Assembly: GCF_012932675.1 (NCBI RefSeq)
Contig: NZ_JAAIIF010000009.1
Coordinates: 186,001 to 250,000, forward strand
Origin: Bifidobacterium erythrocebi
GTDB taxonomy: Bacteria > Actinomycetota > Actinomycetes > Actinomycetales > Bifidobacteriaceae
Direction of reading: 5' to 3'
Length of the DNA: 64,000 nucleotides
Below, in pieces: positions 1 to 64,000 of the stretch. Position 1 is the stretch's first letter. Each line of letters opens with the position of its first letter. The notes beneath the pieces are model-generated. The model did no database searches. It saw only the letters and a program-made list of their open reading frames with translations, and was not told the DNA's origin. A program made the position numbers and the translations under genes.

Positions 1-927
1 GATACCGCGGATATGCGCGTCGAACTGGTCGAAGGAGCAGGCCTCGATGGTGTAGTGGCCGGAATTGTGCGGGCGCGGTGCCAGCTCGTTGACGATCACG
101 TCGTCATCCTTGGTGATGAACAGTTCGATGGCGAGCGTGCCTGCCAGCTCGAAGCCCTTGGCCAGGCGCAGGGCGAGTTCGTGCGCCTTGCGGGCCACGC
201 TCTCGCTCACCTCGGCGGGGGCGATGGTCATGTGGAGGATGTTGTTGCGATGCTCGTTGCGCACGATGGGGAACGTGACGAATTCCTTGCCGTTGCCGGA
301 CACGAGGATGCTCGCCTCGAAGGCGAAGTCCACGAATCCCTCAAGGATGCTCGGAGGGAAGCCGCCGCCACGATCGCCGCGCGCGCGGACCTGTTCGAGG
401 TCGGCGTCGGACCTGAGCACGGTCTGCCCGTGGCCGTCGTACCCGCCGGACCTGGTCTTGAGCACTGCCGGGTAGTGGATCTCGTCCAATGCGGCGTCGA
501 GCTCGTCGAAGTTGTTGACGGCGCGCCATGGTGCGGTCGCGGTGCCGTGGTCGTTGATGAACTGCTTCTCGTTCACGCGGTCCTGCGTGACGCGCAGCAG
601 GTCGGTGCCCTGCGGGGCTGCCGCTATGCCGCGCACCTCGTCGATGGCGTCGGCGTCCACGTTCTCGAACTCGTAGGTGAGCACGTCGGATTTGACGGCG
701 AGGTCATGGATGGCGGTCTTGTCGTCGTATTCCGCGGTGATCTGGAAATCGGCCACCTGCGCGGTCGGGCAGTCGGGGGTCGGGTCGAGCACGCCGACGC
801 GGAAGCCCATGTAGCGGGCGGAAAGCGCCATCATGCGGCCGAGCTGGCCGCCGCCGATGATGCCGATGGTCGAGCCGGGCATCAGGCGTTCGACGCGGCC
901 GTTGGTTTCTTCAGACAAGCTGGGCAT
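1..927 (-). CDS. purK: PurK, N5-carboxyaminoimidazole ribonucleotide synthase (3' end outside window)
   Basis: ATP-grasp enzyme of de novo purine synthesis: it carboxylates AIR with bicarbonate and ATP to give N5-CAIR, the substrate of PurE. The N-terminus carries the Rossmann-like glycine motif [12 protein letters not shown] near residue 20, followed by [17 protein letters not shown]. Further on, the ATP-grasp core shows [15 protein letters not shown] and the conserved [17 protein letters not shown]. The ATG at 927 lies inside the 3' end of purE (17-bp overlap), so the two are translationally coupled in the order purE-purK. About 309 residues are visible; the C-terminal part runs off the left edge. 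Identification is secure from motifs and from the adjacent purE. Confidence 0.95.
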
Positions 928-1408
928 TGGATTCGGCCACCTTTTCCTTCAGCGATTCACGGTAGTCCTGCAGCGCCTTGGCCAGGCGCTCGTCGGTAGT
1001 GGACAGGATGGAAACGGCGAGCAGGCCGGCGTTCGTGGCGCCGGAGTTGCCCACGGCGGTGGTGGCGACGGGGATGCCGCCCGGCATCTGCACGATGGAA
1101 AGCAGCGAATCCCAGCCGGACAGGGCGTGGGAGCGCACCGGCACGCCGATGACGGGGAGGGTGGTCTGTGCGGCGATCATGCCCGGAAGGTGGGCCGCGC
1201 CGCCGGCGCCGGCGATGATGACCTTGAAGCCGTTGCCGCGTGCGCTGTGGGCGAACTCGCCCATCAGTTCCGGCGTGCGGTGGGCGGAGATGACCTGCTT
1301 GTGGTACGGGACATCGAACTGGTCGAGAATCTCGCAGGCGTGCTTCATCGTCTCCCAATCGCTGGAAGAGCCCATGACCACGGCAACTTCGGGCGTGCTT
1401 TCGCTCAT
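911..1408 (-). CDS. purE: PurE, N5-CAIR mutase (class I)
   Basis: Converts N5-CAIR to CAIR in purine biosynthesis, acting after PurK. About 165 residues, the normal size of a class I PurE. Visible family motifs in order are VVMGSSSDW (substrate phosphate loop), [23 protein letters not shown] and LPVIGVPV. Two in-frame ATGs exist, at 1414 and 1408; a GGAGG lies 9 nt before the 1408 ATG but only 3 nt before the other, so 1408 is preferred. It is the first gene of a purE-purK pair and diverges from the DXS-family gene at 1712. Confidence 0.95.
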
Positions 1409-1711
1409 TATCATTTACCTCCGTTTATTGAGAATACGCATTCACTCTACCCTCGCCGTCTGTCATTGTGAACTCCTCGTTCGTACTTTCCGACGCGGCA
1501 CTTTCCGAACCGCGCTCCTCGCCCGTTCCGGAGCCGTTCGCGCACCGTTTGCGCACTGCTCGCATGCCGTTCGCACGTCGCTTCGACACGGGTATGTGGG
1601 GGAAGTTGGGAGCATTTACGGAATACACGGACAGTGCGAGCCGCACGGCTGTATGATGTCCCCTTTGGAGCGAGGAACATGCCGAAACGCATCAAGAGAA
1701 GGAGAGGACAG
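1409..1711. other. Divergent intergenic region purE / dxs-like
   Basis: About 300 bases separating two divergently transcribed genes, so it must hold both promoters. I see repeated CGTTCGCGCACC/CGTTTGCGCAC-like words around 1535-1580 but no clear riboswitch, terminator or RNA gene. A purine riboswitch is not recognisable here. Confidence 0.4.
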
Positions 1712-3580
1712 ATGCACGAGGGGCTGCTGAGAACCATCACGGGACCGGCCGATGTGAAGGCGCTCGATCCCGGCCTGCTCGCCGACCTGTGCGCCGAGAT
1801 CCGCACCGTCCTGCTTGAGTACGGCCATCGTCATGGCGGTCATATCGGTTCCAATCTCGGCTTGGTGGAGGCCACCGTCGCCCTGCACCGCGTCTTCGAT
1901 TCCCCGCATGACCGCATCGTCTTCGATGTGTCGCATCAAAGCTATGTGCACAAGATGCTCACCGGGCGCACCGGTGCCTATCTCGATCCCGCCCGTGCCG
2001 GGGAGACCACTGGATTCACCAATCCCGAGGAAAGCGAGCACGACCAGTTCGTGCTCGGCCACACCGGCACCTCCATCTCGCTGGCGTGCGGCCTGGCCAA
2101 GGCCCGCGATGCGGCCGGCGAGAGCGGCAACGTCATTGCGGTGATCGGCGACGGCTCGCTCAGTTCCGGCGTGGCGTTCGAGGGACTGAACAACGCCGCC
2201 GAGCAGGGCGGCAACCTCATCATCGTGTTCAACGACAACGAGATGTCGATCGCTGAGGACTTCGGCGGCATGTACGGCCCGCTGGCCCGTCTGCGCGCAT
2301 CGGGCGGCACCGCGCAGCCCAATATCTTCAACGCGTTCGGCCTTGACTACCGGTATGTGGAGCAGGGCAATGACGTGAACGCGCTCGTCGCCGCCTTGCG
2401 CGAGGTGAAGGACATCGACCACCCGGTCGTGGTGCATATCCATACGTTGAAAGGGCTGGGCCTGCCGGCCAACGACGACCGCCATGAGGTCGATCATTGC
2501 GACCTGTCCGGCAGCGAGCCGCATGCCGGCCGCTGCGAGGCGTCGCACTGGCAGACGCCGGACGCCGCGCTGGGCAAGCCGGACGATCCGCGCAAGCATT
2601 ACGGCAAGCTCGCCATGGCGGCGCTGGAACGCCGGTTCGCCGCCGAACCGGGTCTGACCGTCATCTCCCCCGCCACTCCGGGCTCCAACGGCATCACCCG
2701 CGCCTTCCGCGAGCGTGCAGGCGCGCATTATGTGGACACCGGCATCACCGAGTCGCATGCGGTGGCGTTCGCCGCCGGCATCGCCCGCGCAGGCGGCACC
2801 CCGGTCGTGGCGACCACGGCATCGTTCTTCCAGCGCGCCTACGACCAGTTCTTCCAGGAGATGGCGCTGAACCGCCAGCCGGTGACGCTGCTGTCGTTCC
2901 TCAGCGGCCTGTCCGGTTCGGACAACACGCATTCGGGCGCTTACGACATCACCATGTTCGGCAATATCCCCGGGCTGATCTGCCTGGCCCCCACGAACGG
3001 CCATGATCTTCTCGGCATGCTCGACTGGGCCACCAGTCCGAGCCGCCGCGATTCCGCGCATCCGGGCCCGGTCATGATTCGCATTCCCGGCGAGACGGTG
3101 CTTGCCGCGGATGCGGACGCCGCATACCGTGCGCTGAGCGAAAGCCCCACGGCGCAAGGCACGGATTGGCTGCGCTGGCATACGGTGAAGTCGGGCCGCA
3201 GGGTGGCGATCCTGGGCCTGGGCAATACGCTGCCGCTGGCATTGCAGGTCGCCGACTCGCTGCCGTTCGACGCCACCGTGGTCGATCCGAGGCAGTTCGG
3301 TTCGCTGGACGAGGACGCGCTGCATGCACTGATCGATCAGGATCATCGTCTTATCGTCACGCTTGAGGACGGCCAGCTCGAAGGCGGTTGGGGTGAGAAG
3401 GTGGCGGCCTATTGCGGCAATCTGCCCATGCCCGCCGACGCACTCCCCCATGTGCTGACCTTCGGTGCCGCCAAGGAGTTCACCGATCGTGTGCCGCTGG
3501 CCGAGCTGAACCGTCGCTACGGCCTTACCGTCGAATCGGTGAGCCGCGCGATCAGCCGGCATCTCGGCATCGCCGATTGA
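1712..3580 (+). CDS. dxs: 1-deoxy-D-xylulose-5-phosphate synthase family protein
   Basis: Thiamine-diphosphate enzyme of the DXS/transketolase family; DXS condenses pyruvate and glyceraldehyde-3-phosphate at the entry of the MEP isoprenoid pathway. The ATG at 1712 follows AGGAGAGGAC and gives 622 residues, usual for DXS. Seen motifs: HGGHIGSNLG (about residues 41-50), the ThDP/Mg motif GDGSLSSGVAFEGLNNA, then FNDNEMSIAEDFGG, and in the pyrimidine-binding domain YVDTGITESHAVAFAAGIA. That last segment usually reads GIAEQHA in classical DXS, so this is a diverged member. An upstream in-frame start at 1634 would add 26 basic residues but lacks a ribosome site. Substrate assignment is from family only. 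Confidence 0.8.
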   Translation: MHEGLLRTITGPADVKALDPGLLADLCAEIRTVLLEYGHRHGGHIGSNLGLVEATVALHRVFDSPHDRIVFDVSHQSYVHKMLTGRTGAYLDPARAGETTGFTNPEESEHDQFVLGHTGTSISLACGLAKARDAAGESGNVIAVIGDGSLSSGVAFEGLNNAAEQGGNLIIVFNDNEMSIAEDFGGMYGPLARLRASGGTAQPNIFNAFGLDYRYVEQGNDVNALVAALREVKDIDHPVVVHIHTLKGLGLPANDDRHEVDHCDLSGSEPHAGRCEASHWQTPDAALGKPDDPRKHYGKLAMAALERRFAAEPGLTVISPATPGSNGITRAFRERAGAHYVDTGITESHAVAFAAGIARAGGTPVVATTASFFQRAYDQFFQEMALNRQPVTLLSFLSGLSGSDNTHSGAYDITMFGNIPGLICLAPTNGHDLLGMLDWATSPSRRDSAHPGPVMIRIPGETVLAADADAAYRALSESPTAQGTDWLRWHTVKSGRRVAILGLGNTLPLALQVADSLPFDATVVDPRQFGSLDEDALHALIDQDHRLIVTLEDGQLEGGWGEKVAAYCGNLPMPADALPHVLTFGAAKEFTDRVPLAELNRRYGLTVESVSRAISRHLGIAD

Positions 3581-3632
3581 CCGCCGCACCAGTCGCGACT
3601 CTGCCGGTCATCGGGCACGGTTCCTCCCCATT

Positions 3633-4568
3633 TCACAGCGTCGCCGCGCCGGCAGCCGGTTTACCATGGTGCCCATGGGACATTTCATCAGCCGTTGGTT
3701 CATCATGACCGTCGCGGTGGCCGTTACGGTGCTGCTGCTTCCGGGCATGCAGGTCGTCGGGCACCCGCCGGTGCTGGGCATCGCCGCATTCGCCCTGTTC
3801 ATGGCGTTGATCAACGCCTCCATCAAACCCGTGGCGCATGCGATCGCGCTGCCGTTCTCCGTATTGAGCTTCGGCATCGGCGCGCTCATCATCAACTGGC
3901 TGTTCATGCGGCTTGCCTCGTGGCTGGCGATCAGCCTGTTCGACGTGGGCGTGACCGTCAACGGATTCTGGTGGTCGGTGATCGCCTCCGTCATCATCTC
4001 GATAGTGTCGGGTATCGTCTCCGCCGTCATCGGGGACTGAATGCCGGAACAACACGACGGCAACAATCACCAGCAGTATGCCCGCCAGCACCATCAGCGG
4101 CGAGCCCCCATTGAGCTGCTGCGCGATGGCCTTGGACGAGACGCTCGCGAACTGCACCGGATCGGTGATGCCGAGCGCGATGATCACCTTGATGAACGGG
4201 GCAAGCATGAGCCCTATTCCGGCGAAACCGCACACATACGGCGCCACCATCCACCAGCCCGACAGATTGGCGTCGTGCAGGCGCCTGGCGGATATGGCGA
4301 GCATCGGGATAAGCATGACCACCCCCCAGCCGTAGACGGCGAAGGCGAAGCTTTCGAAGAACTGGCTCAGCACCAGGAACAGCACCTCCATGAGCCAGAC
4401 GTACAGCACCGACCACCAGAATTCACTGCGGCTGGCGCGGCCGTAGAACCTACGCCATTTCTTGAACAACCGGTTGCTCGCCTCGATGAATCCGATGCCG
4501 ACGACCGGATCGTCAAGCGGCGACGCGACCTTCCTGACCTTGCTTGGTTTCGTGGTATTCGCAGTCAT
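3633..4568 (-). CDS. DUF805 family membrane protein with antisense 3' extension
   Basis: The ATG at 4568 follows GGGGGAAATC. Residues 1 to about 175 form a DUF805-type domain: a short basic N-terminus, then FKKWRRFYGRASRSEFWW, four hydrophobic segments and the family signature ISARRLHDANLSGWW. After the last membrane segment (LVIVAVVLFR) the frame stays open for about 130 more residues rich in His, Asp, Gln and Arg, reading straight through the complement of the small holin-like gene. DUF805 proteins normally end soon after the last membrane segment, so the true end may be near 4040 with a lost stop codon or an indel. DUF805 domain confident; the C-terminus is not. Confidence 0.6.
   Translation of the reverse strand: MTANTTKPSKVRKVASPLDDPVVGIGFIEASNRLFKKWRRFYGRASRSEFWWSVLYVWLMEVLFLVLSQFFESFAFAVYGWGVVMLIPMLAISARRLHDANLSGWWMVAPYVCGFAGIGLMLAPFIKVIIALGITDPVQFASVSSKAIAQQLNGGSPLMVLAGILLVIVAVVLFRHSVPDDGGDDTRHYRDDDGGDHRPPESVDGHAHVEQADRQPRGKPHEQPVDDERADAEAQYGERQRDRMRHGFDGGVDQRHEQGECGDAQHRRVPDDLHARKQQHRNGHRDGHDEPTADEMSHGHHGKPAAGAATL
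3666..4040 (+). CDS. Phage-holin-family IV small membrane protein
   Basis: A 124-residue, almost wholly hydrophobic protein with about four membrane segments (roughly residues 8-28, 35-55, 60-85 and 100-122). The pattern FALFMALINASIKPVAHAIALPFSVLSFGIGALIINW is that of the Mycobacterium four-TM 'phage holin family' (Pfam 04020 type), a widespread bacterial membrane family of unknown role that is not evidence of a prophage. Two candidate ATGs (3666, 3675), neither with a strong ribosome site. It is convergent with, and antisense to, the long 3' extension of the DUF805 gene. Confidence 0.75.
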   Translation: MVPMGHFISRWFIMTVAVAVTVLLLPGMQVVGHPPVLGIAAFALFMALINASIKPVAHAIALPFSVLSFGIGALIINWLFMRLASWLAISLFDVGVTVNGFWWSVIASVIISIVSGIVSAVIGD

Positions 4569-4796
4569 GATTTCCCCCTTACAGGCTCTGCGCAGATGCT
4601 TCCTTGCGCAACCACTATATCCAGAAACCTTTACGGAAGGCCGTAATATCCACGCATTGACGAGCCGATTTTCCAAAAAACAACACGGCATGGCATGGCC
4701 AATCGCATCGAGCGAGACCGGCCCTCCTGCCCAGACTCCCGCAGTCAACGTACACGAAACGTACCTGGGACGCACCCGCGCATGGTTCGCGCACAT

Positions 4797-4835
4797 AGGA
4801 AAAACCCTTGGAATCGTTGCAATTCCAAGGGTTTT
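4797..4835 (-). terminator. Intrinsic terminator of tRNA-Arg
   Basis: AAAACCCTTGGAAT / ATTCCAAGGGTTTT inverted repeat with a 6-nt loop, followed on the minus strand by a T run. It lies 15 nt downstream of the tRNA 3' end. Confidence 0.85.
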
Positions 4836-4849
4836 CGTCTTCTCGTTCG

Positions 4850-4923
4850 TGACCCCGGGGAGACTCGAACTCCCGACCCTGAGATTAGAAGTCACATGCT
4901 CTATCCAGCTGAGCTACGGGGCC
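4850..4923 (-). tRNA. tRNA-Arg(TCT)
   Basis: A 74-nt cloverleaf on the minus strand. The acceptor stem GGCCCCG pairs with CGGGGTC (one G-U), the D-arm is TAGCTCAGCTGGATAGAGCA, the anticodon loop is CTTCTAA with anticodon TCT, and the T-arm holds GGGAGTTCGAGTCTCCC. No CCA is encoded. It reads arginine AGA codons. Confidence 0.95.
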
Positions 4924-5024
4924 AAACCACACCCATCATAATGGGTGGTGCATAAATAGACACGCGCTCCACGCGGCTGATTTCCGGATTCCGGACCATC
5001 CGCGCGCGCAGGGCCGCGCCCAAG

Positions 5025-6203
5025 CTATTCGATGATCCAGCTCAGACCGACGAGCACGATGAGGAACAGCACGTTCACCGCGCTGTACACGGCCAGGTAG
5101 CGGCCCTTGCGATCGGGGTACTGGCGCACCACGTTCTTATAGGAGATCAGCGACGCCATGGAGGCGATCAGGGTACCCATGCCGCCGAGGTTCGTACCGA
5201 TGATCAGCGGACGCCACTGGTCGCAGAAGCCGGACAGCAGCAGCGTGGTAGGCACGTTGCTGATCACCTGGCTGGACACCACGGCCACTTCCAGCGGGTG
5301 GCCTCCCACCAGCGACTGCGCCAGCTGGTAAAACTCCGGCACACGCTTCATATTGCCGATGAAGATGAAGAACATGCAGAAGGTGAGCGGCAGACCCCAA
5401 TCCACGTAGCGGAACACGCGGCGGTCGGTGAACAGGAACGTGGCCACGACGATCACGCACATCACCCACAGCGGGATGAAATCGGATACCGCGAGCAGGC
5501 AGACGATGAACAGGAGCGCGTACACCACGGTACGCCAGCCGCCGTAGCCGGCACCGTAACCGGTGATGCGGATCTCGTCGGGCTGATGCTTGCTACGTTC
5601 CGGGGCGAGCACGCCGGTCTCCAGATTGTTCAGTTCGGAGACGGGCAGCTTCGGGAACGCGAAATAGATGACGATCAGCAGCAGGATGACGGCGGCCAGC
5701 GAATACGGTGCCATGATGCCCATCATCTCACCCGCCGGCATACCGGTGAGCGCCTTGAGATACAGATTGTGCGCGTTGCCGATCGGGGTGAGCATACTGC
5801 CCACGTTCGCGCCGATGGTCATCAGCGTGACCACCAGAATGGTCCGCTCCCCCATGTCCGCCATCAGCAGCACGGCCACCGCGAACGGGACGAACGTGAC
5901 CAGCGCCACATCATTGGTGATGAGCATCGCCGAAAAGTACGTCAGTGCCACCAGCGTGACCACCAGCCCTCTCAGGCTGCCCACATGCTCCAGCAAACGC
6001 GAGCCGATGATACGGAATACGCCTATGCGCTGGAAACCACACACCACGATCATGAGGCAGATCAGCTGCGAAATGGTGCTGGCGTGAATATAGCCAAGGT
6101 ATTCCTTGTCCGGCGGGACGATAAAACAGGAAATCAGCGCAAGTATCGAAGCTACAACGAGAATGGTCTCATTCTTCAGGACTTTGACCACCAAACGTCG
6201 CAT
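5025..6203 (-). CDS. SLC13/ArsB-NhaD (ion transporter superfamily) permease
   Basis: An inner-membrane permease of 392 residues with about ten to eleven hydrophobic segments. The repeated architecture with LITNDVALVTFVPFAV and, in the second half, QVISNVPTTLLLSGF is the mark of the ion transporter (IT) superfamily that includes ArsB, NhaD and SLC13 carboxylate carriers. GANVGSMLTPIGNAHNLYL resembles the substrate loop. The start at 6203 is chosen because GGAGG sits 6 nt upstream; the open frame continues 43 residues further without a better site. Substrate (anion, dicarboxylate or Na+/H+ exchange) cannot be read from sequence. It appears monocistronic. Confidence 0.75.
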   Translation of the reverse strand: MRRLVVKVLKNETILVVASILALISCFIVPPDKEYLGYIHASTISQLICLMIVVCGFQRIGVFRIIGSRLLEHVGSLRGLVVTLVALTYFSAMLITNDVALVTFVPFAVAVLLMADMGERTILVVTLMTIGANVGSMLTPIGNAHNLYLKALTGMPAGEMMGIMAPYSLAAVILLLIVIYFAFPKLPVSELNNLETGVLAPERSKHQPDEIRITGYGAGYGGWRTVVYALLFIVCLLAVSDFIPLWVMCVIVVATFLFTDRRVFRYVDWGLPLTFCMFFIFIGNMKRVPEFYQLAQSLVGGHPLEVAVVSSQVISNVPTTLLLSGFCDQWRPLIIGTNLGGMGTLIASMASLISYKNVVRQYPDRKGRYLAVYSAVNVLFLIVLVGLSWIIE

Positions 6204-6468
6204 CCATGTCCTCCATGCATCCCGCCCGCGCACAGCGCTTAGGGCGGGTTCTTCATTTAATGCCGTAACCACTTTACCCGAAACCCCGACTACCGCATGC
6301 CTGCGGCGTGCTGTTATCCGACCGATCGGCACCTGGAATTCGGGCGGCCGGCGGACTGTTCGAAAACGGCGCCGGGAATATATTGCAAAACCAATTGGGG
6401 TGCCCGATTATACGGGGGCGAAAACGATTATTCGCCGTTTTCGTGTTTTCAACCATGCCAAATTTCGC

Positions 6469-6600
6469 TTCCGTAGGCGGATCGGACGTTCCGTAGGCGG
6501 TCGGCTCCGGAAAGCTCTCAAAGCAACGGCCATATTCCGCCGTTTGCCCAAGCGTGTTCCAATGGCAACCATCTACGGAAGCGCAAAACCACCTACGGAA
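6469..6600. repeat. Four copies of TTCCGTAG(NN)GG, two direct then two inverted, 20-nt spaced
   Basis: TTCCGTAGGCGG occurs at 6469 and 6489; the inverse complement CTACGGAA occurs at 6573-6580 and 6593-6600. Within each pair the copies start exactly 20 nt apart, about two helical turns, and the two pairs face each other. This looks like a cooperative protein-binding array; no regulator is adjacent. Confidence 0.6.
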
Positions 6601-6649
6601 TGCGATGCACGGTGGAAGTACAAGGCGATGCCAGGCAGCCGGTACTCAA

Positions 6650-6710
6650 ATGTCTAAAAACAATGAGGTGGCTGCAATCGCCGAACCGAATCGACGATCA
6701 CAACCACCTC
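6650..6710 (-). terminator. Probable dnaG terminator
   Basis: GAGGTGG at 6665-6671 pairs with CCACCTC at 6704-6710 across a long loop, followed on the minus strand by ATTGTTTTTAG. It sits just downstream of the dnaG stop. The large loop makes this only moderately certain. Confidence 0.45.
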
Positions 6711-6755
6711 TTCACGGTCTCCACGGCCGCTCCAACACACGCCTAGCCCACATGC

Positions 6756-8819
6756 CTAGTTGACGGTATTGCCATGCACCTGATTCTGCAGGCTCTTGCG
6801 CGACGCCTCCATATTGGTGATGGTGCCCAGCAACGCGATCTTCTCCTCGCCATCCGGCAAACGCGACATACGCGCCCTGGCAGAAGCGATGCTGCGCACA
6901 AAACTCATATCCAACAAGCGCGCAAGCAGCTCCGAAGCATACTGCTGCTCCGCCTTCGACGCCGAAGCCGGTGCCTGAGCCCCATTCGCCGCACCCTGCC
7001 CCTGAGCACCATCGCCATTCGCCGCACGCTCAGCCAACGGCAACGGCATAACAGCCAACTCGTTCACCACCGACTCAAGCATCGGCCCACCGGCCTTGAT
7101 GAGATTATGCATCCACAACCCCTGCGGAGTAGTCACCTCCGGCAACCCACCGGCAGCCACCACCGCCTGGAACAACGCACGAAACACCGGCGTCTCAAAA
7201 CTCGCCGGAGTCAACGACTCGAACCAATCCGCACGAATCGCATTAGGAATCTGAATAAGCACCGCCATGAACTGCTCCTCGGCAATGAACACAGCATCAT
7301 CCACATGATAAAACGTCTGCTTACGCGCATTCTCACGCTCGATCTGACGCACACGCTCAGGCGTCATACCACCATCATTACGCTGCGGCTGCGCAAAACG
7401 ACGCTTCGGCGCATACGCATCCTCATCACGCACATGCAACTGACGCCTGCACCGCTCCACCTCACGACGCATCATGTCAAGATCAACACCACCAATACGC
7501 CGCGCCGCCTGACGAGTATACAAATCAACCTGCGAACGATCACGAATCTGCGCAATCAACGGCGCCGTAGCCTTCACCGCGCCCAAACGACCCGTACTAT
7601 AACTCGTATCAAACCGATTGATCGCCGCATCAATCACAAAGTCATACAACGGCTTCGCCCTGGCAACCAACGAACGAACAGCCTCATCACCCTGCTCAAT
7701 ACGCAAATCACACGGATCAAGATTATTCTCGGCCACCGCCACAAACGTCTGCGACAAAAACGCCGGATCAAGCCCAAACGCATGCAACGCCGCCTTCTGA
7801 CCAGCCGCATCGCCATCAAACGTAAACACAATACGCGAACTGACCGGCTGCCCATCAACCTTCAACGGCCCCACCAACTGAACCGCACCCAACGAATCAT
7901 CCTTCACCAAACGACGAACGATCTTCGCATGCTCCTCACCAAACGCAGTACCACACGTGGCAATAGCCGTATCCACCCCGGCCAAATGCATGGCCATCAC
8001 ATCGGTATACCCCTCGACAATCACCGCCTGACGCTTCTTCACAATCGCCTGCTTGGCCAAATCAATGCCATACAACACCTGATTCTTGTGATACAGCTGC
8101 GTATCAGGCGTATTAATATACTTCGCCGCAATCTGATCATCGTCATACAGCTTGCGAGCGCCAAACCCCAACGTGCGACCCGTCGAATCACGAATCGGCC
8201 ACGTCACACGCCCACGGAAATAGTCATAGACGCCACGCTGACCCTGCCGCGCCAAACCGGCATCCAGCATCTCCTGCTGCGTGAACCCCTGCGACGCAAG
8301 ATGACGCACCAGATTATCCCACCCCTGCGGCGCATACCCGCAGCCGAAACGCTCGCAGTCGGCCTGGGTGAAGGTGCGACCGCCGAGCAGCTTGCGCGCG
8401 GCGAGCGCCTCCTTGGTCATGATCTGGCTGACGAAGAAGCGCTGTGCGGCCTCGTTCGCTTCGAGCAGACGGGCGCGTTTGGACCCGGAATGCTCGGCGC
8501 GCGCGTTGCCGTTCTGCTCGTAATGCAGTTCGATATGGTATTTGTCGGCGAGCAGTTCCACCGCCTCGCGGAAGTCGATGTTCTCCTGTTCCTCGACGAA
8601 TTTGAACACGTCGCCGCCCAGACCGCAGCCAAAACAATGCCATACGCCGAGCGCCGGCCGCACGTTGAAGCTGCCGGTCTTCTCGTCGTGGAACGGGCAC
8701 AGGCCCACGAAGGTACCGGTTCCCGACGGCTTCAGCGACACTGAGGCGGATACGATGTCATACAGGTCCGCGGCGGCGCGCACCTTTTCGATGTCTTCCT
8801 TCTTGATCATTCCCGGCAT
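6756..8819 (-). CDS. dnaG: DNA primase DnaG
   Basis: Synthesises RNA primers for replication. 687 residues. The N-terminal CHC2 zinc ribbon has Cys41-His44...Cys62-Cys65 (CPFHDEKTGSF and HCFGCG). The catalytic core follows with FGCGYAPQGWDNLV and FRGRVTWPIRDSTGRTLGFGAR; the TOPRIM domain shows VIVEGYTDVMAMHLAGV and the metal motif FTFDGDAAGQKA. The C-terminal part is helicase-binding-like with a low-complexity Gly/Ala/Gln linker near residue 600. Unusual: the first 163 codons are C-ending like the neighbours, whereas from about 8335 to the stop the codons are mostly G- or T-ending (TAT, GAT, AAT, CGT, GCG, GGG), an abrupt change inside one gene. Confidence 0.97.
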   Translation of the reverse strand: MPGMIKKEDIEKVRAAADLYDIVSASVSLKPSGTGTFVGLCPFHDEKTGSFNVRPALGVWHCFGCGLGGDVFKFVEEQENIDFREAVELLADKYHIELHYEQNGNARAEHSGSKRARLLEANEAAQRFFVSQIMTKEALAARKLLGGRTFTQADCERFGCGYAPQGWDNLVRHLASQGFTQQEMLDAGLARQGQRGVYDYFRGRVTWPIRDSTGRTLGFGARKLYDDDQIAAKYINTPDTQLYHKNQVLYGIDLAKQAIVKKRQAVIVEGYTDVMAMHLAGVDTAIATCGTAFGEEHAKIVRRLVKDDSLGAVQLVGPLKVDGQPVSSRIVFTFDGDAAGQKAALHAFGLDPAFLSQTFVAVAENNLDPCDLRIEQGDEAVRSLVARAKPLYDFVIDAAINRFDTSYSTGRLGAVKATAPLIAQIRDRSQVDLYTRQAARRIGGVDLDMMRREVERCRRQLHVRDEDAYAPKRRFAQPQRNDGGMTPERVRQIERENARKQTFYHVDDAVFIAEEQFMAVLIQIPNAIRADWFESLTPASFETPVFRALFQAVVAAGGLPEVTTPQGLWMHNLIKAGGPMLESVVNELAVMPLPLAERAANGDGAQGQGAANGAQAPASASKAEQQYASELLARLLDMSFVRSIASARARMSRLPDGEEKIALLGTITNMEASRKSLQNQVHGNTVN

Positions 8820-8959
8820 AGTCCACCACCCTAGCAGCCGTGCCGCCCGACGCCATGCACGCCGCCCGACATGTCCAAGACCGTTCGGCCCGCCCTATGG
8901 TCGGGCGACGTCGTCCGGGTCCTATGTCGGGCTGTGGCAGGCATTCGCATCTTCGATAA

Positions 8960-9589
8960 TCAGCTCATGATCCGGCCATTTTCCACATGCAGAACACGAT
9001 CAGCGATTTCCTGCAGCTCCGCCCCTTGATGGGATGCAATGATCACTGCGTTTCCGCGCTCCCTCTGGCGTCTCATCTCTTGCTGGAACGCCATCACGGA
9101 TTCACGGTCCAATCCATTCATCGGTTCATCAAGCAGGATCAGGCGCTGATGTTCCATAAGCGCCTGCACAATCGCCAACTTTTGACGCATGCCCAGTGAG
9201 AAGGATTTCACTTTGTCGCCACGATGCTGCCACAGGCCGAACACCTTCATAAGCCGTTCCGTCTCTTTTTCGTCGAATCCGCCGTCAAGCCCGGCGAGAT
9301 ATTCCAGATTTCCCCAAGCCGTATCCGCGCCGATGAACCCGGGATGCTCGATGAGCACACCGATCTTCTCCGGCAATGCCTCATTGAACACCACCGGCTT
9401 GCCTCCGATGAGAACCCGCCCATCCGTAGGCCGAATGAAACCGCATATCGCCCGCAGCAGCATGGTCTTGCCGGAACCGTTTGGCCCCACCAATCCGCAG
9501 ATCTCGCCGCGTTCGAATCCGCAATTCACATGGTCGAGCACGGTTTTGCGCTTGATTATCTTGGTGTAATCGTGAATCTCAACATACAT
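8960..9589 (-). CDS. ABC transporter ATPase (ABC-2 / bacteriocin-immunity type)
   Basis: A 209-residue nucleotide-binding subunit. Walker A GPNGSGKTMLLRAI (about residue 35), Q-loop region IGVLIEHPGF, signature SFSLGMRQKLAI, Walker B LILLDEPMNGLD and the switch histidine in VIIASHQ are all present, so it should be active. Last gene of a four-gene cluster whose other members are three small membrane proteins (9611-11797). The IEHPGF Q-loop and small size are typical of LanF/BcrA-like exporters that protect from peptide antibiotics or export peptides; this is an inference from architecture, not a demonstrated substrate. Confidence 0.85.
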   Translation of the reverse strand: MYVEIHDYTKIIKRKTVLDHVNCGFERGEICGLVGPNGSGKTMLLRAICGFIRPTDGRVLIGGKPVVFNEALPEKIGVLIEHPGFIGADTAWGNLEYLAGLDGGFDEKETERLMKVFGLWQHRGDKVKSFSLGMRQKLAIVQALMEHQRLILLDEPMNGLDRESVMAFQQEMRRQRERGNAVIIASHQGAELQEIADRVLHVENGRIMS

Positions 9590-9610
9590 GGTTTTTCTCC
9601 TTCGATAATT

Positions 9611-10258
9611 TCAAATGATTTCCATCCGCCTGCATAACGGTATGAGGGAAACGATGACCATCATTGAGACAAGACTCAGGACGGTCAGCCAATGCGGCAA
9701 TCCGCAATGCGAATCAGCCATCAACCATGATTCAACCGGCTTCGCCGACTCCAGAATCATGCAAAGCATCAAAGCGGCGACATACCCTACCGCACGATTA
9801 CCGAGCAGTGTTCCCGCATCACGGATCGCGATGACAAGCAACAATTGCAATGCCGCACAGACGGCAGTACATATCAAAGAACCGCCTTCACCCCATCCTC
9901 CGACGACGCCCACGGTCAATAGCAATGGAACGCCCGTGAAAGCCAGGCAGTATGCAGGCAGGCGAATCAGATAACGCCGGACTTTCCCGCACACGCCACG
10001 CCTGCGTACACATGCCATCGCGTTATTCGACAAAAGAACCGAGCAGGGCCATTCCAGGATGATCAGCATGCCGAATACCAGGAACGCAAGAGGCACTCTA
10101 TTAGCGACTAACGGCCAATCACCCGTATCGTCCGGACTGCCGAAACATCCGAGGAAAACCGATTGCGATGGCTCCCGAATCAAATATTCGAATATCACAG
10201 CGGCATAAGGGACGCAGAGCAGACCGCGGCATATGGCTCGTTGCACGGTTCCATTCAT
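9611..10258 (-). CDS. ABC-2 type membrane subunit (third permease of cluster)
   Basis: 215 residues with about six hydrophobic segments and no soluble domain. The ATG at 10258 overlaps the TGA of the preceding gene as ATGA, so the two are translationally coupled. The gene ends 22 bp before the ATPase. It shows no family motif I can name; the role as exporter membrane subunit rests on position and topology. An open frame upstream of this ATG is only a shadow of the previous gene. Confidence 0.65.
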   Translation of the reverse strand: MNGTVQRAICRGLLCVPYAAVIFEYLIREPSQSVFLGCFGSPDDTGDWPLVANRVPLAFLVFGMLIILEWPCSVLLSNNAMACVRRRGVCGKVRRYLIRLPAYCLAFTGVPLLLTVGVVGGWGEGGSLICTAVCAALQLLLVIAIRDAGTLLGNRAVGYVAALMLCMILESAKPVESWLMADSHCGLPHWLTVLSLVSMMVIVSLIPLCRRMEII

Positions 10259-10980
10259 CGCCAGTCGCCTTTCATATGGTCTTTTCTTGCGTACACCGCC
10301 CTGTTCAATATCGAAAGCAACGGAAACACCGCAATGAAGACCAGACATTTGATGCCGATCGTCACACGCATATCCCCTGGCACGGGGTAGGAGAAGAAAA
10401 ACACCGACTCCAGCCAAATATCGGGCAAACCGGTCAAAGCCCATGGAAGCAGCACCACGGCGGCGAGCATCACGGGCATCACCCGTCCCCATGCAACGCC
10501 ACAGGCAACCATGAGATGCATCACCGAGCCAAGCACAACCAAGGCGAGCAACGTCTGCACGAACAGCGACACCGGCCAAAAGCCACTCACGGACGGTAAT
10601 GCTCCCCCACTCATCGCCCGACACAGCACCGCATACAGCGCACTGTAATAACCGGAAACCGCCGCTGCCGCACACCATAGCCACATATCGTTGACACGTA
10701 ATTGCGAGGAAGCGGAGCGTCTGGCCACTTCCATCGGAGAGCGGTCCACCGTCCCCATCCACAACAGGAATATGAAAGTCGGCGCAATCCACACACCCCA
10801 AAACATGGGGCTGAGGAATCCTACAACAACATTCCCCGTTGCCAGCGATTGCGGAACATACGCCGCCATGCGCAACGATGACAATGCGACGACCATGCCG
10901 CACAGCGCTTTCTCCCACAGCGGAGAGAATCGCCACAAGTGACGCCATTCATAGAGTGTCTCTGTGAAGTTCAATCCCAT
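10255..10980 (-). CDS. ABC-2 type membrane subunit (second permease of cluster)
   Basis: 241 residues with about six membrane segments. The ATG at 10980 is preferred over 11001 because GAGGTG lies 5 nt before it. It overlaps the 3' end of the preceding membrane gene by about 30 bp and the next one by 4 bp. The N-terminus (MGLNFTETLYEWR) is short and cytoplasmic, as in LanE/LanG-like subunits. No enzymatic motif is visible. Confidence 0.65.
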   Translation of the reverse strand: MGLNFTETLYEWRHLWRFSPLWEKALCGMVVALSSLRMAAYVPQSLATGNVVVGFLSPMFWGVWIAPTFIFLLWMGTVDRSPMEVARRSASSQLRVNDMWLWCAAAAVSGYYSALYAVLCRAMSGGALPSVSGFWPVSLFVQTLLALVVLGSVMHLMVACGVAWGRVMPVMLAAVVLLPWALTGLPDIWLESVFFFSYPVPGDMRVTIGIKCLVFIAVFPLLSILNRAVYARKDHMKGDWR

Positions 10981-11797
10981 ACAGCACCTCGGCAAGAACA
11001 AGAGACAGCATTACATTGGCCACAGCACCCCATGCGCCATATGGTCCGGCATCGGCGCTGAAATTCAGGAAAACCACCTGACTGAATTCGTTGGCGACCA
11101 ACTGGGCATGTATCGGCAGAATCGCGGGCAGCAGCCAGATCAGCAACGACACCGCAAAAGGAACCAGTATCTCCACATATCGTTTCCCGATAAACGCCGA
11201 TGCGCCGATCGCAAGGCACGCATACGCTCCGGAAAGCACGAATATCAGCGCAAAAACAACCACCAGCATCAACGGCTGACTGGCCTTATACAAGGGGTAC
11301 AGCCACGAGTCCGCCCGGATGACCGGATAGTACGCAAAATACGGATTCGTCGCAATATGGTCGACACCATCGATGAATGACATATGCGGCTGACGAATGA
11401 CCGCAACCACCAGATTGAGCAGCAGGGGAAGAACCCCTCCGCATCCGCCCAGCACGAATCCGGCGCAGAATGATGAACGCAGCACATCACGTCGCCCGGT
11501 ACGGACAAGCATCATACGTAAACGGCCACTATTCTTCTCATCCGAATACAGTCCGCCACCGGCCAAAGCAGCGATGCACGGCAGCAGCATACAGTATATG
11601 GATCCGCCGGCACCCACATCACTGAACAGCATCATGTAACGGAAGAACGTGGGATCGGATTTCGGTAATACGAATGTGGCATGAAAAGTCGTCCAATAAT
11701 TCAAAGCCACCAGCACTATTCCGATGCCGGCGATGGCAGAGAACCTCCAGCTTCGGAGCGTTCTGGACAACTGTTGGCGCAATAACGAAACACTCAT
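10949..11797 (-). CDS. ABC-2 type membrane subunit (first permease of cluster)
   Basis: 282 residues with about six membrane segments. After the first segment comes a short extracellular stretch, then the cytoplasmic YSDEKNSGRLRMMLVRTGRRDVLRS, the coupling-helix pattern usual in ABC-2 permeases. The upstream sequence has no good ribosome site (GCGGT directly before ATG), so initiation may be weak or the mRNA short-leadered. It opens the exporter operon, 57 bp after the histidine kinase stop and immediately behind an intrinsic terminator. Confidence 0.7.
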   Translation of the reverse strand: MSVSLLRQQLSRTLRSWRFSAIAGIGIVLVALNYWTTFHATFVLPKSDPTFFRYMMLFSDVGAGGSIYCMLLPCIAALAGGGLYSDEKNSGRLRMMLVRTGRRDVLRSSFCAGFVLGGCGGVLPLLLNLVVAVIRQPHMSFIDGVDHIATNPYFAYYPVIRADSWLYPLYKASQPLMLVVVFALIFVLSGAYACLAIGASAFIGKRYVEILVPFAVSLLIWLLPAILPIHAQLVANEFSQVVFLNFSADAGPYGAWGAVANVMLSLVLAEVLYGIELHRDTL

Positions 11798-11807
11798 ACC
11801 GCAAAGA

Positions 11808-11833
11808 TAAAAAAGGCGCGACTATGCCGCGCC
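11808..11833 (-). terminator. Intrinsic terminator after the histidine kinase
   Basis: GGCGCG / CGCGCC stem with a 7-nt loop followed on the minus strand by TTTTTTATC. It separates the two-component genes from the exporter genes although all run the same way, so exporter transcription needs read-through or its own promoter within about 50 bp. Confidence 0.75.
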
Positions 11834-11853
11834 TACAAAAATCATACGAATAG

Positions 11854-13059
11854 TCAGACTTTGGCCCACGGCAGTTCCATCGCGATGGACCATTCGCCAC
11901 CTTCCACGCACCGTTCAACAATGCCTCCTGCATTGCGAACGATAGCCGACACATCCCGCAGTCCAAAACCCGAGGAAAGCGCTTCCGCGTATTCCCTCCT
12001 CGCTTGGCGTCCATCGCCACAGCCATTGGACGACATGATCGTCGTTCGATTCGCGTCGGTCACCACGGTCATGGCATAGTCACCGGGAACGGCATGCTTC
12101 GCGATATTCGACCCCAACTCGCCTACGATGGCGCATACCAATTGGGCCCATTGCCGATCGGGAACACCACCGCGGTCAATCAATATGGCCTCGCCTGTGA
12201 AACCGAGCGCGGCCAGCCGTTCGTCCGTCTCATGCAATGCCGCTCTTACGTCGTCCATGCAAGAGCGATCATCGCCATGGACCGTATCCGACAGACTCGC
12301 CTGTGACGACGTGCCCATGGTTCGCCCATCATCGTCGATCCGACTGGCAACCGGAACAATCACATCCGAACGCAATGCTTTCAGCGCCTGCTCCACAAGT
12401 CGTTCGACCCGCTCATCATGCCCGCCCTGCTCGCTACGGCACAGCAGCACCGCATAACTCAACGTATTCGCCACGGAATCATGCAACGTGTGCATCATAC
12501 GCAGCTGTTCCCTCCGATAGGAAATCTCGCGATCAGCCAACCGTTGGCGCACCAGCAGACTCTGCCATTCGCGCACCACTGATCCGCAAAGCAGCGCAAT
12601 GCAATATGGGGCCAGAATGCCAAGCAACGCAACCGGGGTAGGAAGGTAACCGTCACTCCTCACCAGAAGCACGGCAACGGTTCCCGCCAGAACCACAGCC
12701 AAGCATGCACAGGCTTTCCTCCGGTTTCCCCGCCAAGCCAGCAACGCCAACGCATAGCACGTTCCGATATACTCCAACCCATTGCCTGGAATCGGGGCGG
12801 CAAAAGCAACCACATTGAACACGCTTATCGCATAGGCGGCGGCAATAGGAGCACATGGCAGAACCACATACAGGGCCACGCGCATCGCCATCACTAACCA
12901 CGGCACAAGCGTGGACATGGCACCGGAATCCTCATGCAGCATCCAAGCGGAATACACGGCGTATACGATGCCCACGCAGGAGACGAGAATATCGACGAGA
13001 TTGACGCCGTTCCCCATCTTCCGGGAAAACAGGCGAATACCATGAGAGCTTTTGCCCAC
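11854..13059 (-). CDS. NarL-type sensor histidine kinase (HisKA_3)
   Basis: Membrane sensor: about five N-terminal hydrophobic segments (residues 20-170), a linker helix, then the dimerisation/phosphoacceptor motif MMHTLHDSVANTLSY with the conserved His. The ATP-binding domain follows with the N-box GELGSNIAKHA and a G-box SSGFGLRDVSAIV. There is no large extracellular sensor, as in intramembrane-sensing kinases that watch membrane-active peptides. The GTG at 13059, one base after the regulator stop and behind AAGGA, is preferred; an ATG at 13017 lacks a ribosome site. Coupled to the response regulator upstream and followed by a terminator and an ABC exporter. Confidence 0.85.
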   Translation of the reverse strand: MGKSSHGIRLFSRKMGNGVNLVDILVSCVGIVYAVYSAWMLHEDSGAMSTLVPWLVMAMRVALYVVLPCAPIAAAYAISVFNVVAFAAPIPGNGLEYIGTCYALALLAWRGNRRKACACLAVVLAGTVAVLLVRSDGYLPTPVALLGILAPYCIALLCGSVVREWQSLLVRQRLADREISYRREQLRMMHTLHDSVANTLSYAVLLCRSEQGGHDERVERLVEQALKALRSDVIVPVASRIDDDGRTMGTSSQASLSDTVHGDDRSCMDDVRAALHETDERLAALGFTGEAILIDRGGVPDRQWAQLVCAIVGELGSNIAKHAVPGDYAMTVVTDANRTTIMSSNGCGDGRQARREYAEALSSGFGLRDVSAIVRNAGGIVERCVEGGEWSIAMELPWAKV

Positions 13060-13060
13060 G

Positions 13061-13663
13061 TCAGATGATTCCTTTTTTGACGCACAACCCGATCGCCTGC
13101 GAGCGATTATGAACACCCAACTTCTTATAGGCACTATTCATGTGCGTTTTCACGGTCCCCTCGCTCATGTGCAGCTGACGCGCCACCGCCAGAACCGTTC
13201 GGCCTTTGAGAAAAAGCGTTAACACCTGCCGCTCGGTTTCGGTAAGCACAAGGTTGGCGGCCGATACGCCGCCATCAACCCATGTGGCCGCATCCTCATC
13301 ATGCGCCGCGGCACCGATACGATGCACCAATCGTTCGGTAGGCACGTCTTTATGCACGATAAGGCTCATCCCGACATCGCGCATTCGTGCAGTGTCGACG
13401 GCGAAAGCAGTCATACCGACAATAACGAGATCCAACCAACGTCGATGCAGTGCTTCGGATAACGCGAAGCCGCCCATTCCCGGCATCTCCATATCCGTCA
13501 AGACGACATTCGGGCGGCATGAATCGCGGCTGCACAGGTCAATGGCGTCGGCGGCACCGGTGACCGACCACAGTACCTTCAGAGGCGCTTGACGCTGAAT
13601 GAGAACATGTTCAATGGCCTGTGCAGCCAAAGGGTCATTATCGACAATGCCCAGCGTAAGCAT
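13061..13663 (-). CDS. NarL/LuxR-family response regulator
   Basis: 200 residues. Receiver domain: acidic pair in IVDNDPLAA, phosphoacceptor Asp in VLTDMEMPGMGG, Thr in GMTAFA and Lys in IVHKDVP. The C-terminal LuxR-type helix-turn-helix begins LTETERQVLTLFLKG and ends MSEGTVKTHMNSAYKKLGV. Partner of the kinase encoded directly downstream. The ATG is 20 bp after the alr stop, so alr and the two-component genes may share a transcript. The nearby ABC exporter is the obvious target, by context only. Confidence 0.9.
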   Translation of the reverse strand: MLTLGIVDNDPLAAQAIEHVLIQRQAPLKVLWSVTGAADAIDLCSRDSCRPNVVLTDMEMPGMGGFALSEALHRRWLDLVIVGMTAFAVDTARMRDVGMSLIVHKDVPTERLVHRIGAAAHDEDAATWVDGGVSAANLVLTETERQVLTLFLKGRTVLAVARQLHMSEGTVKTHMNSAYKKLGVHNRSQAIGLCVKKGII

Positions 13664-13683
13664 TCTGCCAGCGCACCTTGCGT

Positions 13684-15042
13684 TTACAGGATGCTTGCCG
13701 GATCGAGCTTGGCGAGATCCTCCGGAGCCAGCACTTCGGGCGCATGCTCGTACAGGCGCGGGATGCGATTGCGCAGGCAGGTGAAAATCTCATAGCTGAT
13801 GGTGTCGGCGGCGCGTGCCCAATCGTCGGCGGTGGGCTCGCCGTATTCCTCGCCACGGCCGGGGCCGAACAGTTCGACAGTGTCGCCTTCCGCGATGCCG
13901 AGTTCGGCGGCGGAGCCGTGCAGGTCGAGGATGAACTGGTCCATGCACACGCGACCGGACACGTGGTAGACGCGCGGGCCCTGCTTGGTCATCACACGCA
14001 CCGGGCCGCCCGGCTTCTCCACATGCTTGGCGCCTTCCATATCGAAACCGGAGGCGGAACGGTGGATGCCGTCCGCGTAGCCCAGCGGCACGATGGCGGT
14101 CGACGTGTCCTGCGGGGTCAGGTAGGTGCGGCCATACGAAATGCCGTGACCGGCCTCGACGTCCTTGACCGTGCCCAGCTGCGCCTGCAACCTCATGGCG
14201 GGCTTGAGCTCGTATGTACTCGGCGTGCCCATCGCCGGATCGGGTTCGTAGCCGTACAGGCCGATGCCGGGGCGGGTGAGTTCGAAATGGATTTCCGGGC
14301 GGTCCAGCGTGGCCGCGGTATTGGCGAGGTGGCGGATGCTCGGCGCGATGCCGGCCTGCTTCATGCGCTCGGTGAACGCGTTGAAGTTCGCGACCTGGCG
14401 GTCGGTGGATTCCACGAATTCGGGAACGTCGGGGCTGTCCGCCACGGCGAGGTGGCTCCACTGGCCGATGACCTTGATGACGCCTTCCTTGGCCAGCGGC
14501 ACGAGCTTGCTGAGCGCCGCGTCGAATCCTTCCGGGGTGAAGCCGTTGCGGCCGAAACCGGAATCGACCTTCACATGCACGCGTGCGGGCTTGCCCAGCT
14601 TGCGGGCGGCTGCGGCGATGGCGTCGATGCCGGCCAGAGAACCGACCGATACGTCGATGTCGTTGTCGATGAGTTCGTCAAAGGGAACGGCCGTGCCGTT
14701 GTATACCCAGGTGAGAATGTGGCAGCGGTCGGGGCCGATTCCCAGCTGACGCAGCAGCAGCGCCTCATGGGATTGCGCGGTGCCGAGCCACGTGGCACCA
14801 CCGGCCAGTGCGGCGAGCGCCGACGGCAGCAGACCATGCCCGTAGGCGTCCGCCTTGACCACGCCCATCACGGCGGTGCCGGACTGCGGGCCGCCCACCG
14901 TGGTGACGAGGTGACGCATATTGTCACGCATCGCCTTCAAATCGACAATTGCCTGCGCCGGGTATTGACGGCGGGCTGCTTCGTAATTGGCCTTGCCCTG
15001 TTCGGATGAAAACGCGATCTCGGGTGCTGCATTCATACTCAT
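13684..15042 (-). CDS. alr: Alanine racemase
   Basis: PLP enzyme that makes D-alanine for peptidoglycan. 452 residues, longer than the usual 360-390 because of an N-terminal extension and a C-terminal tail. Lys63 in VMGVVKADAYGHG is the PLP-binding lysine; the second catalytic Tyr lies in GHGISYGRTY; RPGIGLYGY and PLGYADGIHR are typical. Possible ATGs at 15042 and 15036; neither has a strong ribosome site. It is divergent from the amino-acid permease at 15374 and followed at 20 bp by a two-component system. Confidence 0.95.
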   Translation of the reverse strand: MSMNAAPEIAFSSEQGKANYEAARRQYPAQAIVDLKAMRDNMRHLVTTVGGPQSGTAVMGVVKADAYGHGLLPSALAALAGGATWLGTAQSHEALLLRQLGIGPDRCHILTWVYNGTAVPFDELIDNDIDVSVGSLAGIDAIAAAARKLGKPARVHVKVDSGFGRNGFTPEGFDAALSKLVPLAKEGVIKVIGQWSHLAVADSPDVPEFVESTDRQVANFNAFTERMKQAGIAPSIRHLANTAATLDRPEIHFELTRPGIGLYGYEPDPAMGTPSTYELKPAMRLQAQLGTVKDVEAGHGISYGRTYLTPQDTSTAIVPLGYADGIHRSASGFDMEGAKHVEKPGGPVRVMTKQGPRVYHVSGRVCMDQFILDLHGSAAELGIAEGDTVELFGPGRGEEYGEPTADDWARAADTISYEIFTCLRNRIPRLYEHAPEVLAPEDLAKLDPASIL

Positions 15043-15373
15043 GGTTCACTATTGTCGCGCGCCCTTGTAACAAAATCCACGAATGAATCGCCGCAACCGT
15101 ATATTCCGTGGCATGCATGCGGGCAGAACATACGAGAGCAGATGTCGGGACATGTGTTGGAATAGGTGCGGAGACAGGCGGAAAGCATATGCCGGAACAT
15201 ATGCCGAGACGTATCGCCTGTTTTTCCGTCCCGGCACGTACACTACTGAACCACGTTGTGATTTGCCCCGCATGGGAGACCACACCATTGATTTCTGGCG
15301 TTGAGGCGTGCCAGAGTCCCGGAGCACCGTCCGGTTTTTGCCCAATTTCGCATATTGCATTTGAGAGAGACCA
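15043..15373. other. Divergent intergenic region alr / permease
   Basis: About 330 bases. Apart from two direct copies of CATATGCCG at 15186 and 15198 (12 nt apart) I see no structure. It should carry the promoters of both genes; the permease ribosome site GAGAGACC lies directly before 15374. Confidence 0.4.
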
Positions 15374-16801
15374 ATGGATTTATTCCGCAAAAAGTCGGTG
15401 GACCAGCTTGTTTCCGAAGCGACTCCGCTGAAAAGAACCCTCCGAACCTTCGACCTGACCATGCTTGGCATCGGTGCAATCATCGGTACCGGCATCTTCG
15501 TACTCACCGGTAAAGGCGCACTCACCGCAGGCCCGGCCCTATCCGTATCCTTCCTGATCGCGGCGGTATGCTGCGGTTTCGCAGGCCTGTGCTATGCCGA
15601 GTTCGCTTCCATGGCACCCGTATCCGGTTCCGCATACTCCTACGCCTACCTGGCCTTCGGCGAACTCATCGCCTTCATCATTGGCTGGGATCTGATCTTG
15701 GAATACGCGTTGCAGGCGGCCACCGTTTCGGCCGGCTGGTCGGGCTATTTCAACAAGCTGCTGGAAGGGTTCGGCCTGCATCTGCCCGTCGAACTCACCG
15801 CGGCATACGGCACCACGCCGGGCGTGACCACATACTTCAACCTGCCCGGTTTCGTCATCGTGCTGCTCATCACCTGGCTGCTGTCCATCGGCATCAACCA
15901 GACCAAGAAGGCCAACGACATCATGGTGATGATCAAGCTGGTCATCATCGTGCTGTTCATCATCTGCACGGTCTGGTACGTGAACCCGGCGAACTGGAAG
16001 CCCTTCTCCCCCTACGGCATCTACACGTTCCAGCCCGGTTCCACCCAGCCCTACGGCATCGTTCCCGCCGCTTCGATCGTGTTCTTCAGCTTCATCGGAT
16101 TCGACGCGGTCTCGTCCTCCGCCGAAGAGACCATCAACCCGAACAAGACGCTGCCTCGCGGCATTCTGCTTTCGCTGGTCATCTCCACCGTGCTGTATAT
16201 CGCCATGACCTTCATCATGACCGGCATCGTGCCCTACAAGGAGTTCGCCAAGTTCGTCGATGCTCCTGTCGCCGGCGTGATCCTGGCCACCGGCCTGAAC
16301 TGGCTGGCCGTGATCGTGAATCTCGGCGCGCTCATCGGCATGACCACGGTGATGCTCGTGCAGCTGTACGGCCAGTCCCGCATCTGCTACGCCATGAGCC
16401 GTGACGGCCTGTTCCCGAAGTTCTTCGGCGAAGTGCACCCGAAGTACCACACCCCGTTCAAAGGCACCTGGTTCTTCGGCATCCTCACCGCCATCGCCGG
16501 TGGCTTCATCAACATCAACGTGCTGTTCGAGCTGGTGAACATCGGTACGCTTTCCGCGTTCATCATCGTGTCCGCCGGCGTGCTGTGGATGCGCAAGACC
16601 CAGCCTGACGCCCGCCGTGGCTTCCGCGCCCCTGGCGTGCCGTTCACGCCGATCTGCTCGATCGTGTTCTGCCTGATTCTGATCGGCGGACTCAACTGGG
16701 AGACCTGGCTGCGGTTCGCCGTGTGGTTCGCACTTGGACTGGTGGTGTATTTCGCCTACAGCCGCAAGCGGTCCAAGCTCAATGAGCCGGGACTGTTCTA
16801 G
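15374..16801 (+). CDS. APC-family amino-acid permease (YfnA/CAT type)
   Basis: 475 residues with about twelve to thirteen membrane segments. The start DLFRKKSVDQL...LKRTLRTFDLTMLGIGAIIGTGIFVLTG holds the APC signature glycine motif of the first helix; SGSAYSYAYLAFGELIAFIIGWDLILEYAL and FFSFIGFDAVSSSAEETINPNKTLPRGI are hallmarks of the cationic amino-acid transporter branch. Imports amino acids by proton symport or exchange; substrate not deducible. Single gene, with its own terminator at 16836. Confidence 0.88.
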   Translation: MDLFRKKSVDQLVSEATPLKRTLRTFDLTMLGIGAIIGTGIFVLTGKGALTAGPALSVSFLIAAVCCGFAGLCYAEFASMAPVSGSAYSYAYLAFGELIAFIIGWDLILEYALQAATVSAGWSGYFNKLLEGFGLHLPVELTAAYGTTPGVTTYFNLPGFVIVLLITWLLSIGINQTKKANDIMVMIKLVIIVLFIICTVWYVNPANWKPFSPYGIYTFQPGSTQPYGIVPAASIVFFSFIGFDAVSSSAEETINPNKTLPRGILLSLVISTVLYIAMTFIMTGIVPYKEFAKFVDAPVAGVILATGLNWLAVIVNLGALIGMTTVMLVQLYGQSRICYAMSRDGLFPKFFGEVHPKYHTPFKGTWFFGILTAIAGGFININVLFELVNIGTLSAFIIVSAGVLWMRKTQPDARRGFRAPGVPFTPICSIVFCLILIGGLNWETWLRFAVWFALGLVVYFAYSRKRSKLNEPGLF

Positions 16802-16835
16802 CCGGTAGCTAGCGTTCCCGCGCATTATTCGCGCG

Positions 16836-16884
16836 AAATCCCCTGGATAGGTTGAATGGTTCAGCCGATCCAGGGGATTTTTGC
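16836..16884 (+). terminator. Intrinsic terminator of the permease
   Basis: AAATCCCCTGGAT and ATCCAGGGGATTT form a 12-13-bp stem around a 19-nt loop, followed by TTTTTG. Confidence 0.85.
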
Positions 16885-16971
16885 TATGTGCTCCATATTT
16901 TGCTAGGGCGCTAGCGTTTTGCATGACTCTCATAGTCACGTTATGGCGTTGCAGTTACGGTCGGGATGACC

Positions 16972-17050
16972 GGGGCGTTCGCACGATGCGCACGACACAC
17001 TCAAGGCCGTTCGGCCAAGCTTACGGTCGTGCGCATCGTGCGGACGCCCC
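16972..17050. repeat. 25-bp inverted repeat with structured 29-nt loop
   Basis: Arms 16972-16996 and 17026-17050 pair over 25 bp with one mismatch (GGGGCGT..., ...ACGCCCC). The loop itself holds AAGGCCG/CGGCCAAG-like pairing. A TGCTTTTTCC follows on the plus strand. It lies between two convergent genes; it may be a strong bidirectional terminator or a small structured RNA. Confidence 0.7.
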
Positions 17051-17063
17051 TGCTTTTTCCTAA

Positions 17064-17428
17064 GAGTTTTGGCGATATCCGTGATATGTCGATGAAAGCA
17101 CGGCTCTGGCGTAGCTATACGTGGATAGCGGCCCTATTTGGCGATAGGCATGTTTTGCCAGCGTGACCAAACATGGACGGTATCCTGGAGAAACGCCAGT
17201 GACGGTTGCTCAGCGTAGCCGAACTAAGAGCGCATACGAGAAAGGCAACAGTATCGCCAACCCAACGTAGCCAAATCGGGACAGCCTCCAGCTGAAGTCA
17301 CAACAGAGATCGCTCAACGTAGCCGGATACGGGTGCGTTCCAGAGGAAGCCATGACGAGGATTGCTCAGCGTAGCCAGATAAGGGTGATGTTCAGGAGAC
17401 GCCACGAAAAGCACCGCGCTAATCGCGG
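17064..17428. repeat. Degenerate tandem array with exact 52-bp period (about 6-7 units)
   Basis: The anchor word GCTCAGCGTAGCC or a variant ends at 17220, 17272, 17324 and 17376, exactly 52 nt apart; weaker copies end at 17168 (GCCAGCGTGACC) and about 17115 (CTGGCGTAGC). Outside the anchor the units are diverged, with recurring AGGA(A/G)..GCCA.GA. The period is not a multiple of three and no frame is open, so it is non-coding. The region 16885-17452 otherwise holds only the inverted repeat at 16972. Confidence 0.75.
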
Positions 17429-17452
17429 CGCAGTCGGATCAGCGAAAATGCA

Positions 17453-17980
17453 CTACCATTCGTGGCGCTGGTAGGCGATACGGGTGGTGTCGGTGGGACG
17501 GTCGATGAGCTGGATCAGACCGCAACGGGCAAAACCGCTCGACTCCAGAATATGCTGCATGGCCTTGTTATTCGGATGCGTATCCGCACGCACATTGCCG
17601 TAATGCGTCAACGCCCAACGAATGCAGTCGCGGGCCGCATGCCGCGCCAGACCGGAGGACGCGATGCGATGAATCGTCACATAGCTGTCGTTATCCAGCC
17701 AGGCGCCATCGATATGCGCATACGTCGGATCCTCGCCAGGACACACCGCGAACTGCGCCAGAATACGCTCATGCCCGCCCTTGGAATCGACCAGCAGCAT
17801 CATGCGCTGACTATTGATATCGTCGATCACCACCGATTCACGGGGAAACGTATTCCCCCACTGCGTCGGATTGCCATTGGCGGCCATCAACTCACGTGCA
17901 CGCTGATAGATCGCCCTCATACGAGGCAGATCCCCCATCGTGGCATGACGAAAACGTCTCATCACCGTATCCTCAGCCAT
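17453..17980 (-). CDS. GNAT family N-acetyltransferase
   Basis: 175 residues. Fold features: N-terminal RRFRHATMGDLPRMRAIYQRARELM, a central YVTIHRIASSGLARHAARDCIRWAL resembling the acetyl-CoA-binding V/I-x-x-x-x-G/A loop and helix, and ADTHPNNKAMQHILESSGFARCG, the classic GNAT 'N-x-x-A-x-x-x-Y/L-x-x-x-G-F' motif near the C-terminus. Transfers an acetyl group to an unidentified amine. The ATG at 17980 has GAGGTGAGAC upstream. Codons are largely G/T-ending like luxS. Confidence 0.8.
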   Translation of the reverse strand: MAEDTVMRRFRHATMGDLPRMRAIYQRARELMAANGNPTQWGNTFPRESVVIDDINSQRMMLLVDSKGGHERILAQFAVCPGEDPTYAHIDGAWLDNDSYVTIHRIASSGLARHAARDCIRWALTHYGNVRADTHPNNKAMQHILESSGFARCGLIQLIDRPTDTTRIAYQRHEW

Positions 17981-18060
17981 GTCTCACCTCACGTTCTCGT
18001 CGTATACGATTCCGAGCGTTAAAGCTAGCACGCTCGGTGCACAGAGCCCACTCGTATTCC

Positions 18061-18130
18061 AACCGGCACCCGGCCAGCACCCAATCAGCACCCGGCCGGC
18101 ATCCAACCATCAGCATCCAACCATCAAACG
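18061..18130. repeat. Short GC-rich direct repeats upstream of the GNAT gene
   Basis: A 14-bp unit (GCATCCAACCATCA) is repeated exactly at 18099 and 18113; looser GCACCC(G/A)(G/A) units precede it from 18066. It lies in the luxS-GNAT intergenic space and is probably a slippage product. Confidence 0.55.
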
Positions 18131-18238
18131 AATACGGCCCGCCTGCACACAACACAGACGAGCCGTACACACACACCAACGCGCACAACATGGGCTTGCA
18201 AACCTACGAAACCCCAAGCCCACAGAATCAGTCAGACC

Positions 18239-18724
18239 TCAGACCACCTTGCGCTCAAACGGATCGGAGCTGATGCCCTTGGCAAGAATATCCTTGCACC
18301 ACTCCTTCGCCGTGAACAGACTATGGTCACGGTAATTGCCGCAGCTCTCAATCGTGGTGGCGGGAACATCATCCCACGTCGCCTCATACGCGATGAACTC
18401 CAACGACTCCTTCAACGCCTTGGCAACATCCTCAGTGGAATGCGTACCCCAAGTCAGCAGATGGAAGCCCGTACGGCAACCAAACGGCGAACAATCGATA
18501 TACCCCGGAATACGCTCGCGCAACAACACCGCAATCGTATGCTCGATGGTATGCAGACCACCGGTCGGAATGGCATTCTCATTCGGCTGCACCAAACGCA
18601 GATCATAATTGGAGATCACATCACCATTGGGACCGGTCTCCGTATCGATATACCGCACATACGGCGCCTTCACCTTGGTATGGTCCAGCTGAAAACTCTC
18701 AACTACCGGCTTCTCATCCGCCAT
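18239..18724 (-). CDS. luxS: S-ribosylhomocysteine lyase LuxS
   Basis: Cleaves S-ribosylhomocysteine to homocysteine and DPD, the precursor of autoinducer 2, in the activated methyl cycle. 161 residues from the ATG at 18724, chosen because AAAGGA lies about 10 nt upstream; an upstream in-frame extension lacks support. Zn ligands in HTIEH ([11 protein letters not shown]) and the catalytic Cys in [13 protein letters not shown] are present, as is the downstream Cys ligand in [11 protein letters not shown]. Full length for the family. It lies upstream of the GNAT gene and downstream of recQ, all on the minus strand. Confidence 0.96.
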
Positions 18725-18905
18725 GACTACGCATCCTTTCTGCTCGTTCCATTCGTCCACGCGCGAAACCCACGCATGCAACCTGCATACCACTGTGGCC
18801 GTTCAACGCGCACAAGTCAATCCAAGCGTTATGCGTTTCTTCAATTGCGCATTATCAAACACCGAAACGACGCGACACAACACACCCACAGCCGCTACTC
18901 GGCCG

Positions 18906-20885
18906 CTACTCGGCCACAGCCCGAATCACCTCCAGGAAGCGCTCGCCGTATCGTTTCATCTTGACCTCGCCCACACCGCTGATGGCGAGCATCTGGGAAT
19001 TGGTCGTCGGCTGTGCTCGGGCCATGTCGCGCAAGGTCTTGTCGCTGAACACGATGTACGGCGGTTTGCCGATTTCGCGCGCGATGGCCATGCGCAGATC
19101 GCGCAGCTTCTGGAACAGCCGTTCTTCCGGACCGTCCAGTTCCTGGATTCCCGAGTCCTGACCGCCCAGCACCGAGCCGTCGCCTTCCTCCGAGGTCCGA
19201 CCGAACGCAGAACGACTAGAGGGCTTGCGGTTGATGCGTTTCATCTCGTAGTGGAATCCAGGCTGCGCGGTTTCGGCCGCCCTGGCGCCGAACATGACGA
19301 TTGGCATGTTGCCTTCGGTGATGTGAAGGAATCCATCCGCCACCATCTGGTTGAACACGTCCCGTATCTGCGCTTCCGAAATGTTGCGTAGCATGCCGTA
19401 CGTGCTCAGGGTTTCCGGGTTCCACACCGCAAGGTCCTTCGCTTTCGAACCGCGCAGGATCTTGACGATCTTGCCCATGCCGACCATCTGCCGCACGTCG
19501 TGCACGCACATGCTGATGGCGCGGGCTATGTCGCTCACGTCCACGGTTTCGAAGGTCTGCCCGCAGTTGGCGCATCCGCCTTGGCAGGTGCCGGCGTTCG
19601 GTGCGACCTGTTCACCGAAATACCGTGTCATGTAGGTGTGCAGGCATTCGGTGGTGCGGCAGTAGCCGACCATGGCATCAAGCAGACGCCGCTTCGAGAT
19701 ACGCACCGCCTCCTGTTCTTCGGGGGTGAGCCTGCTGTTCTCATAATCGGAGTCCATCAGACGGCGGCGCGTGACCACGTCGGATTCGTTCCACAGCAGC
19801 GTGCATCGGCTCGGTTCGCCGTCGCGCCCCGCACGCCCGGCCTCCTGGTAGTAGGCCTCGATGCTTTCGGGCATGTTGTGATGGATCACATAGCGCACGT
19901 TCGACTTGTCGATGCCCATGCCGAACGCGTTGGTCGCGACGACCACGGGCACACGGTCGGTGACGAAATCACGCTGCGCCTGGCCGCGCGCTTCCGGCAG
20001 CATGCCACCGTGGTAGGCGACGGCAACGCGCCCCAGCTTAGTTTCGTTCCCACTGGCTTCGTTCCCTCCGGCTTCGGCCCCTCCGGCTTCGGCCCCGCGC
20101 AATACGGGAACGGTGCGGTTGAGCGAGGCGGCGAGCACTTCGGTTTCCTTGCGCGTGGCGCAGTAGACGATGCCGGATTCGCTGGGGTGACTGGCCACGT
20201 AACGTGCGATCCAGGGCGTTTTGTTTTTGGTGCTGAGTTTGAGGATGTCGAAGTAGAGGTTCGGACGGTCGAAGCCGGTGACGGTGATGCTTGGATCGGC
20301 AAGTCCGAGGATGGAGATGATGTCTCGGCGGACGCGTTCGGTCGCGGTTGCGGTGAAGGCGGCGACGGTGGGGCGCGTGGGCAGGTGGGCGATGAAGTCG
20401 CCGATGCCGAGATACGAGGAGCGGAAGTCCTGGCCCCATTGGGATACGCAGTGCGCCTCGTCCACGGCCACCATGGAGATGGGCGTGCGTGTGGCGAAGT
20501 TCAGGAACTGCTGTGTTTCCAAGCGTTCGGGGGCGACGTACAGGAGTTTGGCCTGACCGTTGGCGGCCATGGCCAGGGCGAGTTCCTGCTGGTCGGGCGT
20601 TTGCATGCCGTTGACGAATACGGCGGGGATGCCCACGTCATTCAATGCGTCGACCTGATCCTGCATGAGGGAGATGAGCGGTGAGATGACGATGGATACG
20701 CCGGGGAGAATGGTGGCTGGGATCTGGTAGCAGATGGATTTGCCTGCGCCGGTGGGCATGACGCCGAGCACATCGCGACCGCTGAGCAGGGCGTTGACTA
20801 TTCCCGCCTGCCCCGGGCGGAACGATTCGTAGCCGAAATACCGTTGAAGCGCGTCCAGTGCGCGTGGGTCCCCTTGTTCGTTCAT
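18906..20885 (-). CDS. recQ: ATP-dependent DNA helicase RecQ
   Basis: 3'-5' helicase in recombination and fork repair. 659 residues from the ATG at 20885 (weak ribosome site; longer open frame rejected). Motifs in order: FRPGQ (motif 0), MPTGAGKSICYQ (Walker A), SPLISLMQDQ, VDEAHCVSQWGQDFR (DEAH), FTATAT, NAFGMGIDKSNVR and the arginine finger EAGRAGRDG. The RecQ-Ct zinc ligands lie in CRTTECLHTYMTRYFG and CQGGCANC, followed by a winged helix and a C-terminal HRDC domain. Odd: an in-frame low-complexity insert GAEAGGAEAGGNEASGNE (20040-20098) between helicase motifs IV and V, encoded by 15-nt repeats. Confidence 0.95.
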   Translation of the reverse strand: MNEQGDPRALDALQRYFGYESFRPGQAGIVNALLSGRDVLGVMPTGAGKSICYQIPATILPGVSIVISPLISLMQDQVDALNDVGIPAVFVNGMQTPDQQELALAMAANGQAKLLYVAPERLETQQFLNFATRTPISMVAVDEAHCVSQWGQDFRSSYLGIGDFIAHLPTRPTVAAFTATATERVRRDIISILGLADPSITVTGFDRPNLYFDILKLSTKNKTPWIARYVASHPSESGIVYCATRKETEVLAASLNRTVPVLRGAEAGGAEAGGNEASGNETKLGRVAVAYHGGMLPEARGQAQRDFVTDRVPVVVATNAFGMGIDKSNVRYVIHHNMPESIEAYYQEAGRAGRDGEPSRCTLLWNESDVVTRRRLMDSDYENSRLTPEEQEAVRISKRRLLDAMVGYCRTTECLHTYMTRYFGEQVAPNAGTCQGGCANCGQTFETVDVSDIARAISMCVHDVRQMVGMGKIVKILRGSKAKDLAVWNPETLSTYGMLRNISEAQIRDVFNQMVADGFLHITEGNMPIVMFGARAAETAQPGFHYEMKRINRKPSSRSAFGRTSEEGDGSVLGGQDSGIQELDGPEERLFQKLRDLRMAIAREIGKPPYIVFSDKTLRDMARAQPTTNSQMLAISGVGEVKMKRYGERFLEVIRAVAE

Positions 20886-21083
20886 ACGGCTCAGTGTAAC
20901 AACAGGCGCTATCTTTGCGGGATGGGCGGGTAGATGGTCTGTGCAGGAGGGGTGGGGATGGCGGGCTTGAGTGTGCGAGGTATGACGAACCGTACGCATT
21001 TTCCTAAATCGTCCCGCAGAAAACGGGATCGATGTGATGCTTGCTCCAAAACTGGACTCCAGCTTTCAAGACGTGGGTCGCCC

Positions 21084-21545
21084 TCACTTCCTCTGCCCGC
21101 GCTTCCTGCGTTCCCTTCTGTCGATTCTACGGGATTCGATGACGCTCCCCACTAGCTCCCAAGAAGACATGAGGAACATGAGGATGGCGGCAATCGCCAT
21201 GACGGGCGAGTTGTCGAGGAACACATACATGAGGACCGGGATTAACGCGGAGGCGATGATGTCGATGGGGATATCGATGATGCTGTCGGTCTGCCATTCA
21301 AGCAGTAAGCCGACGATGTAGCATTGCGCGGGGATGAGGACCCCGAGGACGAAGAACACGAGCAGGATGTAGAAGCCGGTGATGAACGTCCCGCCCACAA
21401 GGTCGCCTATGAACTTGCTGGTGAACCAGTTGATTGCCGCAGCTATCGAGTGGCCCAGCGGGGACATGTCCAGCAGCACCAGCCCCGTGAGTACCGCGAG
21501 GAAGATGCCTATGATGATGCCACCTAGGATTACCAGAAACGTCAT
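21084..21545 (-). CDS. Small membrane protein of unknown function
   Basis: 153 residues, about four membrane segments, then a very basic C-terminal tail (RRIDRRERRKRGQRK). The ATG at 21545 has AGGAG 8 nt upstream, while the open frame continues without support to 21770. I do not recognise a family. It stands alone between recQ and the CRISPR relic. Confidence 0.65.
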   Translation of the reverse strand: MTFLVILGGIIIGIFLAVLTGLVLLDMSPLGHSIAAAINWFTSKFIGDLVGGTFITGFYILLVFFVLGVLIPAQCYIVGLLLEWQTDSIIDIPIDIIASALIPVLMYVFLDNSPVMAIAAILMFLMSSWELVGSVIESRRIDRRERRKRGQRK

Positions 21546-21755
21546 TTTGCTTTCTCCTTTTGCGTCCAAGTCAAACTGCCCGCATCCTGCATATGCGGAT
21601 GCACTTGGATAAACCGGACAAAAACGCAAATGGATTGGTACGGATCTTCGGGAACTGCGAGCGGGGAAAAGATGGCGGAGATGCCAAAGACAGTCCCGCC
21701 GAATAAGCCATGCCACATAATCTGCTTGGGGTCTTCGACGACTGTTCCTGATATA

Positions 21756-21844
21756 AAAAAATCCCCGCATGCGCGGGGAACACTACAGGCAAGTGTGCGC
21801 GGCAGACAGCGCTTTGGGATCATCCCCACATGTGCGGGGAGCAC
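21756..21844 (-). CRISPR. Two-repeat type I-E CRISPR relic, one 33-nt spacer
   Basis: Repeat at 21817-21844 is 28 nt with the type I-E core ATCCCC(G/A)C...G(C/T)GGGGA and flanks GGATC/GCAC. A second at 21756-21783 matches it over about 22 nt but its outer six bases are A-rich, as expected of the degenerate last repeat when read on the minus strand. The spacer is 33 nt (21784-21816), giving a 61-nt period. No cas gene lies in the window. The orientation is inferred from the usual type I-E repeat form (5' half ...TTCCCCGC). Confidence 0.75.
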
Positions 21845-21875
21845 GCTGCAGGCTCGTTCACTTCAATCTACACGC

Positions 21876-22037
21876 TTATCGATGCGCCGCCTGGAGCTGT
21901 TTCACATGCTGTCTGCGAATTTTCTTATCGGTGATATTGAGCGCTTGGAGCTTCTGCGTGATGCTTTCAATGTCAAGGCCGCAGGAAACAGCCTTCTCGG
22001 AGCTAATCGTCTCGAATAAGTGTTGCTTAATTTTCCG
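21876..22037 (-). pseudogene. Possible 3' remnant of a lost gene
   Basis: A 54-codon open stretch without any ATG/GTG/TTG start near its beginning, bounded by stops, reading HLFETISSEKAV then LDIESITQKLQALNITDKK and a basic end. The composition is protein-like (amphipathic helix, normal residue mix). I cannot name the family. It may be the truncated C-terminus of a gene lost when the island was rearranged, or chance. Confidence 0.25.
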
Positions 22038-22110
22038 TTAGCTACACTTATCGCGATAAGTGTAGCTTAAGTCACTCGTTAGCTACACTTATTCGGATAA
22101 ATGTAGCTAA
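22015..22110. repeat. Array of palindromes, 40-41-bp period
   Basis: A perfect 28-bp palindrome (22040-22067, half-site AGCTACACTTATCG) is followed by an imperfect 32-bp copy (22079-22110) and preceded by a half-site AATAAGTGTTGCTTAA (22015-22030). Corresponding positions are 40-41 bp apart. Looks like an operator array. AT-rich surroundings. Confidence 0.75.
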
Positions 22111-22261
22111 GCAGTATGTATAAGCTACAGATATTGATGCTTGTTCATCAGCAGAAAGACTGATTCAGGAAAGTATCATCAGCAACGACTGCTCTCAGAA
22201 GTAATTCTGCGCATTGTATCAAAGCCGTGAAGTCCGCCTTTGGCAAATCCTGTCTAATCTG

Positions 22262-22636
22262 TCATTGCCGACCATTTCGCCCTCGTCCAAACAAATGCTC
22301 GAAAAGCATGTCACCCGCTTCTTCCTCATCGAGCACGCCCATTTCGTATTCTTCGAGAATCAGATTTGTCTTGGCCATTCGTTCACGAGCATCGGGTGGA
22401 ATAACAAATGCGCCTTCTGCACTTGCATCACAGGCAATAGCGGCAGGCATCTCAATTATCTCCAAATCTCCAATACCTTCTGGCATAGTGCCGTCAGAAT
22501 ACGACACGACAATTTGCTCACCACCCCCATTCAAATCGGGAATATGGCACAAGCCGGTACCATCATTCAACTGAACATACTCACCCATTTCTGGTTCACC
22601 ATTGCGCGTAAAACGGCACATACGCAAATGTTCCAA
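22262..22636 (-). CDS. Hypothetical acidic protein
   Basis: About 119-124 residues, no membrane segment, strongly acidic in the second half (LILEEYEMGVLDEEEAGDMLFEHLFG). The start is uncertain: TTG at 22636 has AGAGGA about 9 nt upstream, ATG at 22621 has only a weak site, and an ATG at 22650 is in another frame. I recognise no family. Position inside the restriction island, just downstream of the hsdS switch, suggests an accessory or anti-restriction-type acidic protein, but that is speculation. Confidence 0.5.
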   Translation of the reverse strand: MEHLRMCRFTRNGEPEMGEYVQLNDGTGLCHIPDLNGGGEQIVVSYSDGTMPEGIGDLEIIEMPAAIACDASAEGAFVIPPDARERMAKTNLILEEYEMGVLDEEEAGDMLFEHLFGRGRNGRQ

Positions 22637-22800
22637 TATTTAGTCATCCTCTCCGATGGCTCAACCGCATACCCGCAGTCCAATCCTGCCGTATGCGTAC
22701 CGCAATTTATTTCCTGACAAAATCAGGCTACCTCAAATAGTCACTACATAGAAGCATTCTGACGTTTCGCTTAGAAACAATGCAGTAAGCAAATAGTACG

Positions 22801-23526
22801 ATGCTTCATCGTTGCACTGCACTAAATGGCTATTTACTCGAATATCTGAAGACCTATGCCAAAAATCTTTATTGCGAGTACGAGAATGACAAAAATTCAA
22901 TTTTGCCTCGTAAGTGGCGTTGGGTGAAGATTGACGAGATTGCTGATATGGTTTGTCGCGGAATTGCTCCCAAATACAGCAACGCATCTGATGAAGTTGT
23001 CCTCGGACAGACCTGCGTTCGAAACAATCTGGTTCTTGTGGAGAACGGTAGAACACATATCCCTGGCAAAATAACAGAAAAATGGCTGGAAAAATATGAT
23101 TTGCTTATTAACTCCACTGGCGTCGGTTCGCTTGGAAGAACAGCACAAGTATGGTTTGAACCTAAAAAATTAGTGGCTGATTCTCATGTAACAATTGTTC
23201 GCGCCACCGACCCTCGGTATGCCCTATATCTAGGTTTTTGGGCGTTCAAGCACGAAAAATACATTGAGTCTTTGCACACAGGCAGTACGGGACAGACAGA
23301 GCTGCCTCGCGATTATGTTAAAACAATGAGACTGGTGCTTCCGGACGATGAAACATTAGATAGATTCAACAAAATTGCCGCTCCTATTGTTGAGCACATT
23401 GTTGCGAATCAGAGGGAAAACAAATGGCTGAAAGAAATCCGTGATAGGTTGCTTCCCAAACTCATGTCAGGAGAAATTGACGTATCTAAGATTGATCTCG
23501 CTCGGCTAAATAGCCATTTAGCTTAG
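22801..23526 (+). CDS. hsdS': Inverted (silent) hsdS cassette: second target-recognition half of the type I S subunit
   Basis: Open frame of 241 codons running opposite to hsdRMS. From ALNGYLLEYLKTYAKNL on it reads as the central conserved helix plus the second recognition domain of HsdS (WRWVKIDEIADMVCRGIAPKYSN..., HTGSTGQTELPRDYVKTMRLVLP, then a C-terminal helix LKEIRDRLLPKLMSGEIDVSKI typical of HsdS ends). It has no ribosome site and its first residues are not HsdS-like. It is bounded by the 15-bp inverted repeats at 22822 and 23507, one of which lies inside hsdS, so it is the off-orientation half of an invertible specificity gene. Confidence 0.8.
   Translation: MLHRCTALNGYLLEYLKTYAKNLYCEYENDKNSILPRKWRWVKIDEIADMVCRGIAPKYSNASDEVVLGQTCVRNNLVLVENGRTHIPGKITEKWLEKYDLLINSTGVGSLGRTAQVWFEPKKLVADSHVTIVRATDPRYALYLGFWAFKHEKYIESLHTGSTGQTELPRDYVKTMRLVLPDDETLDRFNKIAAPIVEHIVANQRENKWLKEIRDRLLPKLMSGEIDVSKIDLARLNSHLA
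22822..23521. repeat. Invertible hsdS segment bounded by 15-bp inverted repeats
   Basis: CTAAATGGCTATTTA at 22822-22836 recurs as its exact reverse complement at 23507-23521. In hsdS (minus) the right copy encodes LNGYL; in the cassette (plus) the left copy encodes LNGYL in the same frame. Inverting the 670 bp between them joins hsdS to the cassette without frameshift. Confidence 0.8.
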
Positions 23527-24049
23527 CGTTTATGGCTATCTTTTGAAAAATGACCTCGAAGAATTCTTCAACCTTTGACCGAGATTCTGAATCAAGAACA
23601 GGAACTCGAAGAGCCTTAAGACGATCCGTTGACAATTTGCCAGCACCTATCCCTGTCGTTTCCAGCATAGCGGTAATATCAGGCTCAAGGGAGCGTAGCG
23701 CAAAGAAAAGATAACGGTTACTAATACCAGCCTGTTTCGAGACTAGGCACTTGATATCTTGATTATATGCAACATCCCTAGCCGCAATTACCAATGGAAT
23801 ACGCTTGAATAAACCACTACCTCTCGTAAGCAATAAGAGACTCCCTTTTCTTGCGAGCCGGCTACCTGCTTTAAGGCCTTCAGTAGTAATACATAAATCA
23901 CTTGTGCTGACCGCATCACCCACGAGAGTTTTTGCACTAATCCATGGAATATTACCGTTCCAATATATTTGAGTTTTCTTACTTGGAGTGCCTCCTGATT
24001 CAAAAGTAGCCAAATCGCCAAGAGGAATCCACTTGACCTCACATCCCAT
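23486..24049 (-). CDS. hsdS: Type I restriction specificity subunit HsdS, truncated (half-S) form
   Basis: 187 residues, about half of a normal HsdS (400-450). One target-recognition domain (VKWIPLGDLATFESGGTPSKKTQIYWNGNIPWISAKTL, a classic TRD start; later ISNRYLFFALRS and GIGAGKLSTDRLKALRVPVL), then the central conserved helix cut short as AKLNGYLAERDQS-stop. The ATG at 24049 overlaps the hsdM stop by 11 bp. In the present orientation the S subunit has only one recognition domain; flipping the segment at 22822-23521 would extend it by about 223 cassette residues plus about 29 residues ending at 22733. Confidence 0.85.
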   Translation of the reverse strand: MGCEVKWIPLGDLATFESGGTPSKKTQIYWNGNIPWISAKTLVGDAVSTSDLCITTEGLKAGSRLARKGSLLLLTRGSGLFKRIPLVIAARDVAYNQDIKCLVSKQAGISNRYLFFALRSLEPDITAMLETTGIGAGKLSTDRLKALRVPVLDSESRSKVEEFFEVIFQKIAINAKLNGYLAERDQS

Positions 24050-25553
24050 ACCCAATTGCCTCCAGATTCTTCTTGATTTGCTCTTGCAGACGGTTGGATT
24101 CCTCAAAGCACTTGGAAATCTCGCCAGTAAGGCGCTTCATTTTCTCATCAAATGGTTCACCGTCATCTTCGGTTTCGGCTATGCCGACATATCGACCTGG
24201 CGTAAGAATGTAATCCTGTTTGGCTATATCCTCAATCGTGGCAATGGCAGAAAAGCCCTTTTCCTCTTTCAAAGTCCCATCACGGAACGCGTCAAAAGCT
24301 CCTGACACCTTAGCGATGTCTTCATCGGTGAACTCACGCAGTTTACGAGAAACCATGGTTCCCATGTCCCTCGCGTCGATGAATAGCGTCTTGCCCGGCT
24401 GAGCTTTTTTATTCGTGATTATCCACAAACTAACCGGAATACCCGTGCTATAGAAAAGCTTATCCGGCATAGCAATAATGCCTTCAACCAGATCCTTTTC
24501 GACAATCTTGGCACGGATATCGCCTTCACCATTCGTCTGACTGGATAAAGCACCATTAGCCAGTACCAAACCGATGCGGCCTCCGGTCGGCTGCAAGTGG
24601 TGAATCATATGCTGTATCCACGCGAAGTTGGCATTGCCCTCCGGTGGAATACCGTATTCCCATCTCGGGTCTTCTTTAAGCTTATCCCCTCCCCAATCTT
24701 TCAGATTAAACGGCGGATTAGCGAGGATGAAATCGAACCTTTCATTCTTATGCAAATCATTAAAGAACGTATCCGCATTCTGTCTACCCAAATCAGCGTC
24801 AATGCCACGAATAGCGAGATTCATGGTCGCCATTTTCCAAGTAGTGGGATTGCTTTCCTGCCCGTACACAGACAGATCGGAAATCTTACCTTGATGCTGC
24901 TCGACAAACTTGGCCGACTGCACAAACATGCCACCAGAACCACAGCAGGGATCGTAAACCCGCCCATGGTAAGGCTCAATAATCTCGACCAATGTTTTCA
25001 CAATGCAGGCCGGCGTATAGAACTCTCCAGCATTCTTGCCTTCGGCTTCCGCGAACTTGGCCAAGCAATACTCATAGGTACGGCCGAGAATATCTCTGCT
25101 GTCACCTTTATCCGCCATCTTCACATTGGTGAACAGGTCTACAACTTCGCCCAAGCGCCGCTTATCAAGCTCCTGACGGGCAAAATTCTTGGGGAGAATA
25201 TTCTTCAGCTTATCGTTCTCCGCTTCAATCGAACGCATCGCCTCATCGATTACCTTGCCAATCTCCGGAGTATGCGCTGCCGCGGCAATCACATCCCATC
25301 GAGCGTTCTCCGGCACGAAGAAGATATTCTCAGCCGTGTACTCGTCACGGTCCTCTTCAAAGCCCTCCCCTTCTTCAACCAGCGCTTGGTGCTTCTGATC
25401 GAACTTATCGGAGATGTACTTCAAAAAAATCAGGCCAAGAACAACGTTCTTGTATTCCGAAGCATCGATGTTGCCGCGCAGCTTATCCGCGGCTTTCCAA
25501 ATCTGCTCCTCGAAGCCGATTTCCGCCGTATTATCGCTTTTCTTCTTCGCCAT
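24039..25553 (-). CDS. hsdM: Type I restriction-modification methyltransferase subunit HsdM
   Basis: 504 residues. N-terminal HsdM helical domain (FEEQIWKAADKLRGNIDASEYKNVVLGLIFLKYISDKF), then the SAM-binding motif I DPCCGSGGM (about residue 200) and the catalytic N6-adenine motif IV NPPF in FILANPPFNLKDWGG. Methylates adenine in the sequence chosen by HsdS and forms the M2S1 core of the restriction complex. It overlaps hsdS (ATG within its last codons) and starts 9 bp after hsdR, so hsdR-hsdM-hsdS form one operon. Confidence 0.95.
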   Translation of the reverse strand: MAKKKSDNTAEIGFEEQIWKAADKLRGNIDASEYKNVVLGLIFLKYISDKFDQKHQALVEEGEGFEEDRDEYTAENIFFVPENARWDVIAAAAHTPEIGKVIDEAMRSIEAENDKLKNILPKNFARQELDKRRLGEVVDLFTNVKMADKGDSRDILGRTYEYCLAKFAEAEGKNAGEFYTPACIVKTLVEIIEPYHGRVYDPCCGSGGMFVQSAKFVEQHQGKISDLSVYGQESNPTTWKMATMNLAIRGIDADLGRQNADTFFNDLHKNERFDFILANPPFNLKDWGGDKLKEDPRWEYGIPPEGNANFAWIQHMIHHLQPTGGRIGLVLANGALSSQTNGEGDIRAKIVEKDLVEGIIAMPDKLFYSTGIPVSLWIITNKKAQPGKTLFIDARDMGTMVSRKLREFTDEDIAKVSGAFDAFRDGTLKEEKGFSAIATIEDIAKQDYILTPGRYVGIAETEDDGEPFDEKMKRLTGEISKCFEESNRLQEQIKKNLEAIGYGM

Positions 25554-25562
25554 ATCCTGTTC

Positions 25563-28500
25563 CTACTCTTCGATCTTGGTATCAGCCCACAGTTCGCATT
25601 GCTTCATGACAGTATCCATGGCATCATCGACGCCTTCAGGCGGATACTTGTATTTCCGCAATAAACGCTTGATCGCACGCCGCATTCCGGCACGAGCGCT
25701 TTCCTTCTTCTGCCAGTCAATTGTGGCGCTTCTCTGCATGGTTTCAGTCAACTCACGCGCAATAGCGACCAACTGATCATTGCTATAGAAATCCTTGACC
25801 GCTTGAGGCTTGGTAATGGCATCATAGAATGCCATTTCCTCATCATTCAGCCCAAGTTTCTGAGCATCATCGCGATCTTTCATAATGTCACGAGCCATTT
25901 GAAGAAGCTCTTCAATGACCTGCGCATTAGTCAGCATGCCATTGAGATAGGAGTTCAACGTACTTTGCAGCATCTCACTGAACTTCTGCGCTTTGACCAC
26001 GCTGGTCCGCTGATAAGCACGAACCTTTTCCTTGATAAGTCGCTTCAGACTCTCGACGGCGATGTTCTTTTCCTTCATGCCAGCGATTTCCTGAAGGAAC
26101 GCTTCATCGAACAGAGAAATCTCAACGCTGTTCTTGTCGAAAAGGTTAATCACGCCATCGGCGTGAACGGTCTGCTCAAGGATGTCGCTTACGCGCTTGT
26201 TGAATTCGGCGTAGGTCATGCCTCCGCCACCATTGCCCTTACGCCCGGTAAGGCGAAGTACCTGAACACGCAAAACCGACAAATAAGCCGCTTCGTGCTG
26301 GTCCTTTTCGGAAACCATGCTCTTGCATAGGCTCAATGCCTGGTTCATCAGCTGGCATTGCTTGAGGAAGTTTTCGGTATCTTCATGGCGCTTCGGCTCA
26401 AGCAACCAGTCAGCACCCTCGGCAATCGCGTCAGCTAAAGCTTCACGACTATTCGTAAAAATCAACTTTTTATAGTCGAAGCCATACATAAGGTCACGAC
26501 ATACGTCGAGCTTTTCAACGAATTTCGGGTAAGCCGTCGCGGCAATATCCATATTGCCGTAATTATGCTGATCTCGATTCGTGTAGTCCTTCATCGCTCG
26601 CTTAAGAGCACCGGCGATGCCTATATAGTCGACTACCAGACCGCCTTCCTTGCCCTTGCAAACGCGATTCACTCGGGCAATGGCCTGCATGAGGTTATGT
26701 CCCTTCATCGGCTTGAAGACGTACATGGTTGACAGGCTTGGCACATCAAAGCCTGTAAGCCACATATCTACGACAATGGCGATCTTCAATGGATCGTTAT
26801 CATCTTTGAACTTCCGTTCCATCTCCTTCTTATGCGTGCTGCCTCCACACACATCGAACCATTCCTCGGGATCCTGATTCGACATGGTCATTACCACGCC
26901 GATTTTCTCTTTCCATTCAGGGCGCAATTCCAAAATCTTGTAATAGATTTTCATTGCAATCGGACGACTATACGCAACAATAAGAGCCTTGCCCGCAAGC
27001 ACATCAGCGCGGTTGTTCTCATAATGGTCAACAATGTCACGGCAGAGCGCATCGATGGTTTCCGGTGTATCGAAGATCGCATCAAGCCCGCCCAAATCGT
27101 GTTTTGACTTCTCGATGCTTGCTTCATCTGCCTGATCGGCGAATTCCCTGTAAGCGGCGTCAATTCGTCCAAGGGCTCCCTCATCCAGGTGCAGCGCAAC
27201 GACTCGGCTCTCATAATAGACCGGTTTGGTTGACTCATCTTCAACTGATTGAGTCATGTCGTACACATCGATGTAGTCACCGAAAATCTCACGGGTATTA
27301 CGATCATCCGTCGAAATAGGGGTACCCGTAAAACCGATATAGGAGGCATTCGGCAAGGCCTTACGGACCATACGAGCCGCGCCAATACTCACTTTGCCAT
27401 TCTCATCAATGGTTTCTGTGAGTCCATATTGGCCTCGGTGGGCCTCATCCACCATGACAATAACGTTGCTCCGGTCACATAGCGGTTCATCTCCATCAGA
27501 GAATTTCTGCATGGTGGTGAAGACAATACCGTTAGCTTCCCGCCCCTCCAGTAATTCCTTCAGATTCTGCCGACTTTCGGCTTGCACCGCCTGCTGACGC
27601 AGGAAATTCGCGCATCTGGTGAATTGTCCAAACAACTGGTCATCCAGATCATTGCGATCCGTGATGACCACAATTGTTGGACTCTCCAAATATTTTTGAA
27701 TCAAATGTGCGAAAAACACCATCGACAGGGACTTGCCACTCCCCTGGGTATGCCAGAACACTCCGATTTTGCCATCTCCAGCAACCGCATCCTGAGTACG
27801 AACAATAGCCTTTTTCACAGCAAAATACTGATGATATGCGCCAAGAATTTTGATTATTTTTTCAGAAGTATCGTTAAAGCACACGAAATTCTGAATAATA
27901 TCCAACAACCTTGCTTTTGGCAGCATCCCATCAAGCATGGTCTTCCACGAAGCGTTTTTTGTTTCGGAATAGTCACCATCGACAGACTTCCACGCCACAT
28001 AACGATCCTCATCTGCGGTAATGGTGCCAACTCTGGTTTCAGCCATATCGCTCATTACACAAAACACATTCGGTACAAACATGCTCGGAATCTGTTTCAT
28101 ATACTGGCGTAATTGCAAATACGCGTCAGACGCATTGGTCTCTTCACGAGACGGTGATTTAAGTTCGAAAATGACCAGCGGCATACCATTCACGAAAATG
28201 ATCACATCAGGACGTTTCTCCGAATATTCAATAAAAGTCCACTGATTCACAACATGAAAAGTATTATTTTCAGGATTATCGAAATCCAATAGACGAACTA
28301 TATCGTCTTTCTCCTGTTTGCCGTCGTAGAAATGTACTTCAATTCCAGACTGCAGGTACTCAGTAAAAATCTCATTACGCTGTTCAAGACTGCCACCTTC
28401 AACATTGCTGATCTTAAGAATCGCCTCATCAATGGCAGCCTGCGGGAGCCCTTTATTAATGCGCCTCAGAGATTCCGAAAGGATGCCCGGAAGAAACACA

Positions 28501-28661
28501 TCCCGGTAATCATCAGAAGTACGAAGAATATTGGGGCCATAAAGATGCTCATACCCTAATTTCTCTTCCAGATGTTCAATAATCGTCTGCTCATACCAAT
28601 CTTCGTTGAGGGGAGGCTTGGAAAACGAAAACTCCTCGACGTTTGACAATGACGCACTCAT
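25563..28661 (-). CDS. hsdR: Type I restriction endonuclease subunit HsdR
   Basis: 1032 residues, full length. The N-terminal nuclease domain has the PD-(D/E)xK core RPDVIIFVNGMPLVIFELKSP; the SF2 motor has Walker A QGSGKSLSM, motif Ia VVITDRNDLDDQLFGQF, DEAH box VDEAHRGQYG, motif III GFTGTPIS and motif VI QAIARVNRV. The C-terminus is helical and contacts HsdM. Translocates DNA with ATP and cuts at a distance when the recognition sequence is unmethylated. First gene of the hsdRMS operon. Codon use is AT-richer than the chromosome around it, in line with acquisition. Confidence 0.95.
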   Translation of the reverse strand: MSASLSNVEEFSFSKPPLNEDWYEQTIIEHLEEKLGYEHLYGPNILRTSDDYRDVFLPGILSESLRRINKGLPQAAIDEAILKISNVEGGSLEQRNEIFTEYLQSGIEVHFYDGKQEKDDIVRLLDFDNPENNTFHVVNQWTFIEYSEKRPDVIIFVNGMPLVIFELKSPSREETNASDAYLQLRQYMKQIPSMFVPNVFCVMSDMAETRVGTITADEDRYVAWKSVDGDYSETKNASWKTMLDGMLPKARLLDIIQNFVCFNDTSEKIIKILGAYHQYFAVKKAIVRTQDAVAGDGKIGVFWHTQGSGKSLSMVFFAHLIQKYLESPTIVVITDRNDLDDQLFGQFTRCANFLRQQAVQAESRQNLKELLEGREANGIVFTTMQKFSDGDEPLCDRSNVIVMVDEAHRGQYGLTETIDENGKVSIGAARMVRKALPNASYIGFTGTPISTDDRNTREIFGDYIDVYDMTQSVEDESTKPVYYESRVVALHLDEGALGRIDAAYREFADQADEASIEKSKHDLGGLDAIFDTPETIDALCRDIVDHYENNRADVLAGKALIVAYSRPIAMKIYYKILELRPEWKEKIGVVMTMSNQDPEEWFDVCGGSTHKKEMERKFKDDNDPLKIAIVVDMWLTGFDVPSLSTMYVFKPMKGHNLMQAIARVNRVCKGKEGGLVVDYIGIAGALKRAMKDYTNRDQHNYGNMDIAATAYPKFVEKLDVCRDLMYGFDYKKLIFTNSREALADAIAEGADWLLEPKRHEDTENFLKQCQLMNQALSLCKSMVSEKDQHEAAYLSVLRVQVLRLTGRKGNGGGGMTYAEFNKRVSDILEQTVHADGVINLFDKNSVEISLFDEAFLQEIAGMKEKNIAVESLKRLIKEKVRAYQRTSVVKAQKFSEMLQSTLNSYLNGMLTNAQVIEELLQMARDIMKDRDDAQKLGLNDEEMAFYDAITKPQAVKDFYSNDQLVAIARELTETMQRSATIDWQKKESARAGMRRAIKRLLRKYKYPPEGVDDAMDTVMKQCELWADTKIEE

Positions 28662-28804
28662 TAGCTCCCCCTAATCTATTTACGAGGCTCTGCCGATATA
28701 ACAACACCGTTATGCATGGATTCTAGCATTAGCTCGGCAGTCAAAAGCTTCCATTCCTAGCGCCACGCCCAAATAATTCTTTTACTATATTTCGCGATTC
28801 AACA

Positions 28805-29716
28805 TTATCGTTCCTTGTTCTCCCAATCAGCATAGGTGCCGCCGTCTTCAGTCTTCCATTCGATTCGACCATTTGCACTTGCTCGTCCTCGAACAAAGGC
28901 AGCAGCATCAGAAGGAGACGTGAATTGCACATCTCTAGTCAGAACCAATAATCCTTCATCATCAGCAGCTATCACGCCACTGTTAAAAAGCTGCTCACGC
29001 CGCCGCTTCCTGGATTCGAACTGTTTAAGTGTGCCCTCAGTGACATCCTTCTTCTGCGTAGTTTTCGGCGCAATCTTAGAACCTTTCAATACTGTAAATT
29101 CGCCATCGATAATCTGCGCATAGGCAGTACAATCATATTTTTTTATATACAGATGAAATACCGGAAGATCGGTCTGACTCTCAGAAGCCACAGGACCGTT
29201 ATTCTCAGCTGAACGGCCACGAAACACTTCCACCCCAAGCACCGGAAGAATCGTCAAAAATTCCTTGATGAAATGATGCATGTCCGAAGCATCCGCCTCC
29301 GGCAAGTCTGCTCCGCCCGTCGGCTCATTACCGTTTTCAAGAGGAATACGCCCAATTTCTTTAGCACGCTGAATAAGCTGCGCTTCAATGTAACGGGCAT
29401 GCGCACTGGTCAGATTGCCGTCTTTCGAAGTAACAAACACCACATCGTTCCAAAAAGCTTTCTTCTTCTCATGCTGCCTAAGCCGGTTCGCAATATTGTC
29501 AGTTTCGCCGATGTATGCAAGCGGATTCCCGGCTTTATCGGCACCAAGAAGGATATAAACACCGGTCCGCTGCGCTTCTTCACGCTGACAAATTCGACTG
29601 AGCTCGCTGCGACTGCCCTTAAGCACATGACCGGTCCAGTTCAGAATCTCTGCCGTCACTAGACCACCGAAAGTTCCATCAATCAAGAACAGACTGATGT
29701 GCTTGCCCTCCGCCAT
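28805..29716 (-). CDS. GIY-YIG nuclease-domain protein with DUF4357
   Basis: 303 residues from the ATG at 29716 (AAGGAAGG 5 nt upstream). Middle: GIY-YIG-type domain with GVYILLGADKAGNPLAYIGETDNIANRLRQH (Tyr, Tyr-Ile-Gly, catalytic Arg) and the metal-binding Glu in ARYIEAQLI. C-terminus: DUF4357-like region (TVLKGSKIAPKTT... GVIAADDEGLLVLTRDVQFTSPSDAAAFVRGRASANGRIEWK). All nuclease residues appear present. It lies about 140 bp upstream of hsdR in the same orientation and shares its AT-rich composition, so it probably belongs to the defence island. Such GIY-YIG/DUF4357 proteins often neighbour restriction systems; function unproven. Confidence 0.8.
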   Translation of the reverse strand: MAEGKHISLFLIDGTFGGLVTAEILNWTGHVLKGSRSELSRICQREEAQRTGVYILLGADKAGNPLAYIGETDNIANRLRQHEKKKAFWNDVVFVTSKDGNLTSAHARYIEAQLIQRAKEIGRIPLENGNEPTGGADLPEADASDMHHFIKEFLTILPVLGVEVFRGRSAENNGPVASESQTDLPVFHLYIKKYDCTAYAQIIDGEFTVLKGSKIAPKTTQKKDVTEGTLKQFESRKRRREQLFNSGVIAADDEGLLVLTRDVQFTSPSDAAAFVRGRASANGRIEWKTEDGGTYADWENKER

Positions 29717-29849
29717 AGAACCTTCCTTTCTTCGCGGCAATTGTATAGATTTGATCAATTCAAAACGCGCAGCGCCGTAGCAAAAATGAAAATTATACGA
29801 ATCCCGCCCACAAGCGATAATGGCGTATACAGGATCAAAGGAGCGCACC

Positions 29850-30590
29850 ATGCAACTGGGTATAACGGGAAACATCGATTCCGAAGAGGGCGTTTCCTCG
29901 CCCAACAATCTGCTGTTCCTCGGCTTCCATGGCTATGGCAACGACGAATCCGAGATGGTTCGCATCATCAATGCGATTTGCGGCACCAACGACGCCGACA
30001 GTGCCAACGGTACCAACAGCTACGGCACCTCTGCTCCCGACGACAACACCGCAACCGCCAGCAGCACCGGCAACACCGCAACCACTCCCGTCCACTCCCC
30101 CATCACCCGCCGAACCAACTATCTTTCGTTCCGCGCACCGCATGCGCGCCCGTATATCGGCGGTCATTACTGGTACCCGGACGGCTGCTCGGTCAGCGAG
30201 CGCCGCCGTGCGTGCACCGAGATTGGCGATAGCGTCGTGAAGCTGTTGGACACTCCGGCGTTCGGGCGGTTTCGCAAGGTGCTGATTGGCTTTTCGCAGG
30301 GTGGCTATCTGTCGTATCGCATGGTTGCGGAGCATCCTGACGTGTTTGATGCCGCGATTCTGCTCAGCCCGTCGTTTAAGGGCGAGGCGGCCAGTGAACC
30401 GCCTGCAACCCGTACTCGGTTCGCATTGTGTTATGGCACTGCCGATCATACGATTCCCGCCGCCGATCAGCAGTGTGCGCGGGCGAAGCTCACGGCGACA
30501 GGCAACTGCACGGTTTTCGAATATCCTGGTATGGCTCATGCCGTCTGCGATCAGGAAATCGCCGATTTGCGCGCTTGGCTGGAACTGTAG
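29850..30590 (+). CDS. Alpha/beta hydrolase, phospholipase/carboxylesterase type
   Basis: 246 residues from the ATG at 29850 behind AAAGGAG. Early oxyanion/lid motif LFLGFHGYGNDE, nucleophile elbow GFSQGGYLSYR (Ser about residue 150), then the late FALCYGTADHTIPAADQ with the catalytic Asp and PGMAHAVCDQEI with the His. The fold is that of the YpfH/carboxylesterase 2 group acting on short acyl esters. Odd: between residues about 45 and 90 there is a Thr/Asn/Ala/Ser low-complexity insert, and codon style turns from C-ending to G/T-ending in the 3' half. Confidence 0.8.
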   Translation: MQLGITGNIDSEEGVSSPNNLLFLGFHGYGNDESEMVRIINAICGTNDADSANGTNSYGTSAPDDNTATASSTGNTATTPVHSPITRRTNYLSFRAPHARPYIGGHYWYPDGCSVSERRRACTEIGDSVVKLLDTPAFGRFRKVLIGFSQGGYLSYRMVAEHPDVFDAAILLSPSFKGEAASEPPATRTRFALCYGTADHTIPAADQQCARAKLTATGNCTVFEYPGMAHAVCDQEIADLRAWLEL

Positions 30591-30617
30591 CCGCTGCTTC
30601 TTAGCGTATGCGTGATG

Positions 30618-31787
30618 TCAATCAACGAGTTCGGCGAGATCCTGTAGTCGCAGTATTCGCCCGTGCCGGGTTTCGAAATGTTCGTCACCGCCATATACCA
30701 GGATTCTGTGATCCGTATCCACGCCCATGCCGTCGGCTAATTTGTCGATGTTCGCCCACGCGTGCACGTCATATGTGCTGGATGCCTTCACTTCAATCAC
30801 GTACTGGGGCTTTCCGCCTTTTTCAAGAATGAAATCGATCTCCAGACCTTTGTTATCACGCCAATAGTACAGTTTCGGTTCCTTGCCACGCATGTAGTAC
30901 TGCTTGATGATCTCCACCACCACTGCGTTTTCGAACAGTCCTCCCCACATATCGCCGTCTCGCAATTCGTCGGCTGATTCATATCCGTTCAGGTAGGACG
31001 CAAGCCCGGTGTCGTAGAAATATGTCTTTGGTGATTTCACGAGCTGTTTGCCGTAGTTCTTGTAGTACGGCATCATTCGGAACGCGATGAAGCTTGATTC
31101 AAGCACCGACATCCAGTCGGAAGCCGTCTGACGGCTAATGTTACATGCTTCCGCGAAACTTGATGGATTGAACATTTTGCCGCACTGGTGGGAGGCGAAA
31201 TGCACGAATCGATCAAAGGCTGCGATTTTGCGTACGCCAAGCTCATTGCGGATATCACGTTCCACATAAGTGGAGAAGTAATCGCGATAGAAATTCGAAA
31301 CGCGAATATTACCGTCGTAGAGACGCGGGTATCCGCCCCGGAATACCCAATGCGCATTGTCCGATTTGTCGTTTTCCGTGGTCAATTCGGAATAGGCGAA
31401 CGGAAGCAGGTAGCGCACCGCGACACGACCCGCTAAAGTCTGCGAAATGGTCTTCATCAACAGAAAATTCTGCGATCCGGTCAGCACGAATTGCCCTGGC
31501 TCGTTGCTTGTGTCAACGACTTCCTGCAGATAGGAAAAAAGTTCCGGAGTGTTCTGCGCTTCATCGAAAATCACATGATTGCCATGCCGTTTCAAAAAGA
31601 AACGTGGATCGTCCGCGAACTCGCTGCGGATATCGGGATTTTCCAGCGTCACATATTCATAATCCGGAAAACAGACGCGTGCAAGTGTTATTTTGCCACT
31701 CTGCCGAGGGCCGGTAATAGTGACTACAGGCATCTCTTTCGAGGAGCGCATGATTTCCTGTTCCAGACCACGTGAAATTACCGTCAT
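30618..31787 (-). CDS. AAA ATPase with DUF4143 (orphan 'ATP-binding protein')
   Basis: 389 residues. N-terminal AAA domain: MPVVTITGPRQSGKITLARVCFP (Walker A, with Ile where Thr is usual after GK), Walker B NHVIFDEAQNTPELFSYLQ and sensor FVLTGSQNFLLMK. The C-terminal DUF4143 has ASHQCGKMFNPSSFAEACNISRQTASDWMSVLESSFIAFRMMPYYKNYGKQLVKSPKTYFYDTGL (partner/winged-helix part) and a PD-(D/E)xK-like end (FILEKGGKPQYVIEVKAS). Family proteins are common in gut anaerobes with no firm role. GK-I instead of GK-[ST] may impair nucleotide binding. Preceded directly by six 23-bp iterons. Confidence 0.85.
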   Translation of the reverse strand: MTVISRGLEQEIMRSSKEMPVVTITGPRQSGKITLARVCFPDYEYVTLENPDIRSEFADDPRFFLKRHGNHVIFDEAQNTPELFSYLQEVVDTSNEPGQFVLTGSQNFLLMKTISQTLAGRVAVRYLLPFAYSELTTENDKSDNAHWVFRGGYPRLYDGNIRVSNFYRDYFSTYVERDIRNELGVRKIAAFDRFVHFASHQCGKMFNPSSFAEACNISRQTASDWMSVLESSFIAFRMMPYYKNYGKQLVKSPKTYFYDTGLASYLNGYESADELRDGDMWGGLFENAVVVEIIKQYYMRGKEPKLYYWRDNKGLEIDFILEKGGKPQYVIEVKASSTYDVHAWANIDKLADGMGVDTDHRILVYGGDEHFETRHGRILRLQDLAELVD

Positions 31788-31805
31788 TGCAAGCTTTCTC
31801 CCATA

Positions 31806-31943
31806 GCTACTTTACATTTCCTACCAATGCTACTTTACATTTCTTACCATCCCTACTTTACATTTCTTACCAATCCTACTTGACACTTTTTACCATTCCT
31901 ACTTTACATTTCCTACCGTCGCTACTTTACATTTTCTACCTAG
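31806..31943. repeat. Six tandem 23-bp iterons upstream of the DUF4143 ATPase
   Basis: Units start at 31806, 31829, 31852, 31875, 31898 and 31921, an exact 23-bp period. Consensus (plus strand) (G/C)CTACTTTACATTT(C/T) then TACCAAT/C; the fourth unit is the most diverged (TTGACACTTTT). The block ends 18 bp before the ATPase start codon, so the promoter lies in or beyond it. In the sense strand each unit reads GGTAGGAAATGTAAAGTAG, that is AGGA-ATG-TAA, a start directly followed by a stop. Confidence 0.85.
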
Positions 31944-32049
31944 CCAACAGTGGAAATCAGGCAAGGATTCATAGCGCACACGGCCAGAAAAAGACAATGC
32001 ACCCACGCATAATCCACACCCAGCAACCGCCACCAGAAAAAAGGAAAAA

Positions 32050-32100
32050 GCCGGGAGCCGGACCCTGCGGGCATAATCCCACAGAAGTCCGCCTCCCGGC
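32050..32100 (-). terminator. Terminator downstream of ileS
   Basis: GCCGGGAGCCGGAC (32050-32063) and GTCCGCCTCCCGGC (32087-32100) pair over 14 bp with one mismatch, with further pairing inside the loop; on the minus strand TTTTTCCTTTTTTC follows. It is about 215 bp after the ileS stop. Confidence 0.75.
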
Positions 32101-32176
32101 AACGCGACTGCTTCTCAATTACTACTGTTTCTGTGTGCTTGACTCACATGAACGTCATGAGAACCACTCGCTCGAC

Positions 32177-32289
32177 GATTCGCATCATACGCATGCCCCG
32201 CAACAGCAGGCCGTCATGCGTATGCGCGAATCAAGTCCGGATTGAGCCCGCGTGAGCTTGCACGGACTTATGCCCATGCAAGCTCATGG
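32177..32289. repeat. Two consecutive long stem-loops in the ileS 3' region
   Basis: First (32177-32232): GATTCGC..CATACGCATG pairs with CATGCGTATG.GCGAATC, 17 bp with a small bulge. Second (32250-32289): GTGAGCTTGCA pairs with TGCAAGCTCAT. Neither is followed by a T run. With the terminator at 32050 the ileS mRNA would carry three stacked hairpins after its stop codon. The remaining bases 31944-32316 hold no gene. Confidence 0.6.
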
Positions 32290-32316
32290 TCTTCAGGCTA
32301 CAATGCAGGCCGTGCT

Positions 32317-35300
32317 TCAGGCCTTGGCGACCTCCACGCTCAGCTCGGAGCCTTCGGCACCGGCTTCCACGCTCACGCTGTCGGCGGAGGTGTCGTGCGC
32401 CACCAGATCCTTGAACTGTTCGATCTTCGCCACGTCACCGGCCGGAACGGTCAGCTTCAGCGTGATGCGGTCGGAGATCTCCAGGCCGGCGGCCTTGCGG
32501 GCTTCCTGCACGGCGCGGATCGCGTCGCGGGCGTAGCCTTCGGCCAGCAGGTCGTCGTTCAGTTCGGTGTCGAGGATCACGAAGCCACCGGTCGGCAGTG
32601 CGGCGGACACGGAGTTCGCAGCCTCCTGCGCGTCCTTCTCCTCCACGCGGTTGATCAGCTCGTATTCGCCTTCCTCAAGCGCGATCTCGCCGTTTGGGGT
32701 CTCGCACACCGGCACGCCGGCGGCGTCCACATGCCAGGCGCCGCTCTTGGACGCCTTGATGGCGAACTGCACGTCCTTACGCAGGCGCTTGCCGGCCACA
32801 CGCGCGTTCACGCGCAGCTCGTTCACGATCTTCAGACCCTGGGAGCCGGCGTCCTCCAGCGTGCAGAATTCGATGTCCTTCACGTTGAGCTCGCCCTTCA
32901 GCACGTCGCTGTATGCGGCGACGGCATCCGGGTTCTCGACCACCACGGTCAGCTTGGCGAGCGGCTGGCGCACGCGGATCTGCTTGGCCTTACGCATCGA
33001 CAGCGTGCCGGACACGACCTCGCGCACCTTCTCCATCGCGTCCACCAGCTTGGCATCGTCCTGCAGCACGGCACCCAGCTCGGTGGTCTCGCCGGTCTTC
33101 TCGTCGGCAAGGAACGGCCAGTCGGCCAGATGCACGGATTCGCCACCGGTCAGGCCGCGCCACACGGCTTCGGCCTCCATCGGAGCCAACGGAGCCAGCA
33201 CGCGCATGAAGGTTTCCAGCACGGTGTACAGCGTGTTGAACGCGTTCTCGTCGCCGGCGCCGAAACGCTCACGGTTGTTGCGGATGTACCAGTTGGTCAG
33301 CACGTCGATGAAGTCGCTCGCCGCATCGCACGCGTCGGAGATGTAGAAGTTGTCCAGCGCATGCTGGGTCTTCTCCACCAGGCGGCGCAGACGGGCCAGC
33401 AGGTAGCGGTCCATTTCCGGCAGACCGGCCACTTCGTCGGCGCGAAGCTTGCGCGCGTCATACCCGGTAGCGTTCGCGTACAGGGTGAAGAAGTAGTAGG
33501 AGCTCCACACCGGCAGCATCACCTGGCGCACGGTGTCGCGGATGCCGTCGGCGGTCACGATCAGGTTGCCGCCGCGCAGAATCGGCGAGCTCATGAGGAA
33601 CCAGCGCATGGCGTCGGAACCGAAGTCGTTGAACACGCCGTTCACGTCCGGGTAGTTGCGCAGGTGCTTACTCATCTTCTGGCCGTCGGAGCCGAGCACG
33701 ATGCCGTGGCAGATCACGTTCTTGAACGCCGGCCTGTCGAACAGGGCGGTGGCCATGATGTGCAGTACGTAGAACCAGCCACGGGTCTGGCCGATGTACT
33801 CCACGATGTAGTCGCACGGGAAGTGCTGTTCGAAGGTTTCCTTGTTCTCGAACGGGTAATGGTACTGGGCGAAGCTCATGGAGCCGGATTCGAACCAGCA
33901 GTCCATCACGTCGCTGATGCGGTGCATGTGGCTCTTGCCGGTCGGATCGTCCGGGTTGACGCGGGTCAGCTCGTCGATGTACGGACGGTGCATGTTGATG
34001 TTGCCGTCCTTGTCGCGCGGATAGTCGCCGAAATCGGCCTTGAGCTCGTCCAGCGAACCGTACACGTCCACGCGCGGGTACTTCGGATCGTCCGAAACCC
34101 ACACCGGGATCGGGGAGCCCCAGAAGCGGTTGCGGGAGATGGACCAGTCGCGCGCGTTCTCCAGCCACTTGCCGAACTGGCCGTTCTTCACGTTGCCCGG
34201 GATCCAGTTGATCTGCTGGTTGAGTTCGAGCAGACGATCCTTGATCTTGGTCACGGACACGAACCAGGAGCTGACCGGCTTGTAGATCAGCGGGGTGGCG
34301 CAACGCCAGCAGTGCGGGTAGGAGTGCACGTAGCTCTTCTCCTGGAAGAGGATGGCGCGCTGCTCTTCGGGGATGCGGGCCAGCGGGCCGTCGCCGGCAC
34401 GCAGGTTGCGCAGGATCGGCTTATTCGCGTCGAACACGTACATGCCCTCATAATCCGGGCACAGCGACGTGAACTTGCAGCCCGCGTCGAGCACGTCCAC
34501 GCTCTTGATGCCCTTGGCGTTGAGCGTGTTCATATCGTCCTCGCCGTAGGGAGCCTGATGCACCAGGCCGGTACCCTCAACGGTGTCGACGTAATCGGCG
34601 GTGAAGATCTGATAGCCTTCCGGACCCGGTACCTTGCCTTCCACGGCGTTCTCGTCACCGGCGAAGTACGGGAAGACCGGGTAGTAGCGCCAGCCTTCCA
34701 TCTCGGAGCCCTTGAGCTCGCGCACGATCTCGTAGTTCTCGCCGAGTTCCTTCTCGTAGGAGCCAAGCAGCGGCTTGCCGAGGTAGAACTTCTTGCCGGC
34801 GAACTTGCCTTCGGTCGGGCGTACCTCGACGTAATCAATGTCGGCACCGACCACAATGGCGAAGTTGGTCGGGACGGTCCACGGCGTAGTGGTCCAGAAG
34901 ACGGCGTAGGCGTCCTCCTCGTCGCGCAGCTTCACAGCCACGGACACGGTGGTGTCCTGACGATCCTGGTACACGTCCGCATCCATGCGCAGCTCGTGCG
35001 CGCTCAGCGGGGTCTGGTCCTTCGGGCAGTACGGCAGCACACGGTAGCCCTGGTATGCCAGGCCCTTGTCGTACAGCTGCTTGAACGCCCACATCACGGA
35101 TTCCATGTACGGAATGTTCAGGGTCTTGTAGCCATGCTCGAAATCGACCCAACGGGCCTGACGGTGGACGTAATCCTTCCACTCGTTGGTGTACTTGAGC
35201 ACGGAGGCACGGCAGGCGTCGTTGAACTTGTCGATGCCCATTTCCTTGACCTGGTCGACGGAATCGATGCCCAGCTCCTTCTGAGCCTCAAGCTCAGCCG

Positions 35301-35631
35301 GCAGACCGTGGGTATCCCAACCGAACACGCGGTTGACCTTATGACCCTTCATGGTCTGGTAGCGCGGGATGACGTCCTTGGCGTAGCCGGTCAGCAGGTG
35401 GCCATAGTGCGGCAGGCCGTTGGCGAACGGCGGGCCGTCGAAGAACACGAATTCGTTCTGGCTGTGATCGCCGGACGGACGGCGGTCGATGGACTTCTGG
35501 AAAGTGTTGTCCTTATCCCAGTAGTCGAGCACGGACTCCTCCAGCTTGGGGAAGCTGGGGTTCGGCGCGACGTTGGCGCTCTGCTCGCCGGCAGCAGCCT
35601 TCGGATACACATGATTGGTGGATTCGCTCAC
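32317..35631 (-). CDS. ileS: Isoleucyl-tRNA synthetase
   Basis: 1104 residues; charges tRNA-Ile. Class I motifs GLPHYGHLLTGY (HIGH box) and KMSKHLRN (KMSKS box) are intact; the editing domain CP1 lies between (TTTPWTVPTNFAI). Length and QKELGIDSVDQV-type sequence match the eukaryal-like (mupirocin-tolerant, type 2) branch found in bifidobacteria; the tolerance itself is inference. The start is the GTG at 35631 with GAGGAG 7 nt upstream rather than the upstream ATC-rich extension, because that GAGGAG is the Shine-Dalgarno sequestered by the T-box. Confidence 0.97.
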   Translation of the reverse strand: MSESTNHVYPKAAAGEQSANVAPNPSFPKLEESVLDYWDKDNTFQKSIDRRPSGDHSQNEFVFFDGPPFANGLPHYGHLLTGYAKDVIPRYQTMKGHKVNRVFGWDTHGLPAELEAQKELGIDSVDQVKEMGIDKFNDACRASVLKYTNEWKDYVHRQARWVDFEHGYKTLNIPYMESVMWAFKQLYDKGLAYQGYRVLPYCPKDQTPLSAHELRMDADVYQDRQDTTVSVAVKLRDEEDAYAVFWTTTPWTVPTNFAIVVGADIDYVEVRPTEGKFAGKKFYLGKPLLGSYEKELGENYEIVRELKGSEMEGWRYYPVFPYFAGDENAVEGKVPGPEGYQIFTADYVDTVEGTGLVHQAPYGEDDMNTLNAKGIKSVDVLDAGCKFTSLCPDYEGMYVFDANKPILRNLRAGDGPLARIPEEQRAILFQEKSYVHSYPHCWRCATPLIYKPVSSWFVSVTKIKDRLLELNQQINWIPGNVKNGQFGKWLENARDWSISRNRFWGSPIPVWVSDDPKYPRVDVYGSLDELKADFGDYPRDKDGNINMHRPYIDELTRVNPDDPTGKSHMHRISDVMDCWFESGSMSFAQYHYPFENKETFEQHFPCDYIVEYIGQTRGWFYVLHIMATALFDRPAFKNVICHGIVLGSDGQKMSKHLRNYPDVNGVFNDFGSDAMRWFLMSSPILRGGNLIVTADGIRDTVRQVMLPVWSSYYFFTLYANATGYDARKLRADEVAGLPEMDRYLLARLRRLVEKTQHALDNFYISDACDAASDFIDVLTNWYIRNNRERFGAGDENAFNTLYTVLETFMRVLAPLAPMEAEAVWRGLTGGESVHLADWPFLADEKTGETTELGAVLQDDAKLVDAMEKVREVVSGTLSMRKAKQIRVRQPLAKLTVVVENPDAVAAYSDVLKGELNVKDIEFCTLEDAGSQGLKIVNELRVNARVAGKRLRKDVQFAIKASKSGAWHVDAAGVPVCETPNGEIALEEGEYELINRVEEKDAQEAANSVSAALPTGGFVILDTELNDDLLAEGYARDAIRAVQEARKAAGLEISDRITLKLTVPAGDVAKIEQFKDLVAHDTSADSVSVEAGAEGSELSVEVAKA

Positions 35632-35930
35632 CGTATGCTCCTCGTCACTTATCACTTCGTTGGCATATGTACGAGGACGATCTGCCGGATTCCCGGCCTA
35701 CCGCGGTACCACCTCGCTTGCCACAGCCGGCCGTTGCTTACCGCAACACCGCGTGACCGCTTGATGCTCGGCTGTGTCGGGCCGATCCCGTCGGTTCTAC
35801 TAGGCCGGACCGCTTGCCTCATCGGTTCGCAATCCACGCCGTTCTTCCGAAAGCTCCCCGCTGATAACGGATCGATGCTTTGTAGCGTGTTGTCGCTTTC
35901 GCGTTTCAGCGCTTTACTGTACCACGCCGT
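35632..35930 (-). promoter_or_regulatory. Translational T-box riboswitch of ileS
   Basis: The conserved T-box bulge AGGTGGTACCGCGG reads on the minus strand at 35714-35701. Downstream, TCGTCCTCGT (35680-35671) is complementary to ACGAGGAG (35647-35638), which contains the ileS Shine-Dalgarno, so uncharged tRNA-Ile binding should free the ribosome site. There is no T run, hence translational control, as in actinobacterial ileS T-boxes. ATC candidates for the specifier lie near 35870-35876. The 5' limit is approximate. Confidence 0.85.
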
Positions 35931-36087
35931 GCGAACCGAACAGATCGCGCTTGCAAGGATTGGACACCCGTGCCGCACACCGCTCCCCCATGCATGCCGC
36001 ATCGTCTTGAACTCGAGACAACAAACCGTTGCGACACGCCGGTAATTGACATTCCGCCCGAAGCGGGCTTAATCTAACACTCGCTTC

Positions 36088-36159
36088 GGGCGGTTGGCGC
36101 AGAGGTAGCGCACTTCCCTGACACGGAAGGGGTCACAAGTTCGAATCTTGTATCGCCCA
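36088..36159 (+). tRNA. tRNA-Val(GAC)
   Basis: 72-nt cloverleaf, acceptor GGGCGGT/ATCGCCC, anticodon stem CTTCC/GGAAG with loop CTGACAC (anticodon GAC), T-arm ACAAGTTCGAATCTTGT. No encoded CCA. First of three tandem tRNAs. Confidence 0.95.
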
Positions 36160-36204
36160 CGCGAAGCGGATGAGAAGCTCACGAGAGTGAGCGGAACATC
36201 CCGC

Positions 36205-36277
36205 GGGTGATTGGCGCAGCGGCTAGCGCACTTCCTTCACACGGAAGGGGTCGTAGGTTCGATTCCTACATCACCCA
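36205..36277 (+). tRNA. tRNA-Val(CAC)
   Basis: 73 nt, acceptor GGGTGAT/ATCACCC, anticodon loop TTCACAC (anticodon CAC), T-arm GTAGGTTCGATTCCTAC. Same anticodon stem as the preceding tRNA-Val, so probably duplicated from it. Confidence 0.95.
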
Positions 36278-36310
36278 CTGAATTTCTGCTTCTCACGGCA
36301 GAAATTCGTT

Positions 36311-36386
36311 GCGGACATAGCTTAGTTGGTAAAGCGCAACCTTGCCAAGGTTGAGACCGCGGGTTCGAGTCCCGTTGTCCGCTCCA
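36311..36386 (+). tRNA. tRNA-Gly(GCC), CCA encoded
   Basis: Acceptor GCGGACA/TGTCCGC, anticodon stem CAACC/GGTTG with loop TTGCCAA (anticodon GCC), T-arm CGGGTTCGAGTCCCG, discriminator T and genome-encoded CCA at 36384-36386. Confidence 0.95.
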
Positions 36387-36392
36387 CTACGA

Positions 36393-36420
36393 AAGGCTCC
36401 CATCTGGGAGTCTTTTCTGT
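36393..36420 (+). terminator. Terminator of the tRNA cluster
   Basis: GGCTCCC ATCT GGGAGTC stem followed by TTTTCTG, directly after tRNA-Gly. Confidence 0.8.
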
Positions 36421-36507
36421 TACTTGGGAACCTCGTGAGACTACACTGCTAGTAAATGCGATGCGCATAGCACCGCTCATGCAACAGTACAACACCCAAG
36501 GATGGCA

Positions 36508-37641
36508 ATGATGGCAGACTCAGCACACACTCATTCCCAAGCAAACCAAACCAATGAAAGCGCCACTGGCACACCCGCGCCATTTCCTGAAATCACACCG
36601 GCCATGCTGCGGAACGCCGAAGCCTGGACGGAAACCGACGGCGACTTGGAAGGCCTCTCCCCCGAACAAACCATCGGGATAAAAGGCATGCGCTACGGCT
36701 CCATCCTGTGCGACACCCCGCGTTCCGAACTCTGGCACACGCCGGAAGGCATCGACACCATCGCCGACATCCCCTACCTGCCAGACGGCGGCTACGACAA
36801 GGCATCAGGCCAATGCCGCGGCCATCTGCTCGACCTCTACCTGCCGCACGACGCCGTGGTACGCGGCGGCAAGACGCTGCCCGTATACATCGACATCCAC
36901 GGCGGCGGATTCACCTACGGATACAAGGAACTGAACCGCAACTTCAACGTGCATCTGGCCGATCAGGGATTCGCCGTGTTCTCGTTGAGCTACCGCCCCG
37001 CACCCCAGACCGATCTGCGCGGGCAATTGGCCGACGTGCAGTCGGCGTTGCGTTGGATCACAGCGCATCTGGCCGATTACCCGGTCGATCCGAACGCGAT
37101 ATTCCTGACCGGAGACTCGGCAGGCGGCGCGTTGACCATGCTGACGCTCGCCATCGAAAACAATGCCGAAGCCGCAGCCGCATTCGGCGTGGACGAACCG
37201 AGCGGCATCGGATTCGCCGGCGCCGCCCCGGTGTGCGGCACATACAGTCTCGCCTCAGCTGCAACGGTCGCCGCGACCTACGGCAAGGCAGGCTCCATGT
37301 ACGACCCCTCCGACCGCGAGCGCCTTGAGCACATGCTGGGCGCGGACTTCTTCGCCGGTCTTGACGCCGCAGATCCGAAGTTCCTGACGGTTGAGGGACT
37401 GGTGGAAAACGTTGATTTTCCACCGTTGTTCATCACCACGTGCAGTGATGATTTTCTGGAGGCGGATAATCTTGCGCTGGCTTGCGCATTGTCTCGCAAG
37501 GGTGCGGATTTCGAATTGTACGATCCGAAGCCGAAGCGGCATGAGTCGTTGGGGCACGTGTTTGTGACCGGCATGCCGTGGCTGCCGGAAAGCGTCGAGT
37601 GCTTGAAGCGCATTCGTCGTTTCTCGTATGACCGCTGCTGA
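36508..37641 (+). CDS. Alpha/beta hydrolase of the hormone-sensitive lipase family
   Basis: 377 residues. Oxyanion-hole motif YIDIHGGGFTYGYKE (HGG type), nucleophile elbow TGDSAGGALTMLT, then the catalytic Asp near CSDDFLEAD and the His in RHESLGHVFVTG. A cytoplasmic carboxyl-ester hydrolase; no signal peptide. ATGs at 36502, 36508 and 36511 compete; AAGGA at 36498 suits 36508 or 36511. From about 37390 the codon style changes from C-ending to T/G-ending, like the switch seen in dnaG. Convergent with the ABC exporter genes. Confidence 0.85.
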   Translation: MMADSAHTHSQANQTNESATGTPAPFPEITPAMLRNAEAWTETDGDLEGLSPEQTIGIKGMRYGSILCDTPRSELWHTPEGIDTIADIPYLPDGGYDKASGQCRGHLLDLYLPHDAVVRGGKTLPVYIDIHGGGFTYGYKELNRNFNVHLADQGFAVFSLSYRPAPQTDLRGQLADVQSALRWITAHLADYPVDPNAIFLTGDSAGGALTMLTLAIENNAEAAAAFGVDEPSGIGFAGAAPVCGTYSLASAATVAATYGKAGSMYDPSDRERLEHMLGADFFAGLDAADPKFLTVEGLVENVDFPPLFITTCSDDFLEADNLALACALSRKGADFELYDPKPKRHESLGHVFVTGMPWLPESVECLKRIRRFSYDRC

Positions 37642-37867
37642 GCGGTTCCCGGCTTGCGCCGGCCAATACGCTCTCCCTATAACACATTTTTCACATTGGC
37701 ACAGGCACGGGAGGCAGCGGCAAGAAAGCATCTCGAATGCCGTCAGACTCTGGCAAAGATTCAATCTCGCTCATTGGTGCCTCTATATATCAGCCATGGC
37801 ACGGCTCTCGAATTATTCGGCATGACCGCCACCATGAACTATCTCCCTACCTACAATCCCAATCAGG

Positions 37868-37927
37868 TACGGTGATGGCCGTGTCGGGAGTCACGCATGC
37901 GTGGCTTCCGACACGGCCATCACCGTA
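37868..37927. repeat. 60-bp near-perfect palindrome between convergent genes
   Basis: The 30 bases 37868-37897 are the reverse complement of 37898-37927 except for two positions, both of which become G-U pairs in RNA. There is essentially no loop (centre CACGCATGCGTG). No T run on either side. The rest of 37642-37977 shows no gene. Confidence 0.85.
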
Positions 37928-37977
37928 TTCGCCTAAAGCATCGGCTCTTCATGTACAACGAGCTGAACGGCTCCCGT

Positions 37978-40035
37978 TTACTCCAGTTCCACGGCTCCCG
38001 TGTACAGCTGGTAGTATTCGCCCTTCTGTGCGATGAGCTCGTCGTGCGAGCCGCGTTCGATGATACGGCCATGGTCGAGCACCATGATCACATCGGAGTT
38101 GCGCACGGTGGACAGGCGGTGTGCGATCACGAACACGGTGCGCCCCTTCATGAGGTTGTCCATGCCGGCCTGTACCACTTCCTCGGTGCGGGTGTCGATG
38201 GAGGACGTCGCCTCGTCCAGAATCATGGCGGGCGGGTCGGCCACGGCGGCGCGCGCGATGGAGATCAGCTGGCGCTGGCCTTGGGACAGGCCTGAACCGT
38301 CGCCCTCAAGCACGGTCTGGTAGCCGTTGGGCAGCATGCGGATGAAGCTGTCCGCGTTGGTGAGCTTGGCGGCGGCGATGCATTCCTCGTCGGTGGCGTC
38401 GAGCCTGCCGTAGCGGATGTTGTCCATTACGGTGCCGGTGAACAGGTTCACGTCCTGCAGCACGATGCCGAGCGACTTGCGCAGGTCGGGCTTGCGGATG
38501 CCCTTGACGGAGATGCCGTCGTACAGGATCATGCCTTCCTGGATGTCGTAGAAACGGTTAATCAGGTTGGTCACCGTGGTCTTGCCGGCACCGGTGGCGC
38601 CGACGAGCGCGACCTTCTGGCCGGGCTTGGCGAACCAGGTGATGTCGTGCAGCACGGGCTTGTCCGGGTTGTAGCCGAAGGTCACGTCGGTGAATCGCAC
38701 GTCGCCCTGCAGCAGGGTCAGGCGACCGTCCGGCGAGGTGATCGCGTTCTCGCGGGCCTTCCTCGCCACTTCCGCGGCCTTCGGGCTCAGTGACTGCGCG
38801 GCCTTCAGCGAGCGCGTGCCGTCGTCGCCTTCCTCACGCTTCCAGGCCCAGTGGCCGGTTTCGTGGTCCACTTCGGTCATGGTGCGGCCGTCCTCGCCGA
38901 GCTCGACGTTGACGAGCGTCACGGAACCGCCGTCGTCCTCGGGCTTCTCGTCCATCAACTGGAAGATGCGGGAAGCGCCGGCGAGCGCCATCATCACCAT
39001 GTTGAACTGCATGGAGACCTGGCCGAGCGGGTTGACGAAGGAGCGCGACAGGGTCAGCAGGGAGACCAGGGTGCCGAGGGTGAGCTTTCCTGCGCCGGAC
39101 AGGCCGAAGTTGCCCATGCCGGACAGTGCCATGGCACCGCCGACGATGGCGAGCAGGATGTAGAGGATGTAGCCCATGTTGCCCACGACCGGCATGGTCA
39201 CGTTGCCCCAGGTGTTCGCTTCGGCGGAGGCGTGGAACAGTTCCTCGTTCTTCTCGTCGAAGGTCTTCTGCGTGGCGTCCTCGTGGTTGAAGACCTTGAT
39301 GACCTTCTGGCCGTTGACGGATTCCTCGACGAAGGCGTTCACGTCGCCGATCCACATCTGCTGCTTGACGAAGTAGCGGCCGGATCGGGAGACGATGGCG
39401 CGCACGACCACGAACAGGATCACGGCGAACACGAGCACGAACACGGTGACCGGCACGGACAGCCACAGCATGGAGACCAGGGCGGCCAGCGCGGAGATCG
39501 CGGACGAGAACATCTGCGGGAAGGACTGGCTGATGGCCTGGCGCAGGGTGTCGGTGTCGTTGGTGTAGCGGCTCATGATGTCGCCGTGCTCGTTGGTGTC
39601 GAAGTAGCGGATTGGCAGGGTCTGCTGGTGGGCGAACATGTCGTCGCGGATCTTCTTCAGCGTGCCTTGTTCGACGGTGACGATGAGCCACTGCCACAGC
39701 CAGCTGCAGAAGGTGCCGGCCGCGTAGAGGCATGCCATCAGCGTCAGGGCACGCAGCAGCGGGTTCCAGTCGGGGTTCTTCACGCCGACCAGCGGCAGGA
39801 TGTAGCTGTCGATCAGGGACTGCAGGAACAGTGCGGATCCGGCTTGTGCGGCCGCGCCGATCAGGATGCACAGCACGATCGCCACGACGTGCCACTTGTA
39901 TTGGAAGATGTAGCCGAAGATGCGCTTGGTGGTTCCGGGTGCGGCTTTCTGCATCGGCGGCTTTGCGCCCGACTTGCCATCCGGCTTATTGCCCAGCTTG
40001 GCCTGCATGGTTTTCTCAGCGTTGTTCTTAGTCAT
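37978..40035 (-). CDS. ABC exporter half-transporter (consensus ATPase site)
   Basis: 685 residues: about six membrane helices (residues 45-330) then an ATPase domain with Walker A GATGAGKTT, Q-loop VLQDVNLF, signature GLSQGQRQL and Walker B AMILDEATSSID, all canonical. Between the two lies a charged linker (residues about 385-440). The ATG at 40035 has AAAGGAGG upstream. It starts 15 bp after its partner gene; together they should form a heterodimeric multidrug or lipid exporter of the LmrCD/BmrCD kind, since the partner has the degenerate site. Confidence 0.92.
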   Translation of the reverse strand: MTKNNAEKTMQAKLGNKPDGKSGAKPPMQKAAPGTTKRIFGYIFQYKWHVVAIVLCILIGAAAQAGSALFLQSLIDSYILPLVGVKNPDWNPLLRALTLMACLYAAGTFCSWLWQWLIVTVEQGTLKKIRDDMFAHQQTLPIRYFDTNEHGDIMSRYTNDTDTLRQAISQSFPQMFSSAISALAALVSMLWLSVPVTVFVLVFAVILFVVVRAIVSRSGRYFVKQQMWIGDVNAFVEESVNGQKVIKVFNHEDATQKTFDEKNEELFHASAEANTWGNVTMPVVGNMGYILYILLAIVGGAMALSGMGNFGLSGAGKLTLGTLVSLLTLSRSFVNPLGQVSMQFNMVMMALAGASRIFQLMDEKPEDDGGSVTLVNVELGEDGRTMTEVDHETGHWAWKREEGDDGTRSLKAAQSLSPKAAEVARKARENAITSPDGRLTLLQGDVRFTDVTFGYNPDKPVLHDITWFAKPGQKVALVGATGAGKTTVTNLINRFYDIQEGMILYDGISVKGIRKPDLRKSLGIVLQDVNLFTGTVMDNIRYGRLDATDEECIAAAKLTNADSFIRMLPNGYQTVLEGDGSGLSQGQRQLISIARAAVADPPAMILDEATSSIDTRTEEVVQAGMDNLMKGRTVFVIAHRLSTVRNSDVIMVLDHGRIIERGSHDELIAQKGEYYQLYTGAVELE

Positions 40036-40049
40036 TTCCGTTCCTCCTT

Positions 40050-41876
40050 TCACTTCAGTTCCTCAGGCTGGGCCTGGTTCTTGGTCTGCGACTCGTAGAT
40101 GGAACGATATTCGTCGCAGGTCTTCAGCAGTTCCTCGTGGGTGCCGGATGCGGTGATGCGGCCCTCCTCCATGACGAGGATCATGTCGGATTCCTGCACG
40201 GATGCGATGCGCTGGGCGATGATGATCTTCGTGGTGTCGGGGATCTCGTCGTGGAACGCGGTGCGGATCAGCTTGTCGGTCTTGGTGTCGACGGCCGAAG
40301 TGGAGTCGTCGAGGATCAGGATCTTTGGCTTCTTCAGCAGGGCGCGGGCGATGCACAGACGCTGGCGCTGGCCGCCGGAGACGTTGGTGCCGCCCTGTTC
40401 GATGTACGTGTCGTACTTGTCCGGGAACTCCTGGATGAACCCGTCGGCCTGCGCGAGCTGGCAGGCGTGGCGGATCTCCTCGTCGGTGGCGTTCGGGTTG
40501 CCCCAGCGCAGGTTCTCGGCGATGGTGCCGGAGAACAGCACGTTCTTCTGCAGTACCATGGCGACCTGGTCGCGCAGGACCTCCATGTCGTAGTCGCGCA
40601 CGTCGACGCCGCCGACCTTGAGCGAGCCGGAGGTCACGTCGTACAGACGCGGCACGAGCTGCACCAGGCTGGATTTCGCCGAACCGGTGCCGCCGACGAT
40701 GCCGACGGTCATGCCGGAGCGGATCTTCAAATTGATGTCGTCGAGCACCGGCTTCTCGGAATTGTCGGAGTAGCGGAAGTCGACGTCGTCGAATTCGATG
40801 GATCCGTCGGCCACTTCCTTGACGGGGTTGGCCGGGTTGGTCACCGTGCTTTCCTCGGTGAGCACCTGGCAGATACGTTCCGCGGATGCCTGGGAGATGA
40901 TGCACATGACGAAGATCATGGACAGCATCATCATGGCCATGAGGATCTGCATGGCGTAGGTGACCAGTGCGGTCAGGTCGCCGGTGGTCAGGCCAAGGGC
41001 GGCGTTGTTGCCGGATGCCACGATCTGCTTGGCGCCCATCCACGCGATGAGGATCATCGAGACGTACACGCAGACCATCATGAGCGGGTTGTTGAAGCTC
41101 ATCACGCGGTCGGCCTTGCTGAAGTCCTTGTAGATGCGCTGGGAGATGCGGCCGAACTTGCGGATCTCATGGGATTCGCGGGTGTAGGACTTGACCACGC
41201 GGATGCCCTGCAGGTTCTCGTCGACCACGTTGTTGAGCTTGTCGTAGGTATGGAACACGCGCTCGAACACCGGGTGCACGTACACCGCCAGGCCACACAG
41301 GCCGATGGCGAGGATCGGGATGCAGGCCAGGAACACGAAGGAAATCGACGGGCTGATGCGGAACGAGAAGATCCATGCCACGATCATCATGATCGGGGCG
41401 CGTACGCCCATGCGGATGATCATGGAGTAGGCGTTCTGCAGGTTGGTCACGTCGGTGGTGAGCCTGGTGATGATCGAACCGGTGGAGAAGCGGTCGATGT
41501 TGGTGAAGCTGAAGCCCTGCACCTTCTCGAACTCGTCGTGGCGCAGGTTCTTGGCGAAGCCGGCGCCGGCGATCGCGGCGAACTTTCCCGCGAGGAAGCC
41601 TGCGGCGAGCGAGCACAGCGAGCACAGCAGCAGGATCAGGCCGAATTTGATGATGGCCGGCATGCTGCCGCCGCTGATGCCCTCGTCGATGAGCGATGCC
41701 ATCACCGTGGGGATGAGGATCTCGAGAATGCCCTCGATGGCCACGGCCACCGGGGTGAGGATGCTGACTTTCTTGTATTCGCGCAGCGATTTGCCCAGCG
41801 TGCGTATGAGATGCTGTTTGGTTTTTGGCTGCGACGTCGTTTGCGATTGCGACGCGGCCGCGTTTGTTCCGCTCAC
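40050..41876 (-). CDS. ABC exporter half-transporter (degenerate ATPase site)
   Basis: 608 residues, six membrane helices then the ATPase domain. Walker A is GGTGSAKSS (Ala for the usual Gly before Lys), signature NVSGGQRQR, and Walker B ILILDDSTSAVD has Asp where catalytic Glu is normal, the mark of the degenerate half of heterodimeric exporters such as BmrC. The ATG overlaps the stop of the MarR gene upstream (ATGA), so regulator and transporter are translationally coupled: marR-abcA-abcB. Confidence 0.92.
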   Translation of the reverse strand: MSGTNAAASQSQTTSQPKTKQHLIRTLGKSLREYKKVSILTPVAVAIEGILEILIPTVMASLIDEGISGGSMPAIIKFGLILLLCSLCSLAAGFLAGKFAAIAGAGFAKNLRHDEFEKVQGFSFTNIDRFSTGSIITRLTTDVTNLQNAYSMIIRMGVRAPIMMIVAWIFSFRISPSISFVFLACIPILAIGLCGLAVYVHPVFERVFHTYDKLNNVVDENLQGIRVVKSYTRESHEIRKFGRISQRIYKDFSKADRVMSFNNPLMMVCVYVSMILIAWMGAKQIVASGNNAALGLTTGDLTALVTYAMQILMAMMMLSMIFVMCIISQASAERICQVLTEESTVTNPANPVKEVADGSIEFDDVDFRYSDNSEKPVLDDINLKIRSGMTVGIVGGTGSAKSSLVQLVPRLYDVTSGSLKVGGVDVRDYDMEVLRDQVAMVLQKNVLFSGTIAENLRWGNPNATDEEIRHACQLAQADGFIQEFPDKYDTYIEQGGTNVSGGQRQRLCIARALLKKPKILILDDSTSAVDTKTDKLIRTAFHDEIPDTTKIIIAQRIASVQESDMILVMEEGRITASGTHEELLKTCDEYRSIYESQTKNQAQPEELK

Positions 41877-42490
41877 TTGCTCTTCCTTCCTTTTTCGTCT
41901 TCCTGCGATTCGTCTCGCGATGGCATCCGAGGCTCGTCCGCTTCCTCACGCAACGCCAAACTGGAATAGCGACTTTCGTCGCCAAGCATTCCGGTCCGGA
42001 CAAGATTCGTCTGCATCACGTCGAGCACGCGCATGAATCCACGGATATCATCCTCGTTCAACCCTTGCAGAAGCAATCTTTCCATGTCGGTCGCATTGCT
42101 GCGCAGCGCGTCGTTGATATTCCGCGCCTTATCGGTGAGGACGATCTTCTTCAGCCTCGCGTCTTTCGGCACTGGTTTGCGTACGATCAGACCCTTGCGT
42201 TCCATCAGCCCCAGAACCCTGCACGACGTCGACCGTGTGATTCCGAAATGCCGTTCCACATCCTGCGGGAAAACGTCGCGGTCCGAGTTGCATACGAGAT
42301 AGCAGATGATGTCAATATTGGCACCGCTCAGTTCCTCTGCTTCATATGGTCTGGTGACCGCGAGATACCTGTTGATGATGTTGTGCAGCGATCGGATGGC
42401 GACGCTTGGCGGTTTGCCTGCGCCCTGTTCCCAAGCTTGGACGAACGCGGGACTGATCGAATCCGCCCCGATGTTCGATTCTTCTGTCAC
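41873..42490 (-). CDS. MarR-family regulator of the ABC exporter
   Basis: 205 residues. Winged-helix core with ANIDIICYLVCNSDRDVFPQDVERHFGITRSTSCRVLGLMERKGLIVRKPVPKDARLKKIVLTDKA, the MarR helix-turn-helix and wing including the D-x-R. A charged C-terminal tail follows. It starts with GTG at 42490; a TATACT box ends 8 nt upstream, so the mRNA may be leaderless. First gene of the exporter operon and presumably autorepressing through the two 15-bp repeats just upstream. Confidence 0.88.
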   Translation of the reverse strand: MTEESNIGADSISPAFVQAWEQGAGKPPSVAIRSLHNIINRYLAVTRPYEAEELSGANIDIICYLVCNSDRDVFPQDVERHFGITRSTSCRVLGLMERKGLIVRKPVPKDARLKKIVLTDKARNINDALRSNATDMERLLLQGLNEDDIRGFMRVLDVMQTNLVRTGMLGDESRYSSLALREEADEPRMPSRDESQEDEKGRKSK

Positions 42491-42498
42491 GGTGCGTC

Positions 42499-42538
42499 AG
42501 TATAAACCGTTGCATATACAACAGTTGCATATACAACA
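42499..42538 (-). promoter_or_regulatory. MarR operator: two exact 15-bp direct repeats and -10 box
   Basis: GTTGCATATACAACA occurs twice in tandem (42509-42523, 42524-42538); each is a near-palindrome (TTGCATATACAA). On the minus strand TATACT at 42504-42499 follows as a -10 element, 8 nt before the GTG. Confidence 0.7.
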
Positions 42539-42722
42539 ATCAGCGTGTCGCGGAAAGCGCTCTCCCCCGAAAACGCGGAAAACCGGGGGATTCGCCCGCG
42601 CCGTCTCATTCGCGGACCAATCCCCCGATCATATTCCTAGCGAATCACCTCTAGACAGACGATTCGCCGATGTGCGGTTATCGACTGACCGAGCATCACC
42701 ATAACGGCGATGCCATGCCTGC

Positions 42723-44969
42723 CTACTTAGTGAGCCTGTCGTATTCGGCAAGCATGAAGGCGGTGATCTTCTTGCCACCCTCGCTCATGAGCATGGGCAT
42801 GGAATTGATCGGCATGGAGCTGAGGAACATGCGCATCATGTCGTTGTCCGGCAGCTTCGGCAGTTCGCCGCGCTCACCCGCCGCACGCACGGCGTCAACG
42901 ACCTTGGAACCGACCGGATCGCAGGACCACTCGCCGAACGTGGACCATTCGGTCAGCGGTTCGGCCTTGCCGTCGCCATCGAGCGTGACCGATGCGACGC
43001 CGGCGATGTCGCGGCTGGACGCGCCGACCTCGATGCCGTATTCGCCGGCCTCCACATGCCAGTCATCGAACTTCTCGGACCAGTAAGCGAAGGCGCGCTC
43101 GTCCAGATCGAAGGAGACCTCCGCCGACTCGCCGCCCTTGAGGAACACCTTCCGGAATCCCCTGAGCTCATGCCTCGGTCGTGCCACCGCGGCCTTGCCC
43201 GGCGCCACATAGACCTGCACAGTCTCGGCGGCGTCCACATCGGAGGTATTGGTGACGGTCGCGGTGACGCGTGCGGTGTTGGCGCCGGTCTTCTCCGCCT
43301 TGACGCCGGAGACCTCGAAGGTGGCATAGCTCAGGCCGTAGCCGAACGGGTAGTCGACGGTCTTGCCGTAAGTGTCGTAGTAGCGGTAGCCGACGAACAC
43401 GCCTTCGCCGTAGTCGACATGCCCCTCCTCGCCTGGCCAGTTGATCATGCTCGGATCGTCGTTGATGTCCATCGGAACGGTCTGTGCCAGCTTGCCGGAA
43501 GGACTCACCTTGCCGAAGATCACGTCGGCGAGCGCCGGCCCGCCCGCCTGGCCGAGCAGCCAGGATTCGAGGATGCCCTTGGCGTTGGCCGCCCATGGGG
43601 CCACGGAGACGACGGAGCCGTTGGAGAGCACGACCACGATGTTCTTGTTTTCGGCCGCGATGGCTTCGAGCAGTTCGACCTGCTTGGCGGGGATGTCGAG
43701 GGTTTCGCGGTCGAAGCCTTCGGATTCGGCGGCTTCCGGAAGTCCCAGGAACATGAGCACCACGTCGGCGTTCTTGGCGGTTTCCACGGCTTCGGCTTCG
43801 AGCGTCTTGTTTGCCGGTTCGAGATCGAGGGTGAATCCCGGTGCGAACGTTGCCTCCACGCCGCGGGCGGCGAGAGTGTCGAGGAAGCTGGTCATCTTGG
43901 TCGGGGTGATGTGGGATGAGCCGCCGCCTTGGTAGCGCGGGGTGCGGGCGAATTCGCCGATGACCGCGATCCTGGCGTTCGGGGAGACCGGCAGGATGGC
44001 GTCGCTGTTCTTGAGCAGCACCATGGATTCGACGGCGGCCTGGTGGGCGACCTCGTCGTGGGCGTCCACGTCGAAGCGGTAGTCTTCGATGCTCATGGCG
44101 GCCCGCGTCTTGTTCACGAGATCGATCATGCCTTGGGCCATGCGGTCGAGTTGTTCCGGCTGGATGCGGCCATCGCGTGCGGCGTACACGATCTGGTCGT
44201 CCGTGTAGCTCGGCGGCATTTCGAGGTTGAGGCCGGCGTTGAGGGAGGCGACGCGGTCGTGGTCGGCGCCCCAGTCGCTCATGACGATGCCTTTGAAGCC
44301 CCATTCGTTACGCAGCACATCGGTGAGCAGCCAGCGGTTCTGCGCGGAGTGCACGCCGTTGATGCGATTGTAGGAGCACATGATGGTCCATGGCTGGGCG
44401 GTCTTGACGATGTGCTCGAAGGCCGGGAGATAGATTTCACGCAGTGCGCGCTGGGAGATGTTGGCGGATACGCGCAGGCGGTCGGTTTCCTGGTTGTTGG
44501 CAGCGAAGTGCTTGAGCGAGGTGCCCACGCCTCTGGATTGCACGCCGGCGACGATGCCGACGGCCTCATGGCCGGCCAGGTACGGGTCTTCGGACCAGTA
44601 TTCGAAGCAGCGGCCGCCGAGCGGGTTGCGTTTGATGTTGACGCCGGGGCCGAGGATGACGGCCACCTTCTCCTGGATGCATTCCTCGGCCATGGCCTCG
44701 CCCACCTTGTGAATGAGTTCCGGGTTCCAGGAGCTGGACAGGCCGGCGGCGGGCGGGAAGCAGGTGGCCGGCACGGAATCGTTCAGATCCGTTTCGCCGG
44801 TGCTGGAGGCCAGGGACTTGCGCAGGCCGTGGGGACCGTCGGTGATCATGTAGCCGGGGATGCCTTTGGACTCGATGCCCTGCAGATGCCAGGCGTCGGC
44901 GCCGGATGTCAGGGATGCCTTTTCCTCAAGGGTCAGGTCGCTGACGGAGGGATACGTGTTGCTGCTCAT
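42723..44969 (-). CDS. GH3 beta-glucosidase-type glycoside hydrolase
   Basis: 748 residues, cytoplasmic (no signal peptide). Retaining GH3 enzyme: N-terminal domain with DGPHGLR, the KHFAANNQE motif and the nucleophile Asp in IVMSDWGADHD (about residue 230); the second domain follows; the C-terminus is fibronectin-III-like (FGYGLSYATFEVSGV... TVTNTSDVDAAETVQVYV). Releases beta-linked glucose or xylose from oligosaccharides; exact substrate unknown. The ATG at 44969 has GAGG 5 nt upstream. Divergent from a TetR gene across an operator at 45026. Confidence 0.92.
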   Translation of the reverse strand: MSSNTYPSVSDLTLEEKASLTSGADAWHLQGIESKGIPGYMITDGPHGLRKSLASSTGETDLNDSVPATCFPPAAGLSSSWNPELIHKVGEAMAEECIQEKVAVILGPGVNIKRNPLGGRCFEYWSEDPYLAGHEAVGIVAGVQSRGVGTSLKHFAANNQETDRLRVSANISQRALREIYLPAFEHIVKTAQPWTIMCSYNRINGVHSAQNRWLLTDVLRNEWGFKGIVMSDWGADHDRVASLNAGLNLEMPPSYTDDQIVYAARDGRIQPEQLDRMAQGMIDLVNKTRAAMSIEDYRFDVDAHDEVAHQAAVESMVLLKNSDAILPVSPNARIAVIGEFARTPRYQGGGSSHITPTKMTSFLDTLAARGVEATFAPGFTLDLEPANKTLEAEAVETAKNADVVLMFLGLPEAAESEGFDRETLDIPAKQVELLEAIAAENKNIVVVLSNGSVVSVAPWAANAKGILESWLLGQAGGPALADVIFGKVSPSGKLAQTVPMDINDDPSMINWPGEEGHVDYGEGVFVGYRYYDTYGKTVDYPFGYGLSYATFEVSGVKAEKTGANTARVTATVTNTSDVDAAETVQVYVAPGKAAVARPRHELRGFRKVFLKGGESAEVSFDLDERAFAYWSEKFDDWHVEAGEYGIEVGASSRDIAGVASVTLDGDGKAEPLTEWSTFGEWSCDPVGSKVVDAVRAAGERGELPKLPDNDMMRMFLSSMPINSMPMLMSEGGKKITAFMLAEYDRLTK

Positions 44970-45025
44970 GCTGCCTCTTTCATGGGGTTTCGTTGCGTTT
45001 GGCGCGGGAGTCGTCGGCGAATCCA

Positions 45026-45043
45026 CTACCAACCGATTGGTAG
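45026..45043. promoter_or_regulatory. TetR operator between GH3 and TetR genes
   Basis: CTACCAACCGATTGGTAG: 7-bp arms CTACCAA/TTGGTAG. It shares the core ACCAA..TTGGT with the palindrome upstream of the second GH3 gene at 54920. Confidence 0.7.
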
Positions 45044-45154
45044 GTACTTTATCAAAGCCGACGCAAAGACACGCCAATCATCTTTGGAAAACCAATCGAC
45101 CGACCGTAAAGTGACATTCGACATACCAGCGGGAGAAGCAGGAGATACGGCACC

Positions 45155-45733
45155 ATGGGCAACAACGACACGGATCGCAGAGGCGATATCCTCGACGCGG
45201 CGGTCGAATGCTTCGGCACACTTGGCTATTACGGAACGTCACTGCAGAAGATAGCCACCAAGGTCGGGCTTACCAAGGCGGGGGTGCTGCATTACGTAGG
45301 CAGCAAGGAAGGGCTGCTCACCACGGTGCTCGACGAGATGTACGACCGCGAGACCGAGGACGCGACCGCCGACATGGTGCGCGAAAACGACCCGCTCATC
45401 GCCGACCTGTGGCGCAGGATCGTGGCCGTCAACGCCAAGCGCCCGAAGCTGGTGCACATGTTCTCCACATTGAGCGCCGAGGCCCTGGACCCCAACCACC
45501 CCGCGCACGACTACTTCGCCGCACGCGAGGAGCATGTGGTGGATGTGGCGCGCAACATCCGCTGGCATGTGCCCGACGGCGTCGATGCCGAACGGATGCT
45601 GCGCGCCGGATTCGCCATGATGGACGGCGTGCAGCTGCGCTGGCTGCGCAAGCCCGGCCAGGATCTCAACGCCATGTGGGCCGAATGCGAGAACGTGCTC
45701 TTCCCCCTGCCGCTGTGGGACGGCTGCCGGTAG
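45155..45733 (+). CDS. TetR-family regulator, paired with GH3 beta-glucosidase
   Basis: 192 residues. N-terminal helix-turn-helix ILDAAVECFGTLGYYGTSLQKIATKVGLTKAGVLHYVGSKEGLL; the ligand domain ends in an unusual MLRAGFAMMDGVQLRWLRKPGQDL...VLFPLPLWDGCR that is nearly identical at the end to the other TetR at 57397. The AGGAG box is about 10 nt before ATG. Divergent from the GH3 gene; likely represses it until a sugar is bound. Confidence 0.88.
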   Translation: MGNNDTDRRGDILDAAVECFGTLGYYGTSLQKIATKVGLTKAGVLHYVGSKEGLLTTVLDEMYDRETEDATADMVRENDPLIADLWRRIVAVNAKRPKLVHMFSTLSAEALDPNHPAHDYFAAREEHVVDVARNIRWHVPDGVDAERMLRAGFAMMDGVQLRWLRKPGQDLNAMWAECENVLFPLPLWDGCR

Positions 45734-45836
45734 CAAGCCCTATCCCACCCCGTGGCCTATCCCTCTCCAGCGACCCATTCCTCCGGTGGTCTACCTCTCC
45801 CCTGATGCCCCATTTCTCCCCCGACGTCCTATTCCT

Positions 45837-46637
45837 CCAGTGGCTGGATAAATCCGGACACTAAGAGACCTCCCAGCGGGATAAATCCCCCAGTGACTGG
45901 ATAAAACAGGACGCTGAGAACTCCCTCAGCGGAAAGAAACATCCAACCACTGGGAAATCAGGACGCTGAGCCCCCCCCCGAAGGAAGAAACATCCAGTCA
46001 CTGGAGGAATCCGAACGCCAGAAAACCCCTCAGAGGTAAAATCCACCCATTCACTGGAGGAATACGGGCTCTAAGAGGCCGCTCAGCGGGAACAAACCTC
46101 CACTCACTGGGAAATCCGGACACTAAGAGGCCCTTCCGCGGAACAAATTCCCAGTGACTGGATAAAACCGGACTGCAGGAAACCCCTTAGAAGGAAATCC
46201 ATCCACCCACTGGAGGAATCCGGACACTAGGAGACCGCTCAGCGGGAACAAACCTCCACTCACTGGGAAATCTGGACGCTAAGTAAAGCCTAAGGGGAAA
46301 GAAACATCCAGCCACTGGGAAATCGGGATGCTAAAGGGCCGCTCAGCGGAACGAAATCCCAGCCACTGGATAAAACGGGACGATGAGAGGCCTCTCAGGG
46401 GGAGATATATCCAGCCACTGGATGAATCAGGACTCTAAGAGGCCGTTCAGCGAGAAAAATATCCATTCACTGGATAAAACGGGACGATGAAAGGCCTCCC
46501 AGAGGACAGAAACATCCAGCCACTGGATAAAACCGGACGCTAAGGGCTCCCTCAGAGGGAAGAAACACCCAGCCACTGGGAAATCAGGACTCTAAGAGGC
46601 CGTTCAGCAAGAAAAATATCCAGCCACTGGGAAATCA
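45837..46637. repeat. Tandem array of about 16 units of 51-54 bp
   Basis: The anchor word (C)ACTGG(A/G) recurs with ends at 45846, 45900, 45953, 46004, 46057, 46110, 46161, 46213, 46265, 46318, 46369, 46421, 46473, 46526, 46579 and 46630. Each unit also has (G/C)GGAC..CTAAGAGG, a small stem such as CCGC-TCA-GCGG, then GGGAA.AAA. Unit-length drift (indels of one or two bases) excludes coding. The last unit contains the SDR stop codon. Weaker CTCC-rich copies may extend left to about 45760. Nothing else is in 45734-46634. Confidence 0.9.
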
Positions 46638-47456
46638 GGACGCAGCGCGGGACTTGTCCTGCAAGTCGCCGAACACAGGCGTGGCCAGGCCGAAGCCGCC
46701 GCACACCTCAAGAATCTGGCCGGTGGTGAACCGCGACTCGTCCGAGGCGAAATACAGCACCGCGTTCGCGATCTCCTCAGGCGTGGCCATACGACGGATA
46801 GGCGTGTGATGCAGGAACATTTCGCGGAATTCATCGTTCAGCGAATTGCGCACGGCATCGGTGGCGGTCATGCCCGGCAGCACCGCGTTGCAGCGGATGT
46901 TCTTGCGCGCCTCGTGCACGGCGATGAGCTTGGTCAGATAGTTGATGGCCGCCTTGGACGTGCCGTAGCCGATCTGCGAGATGTCCGGCACGGCACCGCC
47001 GATCGACGAAATGTTGATGATGCTGCCGGACTTGCGTTCCGCCATATGCTTCAGTGCCGCCTGGGACGCGATGAATACGGACTTGAGATTGACATCCACC
47101 GTGTCGATGAACTCCTGCGGGTCGGTGCGCTCGATGTCGAGATCCTTGGCGGGATTGGACGTGCCGAAATTATTGACAAGCACATCGATGCGGCCCTCGT
47201 TCGCCACGACCTCGTCCACGGCGGACGTATACGTCTCGTCCTTGGAGGCGTCGTTGTAGACGAACTTCACCGTTCCGGGCACGCCCGCCTTGGCGATCTC
47301 GTCGATTTTCGCCTGCGCGCGCTGCGCGTTGCGGGCCGCCATGTAGACCGTCGCGCCTTCCTCGGCGAAACGCTTCACGATCGCGTATCCGATACCCCTT
47401 GTGGAAGCGGTGACCATGGCCACCTTGCCGTTCAGACGTCCTGCGCTATCAGTCAT
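46635..47456 (-). CDS. Short-chain dehydrogenase/reductase (SDR)
   Basis: 273 residues. Rossmann N-terminus VAMVTASTRGIGYAI (TGxxxGIG with Ala for Gly), NNFGTSNP (NNAG equivalent), catalytic Ser in INISSIGG and Tyr-x-x-x-Lys in YGTSKAA. Typical classical SDR using NAD(P)H; substrate not deducible. The ATG at 47456 has AAAGGAG 7 nt upstream. Its stop codon lies in the last unit of the tandem array, so the C-terminus (KSRAAS) may be of repeat origin. Divergent from the glycerate kinase. Confidence 0.88.
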   Translation of the reverse strand: MTDSAGRLNGKVAMVTASTRGIGYAIVKRFAEEGATVYMAARNAQRAQAKIDEIAKAGVPGTVKFVYNDASKDETYTSAVDEVVANEGRIDVLVNNFGTSNPAKDLDIERTDPQEFIDTVDVNLKSVFIASQAALKHMAERKSGSIINISSIGGAVPDISQIGYGTSKAAINYLTKLIAVHEARKNIRCNAVLPGMTATDAVRNSLNDEFREMFLHHTPIRRMATPEEIANAVLYFASDESRFTTGQILEVCGGFGLATPVFGDLQDKSRAAS

Positions 47457-47614
47457 ATGATTCTCCTTTGCATCCGATGCATCGTTCCTCGCATCAACGC
47501 CCATCCTAATCCGCTCAAAGCACTGAATACAGATAGATGCACGACATTCGTGGACATCCAGCCGCCGGAGGACACTGGAACAGCGGAAACACCATACGGA
47601 AAGGACGGCATCAG

Positions 47615-48841
47615 ATGAGATACCTGCTGGCACCGGATTCGTTCAAGGAGGCCGCTTCGGCGCAGGCCGTGGCGGAGGCGATGCGTCGAGGCATACGGGC
47701 GGCCGATCCTGATGCCGAATACCGCGTGATGCCGTTGTCCGACGGCGGCGAGGGACTGACCGCCGCACTGGTGGGCGCGACCGGAGGCAAGTTGCGCTCG
47801 GCGCACGTGCATGATGCGCTGGGGCGGCCTATTGTTGCGCAATACGGTTTTCTGGAAGTGGTTCCGGAAAGCGACGATTCCGTACATTCCGACGGTGAGA
47901 CGCACGTTCGCACCGCGGTGGTCGAACTGGCTGCGGCAAGCGGGCTCGAACGCATCCGCCCCGCCGACCGCGACCCGTTGGCGGCAAGCACCTTCGGCAC
48001 CGGCGAGCTGATCCGAGCCGCAATCGACGAAGGTGCGGACCGTATCGTGCTCGGCCTGGGCGGCAGCGCCACCACCGATGGAGGCACCGGCCTGGCACGC
48101 GCACTCGGCTACCGTTTTCTTGACTGCGACGACTGTGAACTGCCGTTCGGCGGCAGTGCGCTCCCCCGGCTCGCCCGCATCGACGACACCGATGTTCCCA
48201 GTGCCATACGCAGCATGCCGATCGTCCTGGCCTGCGATGTGACCAATCCGCTGACCGGCCCGAGGGGCGCGGCGGCCGTATTCGCTCCACAGAAAGGTGC
48301 AGACGCACGGCAGGTGGCGTTGCTCGACGCGGGGCTTGGCAAGCTTGCCGATGCCATCGAAACATTGAACGGCCGCGCTATCGGGAATCTGCCCGGATCG
48401 GGTGCGGCTGGCGGCACCGGCGGCGGCATGCTCGGCCTGTTCAACGCAACCATGCGACCCGGTATCGAGCTGGTGCTGGATCTGCTGCACGCGCGCGAAG
48501 CCTGCGCGTGGGCCGATGTCGTGATCACCGGCGAGGGATCGATCGACTCCCAGACTCCCTACGGCAAAGTGCCGAGCGGTATCGCACGACTGGCGAAATC
48601 GCAAGGCAAACCGGCCATCGCCATCGGCGGCAAGGTAACACGCGACCCGCAGACCCTGGCAGCACTGCGTGAAGCCGGCATCGTAGCGACGTTCGGCACC
48701 GCCCCAGGACCGGCCGATCTGCCGGAATTGCTCGCCGACACGGAACGCAATGTGGAATCCACCTGCGCCGCGATAGCCGGTCTGCTGCGCGCCTCAACGC
48801 AGCAGACACCAACGTCCGCAGTCGGACCAGTACAGTCATAG
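47615..48841 (+). CDS. Glycerate kinase (GlxK/GarK family)
   Basis: 408 residues. Begins LLAPDSFKEAASAQAVAEAMRRG, the family signature; SDGGEGLTAAL, GLGGSATTDGGTGLARALGYRF and GEGSIDSQT (with the Gly/Ser/Asp core) follow. Phosphorylates D-glycerate to 2-phosphoglycerate. Upstream ribosome site AAGGACGGC. The Ala-rich C-terminus is slightly longer than usual. Monocistronic; ends in an imperfect 40-bp palindrome facing the AAA ATPase. Confidence 0.92.
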   Translation: MRYLLAPDSFKEAASAQAVAEAMRRGIRAADPDAEYRVMPLSDGGEGLTAALVGATGGKLRSAHVHDALGRPIVAQYGFLEVVPESDDSVHSDGETHVRTAVVELAAASGLERIRPADRDPLAASTFGTGELIRAAIDEGADRIVLGLGGSATTDGGTGLARALGYRFLDCDDCELPFGGSALPRLARIDDTDVPSAIRSMPIVLACDVTNPLTGPRGAAAVFAPQKGADARQVALLDAGLGKLADAIETLNGRAIGNLPGSGAAGGTGGGMLGLFNATMRPGIELVLDLLHAREACAWADVVITGEGSIDSQTPYGKVPSGIARLAKSQGKPAIAIGGKVTRDPQTLAALREAGIVATFGTAPGPADLPELLADTERNVESTCAAIAGLLRASTQQTPTSAVGPVQS

Positions 48842-48881
48842 AATCGTGATTTATCAAATTACGATTTGACAAATCACGATT
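48842..48881. repeat. 40-bp imperfect palindrome between convergent genes
   Basis: AATCGTGATTT at 48842-48852 pairs with AAATCACGATT at 48871-48881, and the inner TCAAAT/ATTTGA also pair; few mismatches. AT-rich. It lies at the junction of two convergent genes and may act as a bidirectional terminator or protein site. Confidence 0.6.
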
Positions 48882-48955
48882 TGATGCAGGCAGTGACACA
48901 TACGACGATTTAGATAGACACCAGTACCCACAGCAGTCCTATCCGAACCGTCTTC

Positions 48956-50074
48956 CTAGAGTCGCCTGCGCAGGTATTCACGCAGGAACGGGACGGCAAA
49001 ATCGACCTCGCCGCGATCGGTCTGCTGAATAACATACGCATCCAGCAACCGCTTGCGATATGTGGCCGCATATTTAGCGCTGCGCCCCATCCTTTTAGCA
49101 ATCTCACTGGTTTCGCTCGGTCCGTCGGAAACAGCCATTGCTTCCAGATACGCCCTATCGTTCTTTGATAGTCCATGCAATTCGGGAATGCAGACCGCAT
49201 TGTCCAAATCGACATGAGCCTCACGAATGCCTTCAGAGACATCTTCCTCGCAGATCATGGTGGAGTCCCGCGAATCGGCGGCATCCCAAATGTAATAGCC
49301 GACCAGCTGAATCATATACGGGTACCCGGCAGTGGAGACCGCCGCCTTGTCCAGCAGCTCGTTATCAATAGACATGCCCGAGTCTTCAAATGTCTGCGCA
49401 AAGGCTTTTTTGACATCACTGATTGGTACATCCGCAAGCACATTCGTGCGGGCACGCCTCAGGAACGTGATCACCTCATCATCGAACAGGTCGGAAATCA
49501 TCTGTGGAAGACCGGCGAATACGATCGCCACGTTGCGCCTTTCCCTAATCTGATGCTGAATCGCGGTCGCAATCGCAATCAGATCGGCACGGCTTGCGGC
49601 CTGCGTCTCGTCAATGGAAATCATGAGCCCGGCATCATGTTTCTCCAAAACGTCCAATCGCGCGGACATCGCCTTTCGAAGCGTTTCCGGCATACGCTTC
49701 GGAGACAGTTCGGCCTCTCCAAGCGATACGCCCGTCCCGGCGAAACTGATGGACGGGGCAATCGTCAATTTGTCGATCAGACCTTCCTTCGAACGCAGCT
49801 CGTTTACCAATCGTTCGCATAAGCCATCGGATGCGGTTTCCTCAATCACATCCCATTTGTGCGCACGTGCCTTGTCCCCAAGAACCGTCAACATCACCGT
49901 TTTGCCAGTTCCTCGTGCACCGGTAATCAGCATGATTCGCCCAGGAGCGCCCACGCCGTTGTCGAGCCCCTTATCGAAATCACGAATGACTCGTTCACGC
50001 CCAATCAGTAACGGAGGCTCCCCGCCAGCAGTGGGCTTAAAAGGATTCATCCTGCGATTACACGCATGTAGCAT
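48956..50074 (-). CDS. AAA ATPase (archaeal-ATPase-like, ATP-binding protein)
   Basis: 372 residues. Walker A GARGTGKTVML (about residue 55), Walker B GLMISIDETQAAS, sensor FAGLPQMI, then arginine-rich helices and a C-terminal winged helix (SETSEIAKRMGRSAKYAATYRKRLLDAYVIQQ). STAND/orphan ATPase of the kind often found near mobile or defence genes; function unknown. ATG at 50074 with GGGAG about 11 nt upstream; two 18-bp repeats lie before it. It is convergent with the glycerate kinase. Confidence 0.8.
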   Translation of the reverse strand: MLHACNRRMNPFKPTAGGEPPLLIGRERVIRDFDKGLDNGVGAPGRIMLITGARGTGKTVMLTVLGDKARAHKWDVIEETASDGLCERLVNELRSKEGLIDKLTIAPSISFAGTGVSLGEAELSPKRMPETLRKAMSARLDVLEKHDAGLMISIDETQAASRADLIAIATAIQHQIRERRNVAIVFAGLPQMISDLFDDEVITFLRRARTNVLADVPISDVKKAFAQTFEDSGMSIDNELLDKAAVSTAGYPYMIQLVGYYIWDAADSRDSTMICEEDVSEGIREAHVDLDNAVCIPELHGLSKNDRAYLEAMAVSDGPSETSEIAKRMGRSAKYAATYRKRLLDAYVIQQTDRGEVDFAVPFLREYLRRRL

Positions 50075-50122
50075 ATTCTCTTTCTCCCCTCCGTTTTCGC
50101 AATATGAATCACAGTTGATATC

Positions 50123-50158
50123 AAAAATATCAAAAGAATCAAAAATATCAAAAGAATC
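50123..50158. repeat. Two exact 18-bp direct repeats upstream of the AAA ATPase
   Basis: AAAAATATCAAAAGAATC occurs in tandem at 50123 and 50141. AT-rich, about 50-85 bp before the ATPase start, in the promoter region. Confidence 0.65.
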
Positions 50159-50265
50159 AAAAACAACGACTGAGAGACATACGAAAAGACGGCCCGCACC
50201 TGCGTGCAGACCGCCTTCGCTGTTTTTGCCATGCCAGCGCTAGGCCAGCCGTTTATGCCAGTCGT

Positions 50266-50733
50266 TCACTGGGCACCCGCAAAACCTTCCGCGTCGGAAT
50301 CGTAGGAATCATCGAAACCACCGAAACCGCCATCGAAGCCCTGATCCTGCGGGCCGGGGCCGTCAGGTCCGCCGATGAATTCGCGGGCCGTCATGCCGTT
50401 CTCCCTGCGGGAGGCGTCCACGGCATCCTGCAGCGTCTGGCGCACCTCGAACCCGTGCACGATGTTCTTCAGCACCACCACGCCATTGCCCGATGACTGG
50501 TCGCGTGTATCCAGGACCAGCGTGCTCATGCCGAACAGGCGCTGCAGGAACGAGCGTTCGACGCTGATGTCGACGATGCGGAACAGTTTGATCAGATTGA
50601 ACCGCTCATTCAGTACGCCGGTCTTGACGCTCATCTCCCTATCGGTGAGCGTATAGACGGTGAAGGTGAACGGGGTGCGGCACCAGTTGCGCTTGCGCTG
50701 CTTCCACAGCACATTGCCACTTGCGACTTTCAT
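50266..50733 (-). CDS. PH-domain (bPH_2) protein
   Basis: 155 residues. The first 110 form a bacterial PH-like fold: FTVYTLTDREMSVKTGVLNERFNLIKLFRIVDISVERSFLQRLFGMSTLVLDT is the usual 'YxxT-x-x-R-x-x-x-x-G-x-x...R-x-D-x-x-x-x-Q/R' pattern of the DUF304/bPH_2 family. Then an acidic Gly/Asp tail. Cytosolic; role unknown. GGGAG precedes the ATG at 50733. Confidence 0.75.
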   Translation of the reverse strand: MKVASGNVLWKQRKRNWCRTPFTFTVYTLTDREMSVKTGVLNERFNLIKLFRIVDISVERSFLQRLFGMSTLVLDTRDQSSGNGVVVLKNIVHGFEVRQTLQDAVDASRRENGMTAREFIGGPDGPGPQDQGFDGGFGGFDDSYDSDAEGFAGAQ

Positions 50734-50862
50734 GGGGCTCCCTTGTCTCGGCGGAACGGCCGCCACACAGCGGCGCTTCCGCCATCTTACCGGGAATGCC
50801 CCACCACCCCGCAATCCACCCGCAATCACCTGCCAGGCCCGTGCGGCACGGAGCGAGGCGAA

Positions 50863-52332
50863 CTATGCGGCGCGCTTCGAGAAGCGGAACATGAGCAATG
50901 CCATGATCTCGCCGACCACAGCCATGCCGAAGAACACCCAGATGCTGCCGGAGAACCCGGAGACGTACGCGGCGGCGGAGCTCATGCCCGCGGCACGGTT
51001 CGCGGCGGAGAATTCGGCGATCAGCGTGGAGGCGACCGCGGTGCCGATGGCGCCGGCGAGCTGCTGGACGGTGTTCATCACGGCGGAACCGTCGGCGTTC
51101 ATCTCGGCCGGCAGCTGGTTGAGCGCGTGCGTCTGATCAGGCACCAGCACGAAGCCGGATGCGGCCATGTACAGTGCGTAGGCGATGGCGACCAGCCATT
51201 CGTTCGCGCTGTTGAGCAGCATCACGATGTCCATAATCGCCACGGCGACGAAGCCACAGGCGATGAATTTCGGCGGGAAGTGCGATTTCAGGGCGCTGCC
51301 GACGAGCGGGGCGAAGATGGCGCCGACAACAGCTCCGGGCAGCAGGATCAGGGCCGCGATCATGCTGGTGTGGCCAAGGCCGCGCTGCAGCAGGATCGGC
51401 AGCAGGAAGTTGACGCCGAGCACGCCGCCGGACGACATGAGCAGGATCAGCATGCCCAGGGTGAAGCCGGGGAACGTGAAGGTGCGCACTTCGATCAGCG
51501 GATGCTCCATCTTGAGCTGCACCGCGGCGAACACGGCCAGCACCACGACCGAACCGACGAGCACCGCCCAGAACCGCCAGTCGCCGTTCCACTGCGCGAA
51601 GAAGCTCGCCGCGACGATGATGCCGGCCAGGCCGATCGCCACCAGAATCAGGGACGGCACCGACAGGTAGCCCTTCTCGCCGTGGCGGATGTCGGGAACC
51701 GTGGCGCAGCCGAGCACGAAGGAGATGATGAGGAACGGGATCATGGCGTAGAAGATCCAATGCCAGTTGAGGAATTCCATGACCACGCCGCCGAACACCG
51801 GGCCGATGGCCGGCGCAGCGCAGGTCACCAGGCTGACCAGGCCGAGCATCATGCCGCGCTTATGGAACGGCGCCTTCTCCAGAATGATGTTGGTCAGCAG
51901 CGGCAGCGAGACGCCCGTGCCCAGCGACATGATGAGTCGCGCGGCGAGCAGCATCGGGAAGTTCACCGCAAGCGCACCGACCACCGTACCGATCGAGAAC
52001 AGCACCACCGCGGTGACGAACAGTCCCTTGGTGGGGAACTTGCGTACCATGAACGGCGATGTCGGGATAGCGATGGACAGCAGCAGCAGATACCCTGTGG
52101 TGAGCCACTGCACCACGTCCGCGGAGATGGAGAACTCCCCCATCAGCGTGGAGTAGGCGATGTTGAGGGACGTTTCGGACAGGATGCCGAGGAAGGTGAG
52201 GATGGCGAGCGCCACCACCACGATGGTGAGCTTGCCTTCGCTCATGTATTTGCTGGATTGCGGCTCGGTCCGCTTCGTTGCCGTCTGTTTCGTTGCCGTT
52301 GGCGACTGGTGCCGCTGTTCGCTTTCCGTCAT
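50863..52332 (-). CDS. MFS multidrug exporter, DHA2 (EmrB/QacA) family
   Basis: 489 residues with about fourteen membrane helices. N-terminal polar tail with short TATK repeats, then SIAYSTLMGEFSISADVVQWLTTGYLLLLSIAIPTSPFMVRKF (motif A region of DHA2, with QW-TTGY in helix 2) and LLAARLIMSLGTGVSLPL (motif B/C). Exports drugs or other toxic compounds by proton antiport. It follows a MarR gene by about 94 bp in the same direction, so is probably under its control. Confidence 0.9.
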   Translation of the reverse strand: MTESEQRHQSPTATKQTATKRTEPQSSKYMSEGKLTIVVVALAILTFLGILSETSLNIAYSTLMGEFSISADVVQWLTTGYLLLLSIAIPTSPFMVRKFPTKGLFVTAVVLFSIGTVVGALAVNFPMLLAARLIMSLGTGVSLPLLTNIILEKAPFHKRGMMLGLVSLVTCAAPAIGPVFGGVVMEFLNWHWIFYAMIPFLIISFVLGCATVPDIRHGEKGYLSVPSLILVAIGLAGIIVAASFFAQWNGDWRFWAVLVGSVVVLAVFAAVQLKMEHPLIEVRTFTFPGFTLGMLILLMSSGGVLGVNFLLPILLQRGLGHTSMIAALILLPGAVVGAIFAPLVGSALKSHFPPKFIACGFVAVAIMDIVMLLNSANEWLVAIAYALYMAASGFVLVPDQTHALNQLPAEMNADGSAVMNTVQQLAGAIGTAVASTLIAEFSAANRAAGMSSAAAYVSGFSGSIWVFFGMAVVGEIMALLMFRFSKRAA

Positions 52333-52425
52333 ATTGTGATGTTTCCTCTCTTTGTCGATTCATGCGATGGCACACGCCCGTCTTGCGATTGCGTGCGTCT
52401 CGCATACGATTCCGTTGCCGTCGGT

Positions 52426-53004
52426 CTACTGTTTCGGCGTCGCATCCGGCTGGGAGCAGTGGGCCACCATCAGGGCTTCGATGTGCGCCGGCCAGGTGTC
52501 GGCCACCTGCATGGTCCATTCGCCGCCTCGGTCCGCGCCCATCAGCCGGTGCATGGTCCGCAGTGTGGCGACGGTGGCGTCGACGTCCTGCTGGCTGATG
52601 CCGGCCAGCACGCCGCGCAGGTGCTCGTGGAACTGATGGACGTACAGTTCGCGGATCTCCTCGGCGGGACCGGTCAGGCTCAGCGTCACCGCACGGCCGT
52701 CGGTTTCGGATTGGTGCTTGACCACCAGGCCCTTGCCGACCAGTTCGTTGACGAGTTTCGTGATGCTCGGCGCGGTCACTCCCAGGAAGGCAGCGATGCT
52801 GCTGACGCGTGCCGCCGGTGCCGCCGATCCGCTTTGGTGGTTGATGCTCCAGATGGCGTCGATGACGTGGATGTGCCGCGGCTTCATGTTCTTCGGCAGT
52901 TCCGGCAGCGCTTCGGTGATGCGTTTCGCCAGCCAGCATGCCTCGATCAGGTCGTGCACGTCATCCAGCGAAAGTTCCTGCCGGGCGTCTTGCGATTGGG
53001 TCAT
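52426..53004 (-). CDS. MarR-family regulator of the MFS exporter
   Basis: 192 residues. N-terminal dimerisation helix, then winged helix VSSIAAFLGVTAPSITKLVNELVGKGLVVKHQSETDGRAVTLSLT with MarR wing D-x-R. GGGAGACGGT before the ATG at 53004. Upstream lie TTACC-rich dyads (53023-53048). Divergent from the acid phosphatase gene and followed by the DHA2 exporter. Confidence 0.88.
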   Translation of the reverse strand: MTQSQDARQELSLDDVHDLIEACWLAKRITEALPELPKNMKPRHIHVIDAIWSINHQSGSAAPAARVSSIAAFLGVTAPSITKLVNELVGKGLVVKHQSETDGRAVTLSLTGPAEEIRELYVHQFHEHLRGVLAGISQQDVDATVATLRTMHRLMGADRGGEWTMQVADTWPAHIEALMVAHCSQPDATPKQ

Positions 53005-53022
53005 ACCGTCTCCCGCATATCG

Positions 53023-53048
53023 TTACCAATAGTCATTACCAAAGGTAA
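53023..53048. promoter_or_regulatory. Probable MarR operator
   Basis: TTACCAAAGGTAA (53036-53048, arms TTACC/GGTAA) with a second half-site TTACCAAT at 53023-53030, just upstream of the marR start. Confidence 0.6.
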
Positions 53049-53210
53049 GTATATGAGCGCTCTAGAGAAGATGGCAGCAGCCCCACGCGCAGCCCTGGAC
53101 ATCACGTCGCAAGGGCGAAACTGCAAACGATATCACGCTGCTCCTATGATGAGTCGGAAGCGCTATTCGAACGGAATACGCGCCACCACACAACCATAAG
53201 GAGAGACTTG

Positions 53211-54818
53211 ATGCGAAAGACACCGTTGCCTGCTTTGCGCGGCGGCATCGCGGCAGCAGCCGCGGTCATCATGGCGCTGGGCGTCACCTTGCAGGCGCAA
53301 GCTGCAGAATCATACCCGTCCGACGCGCAGCAGCCGGACTACACGGCATTGCTCAGCGATTTCACCAACTACTACAAGCCGGACCTCACCAAGCCTTCCA
53401 CGGAACTGCATGGCCACGTGGTCAATGCGGATGTCCTCAGGACCAACAGCAACGCCACGGTATCGGTGAATCATAAGGCCAACGAGGGCCGGACCAGCGA
53501 CAGCGATCCGCTTAACCCGCAGCAGCAGCGCGCGCTGAAGGACAGCGATCAGGCGTTCGAGACCACATTCCCCGATGCGCTCGGACCGACCCTGGGAGCC
53601 TTCCTGAGCGAAGGACTCGAACAGGGCGACCTGCCGCTGTCCTCGGCTCTGCTGGTCAAGCAGCCCACGGACAGCGACGACGCTCCTATCTGGCAGCGCA
53701 CCGCACTACTGACGAACTACGTGAACGATTCCGCGGCGAAGAAGCAGTACGTCCACCCGCGTCCGTACACGGACCGCACGAACGGCGGCTATGTGGAAGC
53801 CGGACTGCCCAAGACCGAGGACATCATCCACCTGCCGGTGTGGACGGACGAGGACGGCAACAAGCACGACCCGATCTACGACACCCTCTCCACCACCGGC
53901 TCCTTCCCCTCCGGCCACACCACCACCGCCTATGCCGGCGGCATCGGCCTGGCCACGCTGCTGCCCCAGCTCGCGCCGGAGATCATGGCGCGCGCCTCTG
54001 AAGCGGCCAACAACCGCCTGATCGTGGGCGTGCACTACCCGCTCGACCTGATGGGCGGACGCATCATCAGCGAGGCCGGCATCGCGACGCGCTGGTCCGA
54101 CGAGCAGTTCCGCAACGACAAGCTGATGCCGGCATACCAGGAGCTGCAGGCCTATATGGCAAAGCGCTGCGTGGGCGCCAACATCGTGCCCAGCGCATCG
54201 GACGACACCACGACGGTGCAGAACTGCGTGACCGCACTGAACGCGAATTCCGCCGATTCCTCCAAGGCGAGCGGCGGATACACCAACGATTTCACCGATG
54301 ATTTCAGCACGCAGCCGGTGACCGACCGCAAGTCGGCGCTGGCAGCCTACCAGGCGCGCATGAGCTACGGATTCGCGCCGACCTCGGCCACCGGCAAGGC
54401 CGCCGTCGTACCGGATGGCGCGGAAAACCTGCTGCTCACTGCCTTCCCGACGCTGAACGCCGAACAGCGCCGCGCGGTGCTGGCGGCCACGGAGATCGAT
54501 TCCGGCGAACCGCTGGATGCAAGCTCGGACGGCTACCAGCGGCTTAATCTCGCCGCCGCATACAGTTCCAAGGTGACGCTGAACGCCGACGGTTCCGTCG
54601 TCAAGGTGGAGCCCGGCCAGGCGGTCGCCTCCGTGGTGCGCGAGGGCACCCCGGCCGACACCGACCCCACCAACGGCGAGGGCGACGAGAAGACCAACGC
54701 GGCCGGCAGCACCAAGACCATCGCCGACACCGGCGCGGACGCGCTGGCCCCGGCCGGCGTGATGGTCGCCTGCCTCATGCTCGGCATCGGCCTGACGCTG
54801 ACCCGCCGACGCGTGTGA
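53211..54818 (+). CDS. Sortase-anchored PAP2-type acid phosphatase
   Basis: 535 residues. Signal peptide: basic MRKT then AAAAVIMALGVTLQAQAA with a likely cleavage near residue 34. Then a PAP2 phosphatase core with HPRPY, PSGHTTTAYAGG and LIVGVHYPLDLMGG. The C-terminal part is Ser/Thr-rich and ends with IADTG followed by a hydrophobic helix and RRRV, a sortase-type anchor of the LAxTG class. So an extracellular wall-bound phosphatase, possibly scavenging phosphate from organic esters. AAGGAG is 7 nt before the ATG. Confidence 0.85.
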   Translation: MRKTPLPALRGGIAAAAAVIMALGVTLQAQAAESYPSDAQQPDYTALLSDFTNYYKPDLTKPSTELHGHVVNADVLRTNSNATVSVNHKANEGRTSDSDPLNPQQQRALKDSDQAFETTFPDALGPTLGAFLSEGLEQGDLPLSSALLVKQPTDSDDAPIWQRTALLTNYVNDSAAKKQYVHPRPYTDRTNGGYVEAGLPKTEDIIHLPVWTDEDGNKHDPIYDTLSTTGSFPSGHTTTAYAGGIGLATLLPQLAPEIMARASEAANNRLIVGVHYPLDLMGGRIISEAGIATRWSDEQFRNDKLMPAYQELQAYMAKRCVGANIVPSASDDTTTVQNCVTALNANSADSSKASGGYTNDFTDDFSTQPVTDRKSALAAYQARMSYGFAPTSATGKAAVVPDGAENLLLTAFPTLNAEQRRAVLAATEIDSGEPLDASSDGYQRLNLAAAYSSKVTLNADGSVVKVEPGQAVASVVREGTPADTDPTNGEGDEKTNAAGSTKTIADTGADALAPAGVMVACLMLGIGLTLTRRRV

Positions 54819-54863
54819 CGCATACAACGCACGCAACGCATGTAGCCGCACGATGCCACTGAT

Positions 54864-54898
54864 ATCGGGCCGCCCGTCAAACGGGCGGCCCGATTTGC
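54864..54898 (+). terminator. Intrinsic terminator of the acid phosphatase
   Basis: 13-bp perfect stem ATCGGGCCGCCCG / CGGGCGGCCCGAT with a 5-nt loop followed by TTTGC. Overlaps the -35 of the GH3 promoter. Confidence 0.8.
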
Positions 54899-54937
54899 AT
54901 ATTCGCCCGAAATACGCTAAATTACCAATTGGTAATT
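54895..54937 (+). promoter_or_regulatory. Promoter and TetR operator of second GH3 gene
   Basis: -35 TTGCAT (54895-54900), 17-nt spacer, -10 TAAATT (54918-54923). The perfect 18-bp palindrome AATTACCAATTGGTAATT (54920-54937) overlaps the -10, so a bound repressor would block initiation. Confidence 0.75.
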
Positions 54938-54974
54938 AAAGGTATTTCGCTTCAATGAGGAAAGTGAGCAACCC

Positions 54975-57305
54975 ATGGCCGAAACCAACGACCTTCCCTA
55001 CAAGAACCCCGACCTGCCCGCCGAGGAACGCATCGCCGATCTGCTCGGACGCATGACCCTCGAAGAGAAGGTCGGCCAGATGATGCAGCTCGACGCAGGC
55101 CACAACGACCTGGACGACCTCATCATCAACAAGCACGTCGGTTCGATCCTGCACACCAGGCCGGCCGACCTGCCGAAAGCGGTCGAGACCGTCAACACCA
55201 AGACCCGCCTGGGCATTCCGCTGATCATCGGCGACGACTGCATCCACGGCTACTCCTTCTGGCCCGGCTCCACCATCTTCCCCTCGCAGCTGGGCATGGC
55301 CACGAGCTTCGACCCGACCAAGGTCCAGGCCGCCGGCCGCGCCACCGCCGAAGAGGTCTCCAGCACCGGCCTGCATTGGACCTTCTCCCCCGTGCTGTGC
55401 ATCGCACGCGACACCCGCTGGGGCCGTGTGGACGAGACCTTCGGCGAGGATCCGTACCTGATCGGCGAGATGGCATCGGCCATCGTCAAGGGCTATCAGG
55501 GCGGCGCCAAGGCCGGCGAACCGCTCGCCAAGGACGCCATCCTGGCCTGCGCCAAGCATTTCGCCGGCTACTCCGAGACGCAGGGCGGCCGCGACGCCTC
55601 CGAAGCCGACCTTTCGCACCGCAAGCTGGAATCCTGGTTCCTGCCGCCGTTCGAACGTGTGGCGAAGGAAGGCTGCGGCACCTTCATGCTCGGCTACGAG
55701 TCCATCGACGGCGTGCCGGTCACGTTCAACAAGTGGCTGCTTTCGGACAAGCTGCGCGGTGATTGGAAGTACCAGGGCACGCTTATCACCGACTGGGACA
55801 ACGTCGGCCGTGCCGTGTGGGAGCAGAAGGTCAAGGCCGATTACGTGCACGCCGCCGCGGATGCGGTCAAGGCCGGCAACGATCTGATCATGACCACGCC
55901 GAAGTTCTACGAGGGTGCCATCGAAGCCGTCAAGCGCGGTCTGCTGGACGAATCGCTGATCGATGAGGCCGTGTCCCGCATTCTCGCGCTCAAGTTCCGT
56001 CTGGGCTTGTTCGAGGATCCGCGCCTGCCGGACGAGAAGCGCATGAAGGAGGTCATCGGCTCCGACGAACATCAGGAGCTCAACCTGCAGATCGCCCGCG
56101 AATCCGTCGCATTGCTGAAGAACAACGGCTCCCTGCCGTTCACCGCAACCGCCGGCAAACGCATCGCAGTCGTCGGCCCGCTGGCTGATGACGCCCAGGA
56201 ACAGCTCGGCGATTGGGCCGGCAGCTCCGGCCAGGTCGTGTGGATGGCCGACGGTCAGCCGCGCAACATGATCACCACCGTGCTCGACGGGTTCAAGCAG
56301 CTCGCACCCGAAGGCTGCGAGGTCGTGTACTCGCGCGGCGCGAACATCCTCGACCTGGTGGACGATCCGGAAGGCAAGTTCTACCCGGATGGTCAGCCCC
56401 GCCCGAAGCTCGGCGTCTCCGCCAAGGTCGACCAGCAGCTGCTGGACGAGGCCGTGGAGAACGCACGCCAGTCCGATCTCGTCATCGCCGTCGTGGGCGA
56501 TGTGGTGCAGCTCGTCGGCGAGACCTGCTCCACCGCCACCCTGGAACTGCTCGGCGGCCAGAACGCCCTGCTCGAAGCGCTTGCCAACGTGGCACGCGAA
56601 ACCGGCAAGCCGCTGGTCGTGGTGCTCATGAGCTCCAAGCCGCAGGTGATGCCGGCATGCGTGATCGGCACCAACGGCGTGATCGTGGACGAATCCGCAG
56701 CCGACGGCACCTCCGCGTTCATGTGGGCGCCGAACCCCGGCATGAAGGGCGGCCAGGCCATCGCCGAAATCATCCTCGGCAAGACCAACCCGAGCGGCAG
56801 GCTCCCGATCACCTTCCCGCGCCACGCCGGCCAGCTGCCCGTCTACTACAACCAGATCCGCGGCCAGCACGGCAACCGCTACGCCGATCTCACCCAGGAC
56901 CCGGCATTCGCCTTCGGCGAGGGACTGAGCTACACGACCTTCGCATACGGCGAGCCGACCATCACCAACGTCCCCCCCTCCGGCACGTTCACCACCAACG
57001 ACACCGTGCACGCTGAAATCACGCTCACCAACACCGGCGAGCGCAAGGGCACCGAGGTGGCGCAGCTCTACATCGGCGACATCGTGACCTCGTACAGCTG
57101 GACGGACCGCGAACTCAAGGCATTCCAGCGCGTGGAGCTCGAACCGGGCGAGACCAAGACCGTCGCGTTCGACATTCCGGTCGCGGATTGCACCATCGTC
57201 GACCCGGACGCCAACCGCATCGTGGAACCCGGCGAATTCGAAGTGCTGATCGGCCATTCGAGCCGTCGCACGGACCTCAAGCGCACCACGTTCACCGTCG
57301 CCTGA
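54975..57305 (+). CDS. GH3 beta-glucosidase
   Basis: 776 residues without signal peptide. GH3 features: DDCIHGYSFWPGSTIFP early, KHFAGYSETQGGRDASEAD, nucleophile Asp in LITDWDNVGRAV (about residue 275), then the second domain and FnIII-like C-terminus (SYTTFAYGEPTITN...). Resembles BglB/BlBG3-type enzymes that cleave glucose from beta-glucosides such as cellobiose or plant glucosides; exact specificity is inference. Preceded by an operator shared in core with the other GH3-TetR pair and faces the TetR at 57397 convergently. Confidence 0.93.
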   Translation: MAETNDLPYKNPDLPAEERIADLLGRMTLEEKVGQMMQLDAGHNDLDDLIINKHVGSILHTRPADLPKAVETVNTKTRLGIPLIIGDDCIHGYSFWPGSTIFPSQLGMATSFDPTKVQAAGRATAEEVSSTGLHWTFSPVLCIARDTRWGRVDETFGEDPYLIGEMASAIVKGYQGGAKAGEPLAKDAILACAKHFAGYSETQGGRDASEADLSHRKLESWFLPPFERVAKEGCGTFMLGYESIDGVPVTFNKWLLSDKLRGDWKYQGTLITDWDNVGRAVWEQKVKADYVHAAADAVKAGNDLIMTTPKFYEGAIEAVKRGLLDESLIDEAVSRILALKFRLGLFEDPRLPDEKRMKEVIGSDEHQELNLQIARESVALLKNNGSLPFTATAGKRIAVVGPLADDAQEQLGDWAGSSGQVVWMADGQPRNMITTVLDGFKQLAPEGCEVVYSRGANILDLVDDPEGKFYPDGQPRPKLGVSAKVDQQLLDEAVENARQSDLVIAVVGDVVQLVGETCSTATLELLGGQNALLEALANVARETGKPLVVVLMSSKPQVMPACVIGTNGVIVDESAADGTSAFMWAPNPGMKGGQAIAEIILGKTNPSGRLPITFPRHAGQLPVYYNQIRGQHGNRYADLTQDPAFAFGEGLSYTTFAYGEPTITNVPPSGTFTTNDTVHAEITLTNTGERKGTEVAQLYIGDIVTSYSWTDRELKAFQRVELEPGETKTVAFDIPVADCTIVDPDANRIVEPGEFEVLIGHSSRRTDLKRTTFTVA

Positions 57306-57337
57306 GCCGTCGACCACCAGCACCCCCCAATAACCAT

Positions 57338-57377
57338 GCGGGCGTGGCATCATCACAACCGATGACGCCACGCCCGC
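57338..57377. terminator. Bidirectional terminator between GH3 and TetR
   Basis: 17-bp stem (GCGGGCGTGGC-TCATC arms, one mismatch) with a 6-nt loop, at the junction of two convergent genes. ACCA/TGGT extend the pairing outwards. Confidence 0.75.
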
Positions 57378-57396
57378 TTGGTCTATCCGCATCGAA

Positions 57397-58026
57397 TCAG
57401 CGACACCCTTCCCACAACGGCAGCGGGAACAGCATGTCCTCGATGGCGTCCCACTCCTCGCACAGATCGATGGCCGGCTCACGCAACCAACGCAACTGCA
57501 CGCCATCCATGATCTCCAACGCGCGGCGCACCAACGGGCGCATCCGATCCCAAGGCCCCAATTGTGCGGGAATCTTCCAATTGAACTCGCAATAGTACCG
57601 CCAGATCGCATCCTGCCTGTGCGCGAACTCCCCATGCAACGGATGCTGCGGATTGAACGACTCGACCTGCAGCATGGAGAACAACTGCACCAGCATGCGC
57701 CGTTGCGCATTGTAGCGAACCAGAAACCGCAGATACGCGGGGAACAGCATCGCCTCCGGATCACTGCCAGGCAGGCCGCTCGCACGGAACTCCTCGGGAT
57801 TGCCCGTGGCATTGTAGTATTCGCGATACACCATGGCCAGCATATTGTCCTTGCTGCCCACATACCGCAGCACGCCCTGCTTGGAAATACCGACCCTATC
57901 GGCCACATCCTGTATGGAGATGCCGTTGAACCCGCGCTCGCTGATCAGCTCGACCGCAGCGTCGAGCACCTCCTTGCGGCGCTCCTCCGGTGCCTTGCGG
58001 ATGCGTTTCGTTCGCTCTTCTTCCAT
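57397..58026 (-). CDS. TetR-family regulator, partner of second GH3 gene
   Basis: 209 residues from the ATG at 58026 (GGAG 3-4 nt upstream; an extended start at 58116 is less likely). Helix-turn-helix VLDAAVELISERGFNGISIQDVADRVGISKQGVLRYVGSKDNML. The end IMDGVQLRWLREPAIDLCEEWDAIEDMLFPLPLWEGCR is close to the end of the TetR at 45155 so the two are paralogues. Convergent with the GH3 it should control through the palindrome at 54920. Confidence 0.85.
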   Translation of the reverse strand: MEEERTKRIRKAPEERRKEVLDAAVELISERGFNGISIQDVADRVGISKQGVLRYVGSKDNMLAMVYREYYNATGNPEEFRASGLPGSDPEAMLFPAYLRFLVRYNAQRRMLVQLFSMLQVESFNPQHPLHGEFAHRQDAIWRYYCEFNWKIPAQLGPWDRMRPLVRRALEIMDGVQLRWLREPAIDLCEEWDAIEDMLFPLPLWEGCR

Positions 58027-58179
58027 AATCTCCGAGTCTATCGGCGAATGACGAAAAACATCACGCTCGTCCGGCATATGCGAATGTGCGGATGATCCGC
58101 AGGAGATCATCCGCACATTCCGCGGCTATGGCATGGGGTCACGTCAGCCCATGCCGGTCGATGCGATCAATCGAGGCGA

Positions 58180-59826
58180 TCAATCGACGGGCTTCGTCTC
58201 GTCCGCCTCGTAGTCGAAGAAGTCGAAGTCGGCGGTCTTTTCATGCAACGCGGCGTCGGTAACGGCGATGCCGACCATGGTGCCAGTGAATTCGCCGTAC
58301 TTGCAGTATTCGTCAGAGAAGGTGGTAGTGTCGAAATCCGGGCCAATCTTGGTCCAGTTCTCGCCATCATAACCCCACTCGAACCAAGTACGACGACCTT
58401 CGATATTCAAACGGAAATAGATCGGCTTGTCTTCCACAGCAACGCGAGTGTCAAGCATTTCCATCTTTTCACCGTTTTCGAGACGCACAATCGAAATCGC
58501 GCTGCCGCCAAGCGTCTGTGAATAATACTTGCGCAGGAAAATATTATTCATGTTGTCGTAGTAGATGGTCAAGCCAGCGCTGTGCTGGTAGACTTCCGGC
58601 TCGAACTCCATCTTGGTGGTTACCGTGGCATACACGCTCGTCAGCTTGCGAGCAAGCAGGCTCGTACGATTCAGCGAGGCAAGCGATTCCTCACCACGAA
58701 CACGCAACCAGCCCGGGCGTTCCGTAGCATTTGCAAACGTGCTCGGCATCTGACGCGGCGAGTAATACCAGTTACCCAGTTCCTCACCATCGAAATCGTC
58801 AAGGCTTGGAATTTCCGGCATCGGCACATCTGGCAGATTCGGCTCCTCGACTTCGATCTTTGCCAGATTAGAACCATCAGCCATACGCAACCAACCATCA
58901 GGCGTCCACTGCATCTTCTGAATGGCGGTCTCACGGCCAAGCGTACAACGCAATTCCGGCACAAACGGACGGCTGGTCAGGTGCACAAGATATGTCTCGC
59001 CGTTCGGCAGATCCACGTAGGAGCCGTGGCCGGACTTCTGCAATACGGAATCCGGGTTGAAATAGCGCGGCTTCAAATGATCGTCATCAGCACGCTCGTT
59101 TGACTCCTTCGGCTGCGAAGTGACGAGCGGACCATTCGGATCCGGCTCATACGGGCCCCACACATTGCGGGAACGGCCCATGGTCACAGAATGGTTGTAG
59201 CCGGTGCCGCCCTCGGCGCACATAATGTAATACCAGCCGTCACGCTTGGTCAGATGCGGAGCCTCAATGCAGCCACGATCAGTAGCGCCACGCCATATAC
59301 GCTTCGGATAGCCAACCACATGCTTGGTTTCCGGATCATATTCCACACAGCAGATCACACCCGGCTTCTCATAGCCTTCACGGGTCTCCCATTCCAAGCT
59401 GACGATGTACTTCTTGCCATTGTCATCATGCAAAATGGACGCGTCGAAACCGGAAGATGTCAGATATACCGGCTCACTCCACGGACCTTCAATGCTCTTC
59501 GACTTAATCAGATAATTATTCACGTCGAAATAGCGTGCATTCATGGAATTCATAACGCCGTAAATCACGTAGAACATGTCCTCTTCCTCACAATACGTGA
59601 GGCATGGAGCCCAAATGCCCTTAGCGCTTGGCAGCTTGGTGAGGTTCGGATTCGTATCATCAGTAAGCACGTGGGTGAGCAGCTCCCAATGCTTCATATC
59701 CTTCGAATGGTAAATCGGAATGCCCGGAAACCATTCGAAGGTGGAGACGGCCACGTAGTAGTCGTCGCCTTTGCGGCAGATGGCCGGATCGGGATTGAAG
59801 CCTTTGAAGATCGGATTATGCAGCAT
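58180..59826 (-). CDS. GH43 beta-xylosidase/arabinosidase-type hydrolase
   Basis: 548 residues, cytoplasmic. Five-blade propeller domain with the catalytic base Asp in KGFNPDPAICRKGD, the pKa-tuning Asp in SSGFDASILHDDNGKKYIV and the acid Glu in GCIEAPHLTKRDGWYY; the C-terminal DUF1349/concanavalin-like domain (residues about 330-548) is typical of GH43 subfamily 11 beta-xylosidases. Removes xylose (or arabinose) from the non-reducing end of short xylo-oligosaccharides. It starts 62 bp after the GH5 gene with AAGGA upstream, so likely one operon. Confidence 0.9.
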   Translation of the reverse strand: MLHNPIFKGFNPDPAICRKGDDYYVAVSTFEWFPGIPIYHSKDMKHWELLTHVLTDDTNPNLTKLPSAKGIWAPCLTYCEEEDMFYVIYGVMNSMNARYFDVNNYLIKSKSIEGPWSEPVYLTSSGFDASILHDDNGKKYIVSLEWETREGYEKPGVICCVEYDPETKHVVGYPKRIWRGATDRGCIEAPHLTKRDGWYYIMCAEGGTGYNHSVTMGRSRNVWGPYEPDPNGPLVTSQPKESNERADDDHLKPRYFNPDSVLQKSGHGSYVDLPNGETYLVHLTSRPFVPELRCTLGRETAIQKMQWTPDGWLRMADGSNLAKIEVEEPNLPDVPMPEIPSLDDFDGEELGNWYYSPRQMPSTFANATERPGWLRVRGEESLASLNRTSLLARKLTSVYATVTTKMEFEPEVYQHSAGLTIYYDNMNNIFLRKYYSQTLGGSAISIVRLENGEKMEMLDTRVAVEDKPIYFRLNIEGRRTWFEWGYDGENWTKIGPDFDTTTFSDEYCKYGEFTGTMVGIAVTDAALHEKTADFDFFDYEADETKPVD

Positions 59827-59888
59827 TGTCGTTCCTTAATGTTCTTGATATCACGCGTTGCTTTGTACGATTCTTGCGTCCGACGGAA

Positions 59889-61097
59889 TCACTTTTGGAC
59901 GGGGAACCAATCTTGGGCGATGCAGCGCCCGAGGTCCCATGCGTCCCAGCCGATCCAGCCAGGGGTGTTGACGGTGTCGGTGAGCAGCTTGTAGTTCCAG
60001 TAGTAGAAGCCGCTGCCCTTGCTCCATGCGGCGAGCTGGGATTCGGCTACGCCCTGGTACAGCGAGCGCTTCTGTTCGGCGGTCAGGGTTTCGACCTGAG
60101 CCCCTTCCTCGCCGTTGAGCACGCTTTGTCCGCCGTGGGTGTCCACACCGCAGCCGACGGAGTTGAACAGGCACCACTCCCCCACAATCACCGGGAAGTA
60201 TTCGCTCATCTCGGCGATCATCGGCGCATAGGTATTCCTCACGAAGTCGTCGTAGCCCTCCGCCGTCTGCGGGCAACCCATCGTTTCGGCGGTCATGAGG
60301 TATTGGTGGGTATCAAGGACCACGTTCTTAAACTCGGGCGCGAGCTTGCCGTCGGGGCCGCGCATGAAGTCCTTCCACTGTTCGATGTCGAAACCGTCGT
60401 GGAACACCACCGCCTTGTCTGCCGGCAATGCGCCCTTGTCGGCATCGCGCAGACGGTGGTAGGCGGTGATGTAGAAGTTCTTGAGCCAGTCGAATGCGAT
60501 CGGGCCGGTGCCTTCGGCGAGTTCCGGATCGACCGCCTTGTAGCGTTCGGTCACGTTCGCCATCGGCCAGCAGGTGGTGGTGTTCGGCTCGTTGATGATT
60601 TCGATGCCCATCAGCGCCCGACGATGGCCGTACCGCCTGGCGAGGCGTTCGAGCACGGACAGCACGAATTCGACCTCGTCGGGCAGCTGCGCCCACTTGC
60701 ACACGCCGGAGATGCCGCCGTTGTCGAAGCCGTTCTGGCTCATCGGCGCGGTGTGCAGGTCGATGAGGATGGTCAGACCGTATTTCTCGGCCCAGTTGAA
60801 GGCCTTGTCGAGTTCGTCGATGCAGCCGATGAACGGCGCGCGGTCGCCGAAGATGAAGTACGGCACGGGGATGCGCACGGAGTTCAGTCCCCACGATTTG
60901 ATGGTGGCAAAGTCGCGCTCGTTGATGTATTCGGCGCGGTGGGTCCTGATGCGGGCCTCGTAGACGGCCGGGTCAAGCTGCGTGGGCAGGTAGTATTCGT
61001 CGTCCGCGGTGGTGCCGTCAAACAGCGCCGGGTTCATCCATTTCTCCAGAACGAGCCAGTTGCCGAGGTTGACGCCCTTGATGTAATCGATTTCCAT
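59889..61097 (-). CDS. GH5 family glycoside hydrolase
   Basis: 402 residues, no signal peptide. GH5 fold: IKGVNLGNWLVLEKWMNP at the N-terminus (as in exo-beta-1,3-glucanase-like members), SVRIPVPYF, the acid/base Glu in GIEIINEPN and the nucleophile Glu in PVIVGEWCLF, then GFYYWNYKLL. Subfamily and substrate (beta-glucan, gentiobiose-like or mannan) cannot be fixed from sequence reading. The ATG at 61097 has GGGAG 6 nt upstream. First gene of a GH5-GH43 unit under the promoter at 61156-61184. Confidence 0.85.
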   Translation of the reverse strand: MEIDYIKGVNLGNWLVLEKWMNPALFDGTTADDEYYLPTQLDPAVYEARIRTHRAEYINERDFATIKSWGLNSVRIPVPYFIFGDRAPFIGCIDELDKAFNWAEKYGLTILIDLHTAPMSQNGFDNGGISGVCKWAQLPDEVEFVLSVLERLARRYGHRRALMGIEIINEPNTTTCWPMANVTERYKAVDPELAEGTGPIAFDWLKNFYITAYHRLRDADKGALPADKAVVFHDGFDIEQWKDFMRGPDGKLAPEFKNVVLDTHQYLMTAETMGCPQTAEGYDDFVRNTYAPMIAEMSEYFPVIVGEWCLFNSVGCGVDTHGGQSVLNGEEGAQVETLTAEQKRSLYQGVAESQLAAWSKGSGFYYWNYKLLTDTVNTPGWIGWDAWDLGRCIAQDWFPVQK

Positions 61098-61132
61098 ATG
61101 CACTCCCTTGTACGCGTTCACCATAGTTCCTA

Positions 61133-61184
61133 TTACTTAGTAACTACTTAGTTAGATGATAATATATTGCTCCGCTTTTCGCAA
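61133..61184 (-). promoter_or_regulatory. Promoter and operator of GH5-GH43 operon
   Basis: On the minus strand: -35 TTGCGA (61184-61179), 17 nt, -10 TATCAT (61161-61156). Directly downstream are two dyads TTACTTAGTAA (61133-61143) and AACTACTTAGTT (61142-61153), a repressor site covering the transcription start. Confidence 0.65.
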
Positions 61185-61388
61185 CTCGCGCCATGCCGTG
61201 TCACATCACCCCACTCCCCACAACTCGCACCATGCCGTATCATTCCCCTCCTCTCTACGCCCCGCTCCCCTATGTCCCTCCCCTTGCGCTACCAGCCCCA
61301 CCCCTTATCTCCCATCCCCAAAATCAGACAAGAATGGGGCAAAATTGTCCGAAAACGGGGAAGCGAGGCGAAATCCATCCCGTGTCAA

Positions 61389-61429
61389 GACAAGAAAACG
61401 AGACAAATGAGACAAGAAAACGAGACAAA
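61389..61429. repeat. Two exact 19-bp direct repeats, 22-bp spacing
   Basis: GACAAGAAAACGAGACAAA at 61389-61407 and 61411-61429, in a low-GC stretch between the GH5 promoter and the GH51 terminator. The rest of 61185-61436 shows no gene. Confidence 0.6.
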
Positions 61430-61436
61430 GCAAAAC

Positions 61437-61466
61437 CTCTCAAGTGGCGGCACAGCCACTTGAGAG
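61437..61466 (-). terminator. Terminator of the GH51 gene
   Basis: CTCTCAAGTGGC and GCCACTTGAGAG, 12 bp perfect with a 6-nt loop, followed on the minus strand by GTTTTGC. 27 bp after the GH51 stop. Confidence 0.75.
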
Positions 61467-61493
61467 GACAGAATGCAATCAGCAGGAGCCAGT

Positions 61494-63044
61494 TCAGCGA
61501 AGCGTCACGTGAAGCGTGTTCACCGACGCAGCCGGCAACTGAACACGAAGTTGAGTACCACCGCCAGCAGTCGTCGCGTACACGGCACCATTCACGTCAA
61601 TATCGCGAGCGCGAACCACGTCCGGATGCTCGACGGTGTTGCAATCGTGCGGATCGGAGGAGGCAAGCGTCTCCATCGATTCGACATCCGCTTCGCATGG
61701 CAACTGCAAAATCACTTCCGCGCCATCACTCATGTGCGCGTTGGTGAGATCCACCAGCAGCCGCTTTCCTTCTTCGTCAATGGACGCGAATGCGTACACG
61801 TCGGAATCCTCCGAATCGTTGCGAGCCACGTCCACGGCCGTCATGCCTCGATGCGCCTTGTACATCATGAACACGTCGAAGTTCGGCGTGAGTACGGTGC
61901 GGCCACCCTCAGTCAGAATCAGCGAGTTCAGCACATTAATGGTCTGCGCGTTACACGCCATGGTCACCTTGTCGCAGTTACGCTGCAGCAGATCCAAGGT
62001 GAGAGCGGTGGTGATGGCGTCGCGCATGGTCACCTGCTGCTTCAACGCCGGACGGGCAAAGAACGCGGTCTTATGCCAGTTGCCCCATTCGCCGATGATC
62101 AGATCGACGTGCGTAAGCTTGGAATCCATGGCCACTTCCGACTCCTGGATCAGCGCCAGACCATTGTTCATCAATCGCCACTGGTCCTGCAGGATATCCT
62201 CAAGCTCCAGGCACCCTCTAATCACCGTATTCCAGCCATTCTCATCGAACTCGGTGGGCGTGTCCGCATCATTATCGACGTTCCAGTTGTAGAAGTGCAA
62301 ATCATAACCATTGATGGGTGGCTGACGGTATTGGGCGAGGCCGCGGAAGAAGTCCTCGGTCCATTTCACACGCTCGCGTGGCTTATTGCCGTCCGGCCCG
62401 CTGGCGATGGCGTACATCTGAGTCGAAGCGAACACGTCGGTGGTGAAACTTGGCATGGCGGAAGCGAACCTGCGGTATTCGTCCAAATAGGTTTGCGGGG
62501 TCATGGTACCGCCGCCCGCCCACACTTCGTTGCCGATACCCCAGTATTTCACGCCGTAGGGTGCTTTATGGCCGTTGGCTTCACGCTCCTTGGCCAGATC
62601 GGTGGGCTGTTCGCGATTGCAGTACTCCATCCAATCCTTCATTTCGGCCACGGTTCCGGAAAGCATGTTGATATTGATCCAAGGTTCCGCGCCGAGCAGT
62701 TCGCACAATCTCAGGAATTCGTCGGTGCCGAAGCTGTGGTCGTCCAGCTCGTACGTGGCGAAATTCTCATTGAATGTGGTCTTGCGTTCCTCTTTCGGAC
62801 CGATGCCGTCGCGCCAATGATAGGTGTCGGCGTAACATCCGCCCGGCCAGCGAATGACCGGCGGTTCCAACGCACGCAGGGCGTCGAGTGTGGCTTTGCG
62901 ATAGCCATGCTCGTTCTCGATCGGGGAATCCTCCCCCACCCAGAGGCCTCCGTCGATGCATTCGCCGAGGAATTCGATGAACTGCCCATGCAGCTTCGGA
63001 TCAATGCGGCCAATTGTTCTGTTCGGGTCAATGCTCACAACCAT
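61494..63044 (-). CDS. GH51 alpha-L-arabinofuranosidase
   Basis: 516 residues, cytoplasmic. HGQFIEFLGECIDGGLWVG and VIRWPGGCYADTYHWRDGIGP are GH51 hallmarks; the acid/base Glu lies in WGIGNEVWAGGG and the nucleophile Glu in LIIGEWGNWHK. A C-terminal beta-sandwich follows. Releases arabinofuranose from arabinan, arabinoxylan or arabino-oligosaccharides. ATG at 63044 with AAAGGAG upstream; preceded in the same orientation by a sugar transporter, 130 bp away. Confidence 0.95.
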   Translation of the reverse strand: MVVSIDPNRTIGRIDPKLHGQFIEFLGECIDGGLWVGEDSPIENEHGYRKATLDALRALEPPVIRWPGGCYADTYHWRDGIGPKEERKTTFNENFATYELDDHSFGTDEFLRLCELLGAEPWININMLSGTVAEMKDWMEYCNREQPTDLAKEREANGHKAPYGVKYWGIGNEVWAGGGTMTPQTYLDEYRRFASAMPSFTTDVFASTQMYAIASGPDGNKPRERVKWTEDFFRGLAQYRQPPINGYDLHFYNWNVDNDADTPTEFDENGWNTVIRGCLELEDILQDQWRLMNNGLALIQESEVAMDSKLTHVDLIIGEWGNWHKTAFFARPALKQQVTMRDAITTALTLDLLQRNCDKVTMACNAQTINVLNSLILTEGGRTVLTPNFDVFMMYKAHRGMTAVDVARNDSEDSDVYAFASIDEEGKRLLVDLTNAHMSDGAEVILQLPCEADVESMETLASSDPHDCNTVEHPDVVRARDIDVNGAVYATTAGGGTQLRVQLPAASVNTLHVTLR

Positions 63045-63176
63045 GGTTCGCTCCTTTTGCCGTAATCTCACGGTACGTATGTATGTCAATCATGACGCAC
63101 GGTATGTGCGGAGTGGCCGGAAACCCAGGAGAGATACAGGATGGGTCTCCGGCCAAGTTTCACTGGATCGTCGCCG

Positions 63177-64000
63177 TCACTTCACCTTCTTGATCATCAT
63201 GATGAAGATGCAGGCAAGCGCCACCATGACGATCGCTGTCGGGAACACCAGACCGTACGAGCCGGTGGCCACCACGATGGCGGAGGTGACGATCGGGCCG
63301 ACCATCTGGCCGAGAGTGGTGGCGATGTTCAGGATGCCCAAATCCTTGCCGGCTTCCTCTTCGTTCGGCAGCACGTCGACGTTGAGGGCCTGATCGACGG
63401 AACCGTACATGCCATAGCCGAAACCACCGATGGCGGAGAAGAGGATCATGCCCAATGCGTTGTGCATCAGCCACGGCAATGCGTAGCCGATGGCCAGCAG
63501 TATGCTCGCTGCCACAACGGGGATCTTTCTGCGGCCGATCTTATCGGAGATGGGGCCTGCGGAGAGTGCGGAGATCAGGGAGACGACCATGAGCACCAGG
63601 CTCATGGTGGAGATGGTGGCGGCCGAGTCTTCAACGCTTTGACCGATGTAGTCCTGCAGAATGTACAGCTGGTAGTTGAGAATCATGTAGTAGCTGAACA
63701 GCAGCAGCGAACGGCCGACGAAAGCCAGCCAAAAGTCGCGGGCTCCCCTGATCGGCGGGCGGAAACTCATGATGATGCCCTTGATGTCGACTTTCTCCTT
63801 GGGCATGTCCTTGCTTGACTGTTCCTTCGGCCAGAAGATGACGGCAAGCACGCCGGAAAGCGCCATGGCGATGCCGGCCACCACGAATCCGGGGAGTTGC
63901 ATGGTGATGAACTTCGCGCCGACGATCTGGCCGAGCGCGGAGCCGAACAACGTGCCGGCGGAGATGAAGGCCGACATGGTGCCGCGCATATCTTCGGGAA
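63177..64000 (-). CDS. MFS sugar/oligosaccharide transporter (5' part outside window)
   Basis: About 274 C-terminal residues visible, in the frame that ends at 63177. Several hydrophobic helices; the segment GPISDKIGRRKIPVVAA is the MFS motif A between helices 8 and 9. The central loop FWPKEQSSKDMPKEKVDIKG separates the two halves. Lies upstream of the arabinofuranosidase and probably imports arabino- or xylo-oligosaccharides. The N-terminus runs off the right edge. Confidence 0.85.
   Translation of the reverse strand, partial: PEDMRGTMSAFISAGTLFGSALGQIVGAKFITMQLPGFVVAGIAMALSGVLAVIFWPKEQSSKDMPKEKVDIKGIIMSFRPPIRGARDFWLAFVGRSLLLFSYYMILNYQLYILQDYIGQSVEDSAATISTMSLVLMVVSLISALSAGPISDKIGRRKIPVVAASILLAIGYALPWLMHNALGMILFSAIGGFGYGMYGSVDQALNVDVLPNEEEAGKDLGILNIATTLGQMVGPIVTSAIVVATGSYGLVFPTAIVMVALACIFIMMIKKVK

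Follow-up and report, generated by a model that had tools for sequence, protein, structure and literature searches.

A tandem array in Bifidobacterium erythrocebi, located at positions 45837-46630 of the window (the whole 64,000-nucleotide stretch analysed here), belongs to a family of intergenic arrays carried by at least 14 of the 112 Bifidobacterium species surveyed. The arrays share one architecture, are conserved in place between species, occupy a restricted part of the chromosome and are polar with respect to replication. We propose that they may be landmarks on double-stranded DNA. Each unit would offer a site A (CCA-N5-TGG) and a weaker site B (CGCT..AGCG), with all A sites facing one side of the helix, and a dimeric DNA-binding protein would occupy the sites cooperatively to build a polar nucleoprotein block, typically of five sites. 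Such blocks would stand in the origin-proximal 60% of both replichores, in one orientation relative to replication, and would probably serve the chromosome at large, by organising or timing its segregation or division, rather than control neighbouring genes. We infer the protein, its cooperative binding and its cellular role, and for the reading as a whole we see the balance as even.

Anatomy of the array and design of its unit

The array comprises 16 copies of CCA-N5-TGG, spaced by 51-53 bp, between the converging genes for a TetR-family regulator and a short-chain dehydrogenase (SDR). TRF reported a period of 52 with 15.3 copies, together with a 208-bp super-period equal to four units, and no chain of four or more sites appeared in 20 base-composition shuffles of the window. 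An earlier, sequence-only reading had described about 16 non-coding tandem units, the last of which supplies the SDR stop codon, and all of this was borne out: the stop codon (46635-46637) lies inside the flank of the last unit. The same reading took the array for the largest non-coding stretch of the window; a crude gene caller left two gaps of greater length, and several ORFs lie in one of them. The features are as follows, with the strand given where one was assigned.

45155..45733, + strand: TetR-family regulator gene, with the array in its 3' flank in several Bifidobacterium species
45797..45838, + strand: C/T-rich short repeat of about 19 bp (TRF), directly ahead of the array and possibly a decayed continuation of it
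45832..46643, + strand (A/C-rich strand): whole array
45837..45847: core 1, CCAGTGGCTGG
45890..45900: core 2, CCAGTGACTGG
45912..45931: second dyad (B), CGCTGA-N8-TCAGCG, the clearest case in the window, about midway between cores
45943..45953: core 3, CCAACCACTGG
45994..46004: core 4, CCAGTCACTGG
46047..46057: core 5, CCATTCACTGG
46100..46110: core 6, CCACTCACTGG
46151..46161: core 7, CCAGTGACTGG
46203..46213: core 8, CCACCCACTGG
46256..46266: core 9, CCACTCACTGG
46308..46318: core 10, CCAGCCACTGG
46359..46369: core 11, CCAGCCACTGG
46411..46421: core 12, CCAGCCACTGG
46463..46473: core 13, CCATTCACTGG
46516..46526: core 14, CCAGCCACTGG
46569..46579: core 15, CCAGCCACTGG
46620..46630: core 16, CCAGCCACTGG, the last site, with a flank that reaches into the SDR stop codon
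46635..47456, - strand: SDR gene, converging on the array

A fixed element in every unit had also been described and does exist, although it is not the word CACTGG, which is the commonest right half of the gapped palindrome and occurs in 13 of the 16 units; CCA-N5-TGG is found in all 16. Over 67 units from eight arrays of two species, five of the six bases of this palindrome were invariant and it was complete in 66 units, with the caveat that the CCA/TGG bases were themselves partly used to pick the arrays. Dyad B is degenerate in most other units of the window. In the family at large this second dyad (CGCT..AGCG) lies about half a unit from site A, and it is strong in the variant found in genome G066.

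Unit statistics were drawn from 194 units of exactly 53 bp at 48 loci. Outside the search motif, several bases are close to invariant (A16 in 186 units, C23 in 191, A39 in 178 and A48 in 187, i.e., 92-98%), whereas their mirror positions are less conserved (e.g., G42 in 146/194 and T17 in 143/194), and the unit thus has a direction. Gaps between successive sites (n=273) measured 53 bp in 194 cases, 52 bp in 50, 54 bp in 14 and 51 bp in 12. Five turns of B-DNA correspond to 52.5 bp, so a spacing of 52-53 bp would set all A sites on one face of the helix. This helical phasing, taken together with the fixed bases outside the core, argues for recognition of duplex DNA by a protein. The commonest number of sites was five, seen in 24 of 48 arrays (the window's genome excluded), and the 16 units of the window seem to descend from five sites by a recent local expansion. 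Species differ symmetrically in the motif, with TCCA-N5-TGGA in some and GCCA-N5-TGGC in others, and within the adolescentis group no half-site covariation was detected (194 units, 48 loci); symmetric change between species without covariation among units fits recognition by a protein better than base-paired stems.

Distribution and conserved places

Searches with a 53-position sequence profile of the unit, one genome per species, gave matches in 11 of 112 Bifidobacterium species; in the window's own genome they recovered five arrays, at four places. A three-site pattern search was positive in 14 of 112, with at most one match of the reversed pattern per genome. Nine species have the GCCA-N5-TGGC version; six of these are outside the 14, and several have just one or two matches. 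No arrays were detected in about 90 of the 112 species, and hence the genus does not depend on the system. Their number per genome is uneven, with five in the window's genome, about 17 in G099 and one in G059. In G099, pairs of array hits of equal score at 2251-2254 kb and 2276-2278 kb (L091, L092) recur at an offset of exactly 24,388 bp, which hints at tandem duplication or at a repeat in the assembly. In a scan of 297 genomes of the order, matches in genera other than Bifidobacterium were no commoner than those of the reversed control, and those shown resemble coding sequence. Four viral contigs fit the pattern, but none of their chains exceeds two complete sites. The open-access literature yielded nothing relevant on a bifidobacterial repeat of such kind.

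The place of the array is kept between species. Behind the orthologous TetR gene we have identified 16 sites in the window, five each in G062, G024, B. kashiwanohense and B. sp. N4G05, four in B. ruminantium and two in B. moukalabense. G066 likewise has five sites there, with flanks of the form TGCCA-N5-TGGCA, a motif altogether unlike the flanks of the others. Orthologous arrays share just about 60-65% identity between their units. The close relative B. merycicum has no array behind its TetR gene; other inverted repeats, of the TCAGACAGAA type, are found in its stead (L136 5577-5790). In B. kashiwanohense and N4G05 the gene after the array is oriented opposite to the SDR gene. As the array stays behind the TetR gene where SDR is not next, it is independent of the SDR gene, and the earlier suggestion that it grew from the 3' end of that gene does not hold. 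Place is also conserved at the pyrophosphatase/MntP spacer of G062 and G083, and the window's genome, G024 and G069 have arrays whose flanking genes are of similar size.

All 53 arrays with a chain of at least four sites avoid called genes, the calls near arrays coming from a simple codon-score script. The adjacent genes have diverse, unrelated housekeeping functions with no common theme, and the function of flanking genes was rejected as an explanation on account of this diversity. Arrays on both sides of one gene were seen in the window's genome and around a gene of equal length in G062 (L012 2732-3685 and L096 3522-4475); the L012 gene had no Pfam match.

Chromosome layout and polarity

In the seven closed genomes checked, dnaA starts at base 49-177. 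Array places were defined in eight closed genomes as grouped hits with at least two hits or a site chain, after isolated hits and the duplicated 24-kb copy had been dropped. All 58 lie within 0.60 of the origin-terminus distance (KS p 5e-9), in lists that depend on the thresholds and on the chosen grouping and in which many arrays are orthologues and so not independent; the origin bias for 38 arrays of five lineages has p 1e-6. Near the terminus there are isolated one- or two-site matches, at 1177.9 kb in G069, 1214.8 kb in G083 and 1128.6 kb in G099.

The AT skew of the array agrees with its replichore in 41 of 42 cases and the profile strand does so in 51 of 55: on the left arm the A/C-rich strand is the top one, and on the right arm it is the bottom one. 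Even where tandem neighbouring genes are oriented against the replichore, the polarity of the array stays with the replichore (6/6). Arrays are skewed in the same direction as other intergenic DNA of the same loci but more strongly, by a factor of about 4-6 for AT and 2-3 for GC. Mutation bias may contribute to the polarity; that strand-biased mutation suffices to explain it is not obvious. Placement between unrelated genes, exclusion from the terminus and polarity together point to a role at the level of the chromosome. Of the earlier suggestions for the array, a satellite bound by a nucleoid protein or repressor is the one best supported in kind, considering the invariant dyad bases, the five-turn spacing, the intergenic location and the chromosome-scale layout, whereas a local repressor role is unlikely because the flanking genes are unrelated. 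A Noc-like ParB paralogue as the binder was rejected, since array-bearing genomes mostly have one ParB, like the rest of the genus.

Alternative readings and related systems

The sequence-only reading had placed selection on a 4-bp hairpin with compensatory changes and considered a structured RNA. In the 15 units of the window assessed for the stem CCGC-TCA-GCGG, 77% of cells pair, with no covariation measure above the shuffled control, and over 67 units the figure for this stem is 50%, exactly the shuffled mean. RNAalifold on these 67 units paired only CCA with TGG and found no pair changed on both sides, Watson-Crick enrichment was absent at either dyad across 194 units of 48 loci, and an Rfam search at E<=1 gave no match near the gathering score, its one sub-threshold match lying outside the array. 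Compensatory change thus found no support in the aligned units, and a structured RNA is not supported, as its paired columns do not covary. Arrays might still be transcribed into hairpins that act as bidirectional terminators or stabilise mRNA 3' ends, to which we give a small chance. As single strands, both are predicted to fold with much greater stability than dinucleotide shuffles (z -8.0 and -11.5), six terminator-like sites were counted against 2.2 expected, and the B dyad of the G066 variant is a strong hairpin. However, any run of repeated palindromes would be predicted to fold strongly on either strand, and the missing covariation again speaks against selected stems; convergent, tandem and divergent gene pairs all flank arrays, polarity is set by the replichore and not by gene direction, and a five-turn spacing would have no reason in RNA. 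A local operator role, serving the neighbouring TetR regulator or the genes next to it, is most improbable: in several species the array does follow the TetR gene immediately, but dozens of other arrays adjoin unrelated housekeeping genes, some TetR genes have no array, and the TetR promoter region carries a different palindrome, ACCAA-N4-TTGGT, which also lies near this gene in four other species.

The main rival is a selfish or neutral intergenic satellite, spreading and expanding through slippage and unequal crossing-over and skewed by strand-biased mutation, which we consider somewhat unlikely. It would account for the super-period, for a site number of 16 in the window where the orthologous place in other species holds 2-5, or none in B. 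merycicum, for units that are often more alike within one array than between arrays, and for the patchy array numbers of different species. It accounts poorly for bases outside the search motif and a 52-53 bp spacing that stay nearly fixed while the rest has diverged to about 60% identity, for places kept across species, for the total lack of arrays in the terminus-proximal 40% and for a skew several-fold above the intergenic background. Were the satellite neutral, its retention of spacing, location and a few bases from species to species, but of little else, would still make it unusual among evolving repeats. The super-period and the excess of sites over relatives show local duplication, which bears on the recombination hot spot considered earlier but looks like a consequence. 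Non-autonomous elements of the REP/BIME/REPIN kind, mobilised by a Y1 (RAYT) transposase, could derive their replication polarity from single-strand transposition; they would be palindromic, intergenic and polar, with many places in some genomes. We regard this as improbable, as the Y1 transposase is absent from 8 of 11 array-bearing genomes, the window's included, which led us to reject the RAYT link, the arrays are long, tandem and phased (4-16 sites) rather than doublets, orthologous places are kept although the sequence has diverged, and plasmid and phage collections contained no copy at blastn sensitivity.

The landmark reading can be set beside known chromosomal sites. SlmA and Noc sites, the nucleoid-occlusion sites, are mostly scattered singles (24-52 SBS and about 70 NBS), and the factor bound to them keeps FtsZ from assembling over the nucleoid. 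KOPS, RacA ram and RTP/Ter sites are polar or origin-clustered and are used in segregation or fork control; the arrays resemble them in being polar or origin-clustered, and differ in motif, in their phased multi-site build and in clade. The MIRU/VNTR minisatellites of Actinobacteria consist, like the arrays, of intergenic units of about 50 bp in tandem and vary in copy number, as the arrays do between species, but in the arrays conservation is poor for the unit sequence and not for spacing and dyad, and polarity and terminus exclusion extend over the chromosome. REPINs come as doublets and are linked to RAYT transposases (PMC3116915); the arrays are likewise intergenic, palindromic and present in several copies per genome, yet they are phased and mostly occur without RAYT. 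SlmA sites of E. coli and Noc sites of B. subtilis are chromosomal palindromes under-represented in the terminus region (PMC4726725). The arrays share dyad symmetry (CCA-N5-TGG in nearly every unit) and depletion from the terminus region with them, and may be comparable in logic, although we do not claim that they are such sites: they are intergenic and polar and come in phased groups of about five, and nearly all genomes that carry them lack a Noc-type ParB paralogue.

In its most specific form, which we put forward tentatively, the landmark reading would describe a bifidobacterial chromosome-marking system of phased, replication-polar and terminus-excluded arrays, with a reader protein that organises segregation or times division. 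Division regulators in this phylum are poorly known (see PMC7118173). If the proposal is true, these clade-specific, polar, phased and origin-proximal sites would offer a direct handle on the link between chromosome layout and division in these bacteria.

Other repeats were observed in the window. The palindrome TACCAACCGATTGGTA (45027-45042), between the divergent TetR and GH3 genes, is likely a TetR operator. An AT-rich tandem array at 31807-31940 has a 23-bp unit, CTACTTTACATTTCCTACCATTC, in about 5.8 copies (TRF). The 3-kb stretch at 21000-24038 is possibly acquired DNA; its codon score is poor for the genome, and it holds several ORFs (120-240 aa) and, at 22012, a repeat of 41 bp.
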